Source: Verrucomicrobiia bacterium
GTDB lineage: Bacteria; Verrucomicrobiota; Verrucomicrobiia; Verrucomicrobiales; DEV007
Reading direction: 5' to 3'
Assembly (NCBI GenBank): GCA_030425385.1
Contig: JAUIAH010000018.1
Coordinates: forward strand, 1 to 64,000
Length of the DNA: 64,000 nt
Part shown: positions 1-64,000 of the stretch, piece after piece
Position numbering within the stretch: position 1 is the first letter of the stretch
How the letters are laid out: each line of letters starts with the position of its first letter
Position numbers and translations under genes: made by a program
The notes under the pieces: generated by a model
What the model saw: the letters and a program-made list of their open reading frames with translations, nothing else
Told to the model about the DNA's origin: nothing
Database searches by the model: none

Positions 1-100
1 GCACACATCAATAGATAGCCCGAAGAGAAGCCAAAGTTAAGATTGCACGAATGCCGAACGAGGGCATTTTTGACTCGTCATCAGCGAGTTACGCTCCTTC

Positions 101-715
101 ATGCTCCGCTATGGGATGCCTGTGATTGTGAATGATCGTTCCGAGATTCCGAATTCTGAATTTGTCCATGCGGTGGGTGTGGTGGATGGAGCACGCAACA
201 CAAGCCATTTCTACCTGAATGGGAAACGCATACACGAGGGACAAGACCCGCCAGCAGCGACGGTCGCTAATGGAGATCGGGGCCTCTACATTGGTACGAA
301 TCCCTACCTGGAATTGCCGCCCACCGTGGGCACCACGGATTGGGCGGGAGCGATCGATGAATTGAAGGTATGGGATCGGGCCTTGCGTTCGGAGGAAGTG
401 GCGATGCTTTACGCGGAAGGGGCGTCAACAAGCGTGGATCGGGATGGCGATGGCCAGTCGGACGCGCACGAGGAGATCGCGGGGACGGATCCGGTGGATC
501 CTAGCAGTGTGTTTTGGGTGCGCTTGCAGAAAGGTGATGGCCCATGGCGGCTTGCTTGGGAGCGTGTGAATGGGCGACGCTATGTGGTGGAGCGGAGTGG
601 GAGCTTGGAAGGCGGAAGTTGGGAAATCGCAGGTGAAACCGTAGAAGGCGTTTATGAAGTGGAGGCGGGGATTGAGAGTAAGCGGTTCTATCGCGTGCGC
701 GTGATGATCAAATAA
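101..715 (+). pseudogene. C-terminal fragment of a LamG/TSP3 surface protein
   Basis: This reads as the last part of a LamG (concanavalin-like) domain, one calcium-binding DRDGDGQSDAHE-type repeat, and the C-terminal module that ends large verrucomicrobial secreted proteins (motifs YVVERSGSLEGGSWEIAGET and FYRVRV). It is nearly identical, at DNA level too, to the 3' end of the large gene at 1772-5293. No signal peptide or N-terminal LamG strands are present. In this frame a TGA lies at 71-73, and bases 1-100 show no similarity to the paralogue, so the gene appears 5'-truncated, or it begins in a different frame before the window. It may be a duplication remnant or a recombination donor for the intact copy. 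An expressed 204-residue secreted protein is unlikely without an export signal. Confidence 0.6.
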
Positions 716-873
716 AGCAACTACCAACAATAGGATAAATTGATATAGAAGACGCGATTACGAACAAATCATTGGAGATCATGAAATCTCCGACGGCGTC
801 CTCCGCTGTACCGCTTTCTCAGTCAATCGGCTGTGAATACGAAACACAAACCATAACCTATAATGCACCAGTC

Positions 874-1269
874 ATGAAAAACGGAATTAACCGAACAGCA
901 AAAGTTGTCGCAGCACTATGTTTAACCATATTCATAGTGAACGCATGGAGCTCCTACAATAGCGTTAATCGCTGGAGAGGGCCTACTAATTCAGGAAATC
1001 TGTTTCATCGCTCATATCACACAAGTACCGCTTGGGTCGAGAGTTATGATTATTCGGAATGTAATCCAAGTTCTCCCGATACTAGGTCTACATTCTCCCA
1101 TACGAATAGTGGATATTGGTTCTATACAGGCACAGATACGTGCGGAGGAGGAGTTGAGCCCGACGTGGACTACGAAGTGAAAGACCACGACTCGGATGAT
1201 GAGTTTGGCGACACTTCAAATTTTCATAATGGACAAATCGATGATGATTCTACGAATAAGTGGGATTGA
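874..1269 (+). CDS. Small secreted protein, unrecognised family (copy 1)
   Basis: A 131-residue protein of a family I do not recognise. I chose ATG 874 because the residues after it form a normal signal peptide (basic MKNGINRTAK, then a hydrophobic stretch to about residue 25), while the in-frame extension back to 772 looks non-coding. The mature part is rich in Trp, Tyr, His and Ser. It carries two cysteines in conserved blocks (SECNPSSPDTR and DTCGGGVEP), which could pair as a disulfide. It ends in a strongly acidic tail (KDHDSDDEFG, then GQIDDDSTNKWD) that could bind calcium. The next gene (1361-1768) is a paralogue and the large LamG/TSP3 gene follows it. The stretch is more AT-rich than the rest of the window, which suggests recent acquisition. 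Function unknown. Confidence 0.7.
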   Translation: MKNGINRTAKVVAALCLTIFIVNAWSSYNSVNRWRGPTNSGNLFHRSYHTSTAWVESYDYSECNPSSPDTRSTFSHTNSGYWFYTGTDTCGGGVEPDVDYEVKDHDSDDEFGDTSNFHNGQIDDDSTNKWD

Positions 1270-1292
1270 TCTTCGATTGATTAAATCATGAT

Positions 1293-1327
1293 ATTAATGT
1301 CTGAGGCGTGCCGCCTCAGACATTAAT
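1293..1327. terminator. Perfect 16-bp inverted repeat between the two small secreted genes
   Basis: Left arm 1293-1308 (ATTAATGTCTGAGGCG) pairs perfectly with right arm 1312-1327 around a three-base loop. The stem is very stable and sits 23 bases after the stop of the first small gene. No T-run follows, so an intrinsic terminator is only one reading. An RNA-processing or mRNA-stabilising hairpin between co-transcribed genes is equally possible. Confidence 0.45.
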
Positions 1328-1360
1328 CCTAAATCGAACTCACATAATAACAAATCAAAT

Positions 1361-1768
1361 ATGAACGCTGCAATAATCAAGAGATTGGCTCTGAAATTTA
1401 CCCTGGCTACGCTAGGATCCTTGTTTATTCCGAACGCGCTGAGCGCCTATCATCAAATAAATTGGTGGCGAGGTGTAGCGAACTCAGGAGTCCAATTTCA
1501 CAAAGCCTATCACTCCGATTCTGTCGCCTGGTGTCGCGCTTATCATTCTTCAGAATGTGAACCAAATTCACCAGACACGAGGGCATCATTCTATCATCAG
1601 CAAGGAGAAACCTATTGGTACAATTTCAAGTGGGGAACGTGCGCTGGCGGTGTAGAGCCGAATGTGGTTGGTGAGGTTAAAGATCACGATTCTGACGATG
1701 AAATAGGGCACACACATTGGGGGAATCCGGGAAAAATAGATGACGATTCAACCAATATATGGGATTGA
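1361..1768 (+). CDS. Small secreted protein, unrecognised family (copy 2)
   Basis: A 135-residue paralogue of the protein at 874-1269. It has a signal peptide (basic start, hydrophobic core, SAYHQ cleavage region near residue 29), a W-W-R-G block, the cysteine blocks SECEPNSPDTR and TCAGGVEP, and the same acidic C-terminus (KDHDSDDEIG, then GKIDDDSTNIWD). The tail is the best conserved part of the pair, so it is probably functional, perhaps as a calcium-binding or protein-docking segment. The stop codon lies three bases before the ATG of the LamG/TSP3 gene, so the two are very likely translated from one mRNA and may act together at the cell surface. I know of no named domain that fits. Confidence 0.75.
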   Translation: MNAAIIKRLALKFTLATLGSLFIPNALSAYHQINWWRGVANSGVQFHKAYHSDSVAWCRAYHSSECEPNSPDTRASFYHQQGETYWYNFKWGTCAGGVEPNVVGEVKDHDSDDEIGHTHWGNPGKIDDDSTNIWD

Positions 1769-1771
1769 ATC

Positions 1772-4700
1772 ATGAGGTGTACTATCGTTGGATTGGTTGT
1801 CTACTTTGGTTGTCAACTCCTCCTCTTTGCTCAACTACAGGCGTTTAAAAGTGATATCACGAAGTATGGGGATTATTACTATTTTAGACTCCAGTATGGA
1901 GGAGCAGATGATCACCAATTGCATGTCCTCTATGGATATGATACTGATGAGCTCGTAAAGAGATCGGCGAATCTAGACGCTGGTCATTGGCAGGATAGAC
2001 TTGTGCGGTTGGATCTTGACGAATCTCTTGAGGAAATATTGTTTTATCGGTTCGTGCTTGAAGATGCTAACGGCGAGACGGTTTACCGCTCTCCGCTAGG
2101 TCAGGCTACTCTGGGACAGCCGGAGTTGTTCGACCAGCTCATTGCCTATTGGGACTTCGACGACTCGACCGCAGACTTCTTTAGCGCCCACCATGGCGTT
2201 TTTCGAGGGAAGTCATTGGTCCCCGAGTTTGTAGACTCGCCCGTTGATCGAGGGATTAGCTTCGATGGCGTGGATCAACACGTGGCTTTGGTTGATGGAA
2301 TCGTGGGGGGGAGAGCTTTCAATTCTCAGGATATTTCCTTCAGCTTATGGTTGAAACCTGAAGCGTCGAATGGAGCCATCCTGTACAAATCGAACTTGAA
2401 TAGTTGGGTGCTAGAATATTTGGCCGATACAAGGATGATCCGGTTTGGGTCGCCACAGCGTTGTGCGGGGGATTGTCTTGTCGAAGCCCCTCTTGGTGCG
2501 AGTTCCATTGATGGGTGGTATCATATGGTGGTGTCGACTTCGTTTCGAAACGGAAGGGCAAGAATCTATGTCAATGGTATGTTGAAAGCAGAAGGGAACA
2601 CCCCTAACCAAGATCAGCAATCAGCACCCTTGGGAATCGCTGGACGTCCGGGCGGCCCCTATGGAACATTTCACGGGGCGATGGATGACTTAGCCGTCTG
2701 GCAACGAGAACTGAGCATCGAGGAGGTAGATGGCCTGTGGAACGGAGGTACTCCTCAGCCTCTGTCAGCTTTCATGGAAGATTCCGATAACGATGATATT
2801 CCAGATCTATGGGAAAAATGGCATTTTGACCGAGGAGTGGGCGATTCCATCAAGGACAGTGGGTTTCCGCAGCACGATCCTGATGCTGATAGGCTGACTG
2901 ATCTTGAAGAGTATCAGGCGGGAACGGATCCGCTACAGTGGGATACGGATGGGGATGGGATTGGCGATGGGGATGAAGTGAAGAAAGAGGTAACCAATCC
3001 TGTTGTGCCTGATACCGATTCGGATGGTATTGAGGATGGGGTGGAACTCATTTTGGATTTGAATCCATTGCGGAGGGACTCCGATGGAGATGGGTATGTG
3101 GATGGCGATGAGATTGATTTATTAGGAACGGTGGAGGCACCTCAGAATCCCTTGATCACGCCCAAAATGCAACTCGACCTTCAAGGGTATTGGCCTTTTG
3201 ATAGTGATTTGAATAATGTGGTGATAGATGATCTAGTGGAATCAAGAGGAGCGCCAGTAGGATACTCTGAGGATGCGATAGCTGGCGCTGCCTTATCGCT
3301 CAATGGAAGCAATTACGTGGCGATTCCAGGAGAAGGCTCGGAAGAGTATGCCTTTGAGGATAGTAGTTTCAGTCTTTCTGTGTGGTTTCGCTCTACAATT
3401 GTACGGCAGCCTTCCTGGGTGGCAGCGATTGTCTCGACGAATACGGATCTTGGGCAATGGCATTTCTTTGAGACGGAAGGCGCAGGAGATCCTGGTTATG
3501 GATTCCATATTCCTAATCGGAACGAGTCACTGTTGAAGGCGGAATCTAGCCTCGACTTGCGATGGCACCATTTCGTGGTCCTTTATGATCGTGATGCCTA
3601 CTATCAGGGGGAGCCACAATATGTAAGGGCTTTCATAGACGGTAGTGAGCGCTATTTTACCTCTGACGCGAGAGCCAGTATCCGCACCTCGTGTCAAGGA
3701 TGCCCGCCAGGCGTCGAGGGGCCTCCACTTAATATTGCCAAAGAACTGCGAATCGGTGAACTTACGATCACGTCGAATAGCCTGAACACCCGTTGGATTG
3801 GCGCCTTTGATGACTTGGCGATTTGGGGCCGTGCCCTTACGGAAACAGAGATTTCCCTCATTTATGAAGCTGGGAGTGCGGGTCGCCCATTGGGTGACTT
3901 GCTTTCCCCGGATTCGGATGGGGATGGGATGAGCGATTGGTGGGAAACCCTCCATGGGTTGAATACCGATGAGGATGATGCCGCCTTGGACGGGGATCGC
4001 GATGGCTTGAGCAATTTGCGGGAGTTTCAACTCGGCACCTCTCCCCATGAGAACGATTCGGATGGCGATGGTTTGGCAGATGGGGTGGAGACAGCGAACC
4101 GTGTTTTTGTGGATTCCATGAATACCGGAACGAGTCCTCGCGAGAGGGATAGTGATGGGGATGGCTTGGTAGATGGTGAGGAAGTGCAAGGGGACCTTCC
4201 AAGTGATCCCAATGCGGCGGATACAGATCATGATGAGGTTTCGGACGTGGTGGAGGTGCTGCATGGCAGTGATCCAAGGGAGGCTCTTTCGTTTCCTCAA
4301 CTAAGGGATGGTTTGGTGGTGGACATGCCATTTGATGGTGATTTGGAGGAGCGCGCGTCTTCGTCCGTCATCACCACTCATGGGATCATGGAAGCGGTGT
4401 TTGAGCCAGGGGTGCGAGGGCAAGCGCTCGTTCTCAACGGCGATGGTCAGTATGTGACACTCGATGATTGGAAATTGGAGGATCTTCGAAGTGGCTATGC
4501 GGTGTCGTTGTGGTTTCGCCCGGACACGCACCCGAAAGAAGAGCTTCATCGGACGGCGAATCCAACCTATTGGCTGGAACCGAATCTGATCGTGTATGGA
4601 AATTGGCGGCTGTTGCAGTTGCGCACGGCTCGACGTGACGAGACCTGGAGGATAGGGACCACCTGGAGGGCTCAGCAGGGCATTCTGGAAGAAAGCACGA

Positions 4701-5293
4701 TTGTTCCCCAGACGGCGGCAAGCGCCTTCACGCATGTGGTGGGAATGGTGGATGGGGCGACGCGGACGAGCCGGTTTTTTATTAATGGCAGGGAACTGCG
4801 GGCGGGCCAAGAGCGCTATACGACGATCACTCCAGATGGCAAGGGGTTGACGATTGGCACCGATCCTTATCAAGCGTTTCCAGGAAGCACTGACTGGGCG
4901 GGGGCGATCGATGAATTGAAGGTATGGGATCGGGCGTTGCGCGCGGAGGAAGTGGCGATGCTATACGCGGAAGGTGTGCCGGAGATGGACCGGGATGGTG
5001 ATGGCCAGTCAGATGCGCACGAGCAAGTGGCGGGGACGGATCCAGAGGATCCTAGCAGTGTGTTTCGGGTGCGCCTGCAGCAAGGTGATGGTCCATGGCG
5101 GCTGGTGTGGGAGCGTGTGGATGGGCGGCGTTATGTGGTGGAGCGAAGTGGGAGCTTGGAAGGCGGAAGTTGGGAAATCGCAGGTGAAACCGCGGAGGGC
5201 TTTTTTGAAGTGGGAGACGCCTTTGAGGGGAGGCGATTTTATCGCGTACGTGCGGTGTCCCCTGAGGGAGAAGGGATCGCGGTGCCTCGATAG
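1772..5293 (+). CDS. Large secreted protein with three LamG domains and thrombospondin type 3 repeats
   Basis: A 1173-residue exported protein. A signal peptide (hydrophobic GLVVYFGCQLLLFAQ) is followed by three LamG/concanavalin-like domains at about residues 123-325, 467-700 and 847-1068, recognisable from blocks such as WDFDDS, SFSLSVWFR, WHHFVVLYD and GAIDELKVWDRAL. Calcium-binding thrombospondin type 3 repeats (DTDGDGIGDGDE, DSDGDGLADGVE) fill about 338-448 and 713-835, with one more near 1075. The protein ends in the module RRYVVERSGSLEGGSW...FYRVRAV, common at the ends of verrucomicrobial secreted proteins. LamG domains usually bind glycans or proteins, so a surface adhesin or matrix component is likely; I see no catalytic residues. 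It starts three bases after the small paralogue and resembles the fragment at 101-715. Confidence 0.85.
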   Translation: MRCTIVGLVVYFGCQLLLFAQLQAFKSDITKYGDYYYFRLQYGGADDHQLHVLYGYDTDELVKRSANLDAGHWQDRLVRLDLDESLEEILFYRFVLEDANGETVYRSPLGQATLGQPELFDQLIAYWDFDDSTADFFSAHHGVFRGKSLVPEFVDSPVDRGISFDGVDQHVALVDGIVGGRAFNSQDISFSLWLKPEASNGAILYKSNLNSWVLEYLADTRMIRFGSPQRCAGDCLVEAPLGASSIDGWYHMVVSTSFRNGRARIYVNGMLKAEGNTPNQDQQSAPLGIAGRPGGPYGTFHGAMDDLAVWQRELSIEEVDGLWNGGTPQPLSAFMEDSDNDDIPDLWEKWHFDRGVGDSIKDSGFPQHDPDADRLTDLEEYQAGTDPLQWDTDGDGIGDGDEVKKEVTNPVVPDTDSDGIEDGVELILDLNPLRRDSDGDGYVDGDEIDLLGTVEAPQNPLITPKMQLDLQGYWPFDSDLNNVVIDDLVESRGAPVGYSEDAIAGAALSLNGSNYVAIPGEGSEEYAFEDSSFSLSVWFRSTIVRQPSWVAAIVSTNTDLGQWHFFETEGAGDPGYGFHIPNRNESLLKAESSLDLRWHHFVVLYDRDAYYQGEPQYVRAFIDGSERYFTSDARASIRTSCQGCPPGVEGPPLNIAKELRIGELTITSNSLNTRWIGAFDDLAIWGRALTETEISLIYEAGSAGRPLGDLLSPDSDGDGMSDWWETLHGLNTDEDDAALDGDRDGLSNLREFQLGTSPHENDSDGDGLADGVETANRVFVDSMNTGTSPRERDSDGDGLVDGEEVQGDLPSDPNAADTDHDEVSDVVEVLHGSDPREALSFPQLRDGLVVDMPFDGDLEERASSSVITTHGIMEAVFEPGVRGQALVLNGDGQYVTLDDWKLEDLRSGYAVSLWFRPDTHPKEELHRTANPTYWLEPNLIVYGNWRLLQLRTARRDETWRIGTTWRAQQGILEESTIVPQTAASAFTHVVGMVDGATRTSRFFINGRELRAGQERYTTITPDGKGLTIGTDPYQAFPGSTDWAGAIDELKVWDRALRAEEVAMLYAEGVPEMDRDGDGQSDAHEQVAGTDPEDPSSVFRVRLQQGDGPWRLVWERVDGRRYVVERSGSLEGGSWEIAGETAEGFFEVGDAFEGRRFYRVRAVSPEGEGIAVPR

Positions 5294-5340
5294 TGCGGTT
5301 GCGAATAGCCTAACAAGCTGAAGCTCAGGGGAGGAATCAC

Positions 5341-6240
5341 TTACGGGAACGTGGGCGCGCTTTCTGCGGCCTCCGCGAGGGCGGTCGCTGGCGGCGGTGA
5401 GATGAGGCGTTCGATCGGGACGGCTTGCTCGGCGGTGGCCAAGATGGACGCCTTTTGTTCCTTTTGGGCTTGGGCGAGAAGTTCTTGTCGAATGCGAGGA
5501 GCGGCTTGCTCGAAGGGCACCTTGCTGAAGGGGCGGAGAGCGACGACGCGGATGGCCCAGGCGGCGTCTCCGCTCACGATGATCTCATTGAGAAGGCCGG
5601 GATTGGTTGGTGTCAGGGCTTGTGCGATGACCTCCGGTGGGAGGAAGAGATGGGCCTGTCCCTCCGTGACCCAACCGCAGTCCCCTCCTTGATAACGGGT
5701 GTCTTGGTGATCCGATGCCTGCACGGCGAGTGGGCCGAATCCGCGTGCGTTCGGAGTCGATTCCTGATAGTTTGCGAGCGCTTCTGCGAGGATGGCGCGT
5801 GCTTGGCTGCCGTCGTCACCGCTTGGGATGGTCTGGCGCAAGATGGCTAGATGCGCTTGCTTGGGCCGTGCGTAACGAGCATCGCTTTCCCAAATTCGAC
5901 GTATCTGAGATTCCTCAATGGTAGGTGTTTGTGAGAGGTTGGCTTCGAGGTATCGGCTGGAAAGGAGTCTTCGAATGGCGGCTTGGATCTCGGGCTGTCG
6001 GTCGAATCCCTCTTGAACGGCGCGTTGTGCGAGGGATTCCTCTTGAATGAGACGGTTAAATGCTAGAGAGCGATCCGAGAGGCCTGTGTGCTGGTAGTGG
6101 TCCAAATCCGTTTCGGTGAGCCAGCGATCGCCCACTTTGGCCACGGCATTGGCAGGCCTTTGGATGATCGGCGCATCGTCCTTGTGGCAATTGCTCAACA
6201 GGGCGACGGCGAGAAGGGGTAGGAAAGGGAGACGATTCAT
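5341..6240 (-). CDS. Parvulin-type peptidyl-prolyl isomerase, likely lipoprotein
   Basis: A 299-residue exported protein resembling SurA/PrsA-like foldases. It has a short signal peptide ending in LLSNC, which would serve as a somewhat atypical lipobox with Cys18 as lipid site. A helical chaperone region (about 35-125, with AFNRLIQEESLAQRAVQEGF) is followed by a PpiC/parvulin-like part (about 125-260) that includes GFGPLAVQASD, GGDCGWVTEGQ, LPPEVIAQAL and WAIRVVALRPFSKVPFEQ. Such proteins catalyse proline isomerisation and assist folding of exported proteins. Its ATG overlaps the TGA of the PEP-CTERM gene (ATGA), making it the last gene of a five-gene operon whose other products are all secreted. 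It may therefore help fold those neighbours. Family assignment is fairly sure; catalytic activity is not shown. Confidence 0.75.
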   Translation of the reverse strand: MNRLPFLPLLAVALLSNCHKDDAPIIQRPANAVAKVGDRWLTETDLDHYQHTGLSDRSLAFNRLIQEESLAQRAVQEGFDRQPEIQAAIRRLLSSRYLEANLSQTPTIEESQIRRIWESDARYARPKQAHLAILRQTIPSGDDGSQARAILAEALANYQESTPNARGFGPLAVQASDHQDTRYQGGDCGWVTEGQAHLFLPPEVIAQALTPTNPGLLNEIIVSGDAAWAIRVVALRPFSKVPFEQAAPRIRQELLAQAQKEQKASILATAEQAVPIERLISPPPATALAEAAESAPTFP

Positions 6241-6932
6241 GAGTGGAGGCGGCGAGATCGACGACGATTGAGTAGGGTGCTAGCCATGACGAGCATCATG
6301 AGGACAGCGGCTTGCGGTTCGGGAACGGCAGAGAGGCTAGCACTAAAGCTGTAGGGAGTTTCCATCACCGGGGACCAGGTTTGGCCTGCTGTGTTGCCGT
6401 TTGCGGTGAAGGCGCCCACGGTCCAGCCTTGTGCTTCTGAGAAAGGTCCATTTGCCGTGGTGTAACTCCATCGGTAGAGCCCTGCGTCATGCGGAGCCTG
6501 ATCGGGATCGGGCTGTGTGGCACCGATGACGAGCCAATACGTGGCGTCCGGTTGGAGGATGACGTCCTTGGTCGCTGCTGTTGGTTGCAGGGATAGAGTG
6601 CTGGGGGTGCTATCGGAAGCATTGATGGGCGCGACGTTGGTTTCGATCAGGGTGTTAGAGAGATCGGGTCGTCCTGCCAGGCTTCCGGTGATGCCGACGA
6701 AGAGGTGATTGTTAGGCACGATCGTGGCGATGCGCACGCTGAGTTCTTTGAGTGTCATCGGTGTGGCGTCACTCGCGGCGACGATCGAGGACGCAAGCCA
6801 CTGATTGTATGAGACGGCGATGCCATCATCAGAAAAGGGTGCTCCCAGGGTGCTCAGGTGAAGAAGCCCAGCTGAGGCGCTGGGCAGCGGCATGCTCAAG
6901 ATGAGAGCGATGAGAGCGCGGCGTAGACTCAT
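6237..6932 (-). CDS. PEP-CTERM anchored protein with choice-of-anchor-R-like domain
   Basis: A 231-residue exported protein. ATG 6932 was chosen because it begins a clean signal peptide (MSLRRALIALILSMPLPSASA) and overlaps the upstream stop as ATGA. The mature domain (SSIVAASDATPMTLKELSV, ATYWLVIGATQ, GLYRWSYT, GQTWSPVMETPYSFSASL) follows the pattern of choice-of-anchor R proteins. The C-terminus is a textbook PEP-CTERM signal: VPEP, a hydrophobic helix (VLMMLVMASTLL), then NRRRSRR. Proteins of this class are processed by exosortase and are usually tied to exopolysaccharide or the outer surface. The neighbouring gene at 6929-7912 is a paralogue without that anchor. No exosortase gene is visible in the window. 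Confidence 0.8.
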   Translation of the reverse strand: MSLRRALIALILSMPLPSASAGLLHLSTLGAPFSDDGIAVSYNQWLASSIVAASDATPMTLKELSVRIATIVPNNHLFVGITGSLAGRPDLSNTLIETNVAPINASDSTPSTLSLQPTAATKDVILQPDATYWLVIGATQPDPDQAPHDAGLYRWSYTTANGPFSEAQGWTVGAFTANGNTAGQTWSPVMETPYSFSASLSAVPEPQAAVLMMLVMASTLLNRRRSRRLHS

Positions 6933-7912
6933 GGGCGTGATACCGCGATGCGGAGAAAGTGCGGCGTGGGGAGTTGCGGAACCCAGAGGTGGACGCGCTC
7001 CTGCTCCAATCCTAACAAACTGATGGTCGTCTCCATGTCTTCTGGCGGGATCGATTGCCATTCATCGAGATCCGTCGAGAACTGGGGCGTCCAGATCAGT
7101 TCGGGGGCATGACTCCAGCGCACATAGGTGAGGCCGACCACGCCATCATCACGGCGAACGGCCGCGGGCAAGTGCTCCGCAGCGCCGGCAAAGCCGAATT
7201 CTGCGAGGGCAGTGAGGCCATTGTGATCGTCGTCTGAGGCAAGATACGCGGAGGTTTCAACAGGGCCGCCGGGATGCTGGGCTCGCCAGCGACTGAGCGT
7301 CATGGGAGTGACCGGTCGGCTGGCTTCGATCGCAAATGTGTAAGGCGTGCTAGTGTCAGGTGTCCAATCCGTGCCGAAAGTGCCGGCCGATGCCGTCTGG
7401 GACCCGAAGCTCCACGCATCCGCTCGCCCCTCATCGGCCTCCTGCGTTTGGGAAAAGTGCCAGCGATAGAGCCCCGAAGGGAGTGGTGAAGTAGGATCGG
7501 TGGCGGTGACTCCAAGAACGATCCAGTAGGAGGCACCGGGAGGCAGACGTGGAGTGGGCGAGGCTTGCGCAGCGAAGGTGGCGTGTCCGTTGGCGGCGAA
7601 TGTTGGCGGGCCAAAGGCAACTAACGTTTGGCTCAAGTCCGGACGGAAGGCGGTGTTTGCCACGATGGCGAGTTGCAAGTTTGGATTGGTGACGAGGGCT
7701 TCCAATGACAAGGTGGCTGTTTCAATGGTCCAGCTGGGCGCGTCACTGGCAATGGTGATGGAGGAGGCTTGCCACGCATTGGTGGAGACAGGCGCTCCCG
7801 CAGGGGCCTGTGCTTGCCCAAGATTGCTCAGTACACGAGCGGCCCAGCCTGCCTCCGGAAGGCAAAGGGTCAGGATGAAGCAGAGAGCAAGGCTATGGTT
7901 GCGTGCGAACAT
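6929..7912 (-). CDS. Secreted choice-of-anchor-R-like protein with C-terminal TSP3/FYRV-type module
   Basis: A 327-residue exported protein starting at ATG 7912, where a signal peptide begins (MFARNHSLALCFILTLCLPEAGWA). Further upstream in-frame sequence lies inside the preceding gene and is not expected to be translated. The domain at about 30-190 is a paralogue of the PEP-CTERM protein downstream (WQASSITIASDAPSWTIETA, SYWIVLGVTATDP, GLYRWHFSQ, YTFAIEA). After it come an SDDDHNGLTALAEFGF segment, a single calcium-binding-type repeat, and a C-terminal beta module (LIWTPQFSTDLDEWQSIP, PHFLRIAVSRP). It has no PEP-CTERM signal. The start overlaps the upstream gene by 20 bases, consistent with translational coupling. 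Role unknown; probably a surface or matrix protein. Confidence 0.75.
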   Translation of the reverse strand: MFARNHSLALCFILTLCLPEAGWAARVLSNLGQAQAPAGAPVSTNAWQASSITIASDAPSWTIETATLSLEALVTNPNLQLAIVANTAFRPDLSQTLVAFGPPTFAANGHATFAAQASPTPRLPPGASYWIVLGVTATDPTSPLPSGLYRWHFSQTQEADEGRADAWSFGSQTASAGTFGTDWTPDTSTPYTFAIEASRPVTPMTLSRWRAQHPGGPVETSAYLASDDDHNGLTALAEFGFAGAAEHLPAAVRRDDGVVGLTYVRWSHAPELIWTPQFSTDLDEWQSIPPEDMETTISLLGLEQERVHLWVPQLPTPHFLRIAVSRP

Positions 7913-10415
7913 CAATTCTGAGATAAGTGTAGGGATCCTCCGGGATCTCACGCAGATAGACTTGGACACGTTCGAGGCCGCCTGGTAGCACGGTGTCAGG
8001 CACCTCGCGGTAATGGGACTCAGGCACGTCCTGCCATTGTTCGAGATTGTGGGAACGCTGCAAGACATAGCGGATCTCAGGAGCAGAAGCCCAGCGTTCG
8101 AACTCCAGTCCTGGGCACGCGGTCGCATCGAGGATGCCGCGCACTTTCCAGGATTCAGGCTCGTGGGGATCACGATTGAAGGCAAATTCGACGAGACCGT
8201 TGAGGCCATCGCGATCCGTATCCTCACGAAGGAAGGCGTCGGCGTCGACGGCGATCTGCCGTTGCGCCATCCACTGGGCCACCGTTCGCGGACCGGAGAC
8301 GAGGCTCACGCGTTCTTGCATGGATTCGCCAAAGAGATAGTGCGCATCTTCCAGAATACGTACGCGGACCGTCTCAATCTCCTCACTGAGGTTCGCCGTC
8401 GGGAGGGGAGTGATGGTGAGGGGAATGACGGCTTGCGCCACTGAGAAACTAACACTGCCACTCAAGCGTTCGTAATCCAGGCCAGCGATGGCGCTGCCAC
8501 TGAACTGGAGTTTGACTGTCAGGGGCGCGTTCATGGGGCCACTCCGTCGGAGATGGAGGAGGGCAGGGGACAGGCCATTGACGAAGGCTACCGGCTGCAC
8601 CCGCTCCAGCCAGACACGGCTGGGAAGATCCATGATCGTGAGCTGCACGTGGTCCTGGGTGTCCGCCACGGACCAGGCGTCCCCTGCCGTGAGATTGAGC
8701 TGTACGGTCTCATTCGTTTCCCGTTGGTCGTCCGCCAATGGCTGCACGGTCAGAGCGATCGCCTTCTCATCAATGGCAAATGTGACCGTGCTAGGAAGGG
8801 CGGCGTAGTCGATGCCCATGGTGGCGGTGCCGCTCCAGGAGATGGGAACGGTGAGGGGATTGGCAGCGGACCCGCGCCGACGTAGCGTGATGGTCGCTGG
8901 GGTCAAGTCTTCTTCGGACGCAGAGCCTGTCACAGCCACAAAGAGCGTCGTCATCGGAACGATAGGGCCCGTTTCCAGGGCGCCCATGTCCCAGAGGTCA
9001 TCGACGGATTGTCGGACCTGCTCTGGCAGATGGACAACTAGGTCATCCTGGCCTTGGGCTGTGATGACCAAGGCGTTGCCCTGGCGCCTGACATGCTGAG
9101 CAAGCGTCTCGCCAGGGGTCGAGGGTAGGAGGCCGCGCAGATCGATGACGTCCTCAAACGGATCGAAGTCTGTGAGGGTGATGTCACCGCTGGCGGTGGC
9201 CATGAGAAAGCGATCGCCTCCACGGGCACCTGCGAGCTGATCTCCGGCTCTGGCGATGAACCAGTCATCGAGAGCAGAGCCATGAAAGACATTCGCGCGT
9301 TCGGAACTGACAAAGAGGCGAGATTTTTCCCAGTCCGGAGGGCGTTCTGATGAGGATTTGCTCGTGGGCGCCTCAAACTCTCCGCTTCCCGCCATGGTCG
9401 AGGCATCGTGGACCACTGGCATGATATCGGGTCGATTGCTCTGTGGAAGTCCCCAGGCCTCCCAGAGCGTGTCGGCATCCGCGACGGTGAGGCGGAGGGT
9501 CGTCGTGACGGGATCATGATCGGGATCCTCATCCTCAAGGCGAACCGGAATGCTCGCCGACATGGCAGTGGATCCCCGATGATGGAGTAGCACCCGCCCT
9601 GCGAGCACATCGGCTTGGGTGAAAGAACGCCTGTCAAAGACGCCACGAATCCCTAGCACTTCCACTTCGAAGTCGCTTGGAAGGGTGGTGATCGTGTATC
9701 GGAGCTCGCTCGGATGCGAATCCCCATCGATGGCCTGCACCATCGGCACGGCGGCACCACCGATGGGCACGCTCACCCGATACTCCTGTGCCAGCTTGGG
9801 TGCGGCATCGCCGAGCGCCGGGTGCGTGCCTGAACGATACTCAGCAAGATTGGAGAGACCATCGCCATCGAGATCGCTGTTCGCATCGGCGAGATTCGCT
9901 TGCGTCCCATACTTCTCTTCCCACCAATCGGGCAAGCCGTCGCCATCCGCATCCGGCAGATCACCTTCTAGGATGAGATCCAGTCGGCGAAAGAGCGCCC
10001 GATCTTCGGAGGACGCGAGGAAGGTGAAACCGTCAGGATCTGCCAGCCGAACGGATTGTCCATTGATGGTGATCGCCGTGTTTTTAAAGGGAATGGCATC
10101 TTCGTGAGGCCGTGCCAATCCCGGCTCGACCCCGCCAATGGTTCCTGGCACGACGAGATGGTTGGGAATGCGAATCGCGTAAGACATGGTGCCGCCTTTG
10201 AGAGCCCCCAAGGCCGTCGATTGTGTGAACGTGGTGTACTGTGAGGGCCCTAACGGATCCACCTGCCATTGCAGTTCACCTGAAGTGACGAGGTATTCCT
10301 CGCCGCCTCCGAGGTGGAGCACCTTGCCAAAGAAGACAATGTCAGGCTCTGGTAATACGGCGTGCGCGCTGACCAAGGTCGCGAGAAAGAGAGCGAGAAT
10401 GGGTTTCATGAACAT
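7893..10415 (-). CDS. Secreted multidomain protein: TSP3, cadherin/CSPG-like, RTX-like and two Calx-beta domains
   Basis: An 840-residue exported protein (signal peptide to about residue 19; the ATG at 10409 is an alternative start). In order I see TSP3/EF-like repeats at about 153-190 (DADGDGLPDWWEEKYG, DLDGDGLSNLAEY), a CSPG/cadherin-like stretch at about 210-312 (VLAGRVLLHHRGS, VRLEDEDPDHDP), and a degenerate RTX-like segment at about 370-430 (NVFHGSALDDWFIARAGDQL, DFDPFEDVIDLRGL). Two Calx-beta domains follow at about 490-590 and 605-705 (GSATAGIDY-like blocks TATMGIDYAALPSTV and SAIAGLDYERLSGSV). A closing module (EIRYVLQRSHNLEQWQDVP) ends the protein. These domains bind calcium and usually mediate adhesion. 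It begins three bases after the upstream stop and belongs to the five-gene export operon. Confidence 0.8.
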   Translation of the reverse strand: MFMKPILALFLATLVSAHAVLPEPDIVFFGKVLHLGGGEEYLVTSGELQWQVDPLGPSQYTTFTQSTALGALKGGTMSYAIRIPNHLVVPGTIGGVEPGLARPHEDAIPFKNTAITINGQSVRLADPDGFTFLASSEDRALFRRLDLILEGDLPDADGDGLPDWWEEKYGTQANLADANSDLDGDGLSNLAEYRSGTHPALGDAAPKLAQEYRVSVPIGGAAVPMVQAIDGDSHPSELRYTITTLPSDFEVEVLGIRGVFDRRSFTQADVLAGRVLLHHRGSTAMSASIPVRLEDEDPDHDPVTTTLRLTVADADTLWEAWGLPQSNRPDIMPVVHDASTMAGSGEFEAPTSKSSSERPPDWEKSRLFVSSERANVFHGSALDDWFIARAGDQLAGARGGDRFLMATASGDITLTDFDPFEDVIDLRGLLPSTPGETLAQHVRRQGNALVITAQGQDDLVVHLPEQVRQSVDDLWDMGALETGPIVPMTTLFVAVTGSASEEDLTPATITLRRRGSAANPLTVPISWSGTATMGIDYAALPSTVTFAIDEKAIALTVQPLADDQRETNETVQLNLTAGDAWSVADTQDHVQLTIMDLPSRVWLERVQPVAFVNGLSPALLHLRRSGPMNAPLTVKLQFSGSAIAGLDYERLSGSVSFSVAQAVIPLTITPLPTANLSEEIETVRVRILEDAHYLFGESMQERVSLVSGPRTVAQWMAQRQIAVDADAFLREDTDRDGLNGLVEFAFNRDPHEPESWKVRGILDATACPGLEFERWASAPEIRYVLQRSHNLEQWQDVPESHYREVPDTVLPGGLERVQVYLREIPEDPYTYLRIDVRTQP

Positions 10416-10418
10416 CTA

Positions 10419-11261
10419 TCAGTTGCCGAGTGAAGGGAGCGCGAGGCGGTAGGCCATGGAGCCGCCGCGGATTTCCAAGGTGGCGAGATCAGAGGGAGCC
10501 GGCCACTCGAGCCGCTGCCGCGATCGTGTGCGGAGTGGCAGCGAGGTGTCGGTGACGTTGGTGGTGAGCGTGATAGGCAAGGTGCCATTGGCCCGAGCAT
10601 CGATCCGCACGGTGTTGCCCAGGGACACCGTGAGATCGAGTGGGCCTTGGAAATCTGTCCCTTCCTGACACCACACCCAATAGGCTTCCCCTCGACGAAC
10701 CACATCGGTTGGCGAGACGGCTTTCCAAGCATTGTTGACGAGGCGAAAGACCTTCAAGTCGTCATGGGCTCGCGAGCCATCAAAGAAGCGCGCAAAGGTG
10801 GGCGGCGCGAGGGGGTCGACCTCGAATCCCTTCAAGTTAAACGAAGGGGCCAGCCAGGCGTGGCGTTGGAAAGAAGCCGTTCCCGTGATGGTGAGGGTCG
10901 TTGGGGCCGACGCCTTGATCAGGAGGGCGCGATGCGCTTGCACGCGCTTGAGCGTGTTGAGGAAGGCGGCCGGATGGGAGTTCGGGTGCCAGACGAGCCA
11001 GTCCGACGGCTTGTTAGGAATGGCCGCAGGATCCGTCAGGGACGCCACCTTGGCCCGCGACGGCAGCCATAGCGCCACCTGATCGATCGGCAACGCGCCA
11101 AAGAGGGCGTCTGGATCCTGGAGATCCGGCTCAAGCTCAAGATAAACGGCATTCCACCCCGCCGCGAGAGGCACCAGCTGCTCCTCGGCAACTGCCGCGA
11201 GAGACGCGACGGCAAGGCAACAGGAGATGATGAAGCAATTGAAAGAACAACGTGAACGCAT
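10419..11261 (-). CDS. Secreted protein of unknown function, first gene of export operon
   Basis: A 280-residue protein with a signal peptide (CFIISCCLAVASLAAVAEE). The mature part begins with LAAGWNAVYLELEP, a motif seen at the start of beta-rich verrucomicrobial secreted domains. It continues with alternating beta-strand blocks (ALLIKASAPTTLTITGTAS, GEAYWVWCQEGTDFQGPLDL) and ends with a short domain (GTLPITLTTNVTD...LEIRGGSMAYRLALPSLGN). I recognise no catalytic motif. It is the first gene of the minus-strand operon that continues with the Calx-beta protein three bases later. The AT-rich stretch at about 11280-11340 just upstream is where its promoter should lie, though I could not define boxes with confidence. 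Confidence 0.65.
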   Translation of the reverse strand: MRSRCSFNCFIISCCLAVASLAAVAEEQLVPLAAGWNAVYLELEPDLQDPDALFGALPIDQVALWLPSRAKVASLTDPAAIPNKPSDWLVWHPNSHPAAFLNTLKRVQAHRALLIKASAPTTLTITGTASFQRHAWLAPSFNLKGFEVDPLAPPTFARFFDGSRAHDDLKVFRLVNNAWKAVSPTDVVRRGEAYWVWCQEGTDFQGPLDLTVSLGNTVRIDARANGTLPITLTTNVTDTSLPLRTRSRQRLEWPAPSDLATLEIRGGSMAYRLALPSLGN

Positions 11262-11385
11262 GATTCCGAAGGGACCATGCCAGATTACCCGTATATGTTA
11301 CGATAAATATTGAAATTACATTAATTTAATAGTTGAGAAGTGCGTCGCATCCGTGGGACGCCGGTAGTTAGGCGTACGGCTACAA

Positions 11386-11418
11386 GAAAGGGCGAGCCCG
11401 GAGTGGACTCGCCCTTTC
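11386..11418 (-). terminator. Intrinsic terminator downstream of groEL
   Basis: Arms GAAAGGGCGAG (11386-11396) and CTCGCCCTTTC (11408-11418) pair perfectly over 11 bases with an 11-base loop. Read on the minus strand, the hairpin follows the groEL stop by about 40 bases and is followed by a pyrimidine-rich tail, as expected for a rho-independent terminator. Confidence 0.8.
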
Positions 11419-11458
11419 GCGAATGAGTTGGTGCTCGTGTGAGAGCTGTGAAGCGGGC

Positions 11459-13099
<1,641 letters not shown>

Positions 13100-13139
13100 T
13101 TAAAGAATAGTAGTTGGGTTAGTCTTGTGTGTGATTGAG

Positions 13140-13430
13140 TTAGGAAACGATGGCGAGGATATCGCTTTCGTTAATGATGAGGTGTTCTTCCCCATCGAGC
13201 TTGATGTCGGTGCCGCCATACTTGCTGATGAGGACGGTGTCATCGACCTTGACGGAGAACTCGACGATTTCGCCGTCGTCATTCTTGCCCGTGCCGAGAG
13301 CCACCACTTTCGCTTCTTGGGGCTTCTCTTTGGCAGTGTCAGGGATGATGATGCCTCCGGAAGCGACTTCTTCTGCTTCGATGCGCTTCACCAGCACTCG
13401 TTGCCCGAGAGGTTGGATGTTACTAGCCAT
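13140..13430 (-). CDS. groS: Co-chaperonin GroES (10 kDa)
   Basis: A 96-residue GroES, full length. It caps the GroEL ring and closes the folding chamber. Visible features are the N-terminal [21 protein letters not shown] strand leading into the mobile loop ([18 protein letters not shown]), the conserved GTGKNDDGE turn, and the C-terminal [18 protein letters not shown]. It is the first gene of a groES-groEL unit. The 146 bases between it and dnaK contain the dnaK terminator, so groES must have its own promoter in about 13431-13520. No CIRCE-like inverted repeat is present there. Confidence 0.98.
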
Positions 13431-13524
13431 AGGTTAATACGGATTAGGTTGGTTTGTGTTTTAGGTTTATTGTGGTGATTCTCCCGGCCAGGGTGTGATC
13501 GTGCTAGGCTGGGAAAGGGGGAAG

Positions 13525-13556
13525 GGCGGAGAGAGCTTCACCATGCTCTCCCCGCC
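13525..13556 (-). terminator. Intrinsic terminator downstream of dnaK
   Basis: Plus-strand arms GGCGGAGAGAGC (13525-13536) and GCTCTCCCCGCC (13545-13556) form a 12-base stem in the minus-strand RNA with one G-U pair and an eight-base loop. It lies about 20 bases after the dnaK stop and is followed on the minus strand by a pyrimidine-rich tail (CTTCCCCCTTTCCC). Confidence 0.75.
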
Positions 13557-13576
13557 ACTGTTGGTTGATCGTTCGG

Positions 13577-15556
13577 TTACTTGTCGTCCACGACTTCGAA
13601 GTCGGCATCGACCACCTTGCCCTTGGCTTGCTTGGGCTCGGCACTCTCGTCGCCACCTTCCGCGGGTGGTGGCCCGTCAGGACCGCCTTGTTGGGCTGCG
13701 GCAGCCGCAGCCGCGGCAGCAGCGGCGGGATCCATGCCCTCACCGCCTTGCCCCTGATAGAGGTGTTCGGCGATGCCTTGAATGGCCGTTTGCAGGGCCT
13801 CCGTCTTGGCTTGGATCGCGTCAAGGTCGTCGCCTGTCATGACTTCTTTCAGAGCCGCGATGGCATCTTCCACCGGCTTCTTCTTGTCATCGGGAACCTT
13901 GTCGCCGTGTTCACTGAGTTGTTTCTCCGTCTGATAGACGAGGTTCTCTGCGAGGTTGCGTGCTTCGACAGCGTCTTTGGCCTTCTTGTCCGTCTCGGCG
14001 TGCTCTTCGGCGTCCCGTTTGGCGCGTTCGATCTCGTCTTCGGTCAGGCCGCTTGAGCCTGTGATAGAGATCTTCTGCTCCTTACCGGTACCTTTGTCCT
14101 GGGCCGAGACGTGGAGAATGCCGTTGGCATCAATGTCAAAGGTGACCTCGATCTGAGGCACGCCTCGTGGTGCTAACGGAATCCCATCAAGACGAAAGGT
14201 TCCCAGGCTCTTATTATCGCGCGCCATGGGGCGCTCGCCTTGCAAGACATTGATCTCCACAGACGGTTGATTGTCCGAATAGGTGGAGAAGGTCTGGGAC
14301 GCCTTCTTTGGAATGGTCGTATTGCGCGGGATCATGGCCGTGGCCACGCCTCCGGCAGTCTCGATCGCGAGGGTCAAGGGAGTGACGTCTAGCAAGAGCA
14401 CGTCTTTGACATCGCCCTGGAGGACGCCGCCTTGGATGGCCGCTCCAATGGCAACCACTTCGTCAGGATTGACGCCTTTGTGAGGATCTTTGCCGGCGAG
14501 TTCTTTCGCCGTCTCGACGACTTTGGGCATGCGGGTCATGCCGCCCACGAGAACGAGTTCATCGATCTCAGAGGCACTGAGCTTGGCTTCCTTCAGGCAG
14601 TCGCGCACTGGCGTGGCGGTGCGTTGGAAGAGGCTGTCACACATTTGCTCGAGCTTGGCTCGGCTGAGTGATTTCTGGATGTGCTTGGGCCCGGTGGCAT
14701 CTGCCGTGATGAAGGGAAGGTTGATCTCGTAGCTTTGAGCCGAGGAGAGGGCGATCTTCGCTTTCTCGGCTTCTTCCTTGATCCGCTGGAGGGCGTCGGG
14801 TTGGCTGCTGAGATCAATGCCAGTGTCCTGGTTGAACTCAGCCACGACCCAATCGATGATTGCATTGTCCCAATCATCTCCGCCTAACTGCGTGTCACCA
14901 TCTGTGGCGAGCACTTCGAAAACGCCATCGCCAATTTCCAAGACAGAGATGTCAAACGTGCCACCGCCCAGGTCATAGACGGCGATCTTCTGATCATTCT
15001 TCTTATCGAGGCCATAGGCGAGGGAGGCTGCCGTGGGCTCATTGATGATGCGCTTCACCTCAAGACCAGCAATTTCGCCAGCGGCCTTGGTCGCGTTCCG
15101 CTGAGAGTCATTGAAATACGCGGGAACGGTGATGACAGCTTCCGTGATGGTTTCTCCGAGCTTGGCCTCAGCGTCTGCTTTCAATTTGCCCAAGATCATC
15201 GAGGAGATTTCCTGAGGGCTGTAGACCTTCTCTTCGCCATTCACCTCGACCTTGATGTGGGCATCTCCGTTAGAGGCCTCCACAATTTCGTAGGGGACGC
15301 GCTTATCGTCTTCTGTGAGTTCCGAGAACTTGCGACCCATGAGACGCTTGGCAGAGAAGACCGTGTTCCTGGAGTTGGTGATGGCTTGACGCTTGGCGGC
15401 CTGACCGACGAGGCGCTCGCCGTTCTTGGCGAATGCCACGACGGATGGCGTGGTGCGGGCGCCCTCCGAGTTTTCTAAAACCGCGGGTTCACCACCCTCC
15501 ATGACTGCCATGCAGGAGTTGGTGGTCCCGAGGTCGATTCCTAAAATTTTACCCAT
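13577..15556 (-). CDS. dnaK: Chaperone protein DnaK (Hsp70)
   Basis: A 659-residue DnaK. The N-terminal ATPase domain starts [20 protein letters not shown] and contains the phosphate-binding loop [19 protein letters not shown] and [11 protein letters not shown]. The substrate-binding domain follows ([32 protein letters not shown]), then the helical lid. The C-terminus is an alanine-rich linker (an unbroken Ala run near 613-625), a Gly/Pro-rich stretch, and the typical [10 protein letters not shown] end, longer than in E. coli. It acts with DnaJ and GrpE, neither of which is in the window. A good Shine-Dalgarno sequence precedes the ATG. The roughly 240 bases between it and the divergent dehydrogenase gene must hold both promoters. 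Confidence 0.99.
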
Positions 15557-15565
15557 AGTGGTTTG

Positions 15566-15570
15566 CTCCT
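15566..15570 (-). promoter_or_regulatory. Ribosome binding site of dnaK
   Basis: AGGAG on the minus strand lies nine bases before the dnaK ATG at 15556. It is one of the few clear Shine-Dalgarno sequences here: groES and groEL have none that I can see. Confidence 0.8.
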
Positions 15571-15798
15571 TTCGTAGTGGTTGAGTGTTTATTCGTCTGC
15601 AGATCCTCCAAGCAATGCCGGTGCCAGACGCAATATTTATTCATAAGTCATTTATAATGAATGCATTGGGAAATATGCGATCACTGCGAAATGAGAATCA
15701 ACGGCGACAGATGGTGCCATTGTGACGCTGGGCCAATGTGGCATCGTGCCAAGACGGCGCTGGTCAGACGGGGCTAGATTGCCCAATCTAAGAGCGGC

Positions 15799-18618
15799 AT
15801 GCGATTTCTCCTTCTTACCGTCGTGATCTGGAGCGCTCTCGAGAAGGGGACGGCCCAGGAGTCCAAACCGCTCAGTCCGAAAGATTCTCTGGCCTCGATG
15901 GCCGTGGATCCTGGTTTCCGAGTCGAGTTGATGGCGGCGGAGCCTTTGGTAATGGATCCCGTGGCGATCGATTGGGGCATGGATGGGAAATTGTGGGTCG
16001 TGGAAATGGCGGATTACCCCTATGGGATCGATGGAAAGGGAAAGGCTGGCGGGCGCGTGCGGTATCTCACTGATCGCGACGGCGACGGCGTTCTCGACAC
16101 CTCCACGCTCTTTCTCGATGGGCTATCCTACCCCACGAGCGTGATGGCCTATGGAAAGGGCGTCTTCATCACGGCTTCGCCTGATTTGCTCTATGCGGAG
16201 GATACGGATGGGGATGGGCATGCCGATGTCCAGGAAGTGTGGTTCACCGGGTTCATGGAGGGCAATCAGCAGTTGCGACTGAATGGGCTCCGTTGGGGAC
16301 TGGACAACTGGATCCACGCGGCGAGTGGGGGCCACCATGCAGGCTTCGGGGCTGACAACCACATTGAGAACCGCCGGACAGGTGAAGAGATCTTGTTAGG
16401 CAGTGGCGACCTGCGATTTGATCCCCTCACGGGGACGCTGGAACGCCTGGCCGGTCCCTCACAGTTTGGTCGGGTGCGGGATGACTGGGACCACTGGTAC
16501 GGCGTGCAGAATAGTTATCCACTCTGGCATTATGTGCTCCAAGAAAGCGATCTCACTCGCAACCCGCACGTGCCAGTGCCCGATGTCCGCAAGCAACTGC
16601 GGGGCCACATGCCGGCGGTATATGGAAACAAACCCTCACAGAAACGCTTTCACGGATTCGATCATGTGGGGCGCTACACTTCCGCTTGTGGTCCTAGCAT
16701 TTATCGTGACGAGTGGCTCTTTCCGAGAGACGAGAGCCTCACGCATGCGTTCACTTGCGAACCCTTCAGCAATCTTGTGCAGCATCATCTCCTCACACGT
16801 GAAGGGGTATCATTTGAAGGTGAACGCGCACCGACGGCGAGTGCGACTGATTTCATCGCCTCTGCCGATCGCTGGTGTCGCCCTGTGTGGACGCGCACGG
16901 GACCCGATGGCGCTTTGTGGGTCGTGGACATGTATCGCTACATGATCGAACACCCTGATTGGTTGCCAGAAGCAGGTAGGGAAGTGCTGAAACCGTTTTA
17001 CCGTCATGGGGAGGAGCACGGCCGGATCTATCGTGTGGTGAAGGAAGCAGGGGAAGCAGCACGATCCATTCCGGATCTATCAACGGTCTCTGTGGCGCAA
17101 CTGATAGACACCTTGGCGCATCCGAATGGTCTCATTCGCGATGCCGCTCAGCGTCGCCTGGTTGCCATGCCAGAGCCTCTTTCCGAAATAATGACGGCCT
17201 TGAACGATCTGGCGCGCACGCACAGCCGAGGTGAAGTGCGTTTGCAAGCGTGGGCAACCTTGTTAGGGATGCAATCACCGACAAAGCCTTCTGTGCGGCA
17301 AGCCCTGACCGATGCGGATGGGCGCGTGCGTGCCTGGGCGACACGCCGTGTGACCCCGGTGGAAGCGGTCTTGGCTCTGGGACGGGACACGGATGCGGAG
17401 GTGCGCCTGGCAGTGGCGTGTCGGTTAGGAGAAATGCAAACGGTTGCCGCGGCGGATGTCTTGTTGACCATGGCGCGGCGACCGGGCCTCGATGTCTACA
17501 CGCAAGCAGCGCTGGTGAGTTCGTTAGGCGCCCATGGCGAACGCTTGGTCACTCGGGTGGATCCAAGTACCGATCCTGAATGGTTGCTCCGGGCACTTCT
17601 GAGCATGGCGGCGGGAGATGCCTTTGAGAAGCGCGAAGATACCGTGGAGGCGGTCTTTCAGAAGGATGACCCGACAGTGCAATCCTTCCGATTGTTGGCA
17701 CATTGGCTAGAGCATGATCAGGAAACGCGTACGCCGGTGATGCATGCGCTGCTGGAAAAGGCCCGTCAAACGGCGAATGATGGACAGACGATGCCGGATG
17801 CGTGGTGGGTGGCGGCGCTGGGATTATTCGGGCACGTTCGTGAGGCGTGGGAAGAAGAGCGTTCCACTCTCTTGGAGGGGCTCTCGCCTCAGCGTGCCGA
17901 TGCTGTTCAGGATGCGGCCTTTGCCGGGTTGATCAGGTCCCGGCGGGCAGAGATACCTCAGCTGCTGAGTGTGCGGTGGCTTGAGCTGCCTCCGCGTCTT
18001 CGGGGGCAGGCAATCGATGCGATGTTAGGCCACTCTGAATGGCGAGTGGCTTTGTTAGATCAATTAAGGAAAGGGGTGCTGCAGCCGGGGGAATTTCGGC
18101 CCGCCCAGCGGGAGCGCTTTCTCAAGCGCCTGCCCGAGTCAGCGGACGTCTTTGCTCAGGCCACTCCGAGGGAGGCGGCCCTGAAAGCGCGCCGTGAGGC
18201 GTTGACCCTTGCCGGGGATGCGCGCGCCGGGCGAGTGCTCTTTGGGCAACATTGTGGATGGTGTCATCGTTATGGTGATGAGGGGAAGGCGGTGGGGCCC
18301 GATTTGCGAGCGTTGACGAATCGCAGTGTCGAAGCGATCTACGCCGCCATTCTCGATCCCAACCGTGCGGTTGATCCCAGCTACCATGCCTACACGGCGG
18401 AGGTGAAATCTGGAGAAGCGGTCTATGGCATCTTGGCTAAGGAAACCGCAACGACTCTTACGTTTGTGCAACTGGACGGCAATGAACGAGCGCTCTTGCG
18501 AAGTCAATTGACTCGGCTTGAAAGCACGCAGCGCTCCTTGATGCCGGAGGGGCTGGAAGCGGGCTTGAGCGATCAAGAATTGGCGGATGTGATCGCCTTC
18601 ACTCAGACATTGAAGTAA
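15799..18618 (+). CDS. PVC-type membrane-bound dehydrogenase with HEAT repeats and CxxCH haem domain
   Basis: A 939-residue exported protein (signal peptide to about residue 19, ending GTAQE). The first half (about 30-415) is the beta-propeller dehydrogenase domain typical of Planctomycetes and Verrucomicrobia (VDPGFRVELMAAEPLVMDP, LWVVEMADYPYG, DRDGDGVLDTSTLFLDGL, GPDGALWVVDMYRYMIEHP). A helical HEAT-like region follows (about 430-790). The C-terminus is a cytochrome-c-like haem domain with C819-G-W-C822-H823 (GQHCGWCHRYGDEGKAVGPDL). Such proteins are thought to be periplasmic oxidoreductases acting on carbohydrates or alcohols; the substrate here is unknown. It is divergent from dnaK and 17 bases before the DJ-1-like gene, so the two may be co-transcribed. 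Confidence 0.9.
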   Translation: MRFLLLTVVIWSALEKGTAQESKPLSPKDSLASMAVDPGFRVELMAAEPLVMDPVAIDWGMDGKLWVVEMADYPYGIDGKGKAGGRVRYLTDRDGDGVLDTSTLFLDGLSYPTSVMAYGKGVFITASPDLLYAEDTDGDGHADVQEVWFTGFMEGNQQLRLNGLRWGLDNWIHAASGGHHAGFGADNHIENRRTGEEILLGSGDLRFDPLTGTLERLAGPSQFGRVRDDWDHWYGVQNSYPLWHYVLQESDLTRNPHVPVPDVRKQLRGHMPAVYGNKPSQKRFHGFDHVGRYTSACGPSIYRDEWLFPRDESLTHAFTCEPFSNLVQHHLLTREGVSFEGERAPTASATDFIASADRWCRPVWTRTGPDGALWVVDMYRYMIEHPDWLPEAGREVLKPFYRHGEEHGRIYRVVKEAGEAARSIPDLSTVSVAQLIDTLAHPNGLIRDAAQRRLVAMPEPLSEIMTALNDLARTHSRGEVRLQAWATLLGMQSPTKPSVRQALTDADGRVRAWATRRVTPVEAVLALGRDTDAEVRLAVACRLGEMQTVAAADVLLTMARRPGLDVYTQAALVSSLGAHGERLVTRVDPSTDPEWLLRALLSMAAGDAFEKREDTVEAVFQKDDPTVQSFRLLAHWLEHDQETRTPVMHALLEKARQTANDGQTMPDAWWVAALGLFGHVREAWEEERSTLLEGLSPQRADAVQDAAFAGLIRSRRAEIPQLLSVRWLELPPRLRGQAIDAMLGHSEWRVALLDQLRKGVLQPGEFRPAQRERFLKRLPESADVFAQATPREAALKARREALTLAGDARAGRVLFGQHCGWCHRYGDEGKAVGPDLRALTNRSVEAIYAAILDPNRAVDPSYHAYTAEVKSGEAVYGILAKETATTLTFVQLDGNERALLRSQLTRLESTQRSLMPEGLEAGLSDQELADVIAFTQTLK

Positions 18619-18635
18619 CCTATATCCTGACACAC

Positions 18636-19202
18636 ATGCCGAAGATACTCATGCCTATTGGTGACGCCACGGAGGCGCTCGATACTTTCTATGCCTATTA
18701 TCGACTGCCTGAGGATGGGTATGAAGTCGTGGTGGCGGGCCCAGAAGCGCGTCTCTACCACACCGTACTCCACGAGATTCCGCCTAATCCTGATGTGCCC
18801 TGGGACATCACGCAGGAACGGCCCGGCTACCATTTGCACGCATCGATCGCCTTTGCAGATCTGGATCCTAACGATTATGCGGGAGCTTTCATTTCCGGCG
18901 GGCGTGCTCCCGAATACATTCGCTATGATGTGGATCTCTGTGCGACTGTCAGGGCGATTGCGGAAGCAGGGAAGCCGATAGCCTGTCTTTGTCATGGCAT
19001 TGAAATCCTCACCGCGGCTGACTGCATCCAGGGCAAACGCGTCACCACCGTGCCCAAGTGTGCCAAGGATGCCGAGCAGGGTGGGGCGACTTATGTCGAT
19101 GAGGATGTGGTGGAGGATGGCCTTCTCGTCACCGGTCGCGGCTATGGTCAGAATACGGAAGTAGTCAGAGCCTTCCTCGATCGGCTCCAAGCCGAGCGAT
19201 GA
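18636..19202 (+). CDS. DJ-1/PfpI family protein
   Basis: A 188-residue protein of the DJ-1/PfpI class I glutamine amidotransferase-like fold. The nucleophile elbow is visible as ACLCHGIEIL with Cys119 and His120. The acidic partner lies in the GGRAPEYIR block (Glu93), matching the Cys-Glu pair of PfpI proteases and related deglycases/chaperones. No signal peptide, so cytoplasmic. It starts 17 bases after the dehydrogenase stop. Members of this family have been described as proteases, glyoxalases, deglycases or redox chaperones; sequence alone does not decide which. Confidence 0.85.
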   Translation: MPKILMPIGDATEALDTFYAYYRLPEDGYEVVVAGPEARLYHTVLHEIPPNPDVPWDITQERPGYHLHASIAFADLDPNDYAGAFISGGRAPEYIRYDVDLCATVRAIAEAGKPIACLCHGIEILTAADCIQGKRVTTVPKCAKDAEQGGATYVDEDVVEDGLLVTGRGYGQNTEVVRAFLDRLQAER

Positions 19203-19227
19203 CCGCCGCTATTTGGATCGATCATTG

Positions 19228-20319
19228 CTAGTCGCGGATTGGCTTCCCTTCGTTGTCGAAACTGTCAGTGATATCTTCTGTGAGGATGCCTTTGACGTCG
19301 CCCGCGTCGTCAAATTGCCAGACGCGAATGGATGCGAAATGGACGGGGACGGATTCCCAGTCAGCTGGACCTGCCCAGTCAGGGAGCCAAACCCCAAGAT
19401 TGAGTTGGCCGGTCATGGCGGGGACAAGTTTCGTGTTCTCGCCGATGTATTTGCCGTCGATCCAGTGTTTGGCAGATAGACCGGTATACACGGCGTAGTG
19501 GTCTTTTTCCAATCGCTTCAACGGGGCGCCCCAGTAGCTTTCGTAGGGAATGGCCTGGTCTTGGACCCAGTAGAATCCTTCGGATGCAGCAACCTGGTCA
19601 TCGGTGATGTCGGCGATGGGGACAAGTCCAGTGCGCCACTCAGTGACGTAGCGATGATACTGTCCATCGGCGGCATCACCAACGTCGAACGTCGTCGAAT
19701 CGTGCTGCTTGTTGAGGAAGGTGTTATACATGGGCTGACGGTACTCGCCAGCCTTTCCGTACTCGGGGAAGTCGATCTCTGACCAGTAAAAGGCTTGTCC
19801 GGGTCCCCACTGTTGGAGGTAGGGATGGTAGAGTGGATGGGCAGAATGGAAGGCATCGGGTGCGTCAGTGATGACCTTCACCATGCGGTAGCCGTATGTC
19901 CAGATGGCGGGCACCATCCCCGCTGGTCTGGGGTGGTCACGAGATCCGATCTTCATGACTACCTCGAATCGGCCAGAAGCGAAGTGTTGCTTGGAGACGA
20001 GGACGCCGCCGACGCGGGCCGTCTTCCCCCAAAGACCGGAGATTGGGCCCTCATAGCGGTCGCCGTGGGCGAGGCAGCGCAGTACCTTGCGCCTCATGCC
20101 ATCGACCTCGTCATCGACGATGGCGAGGTTCTCGGGGACGACGCCGGCGTTGCCGTTGCCCCACTGTTTCCGCAGCGCATACCAGCGGTGGGGATCGATC
20201 CGACCGGAGGACCAGTCCTCATCGAGGGCGAGCGTGGCTTTCTCAGGAAGATCAGGAATGGGCTCGGCGATAGCGTTTGCAATCCCAAACCCAACGATGG
20301 CGATGAGGAATCTGTTCAT
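19228..20319 (-). CDS. Secreted glycoside hydrolase family 16-like protein
   Basis: A 363-residue exported protein (signal peptide MNRFLIAIVGFGIANAIAEP). The fold clues are a concanavalin-like lyase/glucanase pattern: SKQHFASGRFEVVMKI, then FYWSEIDFPEYG with Glu181-x-Asp183-x-x-Glu186, the catalytic ExDxxE motif of GH16 enzymes, then DGQYHRYVTEWR and KHWIDGKYIG. GH16 enzymes cleave beta-1,3 or beta-1,4 links in glucans, agar, carrageenan or laminarin by a retaining mechanism. The spacing around the motif is normal, but the sequence is divergent and the substrate cannot be inferred. It is convergent with the DJ-1 gene. Confidence 0.75.
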   Translation of the reverse strand: MNRFLIAIVGFGIANAIAEPIPDLPEKATLALDEDWSSGRIDPHRWYALRKQWGNGNAGVVPENLAIVDDEVDGMRRKVLRCLAHGDRYEGPISGLWGKTARVGGVLVSKQHFASGRFEVVMKIGSRDHPRPAGMVPAIWTYGYRMVKVITDAPDAFHSAHPLYHPYLQQWGPGQAFYWSEIDFPEYGKAGEYRQPMYNTFLNKQHDSTTFDVGDAADGQYHRYVTEWRTGLVPIADITDDQVAASEGFYWVQDQAIPYESYWGAPLKRLEKDHYAVYTGLSAKHWIDGKYIGENTKLVPAMTGQLNLGVWLPDWAGPADWESVPVHFASIRVWQFDDAGDVKGILTEDITDSFDNEGKPIRD

Positions 20320-20485
20320 GTGGTCGACGGGTGAACGCTAGAGTGGGAGGCGCGATGCCTGCAAGCGGTCTTAGCTTGCCAATCATGAACGGTAGCGCCT
20401 CATTGGAGTCCATTTTAGAACATGAAAGAGGTCTCCGAGGCATGGGCGCTGGTTTCTGCTAGCGCCGTGGAGGAACGTCCGCATA

Positions 20486-20860
20486 GTGCTGAGCGTGTCC
20501 CAAGTCGTGTTCAACGAGATCAGTGCGGCTGAGATGTCGGCCCTTCCCACGCTCACCCAGTTAGACCTCCTGGATGAGTTTCAGGTCGACCCCACCGATT
20601 TGGAGGCGATTGAGAAATCGGACTCTTATGGGATCATCGAGCGCGATGGGAAACGGCTTTATCGTTACCGTGCCAAGGACATGCGGCTCTATTTCCAGGT
20701 GAGCGATGGAGACGTGGTCGTCCACCGTGTGCTCCATAAAAACACCTTGCAAGACTTTCTCTATCGCAGCAAGCTGCCGCTCGCAGAGGACGAGGCGGTG
20801 AGCCGTTCCAAAGTCTTCTGGGAATTGATCGAGGAAGGCGAGAACGCACGGCGCGTTTGA
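20486..20860 (+). CDS. Small protein with RelE/ParE-like fold pattern, upstream of accB
   Basis: A 124-residue protein. The GTG start at 20486 is supported by GGAGGA at 20469-20474; GTG 20495 and ATG 20534 are weaker alternatives. The pattern VVFNEISAAEM, then GIIERDGKRLYRYRAKDMRLYFQVSDGDVVVHRVLHKN resembles the beta-sheet core of RelE/ParE toxins, where a basic strand is followed by a strand ending in H-R-V. No antitoxin gene sits beside it: the flanks are a GH16-like gene and accB. A housekeeping role, perhaps linked to accB expression, is as likely as a toxin. It is not a confident family assignment. Confidence 0.6.
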   Translation: MLSVSQVVFNEISAAEMSALPTLTQLDLLDEFQVDPTDLEAIEKSDSYGIIERDGKRLYRYRAKDMRLYFQVSDGDVVVHRVLHKNTLQDFLYRSKLPLAEDEAVSRSKVFWELIEEGENARRV

Positions 20861-20933
20861 CCCTTGCGCCCCCATAGACCGAGACAACCCCATCCAAACC
20901 TTTCCCCAGACCTAACCTCAGACTAAGCAACGC

Positions 20934-21422
20934 GTGGACTTCGAAGAGATTCGCCAGATAGTGGAACTGATGGACGAGCACCAGTTATCGCTCTTCCATC
21001 TTGAACGGGAGGGAATCAACCTGAAGCTGAAGAAAGGGATGGATGCCGATGAGATGGCGGCCCTGATTCAAGCGCAGCAGCAGTCATTCGCATCTGCCGT
21101 GCCGGCGCCCACTCAGGCACCTCCTGCTCCGGCAGCTGCCGGGAGCGTTCCCGAGCCTGCCGATGGGCTTGCGGCCACCAACGAGCGCGAGATTGCCAGT
21201 CCGATGGTTGGCACGTTCTACAGGTCGCCGTCCCCGGACGCCAGTGCCTTCGTCAGCGTGGGCGATGAGGTGAATGAGGAGTCGGTCGTTTGCATCGTGG
21301 AGGCCATGAAGGTGATGAATGAGATCAAGGCTGAGCTCAAGGGGAAGGTCACCAAGGTCCTTGTGGAGGACGGCACGCCGGTTCAGTATGGCCAGCCGCT
21401 CTTCCTCGTCAGTGACGCCTAA
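20934..21422 (+). CDS. accB: Acetyl-CoA carboxylase biotin carboxyl carrier protein
   Basis: A 162-residue BCCP, starting at GTG 20934 (MDFEEIRQIVELMDEHQLSL is the conserved N-terminus). It carries the biotin for the first committed step of fatty-acid synthesis. Layout: N-terminal helical part, an Ala/Pro linker (about 53-75), and the biotinyl domain with ASPMVGTFYRSPSPD and the biotin-attachment motif EAMKVMNE with Lys126. The biotin carboxylase gene follows 12 bases later, forming the usual accB-accC unit. The carboxyltransferase genes accA and accD are not in the window. Confidence 0.97.
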   Translation: MDFEEIRQIVELMDEHQLSLFHLEREGINLKLKKGMDADEMAALIQAQQQSFASAVPAPTQAPPAPAAAGSVPEPADGLAATNEREIASPMVGTFYRSPSPDASAFVSVGDEVNEESVVCIVEAMKVMNEIKAELKGKVTKVLVEDGTPVQYGQPLFLVSDA

Positions 21423-21434
21423 CACGTTCCTGCA

Positions 21435-22787
21435 ATGTTTCACAAGGTTCTCGTCGCCAATCGTGGCGAAATCGCCCTGCGCGTCATTCGTGCCTGTAAA
21501 GAGCTGGATATCAAGACAGTGGCCGTCTACTCGGAGGCTGATGTCGATTCCATGCACGTGCAATTGGCGGACGAAGCCATCTGCATCGGTCCTGGCCCAA
21601 GCTCACAAAGTTATCTCCTAGCAGATCGCATCATCAGTGCGGCAGAGATCGCGAATGTGGATGCGATCCATCCTGGCTACGGTTTCCTTTCCGAGAATCC
21701 GCAGTTTGCGGACATATGTGAGAGTTGTAAGATCAAATTCATCGGTCCGTCCGCGCGCGTGATCGAGATGATGGGGGATAAGAACACGGCGCGCGACACG
21801 GCGCGCAGTCTTGGAGTGCCGGTGACCCCGGGCAGCGCAGGAGTCATCAAGGATGAGAAAGATGCGCTGAAGGTAGCAGCTGAAATTGGGTATCCGGTGA
21901 TGATCAAGGCTTCCGCGGGTGGCGGCGGTCGTGGGATGCGTCCGGTCATGAATGAGGCGTCCTTAGTGGGCGCCTACCAGGCGGCGTCCACCGAGGCTCT
22001 CAAGGCCTTTGGCAATGGCGATGTCTACATGGAGAAACTCATCACCAATCCCCATCATATCGAATTTCAGATCGTCGCGGATTCCCATGGGAATGTGGTG
22101 CATTTGGGAGAGCGTGATTGCTCGCTGCAGCGTCGCCACCAGAAGATCATTGAGGAATGCCCATCTCCCAAGCTGAGCGATGAGTTGCGTCAGCGGATGG
22201 GGGATGCCTCTGTCAAACTAACCAAAGAGATCGGCTACGAGAATTGTGGCACGATCGAGTATTTGTTAGATGGCGATGGCAACTTCTACTTCATGGAGAT
22301 GAACACGCGGATTCAGGTCGAGCATCCCATCACCGAAGAAGTCTACGGGTGTGATTTGATCAAGGAACAGATTCGGATCGCGGCTGGCGAGGAACTCTCC
22401 GATCACGTGAAGCATACCATTTCGCGTCATCACGCGATCGAATGCCGGATCAACGCGGAAGACCCTTACAATAACTTCATGCCCAGCCCCGGGAAGATCC
22501 AGCTCTTCTACGCGCCTGGTGGGCGCGGGGTGCGGGTGGATACCCACGTGTATTCGGGCTACGAGGTTCCGCCGCACTACGATTCGATGATTGCCAAACT
22601 CATCGTGACAGGCGCGACGCGGGACATTGCCATTTCCCGGATGCGCCGGGCGCTCAACGAATTCCTCATCCATGGGATCAAGACCACCATCCCATTCCAG
22701 GATTCCATTCTGAAGGACTTCGATTTCAAGAGCGGCAACTACAACATTGAATGGGTCGAGCAGTTCTTGGCTCGGCAGACAGGCTAG
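21435..22787 (+). CDS. accC: Biotin carboxylase subunit of acetyl-CoA carboxylase
   Basis: A 450-residue biotin carboxylase of normal length. It carboxylates the biotin on AccB using ATP and bicarbonate. It shows the N-terminal [23 protein letters not shown], the ATP-grasp glycine-rich loop [12 protein letters not shown], the catalytic [16 protein letters not shown], and CRINAEDP near the C-terminal domain. It lies 12 bases after accB. The thiE gene starts 22 bases after its stop, so fatty-acid and thiamine synthesis genes seem to share one transcript here. Confidence 0.98.
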
Positions 22788-22809
22788 CCTCGCTAGCGGC
22801 CCTCACGTC

Positions 22810-23436
22810 GTGGCAAATCTCTATCACTGTCACCTCTACGGGATCCTTGATCTCGGCTACGTTGCGCGTGGCGATGTGGTAGACATGGCTGAGAAGTTGG
22901 TCCGTGGCGGTGTCGATATCCTCCAGCTGCGTGCCAAATCGTCGTCACAAGATGAAATTGCCGCCATGGCGTTGCAGGTCCTTCCCATCACTCGTGAGGG
23001 AGGTGTCCCACTAATCATCAACGATTATCCTCACATTGCGGCGGAAACAGGAGCTGACGGGGTACACGTGGGGCAGGACGATGACGCCGTCGCCATGGCC
23101 CGCGCCATCGTGGGTGATGAAGCCATCGTCGGCAAGTCGACCCATAGCCTCGACCAGGCCTGCGCAGCCGCCGAGGAGCCCGTGGACTACATCGGTTTCG
23201 GACCCCTCTTTGCCACACCCACCAAGCCCGACTACCGGCCGATCGGGTTGCAGGATATCGCCACCGTGCACGAGCAGGTGACGCTTCCTATCTTCTGCAT
23301 TGGCGGAATCAAACAGGACAATCTCGATACGATCAAAGCACACGGTGGCCTCCGTGTGGTCATCGTTTCTGGCATCCTCGAAAGCCCCAATCCCGAAGGC
23401 TACATTGCCGCCTGTCGAGCGACTCTAACCTCTTAG
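22810..23436 (+). CDS. thiE: Thiamine-phosphate synthase
   Basis: A 208-residue TIM-barrel enzyme that joins the hydroxymethylpyrimidine and thiazole phosphates to make thiamine phosphate. I placed the start at GTG 22810, because the family begins just before a strand like LYHCHLYGILD and a start at 22747 would overlap accC by 41 bases. Characteristic motifs are DILQLRAKSSSQDEI, PLIINDYPHIAAETGADGVHVGQDD, IVGKSTHSLDQ, DYIGFGPLFATPTKPDY and IFCIGGIKQDN. The residues that bind the pyrophosphate and Mg2+ (GKSTHS, Asp and Lys) are in place. It lies between accC and a PfkB kinase gene. Confidence 0.9.
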   Translation: MANLYHCHLYGILDLGYVARGDVVDMAEKLVRGGVDILQLRAKSSSQDEIAAMALQVLPITREGGVPLIINDYPHIAAETGADGVHVGQDDDAVAMARAIVGDEAIVGKSTHSLDQACAAAEEPVDYIGFGPLFATPTKPDYRPIGLQDIATVHEQVTLPIFCIGGIKQDNLDTIKAHGGLRVVIVSGILESPNPEGYIAACRATLTS

Positions 23437-23452
23437 CCCTACGCCCTCTCAC

Positions 23453-24355
23453 ATGTCTGTACTCGTTGCTGGAACCATCGCGATCGATGATATCAAAACG
23501 CCCACCACGGAACATAAGAACCTGTTAGGGGGCTCGGCTTGCTATGCCGCCATCAGCGCCAGCTTCTTCGCCCCGACGCTTCTCCAAGGGATCGTCGGCC
23601 AGGATTTCCCAGAGGAACACGTTGAGACATTGAAGAAACACGGGATTGATCTCGGTGGTGTCGAGTTTTCCGATGGAAAGACTTTCTATTGGTCTGGCGA
23701 ATACTTTGACGATCTCAACACGCGACAAACGCTCGATGTCCAGCTCAACGTCATCGAAGACTATCATCCCAAGCTGGACCCCACTGTGGCTGCCAGCAAG
23801 ATCGCACTCTTGGCAAACATGAGCCCCGTCACGCAGATGGAGGTTTTGGAGCAATGCCAGGCCAAGTTCGTGGTGGCGGATACCATGGATCTCTGGATCG
23901 ATGCCACGTTGGAGCCTCTCAAAGCCCTCCTGCAGAAGATCGATCTTCTCGTGATCAATGATAGTGAAGCCAAGCAATTGGCCAACACGAACAATCTGAT
24001 CACCGCTGGTCATCGCCTCCGCGACTTCGGGCCCACGTATGTGGTTGTGAAGAAAGGGGAACACGGTGCCTTGCTCTTTGGTGAGGAACGCTTCTTCTCC
24101 TGCGGAGCCTTCCCTCTTCATGAGGTGCTGGACCCCACAGGGGCAGGGGATACCTTCGCCGGTGCACTCAGTGGTCACCTCGCACGTGACGAAGGGGAAG
24201 TCACGTTTGAAGCGCTTTGTCAGGGCGTCGTCCATGGCACGGTGATGGCAAGCTTCGTCTGCGAGGCTTTCTCTACGAAACGCCTTCACGAGATCTCCCA
24301 GGAAGATATCCAAGAACGTTACGACGAGTTCATCCGCTATACACACATCCGGTAG
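23453..24355 (+). CDS. PfkB-family carbohydrate/nucleoside kinase
   Basis: A 300-residue ribokinase-like (PfkB) sugar or nucleoside kinase. It has the N-terminal LVAGTIAIDDI strand, the GGSACYAAISASFF substrate region, and the C-terminal signature DPTGAGDTFAGALSG with catalytic base Asp233 and anion hole GAGD. Family members phosphorylate ribose, fructose, adenosine or similar. The gene starts 16 bases after thiE, so a role in pyrimidine-moiety or nucleoside salvage connected with thiamine is possible, but the sequence looks closer to general sugar/adenosine kinases than to ThiD. Substrate uncertain. Confidence 0.9.
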   Translation: MSVLVAGTIAIDDIKTPTTEHKNLLGGSACYAAISASFFAPTLLQGIVGQDFPEEHVETLKKHGIDLGGVEFSDGKTFYWSGEYFDDLNTRQTLDVQLNVIEDYHPKLDPTVAASKIALLANMSPVTQMEVLEQCQAKFVVADTMDLWIDATLEPLKALLQKIDLLVINDSEAKQLANTNNLITAGHRLRDFGPTYVVVKKGEHGALLFGEERFFSCGAFPLHEVLDPTGAGDTFAGALSGHLARDEGEVTFEALCQGVVHGTVMASFVCEAFSTKRLHEISQEDIQERYDEFIRYTHIR

Positions 24356-24445
24356 GGTGATTGTGTGGCTCTGTGAGGAGAGCGATTTCACCTCTTCTTC
24401 ACCAGACCTTCATCCTCGTTTCACATGATGGTGTGAACGGTTGGG

Positions 24446-24811
24446 ATGCTTCCGTTTCTTGCCTTCTGGTCGCTGCTATCCTTTGCCGGGGCGTTCGCGC
24501 TCGGTGCGCTGCTTTATTTCCTGCTTCCCATGCGTGGTCTCCGTTGGGTCTTGCCGGGACTGGCAGCGCTGGTTGGATTGGTGATCATCATTCTGGGAAT
24601 GATCTTCGTCCAGTTCCGTTTCTGGCAGGTGCTTGCTGGAGGGGTGTTAGTGGCATGGGTCCTCTGGATCTATCGTTGTCGGAATCAGCCGCCGAGGACG
24701 CCTGACCATGCTGAGATTTGGATGATGGCAGTGTTGCAAGCCACCGTGATGCTAACATTAGCCATGGCCACGTATCTTGAGGCGGTTGATGCCATCGACC
24801 ATTTCAAGTGA
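24446..24811 (+). CDS. Small membrane protein of unknown function
   Basis: A 121-residue protein with about four hydrophobic segments (residues 5-28, 33-55, 58-75 and 90-110) and few charged loops; ATG 24446 begins directly with a membrane segment (MLPFLAFWSLLSFAGAFALG). I recognise no family. It follows the PfkB gene by 90 bases, with an unremarkable gap, and precedes a hairpin shared with the convergent REC-HPt gene. Its C-terminus (MATYLEAVDAIDHFK) faintly resembles a segment of the ABC permease gene near 37700 (MATFMEAVD), which I consider chance or a shared membrane motif. Confidence 0.6.
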   Translation: MLPFLAFWSLLSFAGAFALGALLYFLLPMRGLRWVLPGLAALVGLVIIILGMIFVQFRFWQVLAGGVLVAWVLWIYRCRNQPPRTPDHAEIWMMAVLQATVMLTLAMATYLEAVDAIDHFK

Positions 24812-24817
24812 TAGGAT

Positions 24818-24842
24818 CGTTGAGATCCGTGCGATCTCAACG
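24818..24842. terminator. Bidirectional hairpin between convergent genes
   Basis: Arms CGTTGAGATC (24818-24827) and GATCTCAACG (24833-24842) pair perfectly with a five-base loop. It lies seven bases after one stop codon and 15 bases before the other, the usual place for a shared terminator. No long T-run on either side. Confidence 0.6.
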
Positions 24843-24856
24843 GGGTGTCGCCTCAT

Positions 24857-25576
24857 TCACGTGTGAATCGCTTGGCATGCGGCGTGAATGGCGGTGTCGA
24901 GGGCGGACAGGAGCTCGGCGTCGCTGGGAGCCGACGGAAGGGCTTGTGGGGTGGTCTTGGCTGCGGTTTCGAGGGTTCCCATGGCCTTGGCAAAGGCGGC
25001 GAATCCAAAGGTGCCGGAAGATCCTTTGAGCTGGTGCGCGAGTTGATGCACGCGACCACCGTCCCCTTGCGATCGGGCTTCTAGCAGTTGTGCGAGTTGT
25101 TCGCGCGCGAGCTGTTGGAAATCGTCGAAGATTTCCATCGATTCCGGGTCGGAGGGGTCCACGATGGATTCGAGCTGGTCGCGGTCGATGCCGTCAGAGG
25201 GTTCCGTGGCGGCCACTCCCGGTGAAGCAAGCGCGAGCGCTTCTTGCAGCGCCTTGATGCGGAGGGGCTTGGGAAGGTAGTCGGCCATCCCGGCATCGAG
25301 GCAAGCTTCCCGGTCCCCAATCACCGTGTTGGCCGTGAGCCCGATGATCCGTGGGGGGTGATCACCCGCCTCTTTGAGAATTTGTCGGGTCGCTTCCAAA
25401 CCATCCATCACCGGCATTTGCACATCCATAAGAATCGCTGCAAAGTGTTCCTTGCGAACGGCATGCACAGCTTCGAGCCCGTTCTCTACCGTGGCCACTT
25501 CGTGCCCGAGAGACTGGGTGGCCTTGGCTGCCACTCGGCGATTGGTTTCATTGTCTTCAACGATCAGGACCTTCAT
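24857..25576 (-). CDS. Stand-alone receiver plus histidine phosphotransfer (REC-HPt) protein
   Basis: A 239-residue phosphorelay intermediate. The receiver domain (about 1-118) has acidic Glu7/Asp8, phospho-acceptor Asp51 in LMDVQMPVMDG, a Thr in GLTANT, and Lys103 in LPKPLR. The HPt domain (about 145-235) has the phospho-histidine His181 in LAHQLKGSSGTFG. It has no output domain, so it should shuttle phosphate between other proteins. It is divergent from the H-NOX gene across a 57-base AT-rich gap, and its receiver closely resembles the second receiver of the hybrid kinase at 26170 (GLTANT/ALTADA, DYLPKPLRI/GYLSKPLRI). It very likely belongs to the same pathway, either as phosphate sink or as branch to an unseen response regulator. 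Confidence 0.9.
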   Translation of the reverse strand: MKVLIVEDNETNRRVAAKATQSLGHEVATVENGLEAVHAVRKEHFAAILMDVQMPVMDGLEATRQILKEAGDHPPRIIGLTANTVIGDREACLDAGMADYLPKPLRIKALQEALALASPGVAATEPSDGIDRDQLESIVDPSDPESMEIFDDFQQLAREQLAQLLEARSQGDGGRVHQLAHQLKGSSGTFGFAAFAKAMGTLETAAKTTPQALPSAPSDAELLSALDTAIHAACQAIHT

Positions 25577-25599
25577 TTCAGGGGGATAGTTATTTCATC

Positions 25600-25629
25600 T
25601 TGATTGTATTTCTAGTAATTCCATATTAT
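25600..25629 (+). promoter_or_regulatory. Candidate promoter of the H-NOX/kinase operon
   Basis: TTGATT (25600-25605) and TATTAT (25624-25629) are spaced by 18 bases in the AT-rich gap between the divergent REC-HPt and H-NOX genes. This fits a housekeeping promoter, but transcription would start at or very near the H-NOX ATG, implying a leaderless or nearly leaderless mRNA. The assignment rests only on resemblance to consensus. Confidence 0.35.
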
Positions 25630-25633
25630 TTGA

Positions 25634-26188
25634 ATGAAAGGAGTAATCTTCACGGAATTCTTCGAACTCGTCGAGCAGACCTGGGGCTTGGACATGGTCG
25701 ATGACCTCATTGAGAGTTGTGACCTTGCTTCCGGAGGCGCCTACACGGCAGTGGGAACCTACGATCACGGCGAGATCGTGTCTTTGGTTCAGGAACTGAG
25801 TCGTCGAGCCGAAATGACGATCCCTGATCTGTTGCGTACGTTCGGCGAGTATCTCTTCTCGCGCTTCGTCGTCCTGTATCCTCAGTTCTTCGAGGGCATT
25901 CCCTCAGCGCTCGACTTTCTTGAGCAGGTGGAGGACTACATCCATGTGGAAGTGCGGAAGCTCTACCCGGATGCGACCCTGCCTCGGTTTGAGATCACAC
26001 GGCCAAAGGAAGAACAGTTGGTGATGCGCTACCTGTCCGAGCGTCACTTGCAAGACGTGGCCCATGGGTTGATCCTCGGCTGTTGCAAGCACTTTGGAGA
26101 TCCGTGTGATGTGAGGATGGAAGCCCCGGATGCCGATGCTGCAGTGCGGTTTGTCATTGAGCGCCAACCATGTCTGGAGACAGCGTAG
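25634..26188 (+). CDS. H-NOX haem-based nitric-oxide sensor
   Basis: A 184-residue H-NOX (HNOB) protein, the full domain length. It starts MKGVIFTEFFELVEQTWG as the family does. The proximal haem ligand is His104 in DYIHVEVRKLYPDATLPRFE. The haem-propionate motif YxSxR is Y133-L-S135-E-R137. The residue that aligns with the distal Tyr140 of the oxygen-binding Thermoanaerobacter protein is Val142, so this one should bind NO (and CO) but not hold O2. Stand-alone H-NOX proteins usually inhibit or gate a partner kinase or cyclase. The gene overlaps the hybrid kinase gene by 19 bases, making that kinase the obvious partner. Cytoplasmic. Confidence 0.95.
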   Translation: MKGVIFTEFFELVEQTWGLDMVDDLIESCDLASGGAYTAVGTYDHGEIVSLVQELSRRAEMTIPDLLRTFGEYLFSRFVVLYPQFFEGIPSALDFLEQVEDYIHVEVRKLYPDATLPRFEITRPKEEQLVMRYLSERHLQDVAHGLILGCCKHFGDPCDVRMEAPDADAAVRFVIERQPCLETA

Positions 26189-28284
26189 AGCGGTGGCAGC
26201 GTCGCTACGAGCGGCAGAAAGCTGCCCGACTGGAAGCGGAATCTCTGCTAGAGCAGAAGAGCGCTGAACTTTATCGTTCTAACAAAGAGCTGAGAAAGCT
26301 CACGCAGGACTTGGAAACGCGCGTGCAGGAGCGCGCGCAGCAGTTGGCAGAAGAGGAATCCAAGTTTCGAACCCTCTTCGAGGAGTCGCTCGACGGGATC
26401 GTCATTCACGATTTGCAAGGGAAGGTGAGCGATCTGAATGATCGCATGTGCCGGATGTTAGGGATAGGGCGCGAGAAGGCTCTGCGGTGTCATGTGCGGG
26501 ATTTCCATCCGGCTTCTACCATGGATGTGACGGAACGAGCGCTCCGCCGCGTGATGGAAGATGGTCATGCGGTCTTCGAAACGGAAATGCAACGTGCGGA
26601 TGGCTCCATCTTTCCCGTGGAGATTGCCGCTGCCGTGGTGAAGGCCAAACGTGGTCATCAGTTTGTCCAAGGGGTGGTGCGTGATGCCACCAAGCGTCGC
26701 GAGTTTGAGGAAAGCATTCGCAAGAGTGAAGAAGCGATGCGCGAGGCGAAAGAGGCTGCGGAACGGGCGAATCAGGCCAAGTCGCTCTTCTTGGCGAACA
26801 TGAGTCATGAGATTCGGACGCCGATGAACGGCATCATCGGCGTGGCAGAGCTGTTAGCCACCTCGAACCTGACTCCCGAACAAGCTGACTTGAATGATAC
26901 CATTCTCATGAGTGGTGAAGCTTTGTTAGAAATCATCAATGACATCCTCGACCTTTCGAAGATTGAATCTGGCAAGATGGATCTTGTGGCGGAGCCGTTC
27001 TCCTTGCATGATTGTGTGGAACGCTCGATCAGCACCGTGCTCGCAGGAGCCTCGAAGAAACAGATTGAGCTGGCCTGCCTGATCAAACCCGATGTTCCCA
27101 GCCGCGTGGTAGGGGATCCCACGCGATTGCGCCAGATCTTAAGTAACTTGCTAGGAAATGCGGTCAAATTCACCCTGGAGGGAGAAGTCTATTTGCGGGT
27201 ATCCGTCGAGGAGGGGGTTCTCCAATTTGATGTGAAAGACACGGGCATTGGCATTGCCAAGGCGGATCTGGGGCGGCTCTTTAGCAACTTCACACAGCTG
27301 GATGCGTCCACCACTCGAAACTTTGGTGGTACAGGGTTAGGACTAGCGATTTGTCGGAAACTTGCTCGCTTGATGGGGGGAGATATATCCGTGACGAGTG
27401 AGGCCGGAGAGGGATCCACCTTTTCCGTGACCATTCCGCTCCAAGCGGCCGAGGATGGGATGGATGAGAAGTTGTCGACGGCTTCCATCAGCTTCCACGG
27501 ACTCCGCGCGGTCATCGTAGATGACAATGCGACTAATCGCAAAGTGATGGCGTTTCAGTGCCGTCATCTTGGCATGGAGGTCGAGGCTTTTGCCTCGGGA
27601 CAGGATGCACTTGCTTGGCTCGAAGCCGAGCCAAAGGTCGATGTGGCGATCCTCGATATGCAAATGCCAGACATGGACGGGCTGATGCTGGCCCGCAAGA
27701 TCCATGCCTTGCCAGCCTATGCGACCATTCCGCTCGTCTTGGCAACGTCATTGGGGAATGTCCCTGAGAGTGAATCCTCTCGCGAAGATTGGCCGTTCGC
27801 ATCCAAGATCTTCAAACCAATCCTGATGCATCATTTAGAGGCTGCTATTTCATCAGCCCGCTGCCAAACGGGACGCGTCTTCGAATCCTCGGAAGATGAG
27901 AATCATAAAGTCGCGGGAACGCTCAAGATTCTCATCGCCGAGGACAATCCCATCAATCTACGGGTGGCTCGGAACATTATTCGTAAGCTCGGGCATGAAA
28001 GTGACTACGCTCATAATGGGATCGAAGTGTTAGAGAAACTGAAAGATCCCGAGAATCATTACGATGTCATTCTCATGGATGTGCAAATGCCAGAAATGGA
28101 TGGCGTGGAGACGACCGCGCGGATCCTTGAGCAGTGGCCAGATCCAGAGAAGCGGCCTCGGATCATTGCCTTGACGGCAGATGCGTTGAAGGGAGATCGG
28201 GAACGATTTCTCGCCGCAGGGATGGATGGCTACCTGAGCAAACCCTTGCGAATCGCCGAGATCCAGAATGCCTTGAATGCCTGA
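26170..28284 (+). CDS. H-NOX-associated hybrid histidine kinase (PAS, HisKA, HATPase, REC, REC)
   Basis: A 704-residue soluble kinase without membrane segments. Order: coiled coil (about 5-62), PAS domain (about 65-178, ESLDGIVIHDLQGKVSDLND), second short coiled coil, HisKA with phospho-acceptor His213 in NMSHEIRTPMNG, HATPase_c (about 315-435, N box LLGNAVKFT, DTGIGI, GTGLGLAI), then a divergent first receiver (about 482-600, AILDMQMPDMDG) and a canonical second receiver (about 620-704, ILMDVQMPEMDG, ALTADA, SKPLR). It overlaps the H-NOX gene, so NO bound to H-NOX is expected to change its autophosphorylation. Phosphate would pass His to Asp, then to the HPt domain of the divergent REC-HPt protein. 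Confidence 0.93.
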   Translation: MSGDSVERWQRRYERQKAARLEAESLLEQKSAELYRSNKELRKLTQDLETRVQERAQQLAEEESKFRTLFEESLDGIVIHDLQGKVSDLNDRMCRMLGIGREKALRCHVRDFHPASTMDVTERALRRVMEDGHAVFETEMQRADGSIFPVEIAAAVVKAKRGHQFVQGVVRDATKRREFEESIRKSEEAMREAKEAAERANQAKSLFLANMSHEIRTPMNGIIGVAELLATSNLTPEQADLNDTILMSGEALLEIINDILDLSKIESGKMDLVAEPFSLHDCVERSISTVLAGASKKQIELACLIKPDVPSRVVGDPTRLRQILSNLLGNAVKFTLEGEVYLRVSVEEGVLQFDVKDTGIGIAKADLGRLFSNFTQLDASTTRNFGGTGLGLAICRKLARLMGGDISVTSEAGEGSTFSVTIPLQAAEDGMDEKLSTASISFHGLRAVIVDDNATNRKVMAFQCRHLGMEVEAFASGQDALAWLEAEPKVDVAILDMQMPDMDGLMLARKIHALPAYATIPLVLATSLGNVPESESSREDWPFASKIFKPILMHHLEAAISSARCQTGRVFESSEDENHKVAGTLKILIAEDNPINLRVARNIIRKLGHESDYAHNGIEVLEKLKDPENHYDVILMDVQMPEMDGVETTARILEQWPDPEKRPRIIALTADALKGDRERFLAAGMDGYLSKPLRIAEIQNALNA

Positions 28285-28312
28285 CCCATCTTGCTGCGCG
28301 ATGAGTCAGGCA
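28278..28312 (+). terminator. Terminator hairpin overlapping the stop of the hybrid kinase
   Basis: Arms TGCCTGACCCATC (28278-28290) and GATGAGTCAGGCA (28300-28312) pair at 12 of 13 positions with a nine-base loop, followed by CTCGTTTCG. The kinase stop codon (28282-28284) is inside the left arm. Confidence 0.6.
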
Positions 28313-28366
28313 CTCGTTTCGCCCTAGGGGCGGTGGGGAGGATTGGGAGGGGGAATTCTCTGGGAG

Positions 28367-30757
28367 CTAGTAACAGCAGTCGTCGCCATCGCGGGCGACA
28401 TGGCCATCGGATCCTTCGTAGCCGATGGTGGGGTCAGGACTAGCCAAGTAGTAAGCGGAAGGGGATAGATTGAGAGGCTGCAGCGCAGGCTGGATCTGAA
28501 CACTGAGATCATCGAAGCTCGAATCGCTTTCTTTCCCTTCTTCAACGCCGTCGTTGTAGCGGGTGTGATCCTCGACCATGAAGACAGTCTGAGATTTGTC
28601 CGTGAAGGTGAAGAACTGATCGAGGCCCCCAGGATTAGCGCTATTGATCGTGAAGAGCGGTTGCCGTTTCGTCCGGTTGTCATTCCCTTTGGGCGTGTAT
28701 CGCCAGGGATTTCGGAGAAAGACATCCACGCGATTGTTAGGCACGATGAGAAAGCCCACACGCTTGCCGTCGAGTCCGTAGCTCGATGGAGTGAAATGGA
28801 CAACATTGCCAGGATTGTAGGCGCGATCGTCAAGGATGGAGATCGCGTTGGCTGCAGCCGTCCGCCGGAAGGCGAGGGAGCTCGGCGAGAGTTGGCTCAC
28901 CACATCATAGTCGAAGACGCAGAGGTCAAACTTCATGGAACTGCGGTCATCGAGAAAGCGGAACGCGTAGGGTTGATCGCCTTCAGGGAACTGATAGATT
29001 TCTGTCAGGGTTTCGAACGACGCATCGCCCAATTCCATCTTCTTCAGGCGGTGAGCCACGCCGCGGCTGCCGCGGTCGGAATAGATGCCCGCTTTTCCGG
29101 GAATCACGTCGTCGAACTGGGAGTCTCCCAGACCTCGAGGGATGATCGTGATCTGAAAGATGACATCGTTGAAATCTTGGTCACCTTGATAGGCGCGGTC
29201 TTCGAACCCGAGAACTAGGGGGCGCTCACCCTCGGCATCGTGGAAGAGGCGAGCCGCGATCTGTTCTAGTCCCTGGGGATTGTAGGCGGCATCTTGAAAG
29301 AGATAGGAATCACCGCCACGCGCGCCATCCACCTGAAGATAGAATCGCAGCTCCGTTCCTGCAGGCAGCACGCCCAGGCTGGCCTTGGATCCGACGGATA
29401 AGGGAGCGGCGGGCCCGGTGGCGAAGTCCGTCCAGATGACACGGAGGGTGTTAGGATCGCGTCCATCATACCAGCCCAACGTGTTCCTGGCATCGCCGCC
29501 GTCGTAGATCGCAGTGACGATGACTTCACTGTCCGTTGCCAAAGCAAATGTTTCGGGATCGAATCCGCGTTTGTAGTCTTCTAACAATGTTCCTTCATTG
29601 CGGCAGTAGAGTTCCTCCTGCACGAGTGACCACACGTGGCGCGCGCTCCGATAGTCTGCATCTGAAACGCCGTAGGTTTCGATCGTATCAATCGCGTTCT
29701 CGTTTACCGAGATAAAGAGATCTTCGAACGTGGCGAATTCCCCATCCGTGGCCGTGCAACGCAACGTGTAGTCACCGGGATTGGAGAACTTCACTTTGGT
29801 TTCCATTTCATGGGGAGAATAGATCTTGGAGAGCCCGGGGCCGGCTTCCTGCGTCCACTGGACCTGAAGCCCACCTCCTGTTCGCGGTAGGCCGTCATCA
29901 GTGATCGCTGGCTTGAGGGTGACTTCGCGGTAGTTGAGATTGCTGATGAGGTCGTCTCCAATCGCGATCGCGGGTGCTTCGTTGATCACTGCACGCGCGT
30001 CATGAACCGTGGGCTCTGGAGTGAGCACCATGGAGAGCGTCATGCGGAAGTTGGAGCCTGTCGTGTGGCGTTCGGCGAAGAACATGTCAAAGGGATAGGT
30101 TTCGCCTTCTGTCAGACCAAGGTCGTCAAGGGCAACTGAGCCGGAGATGGGACCGTGAACCCCGCCTAGATCGACGACCAGTTTCCCATCGATATAGACC
30201 CACACATCATCATCACCGGTGAAGTGAAAGACCTGGCCAGGCACATACGTGAACTCGTTGTGAATCTCCACGGTGAAGTGGAAATTCTGATCCCAGTAAG
30301 GCTCTAGTGTTGCCTGGGGATCGACGCTTCCCTTGGCCAAAGGAAAGAAGGCGTTGCTCGTGAAACTGTAAGTGTCGTCGGCGTTCTTGGTGAGCGTGAG
30401 CTTAGACCCAGCAGCGATGCCACCCAGGAGCGCTTCAGCTGGGACGGTCTTACTGAACCCTTCCGTATCGGTCCACCACTGATTGAAATCGCTCTCGTTG
30501 GTGAGATTGTGATAGCGATCTGCGGGAGCGGTGGGGCTCCAAAGGGGTTTGCCATCGGCCCCTAACGTTTGGCGAACGATTCCTTTCACATGACCAAAGC
30601 CACGGATCTGGAAGTTAGGGTGGGAGTCGTGGATGTCGCGGACGATGATCGGGATAGCGATCGAGTCCGGAAGATCGGAGGCTTGTGCGAGTGGGGTGAG
30701 CAGCGTGAGCATCGCGAAAGCCATGCCTGATAGGTCGTGTCGTCGTTGGGTTGTCAT
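28367..30757 (-). CDS. Secreted fibro-slime and DUF4114 domain protein
   Basis: A 796-residue exported protein. I chose ATG 30757, which begins MTTQRRHDLSGMAFAMLTLL, a plausible signal peptide ending AQA; a further 32 in-frame residues upstream look spurious. The fibro-slime (PA14-like) domain spans about 25-265, with PIIVRDIHDSHPNF, FHFTGDDDVWVYIDGKLVVD and YPFDMFFAERHTTGSNFRM. A cadherin/PKD-like stretch follows (about 290-390), then two DUF4114-type segments with GFEDRAYQGDQDFNDVIFQI and VEDHTRYNDGV...SDSSFDDLSVQI. Such proteins are surface or extracellular-matrix components that probably bind calcium and glycans. The gene faces away from the sigma-54 locus across about 400 bases. Confidence 0.82.
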   Translation of the reverse strand: MTTQRRHDLSGMAFAMLTLLTPLAQASDLPDSIAIPIIVRDIHDSHPNFQIRGFGHVKGIVRQTLGADGKPLWSPTAPADRYHNLTNESDFNQWWTDTEGFSKTVPAEALLGGIAAGSKLTLTKNADDTYSFTSNAFFPLAKGSVDPQATLEPYWDQNFHFTVEIHNEFTYVPGQVFHFTGDDDVWVYIDGKLVVDLGGVHGPISGSVALDDLGLTEGETYPFDMFFAERHTTGSNFRMTLSMVLTPEPTVHDARAVINEAPAIAIGDDLISNLNYREVTLKPAITDDGLPRTGGGLQVQWTQEAGPGLSKIYSPHEMETKVKFSNPGDYTLRCTATDGEFATFEDLFISVNENAIDTIETYGVSDADYRSARHVWSLVQEELYCRNEGTLLEDYKRGFDPETFALATDSEVIVTAIYDGGDARNTLGWYDGRDPNTLRVIWTDFATGPAAPLSVGSKASLGVLPAGTELRFYLQVDGARGGDSYLFQDAAYNPQGLEQIAARLFHDAEGERPLVLGFEDRAYQGDQDFNDVIFQITIIPRGLGDSQFDDVIPGKAGIYSDRGSRGVAHRLKKMELGDASFETLTEIYQFPEGDQPYAFRFLDDRSSMKFDLCVFDYDVVSQLSPSSLAFRRTAAANAISILDDRAYNPGNVVHFTPSSYGLDGKRVGFLIVPNNRVDVFLRNPWRYTPKGNDNRTKRQPLFTINSANPGGLDQFFTFTDKSQTVFMVEDHTRYNDGVEEGKESDSSFDDLSVQIQPALQPLNLSPSAYYLASPDPTIGYEGSDGHVARDGDDCCY

Positions 30758-30912
30758 CAATAGATTGGTTTGCTTGTTGGTGTGGTTCCCGATCGTGTCC
30801 CGGGAGGACTCTTTCCTTGGCAGGCGTCGTGCCAATGGGCTTCGTTGCGTCACAAACCATTCATCGTGAATATGTTGTGAAATATGCGCTCCGCCTGCAG
30901 ATGCATCCGAAG

Positions 30913-31009
30913 CCGGTAAAGATTTCAGGATTCACCCACTGACAGGGTAGCAATTGCTGTATCGGAACCGTTTACAGGTGAGGCCATCGAATCCGGTAAT
31001 CTTTACAGG
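30913..31009 (+). promoter_or_regulatory. Three dyad elements, candidate enhancer sites for the NtrC-type activator
   Basis: Three 17-base elements share the form CCGGTAA-N3-TTACAGG: 30913-30929 (CCGGTAAAGATTTCAGG), 30962-30978 (TCGGAACCGTTTACAGG, left half weak) and 30993-31009 (CCGGTAATCTTTACAGG, best dyad). Centres are 49 and 31 bases apart. They lie about 136-216 bases before the start expected from the sigma-54 promoter at 31110-31126, the classical enhancer distance. An NtrC-family activator is encoded at 34758-36125, at the end of the same locus. The rest of the 30758-31153 gap shows no gene. Confidence 0.55.
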
Positions 31010-31109
31010 ATAGGCCGCGGCGCCTGTCTGGAGTCTTCTGCGACTGCCCCGTCGCGTAATCTGCTGACTCCAAGGGGGTTAGGCATCTCGAAATGGCCGC
31101 TTAAGGCTC

Positions 31110-31126
31110 GTGGCACGACCGTTGCA
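31110..31126 (+). promoter_or_regulatory. Sigma-54 (RpoN) promoter of the glycosyltransferase operon
   Basis: TGGCACG-ACCG-TTGCA (31111-31126) is a full match to the RpoN consensus TGGCACG-N4-TTGCW, with GG at -24 and GC at -12. Transcription would start near 31137, leaving a leader of about 17 bases before the ATG at 31154. The nearby sigma-54 activator gene and upstream dyads support it. Confidence 0.85.
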
Positions 31127-31153
31127 TAGGAGTGAGGGACAACACACACCACC

Positions 31154-32521
31154 ATGAAATCATCCACCAGCATCATCGCTTCCACGACCCCACGTCACAC
31201 GCTCTCCTTCATCGTTCCCCTCATGAATGAGCAAGAGACGCTTGAAGAACTCTATGACCGAATCGCCGAGCAAGCCCGCACGCACAGCACGTCGTGGGAG
31301 ATCATCTTCATTGATGACGGGAGTACGGACGGCAGTTGGGACGTCATTCAATCCCTCCGCGAACGTTATCCCCACACCGTCAAAGCCATTCGTTTCCGCC
31401 GAAACATTGGAAAAGCTGGCGCGCTTGCCTGCGGCTACGAAGAAGCCATGGGAGACATCGTCTTCACTCTGGACGCGGATCTTCAGGATGATCCTTCCGA
31501 AATTCCTAACTTTCTCGCTAAACTTGATGAGGGCTATGACATCGTCAGTGGTTGGAAGCGCAAGCGCCATGATCCGTGGCACAAGGTGCTGCCTAGCCGC
31601 GTCTTCAATAAGATGCTGAGCAAGCTGAACGGTGTTCCCCTTCATGATCACAACTGTGGGTTCAAATGCTATCGCCGAGAAGTGGTCAAGTCCTTGCCCA
31701 TGTATGGAGAGATGCATCGGATGGTGCCTTCGTTAGCGCGGATGAAAGGATTCCGGACGGGAGAGATCCCTGTGCAGCACCACGCGCGCCAGCATGGTGT
31801 GAGCAAATATGGGGTGAAACGATTTCTCCGGGGATTCATGGACATGTGGACCGTCTACTTTCTCAACCATTTCAAAGAGCGTCCCTTGCACCTGATGGGC
31901 GGCGCGGCAGTGCTCATGGTGACCTTGGCCATGACTGCCTGGGTGCTCGCGGCGTTCGGTATTACCTTGGGAGGCGTACTCGTTCCGGCCGCCCCCATCT
32001 TGTTTGCTGCCGCAATCTTGCTGGTGATGTTAGGGTTTATCGCGGAGCTCACTGTGCATCGCGAGTTCTCTTACAATCATCCATTGCCAGTCGCCGAGCG
32101 CTTCGTTGAGGGCTTGGTGACTGAAACCGAGGCTAACCAGGTGGTCTCCCTTTCCGCTGTGCCCAAAGTGTTGCTCGTGGATGATGACCCTTCAATCAGA
32201 CGTCTTCTCAAGCACCAGTTCACCCAGCATGGGTGGGAAGTGATGGAGGCGCATGACCTCGAATCGGCTCGCCAACGCATCGCCGATGGAGCGGACCTCG
32301 CCTTGCTCGATGTCTACATGCCTGGTGGAACCGGCCTCGAACTGCTTGAGGAGTTCGCCTCCCGTGCTCCCGCAACGAAAGTGATCATGCTTACGAGCGA
32401 GCAGGGGGTGCGTTCCGGGGTGGAAGCCATGAAATTGGGGGCCACGGATTATTTGACTAAGCCGGTCAATCCCCGCGAAGTCCTGAGCCATGCGCAGGCC
32501 GCCGTGAGTGTGGCAGCCTAA
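31154..32521 (+). CDS. Glycosyltransferase family 2 fused to a response-regulator receiver domain
   Basis: A 455-residue protein with an unusual fusion. Residues 15-245 form a GT2 domain of the polyprenyl-phosphate sugar transferase (DPM1/GtrB) type: SFIVPLMNEQETLEEL, IFIDDGSTDGS, the Mg-nucleotide motif Asp107-Ala-Asp109 in TLDADLQDDP, and HDHNCGFKCYRREV. Two membrane helices follow (about 248-270 and 277-297). Residues 336-455 are a complete receiver: VLLVDDDPSIRR with Asp343-345, phospho-acceptor Asp386 in LALLDVYMPGG, Thr414 in MLTSE, and Lys436 in YLTKPVNP. The sugar transfer should be to undecaprenyl phosphate on the cytoplasmic face. Phosphorylation of the receiver probably tunes activity or partner binding. 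It is the first gene behind the sigma-54 promoter. Confidence 0.93.
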   Translation: MKSSTSIIASTTPRHTLSFIVPLMNEQETLEELYDRIAEQARTHSTSWEIIFIDDGSTDGSWDVIQSLRERYPHTVKAIRFRRNIGKAGALACGYEEAMGDIVFTLDADLQDDPSEIPNFLAKLDEGYDIVSGWKRKRHDPWHKVLPSRVFNKMLSKLNGVPLHDHNCGFKCYRREVVKSLPMYGEMHRMVPSLARMKGFRTGEIPVQHHARQHGVSKYGVKRFLRGFMDMWTVYFLNHFKERPLHLMGGAAVLMVTLAMTAWVLAAFGITLGGVLVPAAPILFAAAILLVMLGFIAELTVHREFSYNHPLPVAERFVEGLVTETEANQVVSLSAVPKVLLVDDDPSIRRLLKHQFTQHGWEVMEAHDLESARQRIADGADLALLDVYMPGGTGLELLEEFASRAPATKVIMLTSEQGVRSGVEAMKLGATDYLTKPVNPREVLSHAQAAVSVAA

Positions 32522-32549
32522 CGGAATAGCGGTAATCACAGAGACACCT

Positions 32550-33757
32550 ATGAAATCAGATCCCTCCCTGAAAGTAGGCATTGTTGGTTCTACTTACCCT
32601 CGAGAAGACACCGATACCGCGGTGCCTTGGCTGCGCGAGATTGTTGGCCGCACGGCAGATTCTGGGCATGATGTTAGAGTCATTGCTCCGAGTTTCAAGG
32701 CCTGGCCTCCCACGTCATCGATGGCATTCCCGTTCATCGCTTTCGCTACGGACCGGCGTTCTGGGAAACGTTGACACACGATTCTGGAGCGCCTAACAAA
32801 GTGCGATCACCACTCTTCAAGCTCCTCGCGATTCCCTATATTCTCGCAGGCATCGTTGCGGTGCTGTGGCTGACGTGGCGGCATCGCTTGGACGTGCTGC
32901 ACATTCATTGGCCCTTTCCTCATGGTCTGATGGCGCTCCTTCCGGCGCTATGCTTCGGGACACGCGTGGTGTCCACCTGCCATGGGGCTGAGCTGGCCAT
33001 GGGCAGAAATAGCGTCTTGGTGAGAGCCATTCTTGCATGCTGCCTGAAGTGGTCCGATGTCACCTGCACGAATAGCAGCCACACGGCGGATGAGGTGCGC
33101 AAGATTGTTCCGAAGATAGATCCCATTGTCGTGCCCTATGGAGCCACGGTTTCGGCTGGCAAGACCCTCGGTGCGCCGTTGCGCGATGATGCTGCCGTTC
33201 CCACGCTCCTCTTTTGTGGACGTCTCATCCAGCGCAAGGGCATCGATTACCTCTTGAAAGCCCTACCCATGGTCTTGGCCAAACGTCCCGTGCGATTGGT
33301 GATTACCGGGGAAGGGGATCGCAAGGCAGAATGGATGCAAATGGCCACGGATCTCGGGATTGAAGACCAGGTTGCCTTCCTGGGTTTTGTCAGTAGTGAG
33401 CGATTGAATGAACTCTATCAGACATGCGATCTCTACGTGCATCCCGCTATCTTCGATGACAACGGAGACACGGAAGGCCTGGGGGTCGTCTTGGTCGAAG
33501 CGTTGGCTCATCGCAAGCCCGTCATTGCCTCTCGTGTGGGAGGCATTGTCGATGTGATCAAGGATGGCATCACGGGCACTTTGGTGCCTGAGAAAGATTC
33601 GCGGGCTTTAGCGGAAGCTATTGATGATTTGTTAGGTGACCCCGACAGAGCACGGCAGTTGGGCGAAGCTGGGTTTGCCTATGCGCAAAGCCACTTCGAT
33701 TGGAATCGGATCACCGATCTTCAGTTAGGCGTTTACCAGGAAAGGGCAGCGGCATGA
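32550..33757 (+). pseudogene. Glycosyltransferase family 4 gene with one-base frameshift
   Basis: The frame from ATG 32550 encodes a normal GT4 N-terminus (LKVGIVGSTYPREDTDTAVPWLREI, VRVIAPSFK) and then runs into nonsense, stopping at 32774. The expected continuation (GLASHVIDGIPVHRFRYGP...LTHDSGAPNK) is in another frame and joins the open frame that begins at 32771 and ends at 33757. Adding one G to the GG at 32699-32700 restores a 402-residue GT-B enzyme, including LLFCGRLIQRKGIDYLL, the nucleotide-binding E-x7-E region (DNGDTEGLGVVLVEAL) and a C-terminal helix. The missing base could be a sequencing error or a real mutation; if real, only an N-terminally cut protein from 32771 could form. 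It overlaps the next gene by ATGA. Confidence 0.8.
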
Positions 33758-34698
33758 GTGTTGGAAAGTGGATCTTGCGAACGGCCTACCTCATGGTCGC
33801 GGTGGCCATGGCGGCCGTGCTGATCAAGCAGCGCGACACTATCGGCGAGGTCTTACGCTTGGTGGACCCCCTCATGGTACTAGCAGCGAGCGGAGTCTTG
33901 GTGTGCTATCGTGTGATCAATGCTAGCATTTGGGGGCTCGTGCTCAACGGACTGGGAGCTTCTGTTTCCTTCCTAGCGGCGACCCGGGTTTGGCTCATGA
34001 CAGAAGCCTTGCGCTGGTTGCCGGGTGGTATCTGGGGTTTCTGCAGCCGGGTGGGAGCGGCCAAGCGTCTGGGGCTCAGCAAACGTCTTGCCGGGGTGAG
34101 CCTGAGTGTGGAGCTGGCCATCACGATCATGGCCTGGGGACTGGCGATGGTGCTAGGAATCGGGTGCGCTGGTATCCTGCCAGCATTCCTCGATCCGTTT
34201 CCAAAGGCAATGCTTGCATTGAGCATGATTGCTAGTGCTGGCTTCTTGGCGATCCTTTGGCTGCTCCGACACTGGCTGTTGGAGCAGCCATGGATGCGGC
34301 GATTGGCTCCGGTGGGTGAAGGTTCTCTGCGATGGCGACCGCTCGCCACTGCGTTGGCGGCTTACGCTGGACTCTGCGCCATGAATGGGATCGCGTTCTA
34401 CCTCCTCATTCAGGCCTTTCCGCAGGGCGAGGCCCCCATCTCACTCGCCGCTGCGATCGGTATCAATGCCGCTGGGTGGCTCGCTGGCTTCTTCGCCATC
34501 GGGGCCCCTGGTGGATTGGGTGCCCGAGAAGCGGCTCTGGCGGCCATGCTGTCGCCCTTCTTGCGATTGGAATCCATTGTGTTGTTAGTGGCTGCGTGGC
34601 GGCTTCTCCAGATGCTGGTGGAAGCGGTCACGCTAGCCACGTTCGCAGCCACGCGACGCGAAAGAGCCTCGGCGTCTCCCGCGTGGGTGGTTTCTTGA
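33754..34698 (+). CDS. LPG synthase TM-like (UPF0104) membrane protein, candidate flippase
   Basis: A 314-residue polytopic membrane protein of the lysylphosphatidylglycerol synthase transmembrane-region family (UPF0104). ATG 33754 overlaps the previous stop as ATGA. About eight hydrophobic segments are visible, with the family blocks TEALRWLPGGIWGFCSRVGAAKRLGLS near residues 88-113 and FFAIGAPGGLGAREAALAAML near 248-268. Proteins of this family sit next to glycosyltransferase genes and are thought to move or modify lipid-linked products. Here it follows the GT2-REC and GT4 genes, so a role in exporting or flipping their glycolipid product is likely. Confidence 0.85.
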   Translation: MSVGKWILRTAYLMVAVAMAAVLIKQRDTIGEVLRLVDPLMVLAASGVLVCYRVINASIWGLVLNGLGASVSFLAATRVWLMTEALRWLPGGIWGFCSRVGAAKRLGLSKRLAGVSLSVELAITIMAWGLAMVLGIGCAGILPAFLDPFPKAMLALSMIASAGFLAILWLLRHWLLEQPWMRRLAPVGEGSLRWRPLATALAAYAGLCAMNGIAFYLLIQAFPQGEAPISLAAAIGINAAGWLAGFFAIGAPGGLGAREAALAAMLSPFLRLESIVLLVAAWRLLQMLVEAVTLATFAATRRERASASPAWVVS

Positions 34699-34757
34699 GG
34701 AACCCATTACTATTATTCTCCGAGAGATAATGGAAATTCGTGCTATATGAGAAGTGC

Positions 34758-36125
34758 ATGTCTCGAAATCGTGAACGCTCCCGTATTCTTGTCGCCGATG
34801 ATGACGACACCGTGCGGCGTCTCCTTTGCCATCACCTGAGTAAAGGTGGCTTCGATCCCGTGCCGGCCGAGGATGGGGCCGAGGCGGTTGCCTTGGCAGA
34901 TGACCAAATCGCCGCGGCGTTGGTCGATCTTGAGATGCCGCACATGGATGGCAAGGCGTGCCTGCAACGCTTGCGCAAGGACTATCCTGAGATGGCCGTG
35001 GTGGTGCTTTCTGCCACGGGCGGGATCGACGATGCCGTCCAAGCGCTCAAACTCGGGGCTGCTGATTATCTGACGAAGCCGTTCGATCCCAGTGAGGTCT
35101 TGGCGGTGCTCAAGCAGGCTGTCAAAGTCACCAATCTTGGAAAGGAGAACAAGATTCTGAAACAGGTGGTGGGCGACTCGCGCCCACGCAGCCCTTTCCT
35201 CGCCAGTTCACCTGAAATGCGTGAACTGTTAGGAAATGCCGAGACGGTGGCGGAACTTCCCTCCACGGTGATGATCACCGGCGAAAGTGGTGTCGGCAAG
35301 AGTCTCCTGGCGCGGCACATCCACTACAGTAGCCCGCGAGCAGACAAGCCGTTTGTGTGTGTCAGTTGTCCTGCATTGCCTAGGGAACTGTTAGAATCCG
35401 AACTGTTCGGTCACGAAAAGGGTTCGTTTACCGGAGCGCATCAGCAGCGATTGGGTAAATTTGAACTGGCTCAGGGAGGCACCCTCTTTCTCGATGAGAT
35501 CGGAGATTTGCCCCTGGATCTGCAACCAAAGTTGCTCAACGTCTTGCAAGACCGCGAGATCTTTCGCATTGGCGGGACGAAGCCAGTGAGTATCGATGTG
35601 AGAGTGATTGCGGCGACTAATGTCAATCTTCGCGAGAGGGTTGAGGCTGGCGAGTTTCGGGAAGATCTCTTCTATCGCCTCAATGTTATTCCGCTAGAGC
35701 TTCCACCCTTGCGGCGGCGGCCAGAAGACATTGAGACCATCGCCCAACATGTCCTTGAGCGCTTGTCCAAAGATCATGGGCTGGCCAAACCCATTCGATT
35801 AACCAAGGAGGCCATGAAGGTGATCCAGCAGGCAGAGTGGCCCGGCAATGTGCGTCAGCTAGAGAATGCCCTCGAGCGAGCAGCCGCTTTCTGTAAAGAA
35901 AGCGTCATTCAGGCGGATGCGCTTCAGCACGATACCCAGCAGAATGGGACCACCTCAGATGGAGAACCCGATCTCTCTGGATACAAATTGCAAGAACTTG
36001 AGAGACTGGCACTCACACAGACGCTTTCCGCCTGTCAGAACAACAAAGCGGAAACCGCGAGGCGACTCGGCATCACCGAGAAATCCGTCTACAATAAGCT
36101 CAAACGCATGGCTTTGGAATCGTAG
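34758..36125 (+). CDS. NtrC-family sigma-54-dependent response regulator
   Basis: A 455-residue activator with three domains. The receiver (about 9-120) has Asp14-Asp16, phospho-acceptor Asp57 in ALVDLEMPHMDG and Lys107 in YLTKPFDP. The AAA+ sigma-54-interaction domain (about 148-385) has Walker A GESGVGKS (175-182), the sigma-54 contact loop as GSFTGA (222-227), where the family norm is GAFTGA, and Walker B GTLFLDEIGD. A Fis-type helix-turn-helix is at about 405-453 (NNKAETARRLGITEKSVYNKL). ATG 34758 is preferred to GTG 34740. It lies 59 bases after the membrane-protein gene, and an imperfect hairpin occupies 34712-34731. It most likely activates the promoter at 31110 through the dyads upstream. 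No cognate kinase is adjacent. Confidence 0.94.
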   Translation: MSRNRERSRILVADDDDTVRRLLCHHLSKGGFDPVPAEDGAEAVALADDQIAAALVDLEMPHMDGKACLQRLRKDYPEMAVVVLSATGGIDDAVQALKLGAADYLTKPFDPSEVLAVLKQAVKVTNLGKENKILKQVVGDSRPRSPFLASSPEMRELLGNAETVAELPSTVMITGESGVGKSLLARHIHYSSPRADKPFVCVSCPALPRELLESELFGHEKGSFTGAHQQRLGKFELAQGGTLFLDEIGDLPLDLQPKLLNVLQDREIFRIGGTKPVSIDVRVIAATNVNLRERVEAGEFREDLFYRLNVIPLELPPLRRRPEDIETIAQHVLERLSKDHGLAKPIRLTKEAMKVIQQAEWPGNVRQLENALERAAAFCKESVIQADALQHDTQQNGTTSDGEPDLSGYKLQELERLALTQTLSACQNNKAETARRLGITEKSVYNKLKRMALES

Positions 36126-36130
36126 CTCAG

Positions 36131-37745
36131 CTACCAGCGCGTCGATTCGGTCGTGTCCAGGTTCCACGGTTTGGTTAGCCACGTGGGTGGTGCATCTGAT
36201 AGAAGTGGGCGCTCGGAAATGGGTAGCAGGTGCGAGCCCAGCCAGACCTCTTGCAGAATCACCCATTCCGCATGCTCAGGCAGATCGATTCTCTCGTTCC
36301 AAGGGTGGAAAGAAGCCGAAGCCAAGAGCATGGTGTGGCCAAAGGCGACTCGCTGCCCATGAACTGTCTCCCATGTCATCAGGATCTCCTGTTTCTGCAG
36401 ATCCCAGAGAGCCATTGTCACTTGAGGTAAGCGAACCTCACCCAGCCCCACGGCTCCGGAACCGTCAGCACTTGGGCGTCCGCTCGAAGGATCCCGCTGT
36501 TTCGAAACTGGCTCGTGCGAAACCGGACGCCGTTGGTTGTTTGCCAGACTCTGGTGGTGAGGGGAAAGCGTGCGAGGCATTCCGTGCGAAGCAGGACGGT
36601 TTCCACCGCGCCGCCAATCTGTTTCGCGTGTCCACGCCCACACATTGATTCGGAATAGGCTAATGGTAGTCGGACCTTGGGACACCACGTTCCGGAGGGG
36701 CCTTCAATGGCTGCCTGCTGTGCGGGGCGAATCGCTTCGGTCTCGTTGAGCAGGCTTCTTGGGGCTTCTTTAAGAGCGGCAGGGCGACAGGTGCTGCGAG
36801 GCAATGGGCCATCGTCAAGCTGCGCTGTCCCGTGGAGGATGTATGGTATCGCGGTGACATCCGCTGGCAGCGGTCGAATGCCCGCGTGATGGGAGAGGAA
36901 ATGCCGACGATGATCAGGCGTGGTGAAGGAGGAGCGATCCTGACGGGAATGCCAACCCAAGTAGACCTGTGGAGGTCGATCTCCGAGGGAAGGAGAGGCA
37001 ATCAAGTTGATTGGCCAGAGATAGGCGGAGAGCACGAACAGGCTGAGAAGCGTTGCCGGAAGCCAGATTCGAGAACGATGAAAGCGATAGAGGGTGACAA
37101 GTACGGCCAGAAGGAGAATGAGCTTGGCTGCGAAGGCGCGACTGAGCGAGGATTCCACTGTCTGGGTGGCAGAGTAGGGGGCTTCTTTCACGAAGGACTC
37201 GGCATAATTCGGCCGGGGAATCTGCCCCCAGGAGAGAAACCAAAGCATGGGTCTAACAAAAGCCCTGTGATGACAATGGCCTGTGTCAGGCGATGCGCAT
37301 AAAGGCAAGCGATGAAGGGGACGGTGAGGAGGAGGGTCAGTTGGAACCATGTTTGAAATGCTAGTGCGAGCCACCAGGCTCGTGGAGCATCCATGGCCGC
37401 CGGAACGACGAACGAGGAGAGGGCAATCGGCGTCACCGTGGTGAGGAGTAGAAAGAGCCACTGACAAAGCGCTAGTCGACCGCGATCATGGGGCTTCGTA
37501 CGCCCGTAGCCCAAGGGATTGGAAGGGGCCTCTTTCCAAGCAGCCAGCAGCCAGACGGCAAGGGTTCCGATCAGGAGGAGACCGGTGAGAAAGGGCGCGC
37601 TCTTCACATAGTGATCCAATGGTGCCGCGGTGGGATCAACCGCTTCCATGAACGTGGCCATGGCCGTCATGGTCACCAAGAGCCAGAGCCCGATCAAGGG
37701 CCAGCGAAGCGCTTTCCAAGATTGCGAGAAATGATAGATCATCAT
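36131..37745 (-). pseudogene. ABC transporter membrane subunit, broken by two one-base deletions
   Basis: The protein can be read through three frames: 37745 to about 37250, then 37250 to about 36450, then on to the stop at 36131. The switch points coincide with GGG at 37249-37251 and CCCC at 36446-36449 (plus strand); adding one base to each gives an uninterrupted 538-residue protein. That length matches the upstream paralogue (540 residues), and so does the build: N-terminal membrane helices (GLWLLVTMTAMATFMEAVD, WLFLLLTTVTPIALSSFVVP, AAKLILLLAVLVTLY), then a large soluble beta-rich part ending in VTMALWDLQKQEILMTWE and AEWVILQEVWLG. Either two sequencing errors or gene decay. The start overlaps the upstream stop (ATGA). 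Confidence 0.7.
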
Positions 37746-39364
37746 GGAGTCACGGGTTTGCGAAGGCTCAAGGTGGTCGGAACGATCTGTTCGCGTTCGA
37801 TCCGCGGGTTCTCATGGGTGAAGATCACCACTTCGGCGCGTTCGAGCACGTCGCTTGGAATGTTGGAGGATAGGTCAAATTCGTACCCCCGGGATCCACC
37901 ACCTCCTGACACATCCACTGTTTCTTTTGCAATCGGATCCCAGACAACGACGGTGATCGCATGTGGACTCTTATCGCGTTTGTGATTGAGATAGTTCATC
38001 CATGGTCGATGGCAGACACGAACCTGGATGGCATCAGTAATGGAGTCTTCGTTTTTCCAGCCGACCTCAGCGATTACGACAAAGGGCCCTGAATGCTCGG
38101 TGGACTCTTCTTCTTCCAACTTTGAGGGTGCATTGTTGGAGGAGATCAAGCTGGAGATGTCCTTGATGATGCAGCCATAGCCATCCTCACGAAACCGTCT
38201 CGCATCGCGGATGGGAATCGTTGCCACTGGTCTGAGGTCCACGACTCGGAAATCGATATGCCCTTCGATGGTGACTTCGTCCCTTCCCCGAGGAATCTCA
38301 CTGGAAAGTTTCATGTGAAGGCTAACATCTGGAGAGATAGGGTGTGTCAACGAGCCCCCTAGATGTTCTTGGACGGCGAATGCGGGCGAGAGCTTTCCTA
38401 GACTGACAGAAATCCAATCGATCTGTAGGATCTGATTGCCAACGGTTGCCTGAATCGTAGGCGATCCACTCAGTCGACACGTCAGCGGACCGGCAAGATC
38501 ACAGACAATCTGTAGCGGCCCCCTTCGAGGTTCGCCAAGTGTCGCGGAAGTAGGCACCAGTCGTGGCTCCGAGGCTATGAGGTGCTCGGACTTTTCAAGA
38601 TGTCCGTAGGGTCGTATTGGACTGGTCCACGTCCAGTTGATCGCAAAGAGGGAAACCAGTCCAAGAGCGACGGACCACCGTCTCTTGCGGAGAAGGTATT
38701 GAATGGCAATGAGTGTGAGAGTCGCGGCGCTGAGGGCGATCAGCTTGCTAGGCATCCCTGCGTGTACTTCCTCAAGCATGTAGGTGCTCCCTAGCAGAAA
38801 GATGGTTTGCATGCATGTGAGGCCCAGGTCGCCCAAGGAGTATAGTTTCATGAACCAAATAGGAATGGCGAAGACGAATAGGCAGACGATTGCTCCAATG
38901 ATCGCGAGTGCTTTCAATCCGCGTTGGCTCAAAGTCGTTGCGAACCACACGATCCAAAGGGCACCGGAAATTTGAATCACGGCACCGATCCACTCCGCAC
39001 TGACTTCGAGAATACTCACCCGAAACCAAAGCGGCTCGATCGTGAATATCAGGCAGGCGGGAATGACGATAGCCACCAAGATGAAGAGCGCTTTTCCTGC
39101 ACCCAAGGCGGCGCGTTTCCACGGTAAGGTACGCCAGAAGGCGAGAGGAGAAGCGATGGAGTCTCGCAGAAGCACGGCAAGGGTCATCCAGGCGGCTAAA
39201 GGTAGTGGAAGACCGTAGGTCCAATCGAGGGTTGCACCCCGGCTTCCATGGTCACAGTGCATCCAAACGGACACACCCAGTGCGACCAGTAAGAGGCCGT
39301 AGAGCAGGAGGGCCCACCGCATGCGTTTGCATTCAGTGAGGAAAGCGTGCCAGATGTGCTTCAT
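37742..39364 (-). CDS. ABC transporter membrane subunit with large C-terminal soluble domain
   Basis: A 540-residue protein. The first 245 residues hold about seven hydrophobic segments (WALLLYGLLLVALGVSVWM, LPLAAWMTLAVLL, AALGAGKALFILVAIVIPACLIF, ALWIVWFATTL, ALAIIGAIVCLFVFAIPIWF), like an ABC-2-type permease. Residues 270-540 are soluble, beta-rich and presumably outside the membrane (QIDWISVSLGKLSPAF, HAITVVVWDPIAKETVD). It overlaps the ATPase gene upstream and the second permease gene downstream by ATGA, so the three are translationally coupled. The paralogous, frameshifted gene downstream has the same layout, which suggests that the two form the membrane pair of one transporter. Substrate unknown. 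Confidence 0.75.
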   Translation of the reverse strand: MKHIWHAFLTECKRMRWALLLYGLLLVALGVSVWMHCDHGSRGATLDWTYGLPLPLAAWMTLAVLLRDSIASPLAFWRTLPWKRAALGAGKALFILVAIVIPACLIFTIEPLWFRVSILEVSAEWIGAVIQISGALWIVWFATTLSQRGLKALAIIGAIVCLFVFAIPIWFMKLYSLGDLGLTCMQTIFLLGSTYMLEEVHAGMPSKLIALSAATLTLIAIQYLLRKRRWSVALGLVSLFAINWTWTSPIRPYGHLEKSEHLIASEPRLVPTSATLGEPRRGPLQIVCDLAGPLTCRLSGSPTIQATVGNQILQIDWISVSLGKLSPAFAVQEHLGGSLTHPISPDVSLHMKLSSEIPRGRDEVTIEGHIDFRVVDLRPVATIPIRDARRFREDGYGCIIKDISSLISSNNAPSKLEEEESTEHSGPFVVIAEVGWKNEDSITDAIQVRVCHRPWMNYLNHKRDKSPHAITVVVWDPIAKETVDVSGGGGSRGYEFDLSSNIPSDVLERAEVVIFTHENPRIEREQIVPTTLSLRKPVTP

Positions 39365-40302
39365 GCGGCCTGGTGTGCTTGAGAGTTGGCTTTGAGGGCT
39401 TTGGCTTCGCTCAGGTAGATCGGGCGCAAGGCCATGGGTGCAGGATCAAAGGTGAAGTCGATCCCGGGGAAGACTTGCTGCAGTTGAGCCTCTAGCGCTG
39501 CCACACCGGTGAAATGAGGTTCGATGAATTGGAATCGCCCGCCATCGACCGCAAATGCTCGCCACGACGGTGGGAGATTGCTAGTGGGCGCGGTGTCAGG
39601 AGGCAGGCTGCCAGTGACCTGACGGAAACGTTCCTGCAAATCCCCGATCGATTCGTTGAGCGATAGGGATCCGTGATCGATCAGGGCGAGGCGATCAGCC
39701 AGACGCTCCACTTCCTCCAGATCATGACTGGCCAGAAGGACACTCCATTCCTCTTGCGCACTCCACTCTAACAACCCACCGATCAATTCCTCCCGCACGA
39801 GAGGATCGAGTCCGCTGAAGGGTTCGTCTAACAAGAGCACGGATGGTCGTGGGGCAAGACTCACGAGGAGGGCCGCTTTCATCCGCATGCCGCGCGAGAA
39901 GGCGCGGAGCTTCTTATCCAAGGGAAGATCAAACTCTTTGCGTAAGCGCTCGCAGAACGCCTCATCCCAGCGGTCGTAGAGGGGGCGGCAGTAGCCGATG
40001 AGGTCTTTCAAGGTCATCCAAAGCGGCATTTCCTGACTTTCGGACACATAAGCCAGCCGTTGCCAATCGCTCGGTTGCAACTTGCGCGCGTCGGTTCCCA
40101 GAATCTTGGCCTGACCACGCGTGGGCTGGATCAATCCCGCCAGGAGCCGGAGAAAGGTGGTCTTGCCAGCACCGTTAGGGCCTAGCAGTGCACAAATGCT
40201 GCCTTGCGGAAGCGTAAAGTCCACGCCGCGCAGCGCTTCTTGACGCCAATAGCGCTTGCCTAACTGACGGGTCTCAATGGCGGGAAGGGTGGTTGCTGAC
40301 AT
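39361..40302 (-). CDS. ABC transporter ATP-binding protein
   Basis: A 313-residue ATPase of the YtrB/CcmA-like single-domain type. Walker A is LLGPNGAGKTTFLRLLAG (about 39-56), the Q-loop lies in AYVSESQEMPLW, Walker B is SVLLLDEPFSGLDP, and the H-loop is in LLASHDLEEVERLA. The ABC signature is degenerate (FSRGMRMKAALL in place of LSGGQ), which is common in this subfamily. A roughly 90-residue C-terminal extension follows. It starts 20 bases after the GntR regulator gene and overlaps the permease gene. Together they resemble the YtrABC-type operons controlled by a YtrA regulator, often induced by cell-wall stress. Confidence 0.92.
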   Translation of the reverse strand: MSATTLPAIETRQLGKRYWRQEALRGVDFTLPQGSICALLGPNGAGKTTFLRLLAGLIQPTRGQAKILGTDARKLQPSDWQRLAYVSESQEMPLWMTLKDLIGYCRPLYDRWDEAFCERLRKEFDLPLDKKLRAFSRGMRMKAALLVSLAPRPSVLLLDEPFSGLDPLVREELIGGLLEWSAQEEWSVLLASHDLEEVERLADRLALIDHGSLSLNESIGDLQERFRQVTGSLPPDTAPTSNLPPSWRAFAVDGGRFQFIEPHFTGVAALEAQLQQVFPGIDFTFDPAPMALRPIYLSEAKALKANSQAHQAA

Positions 40303-40322
40303 GATGTGAGAGATGGTTGATG

Positions 40323-40712
40323 TTAGGGCGCGCCCAGGTCGCGCCAGTGTTGCCTGATGGCATCGAGAAAGGAGGATTCATCGATTCCCAGATGACGGGC
40401 TTCGATTACCAGATGCTTCAGATCGTTCTGCAGCAGACGATCTACTTCGTGCGGTGCTGCGTGTGGTTGGTAGTCTTCCGAAACGATCATGCCCACGCCG
40501 GGAATGGCCACGAGAACGCCATCTTGCTTCAATAGACTCACTATCTTCGCAGCCGTGTTAGGATTGATCCGCAGCGCCTCGGCCAGTTTCCGCAGCGAAG
40601 GGAAAGGTGCCCCGGGCTTGAGTTCACCAGCCAGGAGTGCCCGTTTCACGGCCAGGATCACCTGTTCGTAGACAGGCAATCCCGGGCGAAGATCGACGTG
40701 GAAAGGTAGCAC
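40323..40712 (-). CDS. YtrA-type GntR-family transcriptional regulator
   Basis: A 129-residue repressor of the short YtrA subfamily. I placed the start at GTG 40712 (MLPFHVDLRPGLPVYEQVILAV), which matches the usual length of about 125. A longer in-frame reading to 40820 would overlap the neighbouring hydrolase gene and cross the palindromic operator. The winged helix is at about 12-75 (GELKPGAPFPSLRKLAEALRINPNTAAKIVSLLKQDGVL), and a short helical C-terminus lacks an effector domain. It heads the operon with the ABC ATPase and membrane subunits, and the palindrome directly before its start suggests autorepression. Confidence 0.88.
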   Translation of the reverse strand: MLPFHVDLRPGLPVYEQVILAVKRALLAGELKPGAPFPSLRKLAEALRINPNTAAKIVSLLKQDGVLVAIPGVGMIVSEDYQPHAAPHEVDRLLQNDLKHLVIEARHLGIDESSFLDAIRQHWRDLGAP

Positions 40713-40739
40713 AGGTGCACTAGTGACACTGGTGCACCT
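40713..40739. promoter_or_regulatory. Palindromic operator of the GntR/ABC operon
   Basis: Arms AGGTGCAC (40713-40720) and GTGCACCT (40732-40739) pair perfectly across 11 bases (TAGTGACACTG), which themselves include CACTAGTG and CACTGGTG. The palindrome touches the GTG start of the YtrA-type regulator, so a bound dimer would block its transcription or initiation. A further TAGTGC half-site follows at about 40738-40744. Confidence 0.65.
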
Positions 40740-40774
40740 AGTGCGCAAGGAGAAATGAGGTGAAGGAGGGATCT

Positions 40775-41926
40775 TCAAGGGCGACTCCCAGGAAGCTTGG
40801 AAGTGATCGTCGCGATCCACGGTGCGATGACCTCTTTGAGATGGTGGCGCCGCCGGAACATGGCGAAATGGTCGTCATTGTCCCACCAGTGGATATCGAT
40901 TGGAGCCCCGAGGCGGGCCCATCGATGCGCACTCTGCTCGATGGCATTCGCGGGGATGCGTCGATCCTTGCCGCCATGAAGTATGAGCACGGGGAGATTC
41001 AGGGCAGGAGCCGTGGGAGTCAGGAGGTGGTCCTCGATGACGGGGGAAATGAGCACGAGGCCCTCGAAGGTATCCGGGTGGGCGTGGAGTGCTCGGAGGC
41101 AGCCCCGGCCTCCGTTGGAGATGCCGCCTAACAAGAAGTGTTTGCCTTGCAAAGACGCGTTCTGCTGGCAGTGGGCGATCATTTGTCCCACGCGCTCGCA
41201 GGTAGGATCGTTCTGCCAGTTTCCCATGCCGTAGGTGGGTGCCAAGATCGTCATGCCCAACGCATCGGCGGCTTCTTTCAAAGCCCAGAGGTAGCCTTTG
41301 AAGTTGCCCAGGCTGCCGTGGAGAAAGATGAGAACGCTATCGCCTTCCTTCTCTGGGCGGTATTCGTAGAAATGATAGGATGAACGTTGTGCTAGGAAGA
41401 GATCATCATAGGCCATCCCGAGGGCGCTGCTGGCGCGGGCAAAGTCGGGGTCTTTGCGAAGCTCGCGGTAGGTTTCCGACACAATGGTTCGAGCGGAGCG
41501 AGCCTGAGCAGGATGCATGAAGGGATCGATGATGCCGAAGAGATAGGTGCCGAGCGCGAGCTGATCGATCTCTGGGACGAGTCGGGCGAGGGATCTGCGG
41601 TGGTAGTGGGAGTCGTCGCCGTAATGTTCGCGGAAAGCGCCTTGGTCATCTGGTGTAGCAGGCGTGAGAAGATAGGCTTTTGTGAGGGCAGCCCCGGTTC
41701 CTAGCAGAAAGATGCCGAAAGTGAGGAGAGCCCAGCGTTTGGTGTGAGCGAAGAGATATCCCCAGAGGGGGATCGTGCTCATGACGAGGAGGGTGAGACC
41801 GAATCCGACCCACCGTCCGGCGGCTGTCTCGCCGTTGGTCCAGAGGAGCACCGGCAGGATTCCTAACAAGAGGAGGACGATGAGGTGGCCTCCCATGAGG
41901 ATCGTGCAGGCGAGGCGATGGTTCAC
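40775..41926 (-). CDS. Membrane-anchored alpha/beta hydrolase
   Basis: A 383-residue protein with three N-terminal membrane helices (about 8-30, 40-60 and 66-87), then an alpha/beta hydrolase domain from about residue 180. The oxyanion region is VLIFLHGSLGNFKGY. The nucleophile elbow is GGISNGG with Ser270, the acid is Asp321 in LILHGGKDRRIP, and the base is His353 in WWDNDDHFAMF, so the catalytic triad is complete. It is likely an esterase or peptidase facing the periplasm or cytoplasm next to the membrane. Its ATG overlaps the HNH gene stop (ATGA), while the divergent GntR gene ends far upstream. Substrate unknown. Confidence 0.85.
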   Translation of the reverse strand: MNHRLACTILMGGHLIVLLLLGILPVLLWTNGETAAGRWVGFGLTLLVMSTIPLWGYLFAHTKRWALLTFGIFLLGTGAALTKAYLLTPATPDDQGAFREHYGDDSHYHRRSLARLVPEIDQLALGTYLFGIIDPFMHPAQARSARTIVSETYRELRKDPDFARASSALGMAYDDLFLAQRSSYHFYEYRPEKEGDSVLIFLHGSLGNFKGYLWALKEAADALGMTILAPTYGMGNWQNDPTCERVGQMIAHCQQNASLQGKHFLLGGISNGGRGCLRALHAHPDTFEGLVLISPVIEDHLLTPTAPALNLPVLILHGGKDRRIPANAIEQSAHRWARLGAPIDIHWWDNDDHFAMFRRRHHLKEVIAPWIATITSKLPGSRP

Positions 41927-42210
41927 CCGTTCCCCCGTTTGCGGTTGCTAGAGCGGTAGGTGATGGGGCGTTTCTGCACCCAGCGGACGAACTTGGCGAT
42001 CTCTTCGTGGGCTAACAGAGCCTCGATGGAGGCGTAGTGTCGAGCGAGTTCGGTCTCCGAGAAGACGCTGTGGATCTTGCCGTGACAGATGGTGTGGAGG
42101 ATGGCAATAGGGCCGCGTTTCCCGCCGCGCAGTTTGGGAGTGAGGTGATGACGGCTCTCCAGATGCTTGGGAATTTCCCGCTGGCAGAGAGGACACACTT
42201 TCAAACGCAC
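41923..42210 (-). CDS. Small HNH-like zinc-finger nuclease protein
   Basis: A protein of about 95 residues with an HNH-type pattern: a first zinc pair in KVCPLCQREIP, ESRHHLTPKLRGG, then ILHTICHGKIHSVF, followed by the helix ELARHYASIEALLAHEEIAKFVRWVQKRP. This matches a widespread family of small HNH-domain proteins of unknown role. The start is uncertain: GTG 42210 (used here), GTG 42198 and TTG 42246 are all possible. It overlaps the alpha/beta hydrolase gene by four bases. With no partner specificity domain, it is not obviously part of a restriction or phage system. Confidence 0.75.
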   Translation of the reverse strand: MRLKVCPLCQREIPKHLESRHHLTPKLRGGKRGPIAILHTICHGKIHSVFSETELARHYASIEALLAHEEIAKFVRWVQKRPITYRSSNRKRGNG

Positions 42211-42305
42211 TACTAGTAAGGGTAGCGCGCCCCTCTGGTCTAGCAACCGCGGCTTGCGGGATCACTTCTTGACCGGGTCGTGGGCTGTGTAGATTATCCA
42301 TTTCT

Positions 42306-43214
42306 ATGAACGCACCCACTTCTCGACGTCGCTTCTTGGGACAATCAGCGAGCACCGCTGCCATCGCCGCTACTGCTGCCAGTCTTCACCACCGCTTGGA
42401 TGCTGCCGAAGCTCAAGGAGGGCTCAAAGGCCGGGTGAATCATTCGGTGTGTAAGTGGTGCTACCCCAAGATCGAGTTGGAAGACTTCTGCTTGGCAAGC
42501 AAAGAGATCGGCCTGACATCGATCGATCTTCTGCAGCCGAGCGATATGGAAGTGTTGAAGAAACATGGTCTCACCTGTGCGATGGTGAGCAACCCCACCA
42601 TTGAAGGCCCGAATGGCAGGGAGTTAGGCGGCATTACGCGAGCGTGGAATCGCGTGGAGCATCACGACAAGTTGGTCGAGGCCTACGAAGCGCAGATCCA
42701 GGCAGTGGCCGATGCCGGATTGAAGAATCTCATTTGCTTCTCGGGCAATCGCGATGGCTTGGATGATGAGGTGGGCATCGAGAATTGTGCCAAAGGTCTG
42801 AAGCGAATCATGAAGCTGGCGGAAGACAAAGGCGTGCTCATCTCCATGGAGCTGCTCAACAGCAAGGTGAATCATCCCGACTATCAATGTGACACGAGTG
42901 CTTGGGGGGTGGCGCTTTGCAATGCGGTGGGGTCGGAGAATTTCAAACTCCTCTATGACATTTATCACATGCAGATCATGGAGGGCGATATCATTGCCAC
43001 CATCCGCAAGTATCATCCTTATTTCTCACACTATCACACAGGTGGCGTCCCGGGTCGGAATGAGATCGATGAGACTCAGGAATTGAATTACCCGGCCATC
43101 ATGCAGGCCGTGGTGGCGACTGGATTCAAGGGCTTTGTCGCGCAGGAGTTCATTCCCAAGCGGGAAGACAAGCTTGCCTCCCTCACACAAGGCGTGACGA
43201 TCTGCGATGTGTGA
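42306..43214 (+). CDS. Tat-exported TIM-barrel protein, hydroxypyruvate isomerase-like
   Basis: A 302-residue protein starting with a twin-arginine signal (SRRRFLGQSASTAAIAATAA), so exported folded. The rest is a xylose-isomerase-like TIM barrel of the hydroxypyruvate isomerase type: NHSVCKWCYPKIELEDF, LISMELLNSKVNHPDYQC, NFKLLYDIYHMQIMEGD, SHYHTGGVPGRNEIDETQELNYP and GFVAQEFIPKRED. Metal ligands expected in the barrel are the Glu of MELLN, Asp of YDIYH, His of HYHTG and Glu of AQEF. It probably acts on a sugar or keto-acid in the periplasm. Divergent from the HNH gene; convergent with the esterase gene, ending six bases away. Confidence 0.88.
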   Translation: MNAPTSRRRFLGQSASTAAIAATAASLHHRLDAAEAQGGLKGRVNHSVCKWCYPKIELEDFCLASKEIGLTSIDLLQPSDMEVLKKHGLTCAMVSNPTIEGPNGRELGGITRAWNRVEHHDKLVEAYEAQIQAVADAGLKNLICFSGNRDGLDDEVGIENCAKGLKRIMKLAEDKGVLISMELLNSKVNHPDYQCDTSAWGVALCNAVGSENFKLLYDIYHMQIMEGDIIATIRKYHPYFSHYHTGGVPGRNEIDETQELNYPAIMQAVVATGFKGFVAQEFIPKREDKLASLTQGVTICDV

Positions 43215-43219
43215 TCAGA

Positions 43220-44923
43220 TCACTCTTTGAGTGTTCGTTGGTAGAGGCGCTGCCCGCCGCAGAGCATCACGGTATTCCCGTGCGCAGCGACGCTGATCAT
43301 GGGTGTCTCCGGGGTAGGCGGTGCGATGGTTTGCAGGGCTTCGCCTGCTGGGGAGAAGATCTGGAGGCCCATGCGGCTGGTGACGAGCACGCGGCCGTCG
43401 GCCAATACCGTCATGCCATCGCCGCCGCTCGCGTCACCCTCGCCTTCCGGCCGTGCGAGTTGGGCAAAGCGCTCGCCGCCCCGTAAGTCCCCGGCCGCAT
43501 TGAGTTGGAATCGCCAGAGGGCGTCGCCGCCGTGTTCGCTCACGTAGAGCGTTCGTTGGTCTGGACTGAGGGCAATGCCATTGGGGCGATTCATTCCGCC
43601 AGCGACGACTGGAGGACGTGCCATGGCGCGTGCTGTCAACGGAACACGATTGACTGTGCCTGCCTGGGTATCGGTAAAGAAGGCGTGTCCGCTCGCGGTC
43701 ACCACAAGATCATTGGGATTCACTCGAGTTGCGAGAGTCGTCATCGCATGGGTCCAAGGAGCGATGTGAACGATCCGCTTCTCCTTGGAGTCACCCTCAC
43801 CTTGCACAGCGGCAACAATGCCGCCACCGGGGGCCCTGTCCATGCCGCTGATGCGCGGGCCTCCGTCCAACACCTTCACAGGACCGTCGTCGCTGGAGGC
43901 GTCCCAATGATAGATGGCTCCATTTGGGAGATCGCTAAAATGAAAGGTGCCATCTCCAGTGGCAAAGGGGCCATCCGTGAAGCCAAAGGCATCACTGACA
44001 AGATCCCAATCGCTCACGGATCGCTCGGCTTCTTTGCCGCTGAGCGAGCCATCCCAATCTCGCCACAACCAGCGGAGGGAATCGGGCAAGATGGCCCCGC
44101 CGTGATTACCGTTGTGCGCACCCGTGCCAAAGACGAAGCGATGGTCGTAGCCTGCAAAGGCCAAGGCAGCGGCCATTTGTTGATTGGCTAGAGGCCAACT
44201 GCCGTGTGCATTGTTGAGATCATTCTCACCGTCTTGGAGAAAGACGCGGATGGGCTTGCGCTCCGTTTTGCGGATGAGAGCAGGATAAACGTGGCCGCCC
44301 CGGATATTGGTGAAACTGCCAATGTGACTGAGCACCTTGCCAAATTGATCGGGCCGTTCCCAGGCCGCCGTCCAGGCGCAGATGCCTCCGGAACTCATCC
44401 CACAGATAGCGCGCTTGTGAGGGTCGACGCTGAACTTAAGGTCGTAGTTGCTTTCTACGTGAGGAATCAGTTCGTCCACCAGAAAGGTCACGTAGTCGGC
44501 GCTAGGCGTGTCGTATTCCACGCTGCGATTCGAGCGCCGTCCCCATCCTTCGCGCGGCGGGCTATCTGTACCACGATGCCCTGGATTCACAAAGAGGCCG
44601 ATGGTCACGGGCATCGCGCCCTGAGCAATGAGATGATCAAACACGATCGGCACGCGCATCTGTCCCGTCTCACTGATGTAGGCGTGACCATCCTGGAAAA
44701 CCATGAGGGCGGCCTCGTCCTCGCCGTTGTAGGCATCAGGAATGTAGAGCCAGCAATCGCGCGTGGTGTTGGCAAAGACCTTGGAATCGCTGAAGGCAAA
44801 TGTGGTGACGTTGCCAGGGCGAATGCCTTCCGCGCGTTGCGTGGATTCCAAGGTGAGGGCGTAATCGTCCGCGCCGTGAAGGGCACGGAGTCCGAGACAC
44901 AGAATGAAGAGGGATCGAATCAT
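43220..44923 (-). CDS. Secreted esterase fused to an SMP-30/gluconolactonase-like propeller
   Basis: A 567-residue exported protein (signal peptide [18 protein letters not shown]). Residues 35-285 form an enterochelin-esterase-type alpha/beta hydrolase with nucleophile Ser177 in the elbow CGMSSGG and a likely acid and base in [13 protein letters not shown] and [11 protein letters not shown]. Residues 300-567 are a beta-propeller of the SMP-30/gluconolactonase type ([53 protein letters not shown]). Fusions of these two are found in Planctomycetes and Verrucomicrobia and probably handle plant-derived esterified sugars or lactones. Its gene ends next to the TIM-barrel gene, which may share that pathway. 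Confidence 0.88.
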
Positions 44924-44940
44924 GAGAAATGGAGAGATGG

Positions 44941-45495
44941 TTAGGCGGACGCGTCGGGCCAGGTGACGGCGGCGACGCGCTCGTGGCCGCCACTATCGAG
45001 GTAACGGACACAACCATGCGTGGCCCCGAACTCGTGGACAAGCTTTGTCACCTTCACATCGAAGGCGCAGTAGCGCGCGATCTCCATCACTTTGCCTTCG
45101 CGCCACCACTTGATGGCTTGGATGCCTTCAGCAGTCTTTCCTTGGCCAAGCGACGCCGCCGCGATGTGTTCCAGCTTGGGGCGGTGATTGGTCGCTTCCT
45201 CCAGGGACACGCAGAGATCGAGGCTCCTCACCTGACTGGGGAGGTCGAGGCAGGTGTAGCCCATCAGGACTTGGTAATCGAAATTGATATGATTGTAGCC
45301 AATGACAAGATCGGCTCGCCGGAGCTGATCGATGAGGGCATCCACGGTATCCTCTCCAAAGATGCGGTATTCCCCCAGAGCCGTGCTGTAGGTCACGCCG
45401 ATGGACATGCCCATGTCACACTTCTTGTCCCAGCCGCCCACATCGCCAGCTGATCGTTGGGTCTCAAGATCGAAATAGACAAAGTCCTTCGCCAT
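44941..45495 (-). CDS. Predicted 3'-5' exonuclease (RNase H-like, DnaQ fold)
   Basis: A 184-residue protein with the pattern of DEDD exonucleases: [11 protein letters not shown] (D-x-E), [16 protein letters not shown], and a last Asp in [16 protein letters not shown]. This resembles the YprB/ribonuclease-H-like family (also seen joined to helicases), which trims single-stranded nucleic acid ends. No signal peptide, so cytoplasmic. It stops 17 bases upstream of the esterase gene start, on the same strand. Substrate not determinable. Confidence 0.8.
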
Positions 45496-45670
45496 GGGGA
45501 GTGCTTAGGGAAGGGCAGCCCGACTCGCAACGGAAATCCACCTCAGTAGAAACGGGAAGGGGAATTTGTAATGGTATGTCATCCATAGCCCCCTAGGTTC
45601 AGCACGTTGCCGGGGCCTGAGAGAATGCGGTCTTCGCGACAACCCACATTCTTGAACCCAAACCAACGTT

Positions 45671-46603
45671 ATGAAGTCTAGATTCGCGATTCCTGCTGCC
45701 CTCGTGGCCACCTGTGCGTTTGCCTTCACCGCCTCCGGTGAGCAAAGCATCACTTTAAAACAAGCCTACCCGCTCGGTAAAAAGATTCATCAGACAATCG
45801 AGCTCACCCAGAAGATGAAGATGGAAGGCATCCCTGGCGCCCCTGGAGGCGACGCTGGGATGAACATGACCAACAAGATCGACATGGGCATGTCCTTCGA
45901 CGTGCAGAAGCATGGTGAGGGGAAGAAATCGGTCATTGCCTACGACAAGATGGCCATGGCGCTCGACGCCGGTGTCTTCAAGCAGTCGTTCGACTCGGAC
46001 GACGATGGGAGCCCTTTCGCCGGTTTGGTAGGAAAGAAGATCACTGTCATTTATGACAAAGACGAGCAGGTGGAGTCTGTCGAAGGCCTCGATGAGCTCC
46101 TCAAAGGAGCAGGCACCGATCCCACTGCCGGCATGCTGATCCAGCAGATGCTCTCGGAGGAGCAGGTGAAGCAAACCATGAACCAAGGATTGCTTCAGGA
46201 TGTGCCTGACAAGGAACTCAAGATTGGTGACAAATGGGACTTTGATATGACCACGCCGCTCCCTCAGGGAGGTGGAAAGATCGTGGTGAAAGGGACCTAC
46301 ACCGTGAAGAAGTTTGAGACATTCGAAGAGCATCCCTGCGTGGTCATCCGCATGGACGGGAAGTTGGAAACGGAAGGGAAGCAGAAGATGAATATCCAAG
46401 GTCAGCAGATGGACATGGAATTCAAAGATTCGACCTTCGAAGGAGACATTTATTTCGACAACAAGCTCGGTCTGCCTCGCAAGACTGACATGTTGACCAA
46501 GATGAAGATGTCCATGGCTCTCGGTGACATCGCTCCGGATATCACCATGGACATGAATATGACCATGATCAGCAAGATCTCCAAGATCGAGGACAGCAAG
46601 TAG
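45671..46603 (+). CDS. Secreted DUF6263-like protein
   Basis: A 310-residue exported protein (signal peptide to about 23, AFAFTASGEQ). The remainder is a Met- and Lys-rich beta protein with repeats of the type KMKMEG and MDMEF, plus LGLPRKTDMLTKMKM near the end, and the pattern of DUF6263 family proteins (VGKKITVIYDKDEQVESVEGLDELL, LKIGDKWDFDMTTPL). These are of unknown function; a periplasmic or outer-membrane lipid or protein interaction is only a guess. A strong hairpin follows the stop. The opposite strand has a long open frame (45755-46915) that I reject as a shadow. Confidence 0.72.
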   Translation: MKSRFAIPAALVATCAFAFTASGEQSITLKQAYPLGKKIHQTIELTQKMKMEGIPGAPGGDAGMNMTNKIDMGMSFDVQKHGEGKKSVIAYDKMAMALDAGVFKQSFDSDDDGSPFAGLVGKKITVIYDKDEQVESVEGLDELLKGAGTDPTAGMLIQQMLSEEQVKQTMNQGLLQDVPDKELKIGDKWDFDMTTPLPQGGGKIVVKGTYTVKKFETFEEHPCVVIRMDGKLETEGKQKMNIQGQQMDMEFKDSTFEGDIYFDNKLGLPRKTDMLTKMKMSMALGDIAPDITMDMNMTMISKISKIEDSK

Positions 46604-46632
46604 CGCTGCCCTAGCATCATGCCTTGATTGGA

Positions 46633-46660
46633 GAGGCTCGCCGGACGTCCGGCGGGCCTC
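46633..46660 (+). terminator. Intrinsic terminator after the DUF6263-like gene
   Basis: Arms GAGGCTCGCCGGAC (46633-46646) and GTCCGGCGGGCCTC (46647-46660) form a nearly perfect 14-base RNA stem (one G-U pair), followed by TTCTGCGTCT. It lies 30 bases after the stop and separates this gene from comM. Confidence 0.7.
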
Positions 46661-46723
46661 TTCTGCGTCTGAGAGGGCAAATTTCGCTCGACCTTGTCCG
46701 CGGAGCGGGGCAACGTCCGCGCG

Positions 46724-48250
46724 ATGATGTTCATCAAAGTCAGCTCCGCCGCCCTCCGCGGGATCGATGCGTGTGAGGTGGAGATCGAGGTGAATGAAGG
46801 CGGTCTCACCCCTAAGACGGTGATTGTGGGCCTGCCCGACGCGGCTGTGCGTGAGAGCCGAGACCGTGTCTACACGGCTATGCTCAATAGCGGATTCGTG
46901 ACGCCGAAGGGGCATACGACCGTCAATCTCGCCCCTGCTGATTTGAAGAAGGAGGGGCCTAGCTTTGATCTCCCCATTGCCATCGCTGCCATTGGCTTGC
47001 GCAGTGACTTTGTGAAGGATCCAGACGAGGTGCTGATTTCGGGTGAACTGGCGCTGGATGGCAAGGTGCGTCCGGTCAAAGGGGCCTTAGCCATGGCCCT
47101 GGAGGCGCGTCGGTTGGGGAAGAAAGCGGTGATTCTGCCAGAAGCGAATGCGTTAGAAGCGAGCCACGTGAGCGGGATCAAGGTGTATGGGGTGGCCACA
47201 TTGCGAGAAGCCTACGGCCTGCTCATGGATGATTCTCCGCTCAAACCAGTGCAACCGGATCACGAGCGTCAGTCGGAATCCTACGCCGTCGATTTCGCCG
47301 AAGTGAAAGGGCAGACGCACGTGAAGCGCGCCTTGGAAGTGGCTGTGGCTGGCGGGCACAATCTGCTCATGCTAGGGCCACCCGGCACGGGAAAGTCGAT
47401 GTTGGCCAAGCGCCTGCCGAGCATCATGCCCTTGATGACAGAGGAGGAAGCGATCGAAGTGACCAAGATACACAGCATCTGTGGAGTGCTCGATGCGGAA
47501 ACCGGCTATCTTACCACACGCCCGTTCCGGTCACCTCACCACACCATTTCAGATGCGGGCTTGTTAGGGGGATCGAGCAATCCCAACCCAGGCGAGATCA
47601 GTTTGGCCCATCATGGCGTGCTCTTTCTCGATGAGTTGCCCGAGTTTCGTCGATCAACGTTAGAAGTGATGCGGCAACCGTTGGAAGATGGGAAAGTGAC
47701 CATTTCCAGGGCCGCGGGGACCATGACCTTTCCCGCCCAATTCATGCTCGTCGCGGCGATGAATCCGTGCCCCTGCGGCTACTACGGCGATCTCAAACGC
47801 GAGTGCCGTTGTGGACCAGTGCAAGTGGCACGCTATCGCCAACGCATCAGTGGCCCACTGTTAGACAGAATCGATCTTCATGTGGAGGTGCCGCTGATTG
47901 ATTACAAGGAACTCTCGGCCGCTGAGACAGGGGAATCGTCGGCGACCATTCGGGAGCGCGTGGCAAGGGTGCGCGCCATTCAGCGGGAGCGCTTCGCGGG
48001 CGCGAAGGGCGTCACCTCTAACAGTACCATGCAGCCGCGCCATTTGAAGGAACACTGCCAGTTAGATGCGGAAGGCAGTCAGTATCTCGACCAAGCCATG
48101 AATGAGATGGATTTCAGTGCGCGGGCCTACGATCGCATCCTCAAGTTAGCGCGGACACTGGCAGATCTCGACGGCGAGACCTCGATCAAGGCAAATCATG
48201 TGTTAGAAGCGATCCAAGGGAGATCCCTGGATCGCGATCTTTGGAGCTGA
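46724..48250 (+). CDS. comM: YifB/ComM-family Mg-chelatase-like AAA ATPase
   Basis: A 508-residue protein starting at ATG 46724 (MMFIKVSSAALRGIDACEVE); a TTG reading from 46694 adds nothing conserved. The N-terminal domain (about 1-180) is the YifB type (VEVNEGGLTPKTVIVGLPDAAVRESRDRV, SFDLPIAIA). The AAA+ part has Walker A LMLGPPGTGKSMLAK, Walker B VLFLDELPEFRR, and a Cys cluster MNPCPCGYYGD...CRCG. ComM is a DNA branch-migration helicase that helps integrate foreign DNA during natural transformation. The next gene is a PD-(D/E)XK-like protein only ten bases away, possibly a functional partner. Confidence 0.95.
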   Translation: MMFIKVSSAALRGIDACEVEIEVNEGGLTPKTVIVGLPDAAVRESRDRVYTAMLNSGFVTPKGHTTVNLAPADLKKEGPSFDLPIAIAAIGLRSDFVKDPDEVLISGELALDGKVRPVKGALAMALEARRLGKKAVILPEANALEASHVSGIKVYGVATLREAYGLLMDDSPLKPVQPDHERQSESYAVDFAEVKGQTHVKRALEVAVAGGHNLLMLGPPGTGKSMLAKRLPSIMPLMTEEEAIEVTKIHSICGVLDAETGYLTTRPFRSPHHTISDAGLLGGSSNPNPGEISLAHHGVLFLDELPEFRRSTLEVMRQPLEDGKVTISRAAGTMTFPAQFMLVAAMNPCPCGYYGDLKRECRCGPVQVARYRQRISGPLLDRIDLHVEVPLIDYKELSAAETGESSATIRERVARVRAIQRERFAGAKGVTSNSTMQPRHLKEHCQLDAEGSQYLDQAMNEMDFSARAYDRILKLARTLADLDGETSIKANHVLEAIQGRSLDRDLWS

Positions 48251-48260
48251 GTGAACAATC

Positions 48261-49007
48261 ATGTCCGCGAGTGAAACCGCCGCCCACTTCCAGCTCAAGC
48301 GTGCAGCGCTCGCGTGGGCCGCTTCCCAGGGATTCTCGGCCCGTGCGTGTGAGATTCGAGTGCCCCAATCGTCGTATCGGGCCGATGTGGTGGCCTATCG
48401 CCCAGAGCCCGGCCGCAACGCAGAAGGGGCCATTGGTGATACCGTGATCTTTGAATGCAAGCAATCACGGGCAGACTTTCTCAAAGACGCACAGGCCTTG
48501 GATGATTCCAAGGAACGGCTCATTCAGCTTCATCGGCGGCGTGATCGCTTAGAAAGTTTGTTAGGAGTGCATTACCCAAACCTGCGTCGGGGAGACTCGC
48601 TCTTTCCAGAGTATGAATCGGTCGCCTGTGAAACCCTGGAACACGAGACATGGCAGCGTGTCACGCGGGAAATACGTGTGTTAGAGAATCGCGTGCACGG
48701 GAAGACGAAGTTTGCCAAGATGGCGCGCTACCGCACGGCGAGTTTCCTTTATCTCGTGGTCACGGACGGCGTCATGTCTCCTCACGAACTGCCGCTCCCA
48801 TGGGGCATCCTTTCCGTCCCATCCCTGGATGATTCTGAACTTGAGCCCACCTCGGTGGAAGTGCTCCGGAAACCCGCGCGTCTGGACACGGATCCTGGCA
48901 CTCGGCTCGATCTCTTGCAGCGTCTTGCTTCGGCGACCGCTTATCGGAGCAACACGGCGGCGGATTTGGAAGCGCCCCGATTTGAGCGTGAACTCAAACC
49001 TCGTTAA
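48261..49007 (+). CDS. PD-(D/E)XK nuclease-like protein
   Basis: A 248-residue cytoplasmic protein. The N-terminal part has a nuclease-fold active-site pattern: Asp42 in SYRADVVAY and Glu65-x-Lys67 in VIFECKQSRADF, fitting the D...ExK arrangement of PD-(D/E)XK enzymes. The rest is helical with no known motif (RLDLLQRLASATAYR). It starts ten bases after comM and is probably in the same transcript, suggesting a DNA-processing job, perhaps during uptake or repair. Its 3' end overlaps the convergent metX gene by 14 bases. I cannot name the family more closely. Confidence 0.75.
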   Translation: MSASETAAHFQLKRAALAWAASQGFSARACEIRVPQSSYRADVVAYRPEPGRNAEGAIGDTVIFECKQSRADFLKDAQALDDSKERLIQLHRRRDRLESLLGVHYPNLRRGDSLFPEYESVACETLEHETWQRVTREIRVLENRVHGKTKFAKMARYRTASFLYLVVTDGVMSPHELPLPWGILSVPSLDDSELEPTSVEVLRKPARLDTDPGTRLDLLQRLASATAYRSNTAADLEAPRFERELKPR

Positions 49008-50145
49008 GAGTATAGTGTAAGTGCGGCGTGTAGAGTTCCGGCTCCAGGAGGAAGGAATCGTGTCCTTTCCCAGAATGCACTGTGATATACATGTTAGGCA
49101 CCCCTGCGGATTGCAAGGCGTTCACCAGTTGTTTCTGCTGATCGGGATAGAAACAGACATCGCTACTGATGCTGAAGATGAGGTATTTCTGGTGGCGACA
49201 ACGCTGGAAGAGTTCCTTGAAATCTGCCGCGTCCGCTTGGGCCAAGATATCAAATTTCTGCCAGACATCGAGGATCCGAAGGTAGGTGTTCGCGTCGAAT
49301 CGCGTTACGAATTTGTTCCCTTGATGGAGCATGTAGGACTCTAACGGACTTTTAATCCGGTACCAGGTAAGTTGGTCCGGCTGCCGCACCAGTTCACGAC
49401 GCGCGCGCCGCTGGATGGTGTTGAGGGATATGAACGTCTTGTGACTGATCATGCGTGCCAGGGCGAGGCCGCGCTTGGGGGCATCGCCTTCGTAATAATC
49501 GCCGCCACGGAAATGCGGGTCATTCTCAATCGCCAAGATCTGTTCCAAGACCAGGATATGCTGGAGATTGCTCACCACCAACGCGGTGGCGACGGGAATG
49601 ACGATGGAAACGCGATCGGGGTAACGTGTCGCCAGATTGAGCGCCAGGAGGCCGCCGACAGAGTTGCCGATGACGGCGTGCAAACGATCCACGCCCAAGT
49701 GATCGAGGAGAGCGAGTTGGCTATCGACAATGTCGGAAGCGTTGACCTGAGGGAAGGCGGCTCCGTAGGGCTTTCCCGTCTCTGGATTCTCGGAAGCGGC
49801 CCCGGTGGATCCGTAACAGCCGCCCAGGTAGTTCACACAGATCACACAAAAGCGGTCCGTATCCACGGCCAGACCGGGACCGATGAAGTCGTGCCACCAG
49901 CCATGATGACATTCCTCTGTCCACAGTGGCCCAAGGGCATTCGACGGATCGGTATTCGTCCCCGCTGCATGCTGCGAGCCTGACAACGCGTGGAAGAGGA
50001 GGACCACGTTATCCTTGGCAGCGTTCATCTCGCCATACGTCTCGTAGGCAAGAGTAAAGGCAGGTAGGCGTTGCCCGCCGCTCAGGTTGAAAGGCTGCGG
50101 GTGCTGATAAAACTGCGTCTGGACCTGTCCGATTCCGTTCGCCAT
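48994..50145 (-). CDS. metX: Homoserine O-acetyltransferase
   Basis: A 383-residue MetX of usual length, starting at ATG 50145 (MANGIGQVQTQFYQHPQPFNL). It activates homoserine with acetyl-CoA for methionine synthesis. It has the substrate region NVVLLFHALSGSQHAAG, NYLGGCYGSTG, the nucleophile elbow VIGNSVGGLLALN with Ser162 (family norm GGSxGG), the acid Asp in SISSDVCFYP, and the base His in HSGKGHDSFLLE. Some members use succinyl-CoA, and the sequence alone does not exclude this. It is divergent from the Nramp-like gene by 157 bases and convergent with the nuclease-like gene, overlapping it by 14 bases. Confidence 0.93.
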   Translation of the reverse strand: MANGIGQVQTQFYQHPQPFNLSGGQRLPAFTLAYETYGEMNAAKDNVVLLFHALSGSQHAAGTNTDPSNALGPLWTEECHHGWWHDFIGPGLAVDTDRFCVICVNYLGGCYGSTGAASENPETGKPYGAAFPQVNASDIVDSQLALLDHLGVDRLHAVIGNSVGGLLALNLATRYPDRVSIVIPVATALVVSNLQHILVLEQILAIENDPHFRGGDYYEGDAPKRGLALARMISHKTFISLNTIQRRARRELVRQPDQLTWYRIKSPLESYMLHQGNKFVTRFDANTYLRILDVWQKFDILAQADAADFKELFQRCRHQKYLIFSISSDVCFYPDQQKQLVNALQSAGVPNMYITVHSGKGHDSFLLEPELYTPHLHYTLNEV

Positions 50146-50302
50146 GCGAAGGCCCAATCAAGACGCATCGTCTTCCAGAGCAAACGAAATGATGGCCGTT
50201 CTTTGGGGCGAAACCGTCTGGTCAGCTTGTGGAAGACTGCCGCTGAGATCATCGCGGCAATATAGAGCTTCCACCATGCGCCACGGCCTCTTAGGCTTCG
50301 GC

Positions 50303-51622
50303 ATGGCAGCAGTAGACCCTCCTCAAGACTGGAAAGGCATTCTCAAGCAACTCGGTCCTGGGCTCATCATTTCCGCCAACATCGTAGGGTCGGGGGAACT
50401 GATCGTTACGACTAAGCTTGGGGCGGATGTGGGCTTCATGCTCCTGTGGTTCATCATCCTTGGATGCATGGTGAAGGTCTTCCTGCAGGTGGAACTTGGG
50501 CGCTACACCATCTCCAAAGGAAAGACGACCTTGGAAGCGTTGGATGCCGTTCCCGGTCCTCGATTCCGGGTATCGTGGCTGGTGTGGTGCTGGCTCATCA
50601 TGTTTGTCGCCACCTTCTTCCAACTCGCAGGGATGGTGGGAGGCATCGCCGATGTCTTCACCTTAGGCGGCATGACCTTACAAGATCGCGTCTTGGCAGC
50701 GCTTGTCACCGGGTCCTGTGCCGTTCTTCTCTTCGTTGGGCGTTACCGCTTCATCGAACGCTTCTCCACGGTCATCGTCGCGGGCTTCACGTTGTTCACC
50801 ATCTTTGCCGTCTTCTCTCTCTATTGGACGGACTTTGGTATCACGGGCTCGCAGATTGCCAGTGGGCTATCCTTTCAACTTCCTGACAATCTTACCGTGG
50901 CGCTGGCTGCCTTTGGTGTGATTGGCGTGGGAGCGTCCGAACTGATCTATTATCCCTATTGGTGTTTGGAGAAAGGCTATGCAGCCAATGTGGGGGAGAA
51001 TGATGGCTCCACCGCGTGGCAGGAACGTGCCCAGGGATGGATCCGTGTCCTTAAATGGGATGCGTGGGCATCCATGATCATCTACACAGGGGCCACCGTG
51101 GCTTTCTATTTGCTCGGGGCGGCCACGCTTCATGGCCGTGGGGAGGTGAATGATAGCAACCTCATTGAACGTCTTTCGAGCCTTTATACCACCTCGTTTG
51201 GGAATACCGGTTTATGGATCTTTCTCTTTGGAGCATTTGCCGTTCTCTATTCGACCATCTTCATCTCTACAGCGTCTAATAGCCGTCTCTCGGTCGATTT
51301 CCTGAACATGTTTGGCGTGTTGCGATCGGATGATAAGAGTAAACGCACGCGCCATGTGGCCATTGCGTGTGTGGCTCTGCCAGTGCTCTATTTCCTCTTT
51401 TATATCACCGTGGGGAAGCCGCTCGCTCTCGTTTTCGTGGGTGCCATCGCTCAAGCGCTCATGCTTCCATTCCTCTGTGTCGCGGCCCTCTATTTCCTCT
51501 ATAAACAGACCGATGCGGCCCTGCGTCCGGGAAACGTCTGGGTGGTCTTTCTGTGGATTTCTGCCGCCATGATGACCACGGTGGGCGTCTATCAACTCAT
51601 CGCCAAATTGCAGGGGAGTTGA
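50303..51622 (+). CDS. Nramp-family-like transporter lacking the usual metal motifs
   Basis: A 439-residue protein with 11 or so membrane helices, placed in the Nramp family by GPGLIISANIVGSGE in the first helix and GVGASELIYYPYW in the sixth. In classic Nramp proteins the first motif is DPGN and the sixth-helix motif is MPH; neither is present here. It therefore belongs to a divergent branch whose substrate may be Mg2+ or not a metal at all. ATG 50303 (MAAVDPPQDWKGILKQLGPGL) is preferred; ATG 50276 would add nine residues and an earlier ATG only spurious sequence. Divergent from metX, convergent with the GFA gene three bases away. Confidence 0.85.
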   Translation: MAAVDPPQDWKGILKQLGPGLIISANIVGSGELIVTTKLGADVGFMLLWFIILGCMVKVFLQVELGRYTISKGKTTLEALDAVPGPRFRVSWLVWCWLIMFVATFFQLAGMVGGIADVFTLGGMTLQDRVLAALVTGSCAVLLFVGRYRFIERFSTVIVAGFTLFTIFAVFSLYWTDFGITGSQIASGLSFQLPDNLTVALAAFGVIGVGASELIYYPYWCLEKGYAANVGENDGSTAWQERAQGWIRVLKWDAWASMIIYTGATVAFYLLGAATLHGRGEVNDSNLIERLSSLYTTSFGNTGLWIFLFGAFAVLYSTIFISTASNSRLSVDFLNMFGVLRSDDKSKRTRHVAIACVALPVLYFLFYITVGKPLALVFVGAIAQALMLPFLCVAALYFLYKQTDAALRPGNVWVVFLWISAAMMTTVGVYQLIAKLQGS

Positions 51623-51625
51623 TCG

Positions 51626-52030
51626 TCAATGAGCATTCTGTGGCAATCCGTCACCAATGGCGTAGTAGTCGCCCTTGTCCGCGACCCAAATGTGCTTGCC
51701 GAGTTGGGTTCCCGTGGGCGAGTCAAAGGCACCCATGGCGATCGCTGTCCAATCGTGTCCCAATGGATCCCAGAATAAAGAGGATCCGCAGCGGGAACAG
51801 AATCCACGCCGAACTTTGGGCGACGTCTGATACCAGCTCAGGAGGTCTGCCCCTTCAATCGTCAATGCGGACCGGCGAACATCTGTGGATGAGAAGAAGT
51901 GCCCCGAGAATCGGCGACAATCCTCACAATGACACGCATCGGGCGCCGGTAGTTCGCCCCGCACGATAAAGGTGACAGCGCCGCATAAGCAAGCACCCCG
52001 GTGCTCATTGAGATGTATTTCAGTGGACAT
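51626..52030 (-). CDS. GFA (glutathione-dependent formaldehyde-activating)-like zinc protein
   Basis: A 134-residue GFA/CENP-V-fold protein. The zinc ligands are visible as two pairs: CLCGAVTF and CHCEDCRRFSG, then FCSRCGSSLFWDP. Members activate formaldehyde with glutathione or are uncharacterised zinc proteins; the glutathione residues are not diagnostic here. It is cytoplasmic, convergent with the Nramp-like gene, and followed upstream on its strand by the DUF1501 gene 48 bases away. Enzyme activity is not established. Confidence 0.85.
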   Translation of the reverse strand: MSTEIHLNEHRGACLCGAVTFIVRGELPAPDACHCEDCRRFSGHFFSSTDVRRSALTIEGADLLSWYQTSPKVRRGFCSRCGSSLFWDPLGHDWTAIAMGAFDSPTGTQLGKHIWVADKGDYYAIGDGLPQNAH

Positions 52031-52078
52031 GGTGGATTACTCTCCGAAATGACACATGTTGATTGTCGACGTGATTAT

Positions 52079-53479
52079 TCAGGCTAACAACGCTCGCACG
52101 ACCTTGCCGTGGACGTCGGTGAGGCGGTAGTGGCGGCCTTGGAAGCGATACGTGAGTTGGCGATGATCGATTCCTAACAGGTGCAAGATGGTAGCGTGGA
52201 AATCGTGCACGCTGAGAGGATCGCGCACAATGTTATAGCTGAAATCGTCCGTTTCGCCATAGACCATGCCTGGCTTGATCCCGCCGCCAGCCATCCAGGT
52301 GGTGAAACAGCGCGGGTGATGATCGCGCCCATAATCCTTGGCGGTGAGCTTGCCTTGACAATAAACGGTGCGGCCGAATTCGCCGCCCCAGATGACGAGG
52401 GTGTCGTCGAGCAATCCACGCCGTTTGAGATCGATGACCAGGGCCGCACTCGCCTGATCCGTCTCAGCGCAGCGTGCGCGCAATTGGCGCGGGAGCCCGC
52501 CGTGTGTGTCCCATCCGCGATGGAAGAGCTGGACAAAGCGGGTGCCGCGTTCGGTGAGGCGGCGTGCCATGAGCGCGTTGTAAGCATAAGTACCCGGCTG
52601 GCGAGCGTCCTCACCGTAGAGGGCAAAAGTGGCGTCGGGTTCATCGGAAACGTCGGTGAGCTCAGGAATCGATGCCTGCATGCGAAAGGCCATTTCGTAT
52701 TGGCTGATGCGTGCCTCGATCTCGTGATCGCCCGTGGTGGCCATGTGCAGGGTATTCAACGCACGCAGGTCATCGAGCGTATCCCGCCGCAACGCCTGAG
52801 ACATCCCCTGGGGATTGTTCAAATAGAGGACGGGATCCTGGCCAGAGCGGAAACGCACGCCTTGATGCTCAGAGGGAAGAAAGCCGGGACCCCAAAGGCG
52901 ATCATAGAGGGGTTGGCCACCTTTCCCTGACAACATGGCGACAAAGGCGGGGAGGTTGGCGTTGGCATTGCCGAGTCCATAACTGAGCCACGCACCCATG
53001 CTGGGGCGCCCCGCAAGCTGGAAACCGCTTTGCAGGAAAGTGATCGCGGGATCGTGATTGATGGCCTCTGTATGGAGCGATTTCACCACACAGAGATCGT
53101 CGGCGACCTTGCCGAGGTGGGGCACCGCTTCTGAGAGCCAAAGTCCGCTTTCGCCGTGTTGATGAAAGTCAAAGGTTGAGGCGGCGACAGGGAAGGATGT
53201 TTGCCCAGCGGTCATCCCGGTGAGCCGCTGCCCATTGAAGACGGTGGCGGGTACTTCCGAACCCTGACGTTGGCGCAATTGCGGTTTGTAATCAAAGAGA
53301 TCGTGCTGAGGAGGGCCGCCGGATTGGAAGAGATAGATGATGCGTTTGGCTCGAGGGGCTGCGGTGGGAAAGGCCGCCCCCTGACTGAGGTGCATCAATG
53401 CAAGACCACCAAGTCCTCCGGCGGCTTGCTGGAGAAATCGGCGTCGGTGAAGATGATAGAGAGGCTCGGCGTTTATCAT
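52079..53479 (-). CDS. DUF1501 sulfatase-like Tat-exported protein
   Basis: A 466-residue protein with a twin-arginine signal (HRRRFLQQAAGGLGGLALM). The body is the DUF1501 alkaline-phosphatase-superfamily fold (IIYLFQSGGPPQHDLFDYKP, GWDTHGGLPRQLR, TLVIWGGEFGRTVYC, DHHPRCFTTWMAGGGIKPGMVYG, VHDFHATILHLLGIDH), where His and Asp residues would bind metal. In Planctomycetes and Verrucomicrobia it is nearly always beside a DUF1549/DUF1553 cytochrome-like gene; here that gene overlaps its start by ATGA. The pair is thought to act on a sulfated or phosphorylated polymer outside the cytoplasm. Substrate unknown. Confidence 0.92.
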   Translation of the reverse strand: MINAEPLYHLHRRRFLQQAAGGLGGLALMHLSQGAAFPTAAPRAKRIIYLFQSGGPPQHDLFDYKPQLRQRQGSEVPATVFNGQRLTGMTAGQTSFPVAASTFDFHQHGESGLWLSEAVPHLGKVADDLCVVKSLHTEAINHDPAITFLQSGFQLAGRPSMGAWLSYGLGNANANLPAFVAMLSGKGGQPLYDRLWGPGFLPSEHQGVRFRSGQDPVLYLNNPQGMSQALRRDTLDDLRALNTLHMATTGDHEIEARISQYEMAFRMQASIPELTDVSDEPDATFALYGEDARQPGTYAYNALMARRLTERGTRFVQLFHRGWDTHGGLPRQLRARCAETDQASAALVIDLKRRGLLDDTLVIWGGEFGRTVYCQGKLTAKDYGRDHHPRCFTTWMAGGGIKPGMVYGETDDFSYNIVRDPLSVHDFHATILHLLGIDHRQLTYRFQGRHYRLTDVHGKVVRALLA

Positions 53480-56400
53480 TCCCGGGTGGTGACTTCATCA
53501 AGATTGAGCAGCACATTGGCAAGGGCGACGCAGGCAGCGAGATACCCGTGGCGCGAAGAAGGGGAGTCGACCTGCAAGAGCGCTCGTGCTGCTTGAGGAG
53601 TCGACTTGAAGCGGTCTCGATAGCGCTGCAGCGCATGGGTGAGGATGGTGTGCTCTTGGGCGGTGGGTTCGCGGGAGGTGACGAGGCGGAAGCCAAAGCG
53701 CACTTGCTCTGCGGGGTCATCGTTTGCAGACCCAATGCGTAATCCAAGTTCCCGCGCGGCCTCGATGAATGTGGGTTCGTTAAGCAAAGTGAGGGCTTGG
53801 AGAGGAGTGTTGGTCTGCTTGGCGTTCACCGCACACCACTCGCGATCGGCCGTGTCGAGGATGGCCATGGTGGGAGGTGCCAAGGTGCGCTTCCAATACG
53901 TGTAAAGGCTGCGGCGATAGAGATCCGCTCCTTGACCCACTTGATAGGAGAAATTGCTCGCTTCTCGCCAAAGATTGGCGGGTTGATAGGGTTTCACTGA
54001 GGGCCCGCCGTGCTGTTCGACCAGCAATCCACTGAGGAAGAGAGCCTGATCCCGCAAGAGATTGCCAGTGAGGCGACGTCTCGTGGCACGGCTGAGATAG
54101 ACATTCTTGGGATCACGCTGGCGATGAATGTCGCGAATCTGTGAGGATTGGCGATAGGTGGCGCTGAGGACGAACTGCCGAAGGAGTTGGCGTCGGTCCC
54201 AGCCCCGCTCCATGAAGGTCACGGCCAGCCAATCCAGGAGGTGCGGGTGTGAGGGAGGCGAGCCCTGCACGCCAAAGTCTTCTGCGGTGTGCACAAGGCC
54301 TCGGCCAAAGAAGGGTTCCCAGAGACGATTGACCGCGACGCGCGCAGTGAGTGGGTGCGTGTCGTCCACCAGCCACTGCGCCAATCCGAGACGATTGCGA
54401 GGTGCCTTCTCGGGCATCGGAGGAAACCGTGCCGGTGTCGCACGTTGCACCAACTCGCCCCTTTGATCGTAGACCCCGCGAATCCTCAGATGGGTAGGTG
54501 GAACAGTGGGGCGCTCTTCCATCACCATGGTCGTGGGCAGAGCATCCTCAAAAGCTAACAAAGCGGCATGCGTTTCTCGAACGCGTTGCGCCATGCGTTT
54601 CCAGGCAGGCGGAGCGGCCTGTTCTAAAAATGCCTGCTGGAGGGCGGCTGCTTGCCTTGGCGTGCGGCGATGGGCGGGAAGGGAGGCAATGGACGACAGC
54701 GCTGTGGGTTCTGCTAGGAGCTGAATGTCTTCGGCGCGCAGGGTGTGTCCTGTGTAGATCCGGATATCGCGCAGGGTGCCCATTAACGAGGCCACGTGAG
54801 GACTGCTGCCGAGTCTTAACACATCTCCAAAGGTGGCGGGTGATCGATTGCTATTCGTGTTGTGACGGATGCGCGTGGTGGCAAGTTGGCCATTAATATA
54901 AATGCGCATGCCTTGCGCACGCTGTGTGCCGTCGTTCGTCACAGCGAGGTGAAAGGACTCTCCCGGCTGAAAGGTGCGCGTCGTTTCCACCGTGCCGACG
55001 CCAGCGATCCAGCGGGTGATGATGTGAAAACGCACGTGTCCTTCATGCAACGCGATGAGAATGCCCTGGCGCTCGCTGCCCGGCCGCTCCGTGGAAAGCA
55101 GAGCGGCCTCGTCGACGTTCTGGGCCGTGACGTGAGCACTGACAGAGAAGCGCCCATTGCCTATCAGACCATCGATCTTGGTCTGCGTGGAGGATGGCGC
55201 CGGCAGAGATTCCGCCCGAAGAAAGGCGAGGTGCTCTGTGAGGATGGGATCGAGAAGCTCGGGGGATCGCTGGGCCCACTTCTTTGTTTCCTTACGTATT
55301 TCAGGTGCGGCTTTGGCGAGCGTCTCTTGAGCTTTCGCGAACGCCTGGCGTCGTTGTTTCCACGCGATCTCTTGTCCAGCGGTGGGCGCTTGAATCCAGG
55401 GCTCCGAATTGCCAAACTTGATCGCCCTGCCCGACTCGGGGACATTGTTGAAGTAGGCGAGAAGCTGATAGTATTCCTTCTGAGAGAGAGGATCGTATTT
55501 GTGATCGTGACAACGGGCGCAACTCGCCGTCATGCCCATCCAAACGGTCGCGGTCGTGTCCACCCGATCCACTGCATTCTCTAACAGAAACTCTTCTAGG
55601 ACGAGGCCAGATTCAGAATTGTAGCGGTGATTGCGGTTGAACCCGGTGGCAATGCGTTGAGCGCGGGTTGGGTGAGGGAGCAAATCGCCGGCCAATTGCT
55701 CGACGGTGAATTGATCAAAGGGCAGGTTATGATTGTAGGCATCAATGACCCAGTCACGCCACGGCCACATCTCCCTGGGACCATCATTCTGATAACCGTC
55801 CGTGTCTGCATAACGCGCTGCCTCTAGCCAACGCCATGCCAAATGTTCCCCGTGCCGCGGAGAGGCGAGTAGCCGGGAAACCACGCGCTCGTAGGCATCT
55901 GGCCGCGTATCCTCGATGAAGGCGGAAACCTCATCTGGAGCGGGTGGTAGGCCGGTGAGATCCAAGGTCAGCCGCCGAATCAACGTGGCTTTGTTAGCCT
56001 CGGGCGACGGCTCCAACTCTTGCGGGCGCATCCGTGTGCGCACGTAGGGATCGATCGCATTGCGATCCCAAGTGCTCACTTCCGGCAGCGGCGGCTTGGT
56101 GGGCCTGACAAATGCCCAGTGCTCGGCCCACGGGGCACCATGGGCAATCCAGTCGTGGAGGAGGCGCTTCTGCTCATCGGAGAGCGTCTTCTGCGAATCG
56201 GGAGGCGGCATCTGCTCATCGGAGTCCGTGGCATGAATGCGAGAGAGCAGGTCACTGCGATCGGGCCGTCCGGGAACGAGCACGGCATGGGCTCCGTCCT
56301 CCGTATCCAGGCGTAGCGCCCCCTTCCGTTCAGCAGCATCCGGGCCGTGACATTGGAAACAGTTCTCTGCCAGGATCGGACGGATCTCGCGATTGAAATC

Positions 56401-56481
56401 GATCGCTAGCAGGTCACCACACATCCATCCCAAGCCTAGCATCAGGCATGAGAGCGGGCAGGGGATCCGTGAGGGGCTCAT
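53476..56481 (-). CDS. PSD1 and cytochrome-c domain protein (DUF1549/DUF1553) with inserted LamG domain
   Basis: A 1001-residue exported protein (signal peptide to about residue 26). A cytochrome-c-like haem domain is at about 28-120 with C41-F-Q-C44-H45. The DUF1549 part (about 140-345) has NKATLIRRLTLDLTGLPP, ARYADTDGYQND and a second haem-type motif in TASCARCHDHKYDPLSQ. A LamG-like insert lies at about 430-600 (GNGRFSVSAHVTAQN, RIYINGQLATTRI, LRDIRIYTGHTL). DUF1553 completes it (NRLGLAQWLVDDTHPLTARVAVNRLW, LLRQFVLSATYRQSS, PYQPANLW, NTPLQALTLLNEPTF). It probably works with the overlapping DUF1501 protein in sugar polymer breakdown. Confidence 0.93.
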   Translation of the reverse strand: MSPSRIPCPLSCLMLGLGWMCGDLLAIDFNREIRPILAENCFQCHGPDAAERKGALRLDTEDGAHAVLVPGRPDRSDLLSRIHATDSDEQMPPPDSQKTLSDEQKRLLHDWIAHGAPWAEHWAFVRPTKPPLPEVSTWDRNAIDPYVRTRMRPQELEPSPEANKATLIRRLTLDLTGLPPAPDEVSAFIEDTRPDAYERVVSRLLASPRHGEHLAWRWLEAARYADTDGYQNDGPREMWPWRDWVIDAYNHNLPFDQFTVEQLAGDLLPHPTRAQRIATGFNRNHRYNSESGLVLEEFLLENAVDRVDTTATVWMGMTASCARCHDHKYDPLSQKEYYQLLAYFNNVPESGRAIKFGNSEPWIQAPTAGQEIAWKQRRQAFAKAQETLAKAAPEIRKETKKWAQRSPELLDPILTEHLAFLRAESLPAPSSTQTKIDGLIGNGRFSVSAHVTAQNVDEAALLSTERPGSERQGILIALHEGHVRFHIITRWIAGVGTVETTRTFQPGESFHLAVTNDGTQRAQGMRIYINGQLATTRIRHNTNSNRSPATFGDVLRLGSSPHVASLMGTLRDIRIYTGHTLRAEDIQLLAEPTALSSIASLPAHRRTPRQAAALQQAFLEQAAPPAWKRMAQRVRETHAALLAFEDALPTTMVMEERPTVPPTHLRIRGVYDQRGELVQRATPARFPPMPEKAPRNRLGLAQWLVDDTHPLTARVAVNRLWEPFFGRGLVHTAEDFGVQGSPPSHPHLLDWLAVTFMERGWDRRQLLRQFVLSATYRQSSQIRDIHRQRDPKNVYLSRATRRRLTGNLLRDQALFLSGLLVEQHGGPSVKPYQPANLWREASNFSYQVGQGADLYRRSLYTYWKRTLAPPTMAILDTADREWCAVNAKQTNTPLQALTLLNEPTFIEAARELGLRIGSANDDPAEQVRFGFRLVTSREPTAQEHTILTHALQRYRDRFKSTPQAARALLQVDSPSSRHGYLAACVALANVLLNLDEVTTRE

Positions 56482-56586
56482 GGCGTGAAGATGCTAAGCA
56501 GCATTTCGAATAGGCACCGTGTTGGCAAACTTCGAATGGAGAAATCATTCGCACCCGACACAGAACAGTGGTAGGGAGCCGTGATC

Positions 56587-57873
56587 ATGCGTGATGCCTT
56601 TCCCAGAGACTTGGCGACATACGTCAAGCGGGAGTGGGGCAAATCCCGAACCTTGCCCTCGCTGAAGCATGTGGAGGCTCTTCTCTCCACATGTTATCAC
56701 ACCAGTTTGCTGCGGGAAGAGTCGCGCCCCACGCGTTTCCGGTTGCTCGTATGTGATCCTGATAGTTTGCCAGCAAGCGATGGCCCGCCGCGCGGGTTGC
56801 ATCGGTTGATCTTCGTCAAGCCACGCCGCTTCAACCGCAATGAGCTTCGGCGTCTGGCACCAGCTGTCGACTTTCACCGGGCTCTCATCGGCGTTCGTCT
56901 GAATACAGAGAAGAAAGTATGGGAAATCTGGGGCATCGTGCATTCGGGAGATCTCTGGGCAGAGGCCATGAATGGAGGCGCGATGGAACCACCCGACCTG
57001 CCCAAGGTGCCCGTGTTGCAGGTTGCGGGGCCAAGTGAACTGACGATGTGCCGGGGATCGGAAATCATCGCTACCTTGCAAGGGGGGCGTCTTTCCAAAC
57101 CCAGCGCGGATGTCCTCGATTCGGAATGGATGAGTCGCTTGTTCACAGAGATGCGCGCGGAAGTCTATCAGGTGCACCAAACAGCGCGTGATTCCGCCAA
57201 AGCTTCGGCCTGGGCACCCATCCGTGAGGACTTTGGCAACGCTCTCTTCCGCGGCTTCATGAAACGGCTGATCCGCGCCATGCGTGAGAAGTCGAATGGC
57301 AGCAGCATTCTCTTCGTTCCCAACGAGCGAGCGGAGGAATTCTCAAGTGATAACAAATTCTTCAATTTCAAATACCGCTTCACGCCAGTCGCTCCCCGAC
57401 GGCGGTTCATTTCATTGGCGACCCAGATCTTGAATGGCCTCGCGGGTCTCCATATTGGCAATGAAGAACCCGTCGGCTGGGCGGAGTATGTGATGGCCAC
57501 GAAGAAAGGGCAGTTGCAGGACCTGGACGAGGCCTACTCGGAACTGGCCTACCTCATTGCGAGCCTCACGGCCATTGATGGCGCCGTCATCCTGTCACGA
57601 AATTTCGAGATGCTGGGATTTGGCGCCGAGATCACCGAACTCTCAGACGTCAAACGGGTCGCTCGCGCCCTTGATGCGGAAGGGGAGAAAGTGAAATTGG
57701 AGGCCACGGAGAGCCAAGGCATGCGTCACCGCTCGGTCTATCGTTTGTGCAATGCCGTGACCAGTATCACCGGTTTGGTCATTTCCCACGACGGTGAGCT
57801 GCGCTTTGTGAAACATCGCGAAGGGCGCGTGACCTACTGGAACCAATTGGCCCACGCGGCCATGGACTTGTAG
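56587..57873 (+). CDS. Diadenylate cyclase (DAC domain) with DACNV-like sensor domain
   Basis: A 428-residue cytoplasmic protein, starting at ATG 56587, eight bases after AGGGAG (56573-56578); the GTG at 56581 is too close to that site. Residues 5-145 match the pattern of the DACNV sensor domain (TYVKREWGKSRTLPSLKHVE, LIFVKPRRFNRNELRRLAP, VWEIWGIVHSGDLW). A linker follows, and residues 300-428 form the DisA_N/DAC catalytic domain with DGA at 331-333 (IDGAVILSRNFEMLGFGAEI) and RHR at 380-382 (GMRHRSVYRLC). It should make c-di-AMP from two ATP when the unknown sensor ligand permits. No c-di-AMP phosphodiesterase or receptor is visible nearby. Confidence 0.85.
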   Translation: MRDAFPRDLATYVKREWGKSRTLPSLKHVEALLSTCYHTSLLREESRPTRFRLLVCDPDSLPASDGPPRGLHRLIFVKPRRFNRNELRRLAPAVDFHRALIGVRLNTEKKVWEIWGIVHSGDLWAEAMNGGAMEPPDLPKVPVLQVAGPSELTMCRGSEIIATLQGGRLSKPSADVLDSEWMSRLFTEMRAEVYQVHQTARDSAKASAWAPIREDFGNALFRGFMKRLIRAMREKSNGSSILFVPNERAEEFSSDNKFFNFKYRFTPVAPRRRFISLATQILNGLAGLHIGNEEPVGWAEYVMATKKGQLQDLDEAYSELAYLIASLTAIDGAVILSRNFEMLGFGAEITELSDVKRVARALDAEGEKVKLEATESQGMRHRSVYRLCNAVTSITGLVISHDGELRFVKHREGRVTYWNQLAHAAMDL

Positions 57874-57911
57874 CCCCTTGCTTGCTGTGTCTGATAGGTG
57901 GCCGGAGGCGG

Positions 57912-58319
57912 TCAGGTCGCGATGACGGACGCGCGTTCCACCGTCGCGAAGGCGAGGGCGTGGGAATCGGTGTGACTGAGGCTGAGGTGAATGGGGCCGA
58001 GGGACTCACGGCGTACGAAGGCGTCGGCGCGGCCATGCACACGAACGGATGGCGCACCGGTCGATTCATCTCGGAGGACTTCAAGTTCCACCCAATCAAA
58101 TTCGGGGCCTATCCCAACGCGAAACGCTTTGGAGAGCGCTTCTTTGGCGGCGAAGCGCGCCGCGTAACTACGGAACTTCGCGGTTTCCGCCAGACCCTCA
58201 CAATAGTCGATCTCGCCGGGAGTGAAGAGCCGATCGCGAAAGCGGTCTCCTAGTCTGCGGAGACTGCGTTCGATCCGGGCCACTTCGACCAGGTCCGTGC
58301 CGATGCCATAAAGGGCCAC
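57912..58319 (-). CDS. acpS: Holo-acyl-carrier-protein synthase
   Basis: A 135-residue AcpS, beginning at GTG 58319. It transfers phosphopantetheine from CoA to the serine of acyl carrier protein. Visible motifs: YGIGTDLVEVARIERSL (metal-binding Asp in the first strand), LFTPGEIDYCEGLAETAKFRSYAARFAAKEALSKAF (the conserved FAAKEA with Glu), and HLSLSHTDSHALAFATVE. Length and motifs are normal. It lies directly after pdxJ (two-base gap) as the last gene of purH-pdxJ-acpS; pdxJ-acpS pairing is common in bacteria. Confidence 0.96.
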   Translation of the reverse strand: MALYGIGTDLVEVARIERSLRRLGDRFRDRLFTPGEIDYCEGLAETAKFRSYAARFAAKEALSKAFRVGIGPEFDWVELEVLRDESTGAPSVRVHGRADAFVRRESLGPIHLSLSHTDSHALAFATVERASVIAT

Positions 58320-58321
58320 GG

Positions 58322-59074
58322 CTACGCCTGTGATGGATAGGCATTCATCAGCGCACGCATTTCCGCGACGGACTGGCGCAGGCCGATGGTGAGGGCGCGT
58401 GCGACGAGGTGGTGGCCAATGTTGAGCTCCGCGAGATGAGGCACCTGATAGAGATCCACGATGTTCTTGCCATTGATCCCGTGCCCGGCATTCACTTGCA
58501 AGCCTAACTGATGCCCCACCTTGGCGCCCTCGATGAGGCGCTGCAATTCCTCCGAACGATCAGGGGCATTGGCGAAGGCTCCCGTGTGGAGTTCGACCAT
58601 CTCAGCACCTAACTGATGGGCGGCTTCCAGTTGAGCGGCTTCGGGATCGATGAAGAGACTCACGGCGATGCCTGCCCCCTGAAGGCGCTTGATGGTCTCG
58701 GAAAGCGTATCGCGCAAGCCTGCGGCGTCGAGGCCGCCTTCCGTGGTGATTTCCTCCCGATGCTCTGGCACCAGACAGACAAAGTCCGGCTGATTGGCAA
58801 GGGCGATGTCGAGGATCTCTTGCGTGTTGCCCATCTCGAGATTCACGGGGACGGGGCGCGCCTCACAGATGTCGACCACGTCACGATCCTGCAAATGCCG
58901 TCGATCCGCGCGGAGATGAATGGTGAGCGAATCAGCCCCACCGGCGACCGCCTCTTGGGCGAGATCGATGAGAATGGGCTCCGCGTTGGGCGACGCTAAC
59001 ATTGTGGCGTAGCGCGCCTGCCGTAAGGTGGCGACGTGGTCGATGTTGACACCGAGTTTGAGTGGGTGAGACAT
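58322..59074 (-). CDS. pdxJ: Pyridoxine 5'-phosphate synthase
   Basis: A 250-residue PdxJ, starting at ATG 59074 (MSHPLKLGVNIDHVATLRQAR), which is the family N-terminus; an upstream reading runs into purH. It condenses 1-deoxyxylulose 5-phosphate with aminoacetone 3-phosphate to form vitamin B6. The TIM barrel shows GGADSLTIHLRADRRHLQDRD, VNLEMGNT, CLVPEHREEITTEGGLD, and VNAGHGINGKNIVDLYQVPHLAELNIGHHLV, with catalytic Glu and His residues in these blocks. Seven bases separate it from purH upstream and two from acpS downstream. Confidence 0.97.
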   Translation of the reverse strand: MSHPLKLGVNIDHVATLRQARYATMLASPNAEPILIDLAQEAVAGGADSLTIHLRADRRHLQDRDVVDICEARPVPVNLEMGNTQEILDIALANQPDFVCLVPEHREEITTEGGLDAAGLRDTLSETIKRLQGAGIAVSLFIDPEAAQLEAAHQLGAEMVELHTGAFANAPDRSEELQRLIEGAKVGHQLGLQVNAGHGINGKNIVDLYQVPHLAELNIGHHLVARALTIGLRQSVAEMRALMNAYPSQA

Positions 59075-59081
59075 GGCTTTG

Positions 59082-60605
59082 TTAGTGTCTGAAATGGCGG
59101 TGTCCGGTGAAGACCATGGCCATGCCACGCTCGTCGGCCGCGGCAATGACTTCATCGTCACGGATGGAGCCGCCTGGTTGAATGGCCGCCTTGGCTCCGG
59201 CATCGGCCGCGGCGAGGAGACCGTCCGCGAAGGGAAATAGAGCGTCACTCGCCACAATGCTGCCGTCTAACGAGAGCCCAGCCTCTTGCGCTTTCCACAC
59301 GGCGATGCGGCAAGAATCCACACGCGACATCTGCCCAGCGCCGATGCCTAGGGTGCGATCCGCACCCGTGAAGACAATGGCGTTCGATTTCACATGCTTG
59401 ACCACTTTCCATCCGAAGCGCATGGCCGCCTGTTCAGCCTCCGTGGGCGTTCGCTTCGTCTTGACGTTCGCTGCCATGCCATCGAGCCCCAGAGCTCGGG
59501 AGTCGTTGTCCATCACCATGAGGCCGCCGGGAGCGGAGCGGATCACGGGGGATTCGAGACATTCGCAGGCGCGTTCTGACATCGTCATCAAGCGGAGATT
59601 CTTCTTCTTGGCAAAGAGCTTGGTGGCCGCTTCATCGTATCCTGGCGCGATGATCACATCGGTAAAGATCTTACTCACGATCTCGGCTAGGGCCCCTGTC
59701 ATGGGGCGGTTCATGACGATCACGCCTCCAAAAGGTGCTTGCTGATCTGTGGCAAAGGCCTTGTTCCAAGCATCCACGAGATCTTCTCCTGAACCCACGC
59801 CACAGGGATTGGTGTGTTTGAGAATGGCGACGGTAGGCTCGTCAAATTCCGAAATGAGTGCAGAGGCAGATTCGATGTCTAACACATTGGTGTAAGACAA
59901 GTCCTTGCCCTGCTCTTTCGTAAAGTAGTCGGTGAAGTTACCGTAGAGCGTCGCTTTCTGATGAGGATTATCCCCATAACGCAAATCCTGCGCATGGGGG
60001 AGATTGATGCTAATGCTTTTATTTGAGCGCGTGACGAGCCAATTGCTGATCGCCTGATCATACGCGGCGGTGCGCTGATAGACCTTGATGGCCAGCGCTT
60101 CACGGAGGGCGAGGGTCGTGTCGCCATCGTTGGATTCGATCTCTGTCAGGACGCGGTCATAATCTTCGGGATCTGTGATCACCGTCACGTCTTGGTAATT
60201 CTTGGAAGCGCCGCGGAGAAGCGCGGGCCCGCCGATGTCGATCTGCTCGATGGCATCCTCAAGCGCCACGTTTTCCTGAGCCACGGTGGCTTCGAACGGG
60301 TAGAGATTCACCACCAAGAGATCAATGGGAGGGATGCCGTGTTCGTCCGCTTGCGCGCGATGTTCCTTCCGGCGGAAGAGGAGGCCACCGTGCACCTTGG
60401 GATGCAGGGTCTTGACGCGACCCTCGAAAAGTTCGGGCGCTTGGGTGTAATCCGAAACATCGATGACAGGGAGCCCGGCCTCTCGCAGGGCCTTGGCAGT
60501 GCCGCCGGTGGAGAGCAGTTCCACCCCGCGATCGTGGAGTTTCTGGGCAAAAGGCACGAGGCCTGATTTGTCGGAGACAGAGAAGAGGGCGCGTAGGATA
60601 GGCAT
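59082..60605 (-). CDS. purH: Bifunctional AICAR transformylase/IMP cyclohydrolase
   Basis: A 507-residue PurH starting at ATG 60605 ([21 protein letters not shown]). It performs the last two steps of IMP synthesis. The N-terminal cyclohydrolase has [38 protein letters not shown] and [16 protein letters not shown]. The transformylase has [34 protein letters not shown] and the C-terminal [34 protein letters not shown]. Catalytic Lys/His of the KHTNPCG block are present. It heads the operon with pdxJ and acpS, divergent from the zinc-ribbon protein gene. Confidence 0.98.
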
Positions 60606-60761
60606 GAGAAGGACCGTGTCAGGCCGCATAGCGCGACAGCGGTCGGTGTGCAAGGGTCAATGCAGGGATCCGTTGCTACTCTTCGAGCAGCTTTGGTTTT
60701 TCCAAACGGTGTGCCATTGGCCTTGCTTCCCTTGCCTAGAGTCGCCACACTGCCCGCGAGA

Positions 60762-62522
60762 ATGTCCCACACGAAGTCGATCATCATCAAATGTCCCGCC
60801 TGCTCGGCGAAGTTTGATGCGGAGCGGGAGGAGGAATCGACCTTTGTCAGCTGTCCGGAGTGCGATATGCAAGTGAAGATCTCAGGGACGGGTGAACGTG
60901 GCCGGTCGCCGCGTCGCATGGCTCCGGCACCGTCGATTCCCAGTCGCCGGGAGCCGAGCCTATCGGAGTTCGGCGATATCTCGGGAGGAGGGCTGGACCT
61001 TGACTTGGAAGGGGCTCGCCAACGGGCGCAAGAGCGCCTGGTGAACGAGGAATTGGTAATCGATGACGATGAACCGCCGGAGGCACGGCACGCCTTGCCG
61101 AAGGAAGAAGGGGAAGGGGACGAGAGTTCCAAGAAATCGCTCGCGGGATTGACCAGTATTGAACGGCGTGCGGCGAAGTTGGAACAACGGGCGGCGCGGC
61201 TGGAAGAACGGGCAGCTAAGTTGGCCAAGCTGAGAGAGAAACGGGACAAGGCTCGAGAGGCTCTCGCTTCTGCGGAAGCCAAAGCGGCCACGCGAAGCGA
61301 GGAGGCGAAGACAGGGCCCATCGAAGAGGAGGCAGAGTTGCCGAAGAAGGCGGCAGAGGAGCCCGCACCGAAAGAGGAGGTGCCCGCCATGGAGAAGGTG
61401 GAAGTGCGTACGCACGGAGAGCGCCTGCGATTGCGCAAGGCACCGAAGGCGAAAGTGCCAGAGCCGCGCGGGCGTCCCGGGGCGCCACGCTATGTGAGTG
61501 ATCTGTCAGAGCAGCATTTCGAAGAGGTCGCTCCTGACAAAGAGGTGATTGCTCCCAAGCAGGACTTTGAAGAACGCCAGGTTTCGGAAGGAGCCGAGTG
61601 GCGACGGCATCAGCCAAGCCGGATCGAGGATCCTGATTGGGAGCAAGAGGAAGAAGAGGAGAAATCCGAGGTGCCCGAATATGAGCGTAAGCACCGGATG
61701 TTTGTGTGGACGCTAGTGGGGTTGGCTGGTTTGTTTGCCCTGGTGGCAAGCTACCAGTTTATCTTGGCACAGATTGGTTGGCTCAAGCCGATGGAAGAGG
61801 TGTCCGATGCGCCCCCTATCCCAGAAAACCTCCAGGAAGATCTCTCCAAGTCGGAGATGTTGCAATTGGCACGTCCGGTCATTGAGAAGTTCTTCGCATC
61901 GCAATCCAATGAGGAAGCTCTCCAATATGTGCGTCGCGCTGGCAAAGTTGCTTTCTTCATGAAGAAACACTATGCGCCCGGAACCTTTGAACCCATCATT
62001 CATCGGTCCTTGGGTGACCCTGAAACGTGCTCGGTGGTGGATGACCGCTTCTTTGTCGTGCCGGTAACGCTTCCAGATTACTCTCAACGAGGAATAGCGT
62101 TAGAGATTCCCGATGGCATCGTGACGAAGGAATGGCTGGTAGATTGGGAGAGCTGGGTGGGCTACTCTGAAATGGGATTCTCCGAATTGCAGATTCGTCG
62201 TCCCACGGAACCGGTGATCTTGCGGTGTTTCATGATCCAAGACGAGTATTACAACTATCACTTTTCTGACAATGAGACGTATGTTTCGTTTAAATTACTC
62301 AATTACAACCAGGACTCCCAGATCTGGGGATATCTGGATAAGAGTTCGACGGCGTTTCGAGAGGTTCGTGCCGTGCTCACCGGGTCGTTAGAAGTGACCT
62401 CGGGAGAAGAACTGGCCACGCTCAAGGTGCGCTATCCTGAGACCGTGGAGAACGATTCTGGGGCGGCCGATCAAGTGGAGATCGTAGAACTCGTCACCTT
62501 TGGGTGGGTGGTGAGTGACTAA
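60762..62522 (+). CDS. Zinc-ribbon, coiled-coil membrane protein of unknown function
   Basis: A 586-residue protein starting at ATG 60762 (MSHTKSIIIKCPACSAKFDAE). The N-terminus is a zinc ribbon with Cys11/Cys14 and Cys31/Cys34 (CPECDMQVKI), as in MJ0042-type zinc fingers. A highly charged region, including a coiled coil near 130-200 with repeated AKLEQRAARLEERAAKL, extends to about 300. One membrane helix follows at about 308-330 (MFVWTLVGLAGLFALVAS). A C-terminal domain of about 250 residues, likely extracytoplasmic, has no motif I recognise. The gene is divergent from purH and ends 14 bases from the convergent kinase gene. Confidence 0.75.
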   Translation: MSHTKSIIIKCPACSAKFDAEREEESTFVSCPECDMQVKISGTGERGRSPRRMAPAPSIPSRREPSLSEFGDISGGGLDLDLEGARQRAQERLVNEELVIDDDEPPEARHALPKEEGEGDESSKKSLAGLTSIERRAAKLEQRAARLEERAAKLAKLREKRDKAREALASAEAKAATRSEEAKTGPIEEEAELPKKAAEEPAPKEEVPAMEKVEVRTHGERLRLRKAPKAKVPEPRGRPGAPRYVSDLSEQHFEEVAPDKEVIAPKQDFEERQVSEGAEWRRHQPSRIEDPDWEQEEEEEKSEVPEYERKHRMFVWTLVGLAGLFALVASYQFILAQIGWLKPMEEVSDAPPIPENLQEDLSKSEMLQLARPVIEKFFASQSNEEALQYVRRAGKVAFFMKKHYAPGTFEPIIHRSLGDPETCSVVDDRFFVVPVTLPDYSQRGIALEIPDGIVTKEWLVDWESWVGYSEMGFSELQIRRPTEPVILRCFMIQDEYYNYHFSDNETYVSFKLLNYNQDSQIWGYLDKSSTAFREVRAVLTGSLEVTSGEELATLKVRYPETVENDSGAADQVEIVELVTFGWVVSD

Positions 62523-62536
62523 ACGTATCTCCGAAT

Positions 62537-63628
62537 CTAATTGGAGGCGTTCTCGAACGATGCGATGGCATCATTCGAGGCCTTGGGAACGACAATCACA
62601 AAGGCCGTTTCCTGTCCCGGCACACTGCGTGCGCTGACCGTGCCCCCATGGGCTTCCACCGCGCGTTTCACAATCGATAAGCCAAGGCCAGTTCCTTTGA
62701 TTTCTTTCGAGTGGTGCTTCTCCACGCGATAGAAACGTTTGAAGATAAAGGGCAAATCACTTTGGGGGATCCCCACTCCGGAATCAGACACCGTGATTTG
62801 AAGATCATCACCGCGATCTTCAATCAGCACGTTGATTCGGAGCCCAGGATTGAGATTCTGTTTGAGCGCATTCTCGATCAAATTGAAGAAGATCTGATCC
62901 CAATAAAAGCGATCTCCCGCAATAAACGCATCCTTATCGGAAGGGGTGAACTGGAGAGTGGCTTCCTTCTCCTCCACAAGCGGGTGCAAGCGCTCGATCA
63001 CATCGCTGACGCAACTGTGAAGATCGAAGACACCCGCGCGCGTGGGGTCTTGTGTGGCGCTTTCAAACTTTGAAATCGTGAGCATGTCCTCAACGATCCG
63101 CGCGATGCGGTCCCCATGTTTCTTCATGATCCCGAGGAACCGACGGGCGAGGGCTTCATTCTCAATGGCTCCGTCTAACAGATTCTCAATATAGCCATTG
63201 ATGATTGATAGCGGCGTGCGCAACTCGTGAGAGGCATTGGCGACAAAGTCCCGTCGGACTTGCTCAGTCTCCACGCGCTGGGTATCGTCCCGAAGCAGGA
63301 TCTTGATCAGATTGGCGTCGATGGATTCTGCCGTGATTGAGAGAGTGATCTCGCGGCTGCCCCCATTGACGCCCACCGTGAGTTTTAATTGCTCCGTGAC
63401 CGCGTGATCGGAATCAAGCGCCTGCTTGACGAGCCGGGAAATGCGGTGGTCGAGGACGACTTCAACGATATCTCTCCCCACGGGGTCTCGCTTTAACGAG
63501 AAGAGTTCTGTCAGGACGCGATTGGCAAAGACAATGCGCTGAGAGCGATCTGCGATGATGATCGCGTCTGGCAACCCCTCAAGAATGCTCTCGAAGAGTT
63601 CGTGATTCTGTAAGAGTTGAGTTGCCAT
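62537..63628 (-). CDS. PhoR-like sensor histidine kinase (PAS-HisKA-HATPase)
   Basis: A 363-residue kinase with no membrane segment. PAS domain at about 10-120 (LEGLPDAIIIADRSQRIVFANRV), HisKA with phospho-acceptor His134 in NASHELRTPLSIING, and HATPase_c at about 230-352 (N box NLIENALKQN, DSGVGIPQSDL, FIFKRFYRVEKHHS, GTGLGLSIVKRAVEAHGG). This is the catalytic core and PAS arrangement of PhoR without the N-terminal membrane helices, so it probably receives its signal from another protein. Its start follows the response regulator gene by 11 bases, making a two-gene PhoB/PhoR-like unit. Confidence 0.93.
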   Translation of the reverse strand: MATQLLQNHELFESILEGLPDAIIIADRSQRIVFANRVLTELFSLKRDPVGRDIVEVVLDHRISRLVKQALDSDHAVTEQLKLTVGVNGGSREITLSITAESIDANLIKILLRDDTQRVETEQVRRDFVANASHELRTPLSIINGYIENLLDGAIENEALARRFLGIMKKHGDRIARIVEDMLTISKFESATQDPTRAGVFDLHSCVSDVIERLHPLVEEKEATLQFTPSDKDAFIAGDRFYWDQIFFNLIENALKQNLNPGLRINVLIEDRGDDLQITVSDSGVGIPQSDLPFIFKRFYRVEKHHSKEIKGTGLGLSIVKRAVEAHGGTVSARSVPGQETAFVIVVPKASNDAIASFENASN

Positions 63629-63639
63629 CGCTTCTGCCG

Positions 63640-64000
63640 TTAGGCTTCCTCCAACTTCAGGCGGTAGCCGGTGCCGCGCACGGTTTGAATGTGTTTGGCA
63701 AAGTCACCGAGTTTCTCACGCAGGCGCTTCACGTGAGTATCGAGCGTGCGGGTGTGCACAAGATCAGTGTATCCCCAAACATTGCGCAGGAGATCCGCTC
63801 GAGTCGCCGTTTCGCCGTCGGCTTCTAACAAGATGGCGAGAAGCTTGAATTCCGTTGTCGTGAGCTCGACTTCTTCATTATCGACAAAGCATTTGAAATT
63901 AGCTTTATCCAAATGAAAGGGGCCCACACGGAGAAAGGTGCCCGGAGGGGCCTTCTTGACGCGGCGAAGCAGAGCTTGCACTCGAAGGACCAGTTCTCGA
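63640..64000 (-). CDS. PhoB/OmpR-family response regulator, C-terminal part (cut by window end)
   Basis: The visible 119 residues are the end of a receiver-to-DNA-binding linker (RELVLRVQALLRRVKK) and a complete OmpR/PhoB winged-helix domain: GPFHLDKANFKCFVDNEEVELTTTEFKLLAILLE, TRADLLRNVWGYTDLVHTRTLDTHVKRLREKLGD and IQTVRGTGYRLK. The gene continues beyond base 64000, where the receiver domain should lie. It precedes the PhoR-like kinase gene by 11 bases, which fits a two-component pair. Typical targets would be phosphate-starvation genes, but this is inferred from the family only. Confidence 0.92.
   Translation of the reverse strand, partial: RELVLRVQALLRRVKKAPPGTFLRVGPFHLDKANFKCFVDNEEVELTTTEFKLLAILLEADGETATRADLLRNVWGYTDLVHTRTLDTHVKRLREKLGDFAKHIQTVRGTGYRLKLEEA

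Follow-up and report, generated by a model that had tools for sequence, protein, structure and literature searches.

Conserved dyads between divergent sigma-54 promoters suggest a shared enhancer for polysaccharide and matrix-protein genes beside an H-NOX relay in a Verrucomicrobiia bacterium

A short intergenic region in the genome of a Verrucomicrobiia bacterium appears to hold a shared enhancer from which one phosphorylated activator would drive two divergent sigma-54 operons, with input from an H-NOX relay. Judging from sequence comparison, we put the probability of this reading at ca. 0.83. The window, i.e., the whole stretch of DNA analysed, is 64,000 nucleotides long, and its first-pass annotation had proposed an enhancer-driven operon for surface glycan genes. 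That layout is the best-supported one and is conserved across genera, but it has to be extended, since there are two divergent promoters, the second of which serves a fibro-slime gene. The control scheme itself is a known one; the locus is a new, well-supported example of it, and the layout recurs in other genera. Comparison of genomes shows the sites and both promoters, how they are spaced, and that they are linked to the activator family and to exopolysaccharide genes.

The putative regulatory elements, in the order of their coordinates, are the following.

30819..30834, minus strand: sigma-54 promoter, leftward, TGGCACGACGCCTGCC
30913..30929, plus strand: dyad 1, CCGGTAAAGATTTCAGG, rank 2 in the window with a matrix from other genera
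30962..30978, plus strand: dyad 2, TCGGAACCGTTTACAGG, weak, 31 bp from dyad 3
30993..31009, plus strand: dyad 3, CCGGTAATCTTTACAGG, rank 1 in the window with the same matrix
31111..31126, plus strand: sigma-54 promoter, rightward, TGGCACGACCGTTGCA, perfect consensus

At both promoters, GG at −24 and GC at −12 are separated by 10 bp, as is characteristic of sigma-54 (RpoN) promoters, and one rpoN gene is present in the genome (one Sigma54_AID match). The full RpoN site that the first-pass annotation had read at 31111-31126 is indeed there. The rightward promoter alone is not exceptional: three perfect −24/−12 matches occur in the 8.0 Mb of the genome, and matches with at most one mismatch number 92, versus 84 for the reversed pattern. 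The second promoter is divergent and lies on the minus strand, which places the dyads between two sigma-54 promoters, in a region of 276 bp. Relative to the rightward start expected at ~31137, the dyad centres fall at approximately −216, −167, and −136, in agreement with the earlier estimate of 136-216 bases.

Dyad 3 (30993) is the sole perfect match to CCNGTAANNNTTACNGG in the 8.0 Mb of the genome, and allowing one mismatch adds three places: 30913 (dyad 1), a site on contig C19, and a site at C39:210104, which was rejected as a regulatory site because it falls inside 23S rRNA. A matrix trained on seven dyad sites, all of them from three other genomes (G010, G014, and G018) with the window left out, placed 30993 first and 30913 second in the window; scores of 18 or higher are expected ~0.05 times per Mb under a Markov model of the window. 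Dyads 30993 and 30913 are not chance matches and are exceptional in the genome. Dyad 2 matches 9 of 12 positions, which is not significant by sequence alone (14 matches as good were observed in the window versus 11.7 expected). Thus, of the three dyads originally called, the outer two held up, while 30962 is a candidate by virtue of its position, the pair spacing being 31 bp here and 30-33 bp in relatives. Dyad 3, located 102 bp from the rightward −24 box, is probably the enhancer (UAS) and the main site of the rightward promoter. Dyad 1 lies 79 bp from the −24 box of the leftward promoter and is probably its main site.

The genome-wide search for the same dyads near sigma-54 promoters, which had been suggested as a check, was positive for the window; no dyad is present within ~1 kb of the two remaining perfect sigma-54 matches (C6 and C39:174288), and a pair on C19 is imperfect. 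The latter (L257:7602-7740, corresponding to C19:115602-115740 of G000, the same genome as the window) comprises a strong dyad ~107 bp upstream of TGGTACGGTTCATGCC. No gene lies downstream of this dyad and its imperfect −24/−12 on that strand, and the pair could possibly belong to a small RNA or be due to chance. At 50882 there is a further dyad-like site, which lacks a good sigma-54 site at the usual position beside it.

The genes of the locus are arranged in the order receiver-Hpt (minus strand), H-NOX, hybrid kinase, fibro-slime (minus strand), enhancer region, GT2-REC, GT4, LPG_TM, and activator.

24857..25576, minus strand: receiver-Hpt protein, presumed phosphorelay shuttle (PF00072, PF01627)
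25634..26188, plus strand: H-NOX, putative haem NO sensor (PF07700, E 7e-39)
26170..28284, plus strand: hybrid histidine kinase, PAS-HisKA-HATPase-REC-REC (domain search)
28367..30757, minus strand: secreted fibro-slime/PA14 + DUF4114 protein, putative target of the leftward promoter (TIGR02148, PF07691, PF13448)
31154..32521, plus strand: GT2-REC, polyprenyl-phosphate-type GT2 with a C-terminal receiver, first gene rightward (PF00535, PF00072)
32550..33757, plus strand: GT4 glycosyltransferase (domain search; frame shift near 32697)
33754..34698, plus strand: LPG_synthase_TM (UPF0104-type) membrane protein (PF03706)
34758..36125, plus strand: presumed activator, group I enhancer-binding response regulator REC-AAA+-HTH_8 (PF00072, PF00158, PF02954)

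The H-NOX protein has an HNOB domain with the haem-ligating His104 and a YxSxR motif in the form Y133-L-S-E-R137; the proximal histidine and the YxS motif are conserved. The fibro-slime protein scores 126.6 bits against TIGR02148 (cut-off 45). Relative to its G239 and G013 homologues, the frame shift interrupts the GT4 gene; it is either genuine or an error of the assembly. A weak terminator-like hairpin lies upstream of the activator gene, whose start at 34758, as annotated earlier, is confirmed as an ATG in the list of open reading frames. Its REC, AAA+, and Fis-type HTH domains, the Walker A motif GESGVGKS, and the loop GSFTGA (GAFTGA in the three aligned orthologues) place the activator among the group I enhancer-binding response regulators. 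The earlier label "NtrC-type" is therefore appropriate for the class, but not for NtrC itself: the protein scores 410.1 bits against the NCBIfam ntrC model TIGR01818 (cut-off 558.6). An assignment to PrsR was likewise rejected (TIGR02915, 374.3 bits, cut-off 502.6).

In the scheme that we infer, the phosphorylated 34758 activator would bind the 17-bp dyads (consensus CCGGTAA-N3-TTACCGG), oligomerise, loop to sigma-54 RNA polymerase, and open both promoters, which would depend on RpoN. The rightward output would consist of GT2-REC, GT4, the LPG_TM protein, and the activator itself, the extent of the operon being presumed, while the leftward output would be the secreted, matrix-like fibro-slime protein. 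Because the activator gene ends the operon that it would control, in the window as well as in G014 and G018, positive feedback (autoregulation) is likely, although the weak hairpin upstream of the gene in the window speaks against it. The input would most likely come from the adjacent relay, from H-NOX through the hybrid kinase to the receiver-Hpt protein; H-NOX and its kinase are a plausible NO input, likely in the form of an NO phosphorelay. With the H-NOX relay as input, NO or the redox state would set the output of both matrix polysaccharide and matrix protein, the direction of the NO effect being presumed as well.

Binding of the dyads by the 34758 activator is presumed from co-occurrence and linkage. 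Orthologues of the activator (54-57% identity) are found in five other genera; within the family, they are confined to 6 of 75 genomes. Genomes were searched with a strict composite pattern (a dyad, a spacer, and −24/−12), the reversed pattern serving as control. In the 387 genomes of the order, the strict pattern gave nine matches, six of which had guided its design, and the reversed control gave none. Within the family, the pattern matches once in G000, three times in G014, and twice in G018, i.e., in three of the six genomes with an activator orthologue and in none of the 69 without (~3e-4, hypergeometric, for a pattern that these six matches had shaped). Since the family matches informed the pattern, the independent part of the result is the absence of matches elsewhere together with the empty control. 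The three further matches (G239, G140, and G178) all come from one other family of the order.

In principle, the dyads could be enhancers of the same sigma-54 promoters but be bound by another of the bacterium's enhancer-binding proteins, given that the genome has eight strong Sigma54_activat matches (the 34758 protein included) and that G005 has an activator orthologue but no recognisable dyads in a matrix scan. We consider this unlikely: besides the restriction, within the family, of dyad-promoter pairs to genomes with the orthologue, the regulated operons of the window, G010, G014, and G018 contain or adjoin a gene of the 34758 type, and the HTH is nearly identical among the window, G014, and G018 proteins. 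In G013, G014, and G018, which stand for three other genera, the activator adjoins genes for receiver-Hpt, H-NOX, and hybrid kinase. A scan of a genome collection with the activator gave no close relative, all of the proteins found being 37-46% identical and spread over many phyla.

The individual loci follow the same plan as the window to different degrees. In G010, two dyads 32 bp apart and a −24/−12 site occupy the intergenic region upstream of GT2-REC. G014 has three dyad-promoter pairs in one exopolysaccharide cluster (GT2, GT2/Wza-type export protein, flippase, GT4 enzymes, sugar transferase, and WecG-STAS), the last operon of which ends with the activator, and G018 has homologous operons with the same dyad-promoter pairs, again ending with the activator. 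The WecG/TagA-type glycosyltransferases with a fused STAS domain belong to orthologous exopolysaccharide operons (L125:7505-8926 and L126:10379-11761). In G013, the promoter upstream of GT2-REC is kept, and degenerate dyads, 30 bp apart, lie at about the same place. In the other family, the composite site of G239 lies directly upstream of a GT2-GT4-LPG_TM operon, with two dyads 33 bp apart; identities to the window genes are 61% for GT2 (which is without the receiver), 60% for GT4, and 39% for LPG_TM. In G178, the composite site neighbours a hybrid kinase and an activator homologue (46% identity). This last locus (L324:8028-8190) has, next to the activator homologue, a promoter with two or more dyad-like repeats ~21 bp apart, and there is no obvious downstream gene.

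A loose pair pattern applied to G000, G010, G014, and G018 yielded 27 dyad/−24 pairs among the matches listed. A correct −12 was present in eight of them, all at activator, exopolysaccharide, or fibro-slime loci, and absent from the remaining 19. When a loose composite pattern was used without the −12 box, no signal above the control was seen in 75 genomes. The dyad-to-promoter gaps are 77-79, 87-91, 102, and 110-113 bp. Their phasing at 10.5 bp (R 0.65; Monte Carlo p 0.008, Rayleigh p ~0.01; the sites are not all independent) is suggestive of a tendency toward one face of the helix.

The leftward −12 box is TGCC rather than TTGCW, and one-mismatch sigma-54 matches are common, so the enhancer might drive the rightward promoter only, with the −24/−12 before the fibro-slime gene being a coincidence. 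Such a coincidence is improbable, in our view. TGCC is the usual −12 box at related promoters (six of the eight others listed), and the 79 bp between dyad 1 and the leftward −24 box agree with the 77-79 bp found at three promoters in two other genera. Moreover, a composite site precedes a fibro-slime relative in another family: in G140 it is located, with two dyads 32 bp apart, upstream of a gene for a protein of 1624 aa, one part of which shares 40% identity with the window fibro-slime protein over 452 residues. The expected leftward start, at ~30808, lies ~50 nt upstream of the fibro-slime ATG (30757).

Dyad 1 forms a long inverted repeat with dyad 3 (86% over 21 nt), as might be expected of repressor operators, an RNA hairpin, or a mobile repeat with no sigma-54 role. 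Any of these is very improbable: the dyads lie upstream of both expected starts, which would leave them outside the transcripts, they do not form a genomic repeat family, and they keep their phase and distance to −24/−12 across genera. The hairpin or attenuator reading was rejected on the unremarkable RNA fold of the region (z −1.8).

The shared-enhancer reading can be compared with known systems. Enteric NtrC enhancers at glnA are 17-bp dyads of 7-3-7 geometry, occurring in pairs ~32 bp apart and 100-150 bp upstream of a sigma-54 promoter. The dyads described here have the same 7-3-7 geometry and pair spacing; their sequence and presumed input are different, and the activator is outside the ntrC NCBIfam cut-off. 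In the Vibrio fischeri pathway, HnoX is an inhibitor of HahK, and SypF relays the signal to SypG (PMC12369376, PMC10162802). Like that pathway, the locus combines a putative NO sensor and a hybrid kinase with a presumed Hpt phosphorelay and a group I sigma-54 activator (PMC12369376, PMC10162802). As in syp, sigma-54 promoters with upstream sites would drive a polysaccharide locus that contains the activator gene. Unlike in syp, the putative enhancers would act on a divergent matrix-protein gene as well, a separate receiver-Hpt protein carries the Hpt, and a glycosyltransferase-receiver fusion is present. The window dyads, of the form CCGGTAA-N3-TTACAGG, do not match the reported SypG site TTCTCANNNTGMDWN (PMC10162802), nor does the consensus given above. 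The likeness to SypG is one of layout and presumed function.

The PEP-CTERM sigma-54 regulon, with a 17-nt motif reported from Proteobacteria only (Haft 2006, PMC1569441), offers a second parallel. With PrsK/PrsR the locus shares an NtrC-like response regulator near exopolysaccharide genes and a 17-nt motif, sometimes repeated, upstream of −24/−12; the PrsR motif ends in TTTACA, which also occurs within dyads 2 and 3 (PMC1569441). The spacer averages 63 nt there (PMC1569441), in contrast to 77-113 bp here, and the kinase here is linked to H-NOX. In a literature search, no paper turned up that dealt with sigma-54 enhancer-binding proteins in Verrucomicrobia.

Given the receiver domain on the first glycosyltransferase of the rightward operon, this enzyme might be a direct target of the relay as well. 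An NO relay with two outputs on one polysaccharide, i.e., transcription through the activator and GT2 activity through receiver phosphorylation, is a tentative possibility that we would not favour. GT2-REC homologues in several genera retain the receiver in an alignment, but the G239 orthologue does not have it, which makes it an optional addition. The own-genome GT2-REC paralogue, on C48 (58% identity), has neither a dyad nor a good sigma-54 site. In the literature, only a census of archaeal two-component systems (PMC5847659) matched a search for receiver-glycosyltransferase fusions.

The proposed scheme thus provides a concrete candidate regulon for matrix production in this group of genomes, with a motif, a spacing, an activator, and target operons. 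As in Vibrio fischeri, an H-NOX sensor would be linked to exopolysaccharide via sigma-54. The fusion of the glycosyltransferase to a receiver suggests that the enzyme itself is under control. An enhancer common to polysaccharide and matrix-protein genes would make their co-expression directly testable.

Follow-up and report, generated by a model that had tools for sequence, protein, structure and literature searches.

A receiver fused to a polyprenyl-phosphate glycosyltransferase in Verrucomicrobiota as a possible second output of an H-NOX-linked phosphorelay

We describe the architecture, recurrence, ancestry, genomic context and promoter sequence of a GT2 glycosyltransferase joined to a response-regulator receiver (GT2-REC), encoded in a 64,000-nucleotide stretch of Verrucomicrobiia DNA, here called the window. 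We propose that GT2-REC serves, besides an NtrC-type activator, as the second output of one H-NOX-linked phosphorelay, a reading for which we consider the chances evenly balanced. Its further-reaching form is put forward tentatively, with doubt weighing slightly heavier than belief: the relay would directly switch a sugar synthase through a receiver copied from the activator of the locus, a glycan export machine would have its transcription and its enzyme activity set by one signal, and in lineages without the activator the relay would act locally through the enzyme alone. If true, this would be a rare case in which the lipid-linked step of glycan synthesis is itself a direct target of two-component phosphorylation, and would show how the receiver of a regulator can be copied to an enzyme whose operon that regulator controls.

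31154-32521, + strand: GT2-REC, a fusion of a polyprenyl-phosphate glycosyltransferase (residues about 15-308), a linker (309-336) and a receiver (337-455), delimited by open reading frame, Pfam, AlphaFold and Foldseek

The open reading frame runs from the ATG at 31154 to the TAA at 32519-32521 and encodes 455 amino acids with zero internal stops or frame changes. Both Pfam domains scored well over cut-off (Glycos_transf_2, residues 18-179, E 9.7e-33; Response_reg, residues 339-446, E 1.4e-25). Among solved structures, the transferase part is closest in sequence to ArnC, GtrB and dolichyl-phosphate mannose synthase, and the receiver part retrieved receivers such as CpxR, PhoB and NtrC1. An AlphaFold model (26-row alignment; mean pLDDT 86.6, pTM 0.61) contains a GT-A domain, helices at residues 244-267 and 279-308 and a receiver that is well folded from about residue 337; ArnC and GtrB took the top ranks when this model was submitted to Foldseek. 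The DxD motif (D107/D109) and the two membrane helices agree with the sequence-only reading, as do all five key receiver residues it had listed: acidic pair D343/D344 (D345 is acidic too), phospho-Asp D386, T414 and K436, the last followed by P437. Judged by these sequence and model features, GT2-REC is a GT2 polyprenyl-phosphate glycosyltransferase of the ArnC/GtrB/DPMS type (GT-A fold, DxD, C-terminal membrane helices) carrying the full response-regulator set of acidic pair, phospho-Asp, Ser/Thr and Lys, and both domains look active. It failed the ArnC equivalog test (165.5 bits vs the NCBIfam NF007986 cut-off of 529). ArnC, GtrB and dolichyl-phosphate mannose synthase resemble GT2-REC in GT-A fold, DxD and two C-terminal membrane helices but have no receiver. 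By analogy with the two membrane helices and cytoplasmic catalytic domain of ArnC and GtrB, the receiver should be cytoplasmic.

Scans recovered 18 proteins with this architecture from 15 Verrucomicrobiota genomes (window and C48; L038-L047; L057; L059; L148 and L149 in G398; L146 and L147 in G452), where L059 is a contig-split fusion whose other half is probably L053. The second copy of the window genome is a full-length paralogue of 58% identity on a separate contig, C48. Within the order the distribution is patchy, with fusions in 13 of the 387 sampled genomes (contig-split G420 counted). No protein with both domains was found outside Verrucomicrobiota among the other loci fetched by the GT2-REC query, and every plasmid record fell short of 80% coverage of that query. 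DxD is retained in every alignment row spanning it, and acidic pair, phospho-Asp, Ser/Thr and Lys are retained in 16 of 18 fused receivers at overall identities down to 45-50%. The two exceptions are natural pseudo-receivers on the same enzyme type: Asn replaces the phospho-Asp in L046 (2163-3590), and L047 (4988-6391) has lost the second acid of the pair and the Thr/Ser. Since many relatives encode the same GT2 without any receiver in an orthologous locus, the receiver is best seen as an added regulatory layer which is not essential, with a basic enzyme that works without phosphorylation. Orthologous loci with intact, degenerate and no receiver thereby form a natural set in which the role of the receiver is directly testable.

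The earlier statement that receivers do not normally end in polyprenyl-phosphate sugar transferases has to be qualified in view of an archaeal precedent with a different GT2 type, MTH_548 and its relatives in Methanobacteriaceae, which are described simply as a fusion (PMC5847659). These proteins likewise join a receiver to a GT2-type glycosyltransferase domain (PMC5847659) but differ from GT2-REC in that the domain is BcsA-like (PF13641), one or two receivers are present, and the hosts are Archaea. Going by domain assignment, receiver-glycosyltransferase fusions are thus already known from Archaea and are found here with the polyprenyl-phosphate GT2 type in Verrucomicrobiota.

The following genes surround GT2-REC in the window:

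24857-25576, - strand: REC-Hpt phosphotransfer protein, with the sole Hpt domain detected in the genome
25634-26188, + strand: H-NOX (haem NO/O2-binding) sensor with YxSxR motif (YLSER), the sole H-NOX detected in the genome
26170-28284, + strand: hybrid histidine kinase, PAS-HisKA-HATPase-REC-REC, overlapping the H-NOX gene
28367-30757, - strand: secreted fibro-slime/PA14 + DUF4114 protein, divergent from the GT2-REC operon; signal peptide by eye
32550-33757, + strand: GT4 glycosyltransferase, apparent operon partner, with a one-base frame shift near 32697
33754-34698, + strand: LPG_synthase_TM/flippase-like integral membrane protein, its start overlapping the GT4 stop
34740-36125, + strand: NtrC-type response regulator (REC, sigma-54 AAA+, Fis-type HTH), its receiver in the sister group of the fused receivers

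Within 12 kb, the window thus holds the REC-Hpt, H-NOX, hybrid kinase and divergent fibro-slime/DUF4114 genes, followed by co-directional GT2-REC, GT4, LPG_synthase_TM and NtrC-type activator genes. The activator within the apparent operon bears out the earlier statement that a sigma-54 activator is encoded in the locus; what went unmentioned at that time is the set of H-NOX, hybrid kinase and REC-Hpt genes that lies 3-6 kb upstream of GT2-REC. A literature search found no description of this locus. Across the order, the conserved set consists of Hpt or REC-Hpt, DUF4114 protein, NtrC, H-NOX, hybrid kinase and OEP (TolC-like), together with GT2 with or without REC, GT4, LPG_TM, HlyD, a 450-520 aa protein and a PMT_2 GT-C enzyme of about 1100 aa. 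The window genome splits this set, with the regulators and GT2-REC/GT4/LPG_TM on C22 and the exporter, PMT_2 and second GT2-REC on C48. There, the GT2-REC copy (G000:C48:194212-195522; L118 9162-10544) lies beside OEP, HlyD, TPR-like and PMT_2 genes; the exporter half adjoins this copy and is absent beside the window copy. In ArnC-ArnT logic, a GT2 enzyme makes a polyprenyl-phosphate sugar which a PMT_2-type enzyme uses. By this analogy, PMT_2 is the expected user of the polyprenyl-phosphate sugar of GT2-REC, and the product would be exported via OEP-HlyD.

The region upstream of GT2-REC holds these elements:

31111-31126, + strand: sigma-54 (-24/-12) promoter TGGCACGACCGTTGCA, 0 mismatches, first base 43 nt 5' of the ATG
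30908-31011, no strand assigned: candidate enhancer repeats between the divergent promoters (copies 30908-30931 and 30988-31011; half-copy 30971-30985)
30819-30834, - strand: possible second, divergent sigma-54 site TGGCACGACGCCTGCC, weak with 2 mismatches, 62 nt 5' of the likely ATG (30757) of the fibro-slime gene

The TGGCACGACCGTTGCA site is one of 8 exact TGGCACGN4TTGC matches in 8.0 Mb (reversed control, 5). Of 28 homologous genes, 7 have TGGCAC-N6-TG at most 150 nt upstream, compared with an expectation of 0.003 each per 150 nt; the motif is missing upstream of most fusions of the Akkermansiaceae-like group. One RpoN is encoded in the window genome. With a -24/-12 promoter, an enhancer-binding activator and RpoN all recognizable in the genome sequence, the apparent GT2-REC operon is predicted to be sigma-54-dependent. 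The upstream repeats (direct repeat of 24 nt, 79%; inverted repeat of 21 nt, 86%) are candidate activator-binding (enhancer) sites. Near the locus of the C48 paralogue the enhancer motif was not found, its genome-wide counts equalled the control, and the C48 locus holds no perfect sigma-54 site.

We then asked the receiver tree (77 receivers, 118 columns) for the ancestry of the fused domain. All 18 fused receivers form one clade (94/91) whose sister is formed by NtrC receivers from loci of this type (93/82), and both are nested within NtrC-type receivers (97/83), with the hybrid-kinase and REC-Hpt receivers grouping apart from the fused clade. Because the fused receivers are monophyletic and sister to the locus NtrC receivers, a single copying of an NtrC receiver onto the neighbouring enzyme is the simplest history and the probable one; support from a tree of 118 columns is good but not final. 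The best GT2 tree implies three fusion changes, a count to which the contig-end fragments L053 and L135, scored as receiver-less, contribute, and the one-clade alternative is not rejected (AU p 0.087).

Several observations connect the receiver to the signalling genes. H-NOX was found in 21/22 genomes with the locus GT2 vs 63/365 without it (Fisher p 2e-14, kinship not corrected). In L148 (6155-10745) the REC-Hpt gene, divergent from the hybrid kinase gene, is separated at its end by 38 nt from the GT2-REC reading frame that follows, and in L043 the H-NOX and kinase genes lie directly upstream of GT2-REC on the same strand. Hybrid kinases normally need an Hpt. The pairing of the H-NOX and hybrid kinase genes, together with the Hpt, gives the locus the gene content of an H-NOX-controlled phosphorelay. 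Sister NtrC receivers, the adjoining sole detected Hpt and H-NOX, and the gene order of L148 and L043 together suggest that the receiver is tied to the signalling system of the locus. At E 1e-100, no orthologue of the window NtrC was found in four fusion genomes (G398, which contains L148, and G452, G730 and G732); these are drafts and the absence is tentative. Since these four genomes are without a detectable NtrC orthologue, the two-output wiring is not universal, and in them the relay may act locally mainly through the fused receiver.

In the scheme we favour, H-NOX would sense NO or O2 and modulate the hybrid kinase, as gene pairing and known H-NOX kinases suggest. Phosphoryl groups would pass from the kinase to REC-Hpt, the only Hpt detected in the genome, and from there to NtrC, which would bind and activate the perfect sigma-54 promoter of the GT2-REC/GT4/flippase/NtrC operon. 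REC-Hpt would also phosphorylate D386 of GT2-REC, whose receiver shares ancestry with that of NtrC in the tree. Phosphorylation may then alter how active the cytoplasmic GT-A domain is or how it oligomerises, and thereby the supply of polyprenyl-phosphate sugar to a PMT-type GT-C enzyme glycosylating an exported product, so that the same signal would gate both expression and activity. Phosphorylation of the receiver, the phosphodonor, the resulting activity gate, the sugar and the product are what we infer here. The two-output logic resembles the HnoX-HahK relay of Vibrio fischeri, in which HnoX-HahK-SypF(Hpt)-SypG/SypE controls the SYP polysaccharide and the Hpt feeds SypG (transcription) and SypE (post-transcriptional) (PMC12369376). 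Like the locus described here, that system combines an H-NOX-linked hybrid kinase, an Hpt, a transcriptional regulator and a second receiver output on glycan production. SypE, however, is a separate regulator protein acting on SypA, whereas the GT2-REC receiver sits on the biosynthetic enzyme itself. We take SypG to be a sigma-54 activator.

A number of observations weigh against this scheme. The suggestion of the sequence-only reading that phosphorylation directly controls glycan synthesis goes further, as worded there, than our structural model: the linker (residues 309-334) is disordered with pLDDT <50, and coupling between the GT-A domain and the receiver is not visible. The contact residues of the window GT2-REC are also only moderately NtrC-like, matching those of the window NtrC at 50% of 20 positions, a value exceeded by none in the genome sample and shared by one unrelated receiver. 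The many receiver-less orthologues, the two degenerate receivers and the four genomes without a detectable NtrC orthologue likewise count against it. Some of the same facts would fit a phosphate sink or buffer, in which the receiver draws phosphoryl groups off the Hpt it shares with NtrC, damping the latter in a negative feedback as the operon is expressed, and leaves transferase activity unaffected. The sister relationship to NtrC receivers, the placement of NtrC and GT2-REC in one apparent sigma-54 operon and the flexible linker speak for such a sink; we nevertheless rate it unlikely, as it would work without fusion to an enzyme and, in the four activator-less genomes, there is nothing known to damp. 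Similarly unlikely in our estimate is a recruitment or placement module, where phosphorylation controls dimerisation or binding of a partner (kinase, exporter) and positions the enzyme at the export machine with unchanged turnover. A disordered tether would suit this role, the GtrB and ArnC relatives among the structure entries matched by Foldseek are oligomers, and exporter genes belong to the locus, but our data name no candidate partner.

That the receiver is a neutral relic of a gene fusion, kept with no regulatory effect, appears improbable. Its patchy occurrence, its degeneration in two members and its loss from, or failure to reach, close orthologues would be expected of a relic, but the phospho-site set has persisted in nearly all fused proteins despite their divergence, and the gene order beside Hpt and kinase genes also argues against one. 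The chance that two genes were joined artificially, by faulty assembly or an overlooked stop, is negligible. The sequence-only reading had allowed for a break between the domains, or for a join of what are separate genes in homologues; the reading frame holds no stop or frameshift, and no homologue examined carries the receiver as a separate gene, the solo-GT2 loci simply being without one. The frame shift in the neighbouring GT4 indicates that assembly or genome is not flawless here, but the sharing of the fusion by 15 genomes and the second copy on C48 rule the artefact out. The fusion of glycosyltransferase and receiver is therefore genuine, as had been claimed from the sequence alone and as its open reading frame, its two strong Pfam domains and its recurrence elsewhere confirm.

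The two halves of GT4 match in different frames when set against all homologues compared, which reflects either true loss of function or a sequencing error. The fibro-slime/DUF4114 protein is likely an exported or glycosylated cargo, and relatives of up to 1600 aa lie inside the homologous loci L051 and L055. In some relatives the locus holds two GT2 genes, in tandem or close together (L079 9974-12087, L056 5213-12640, L052 5626-7239), which suggests more than one lipid-linked sugar.
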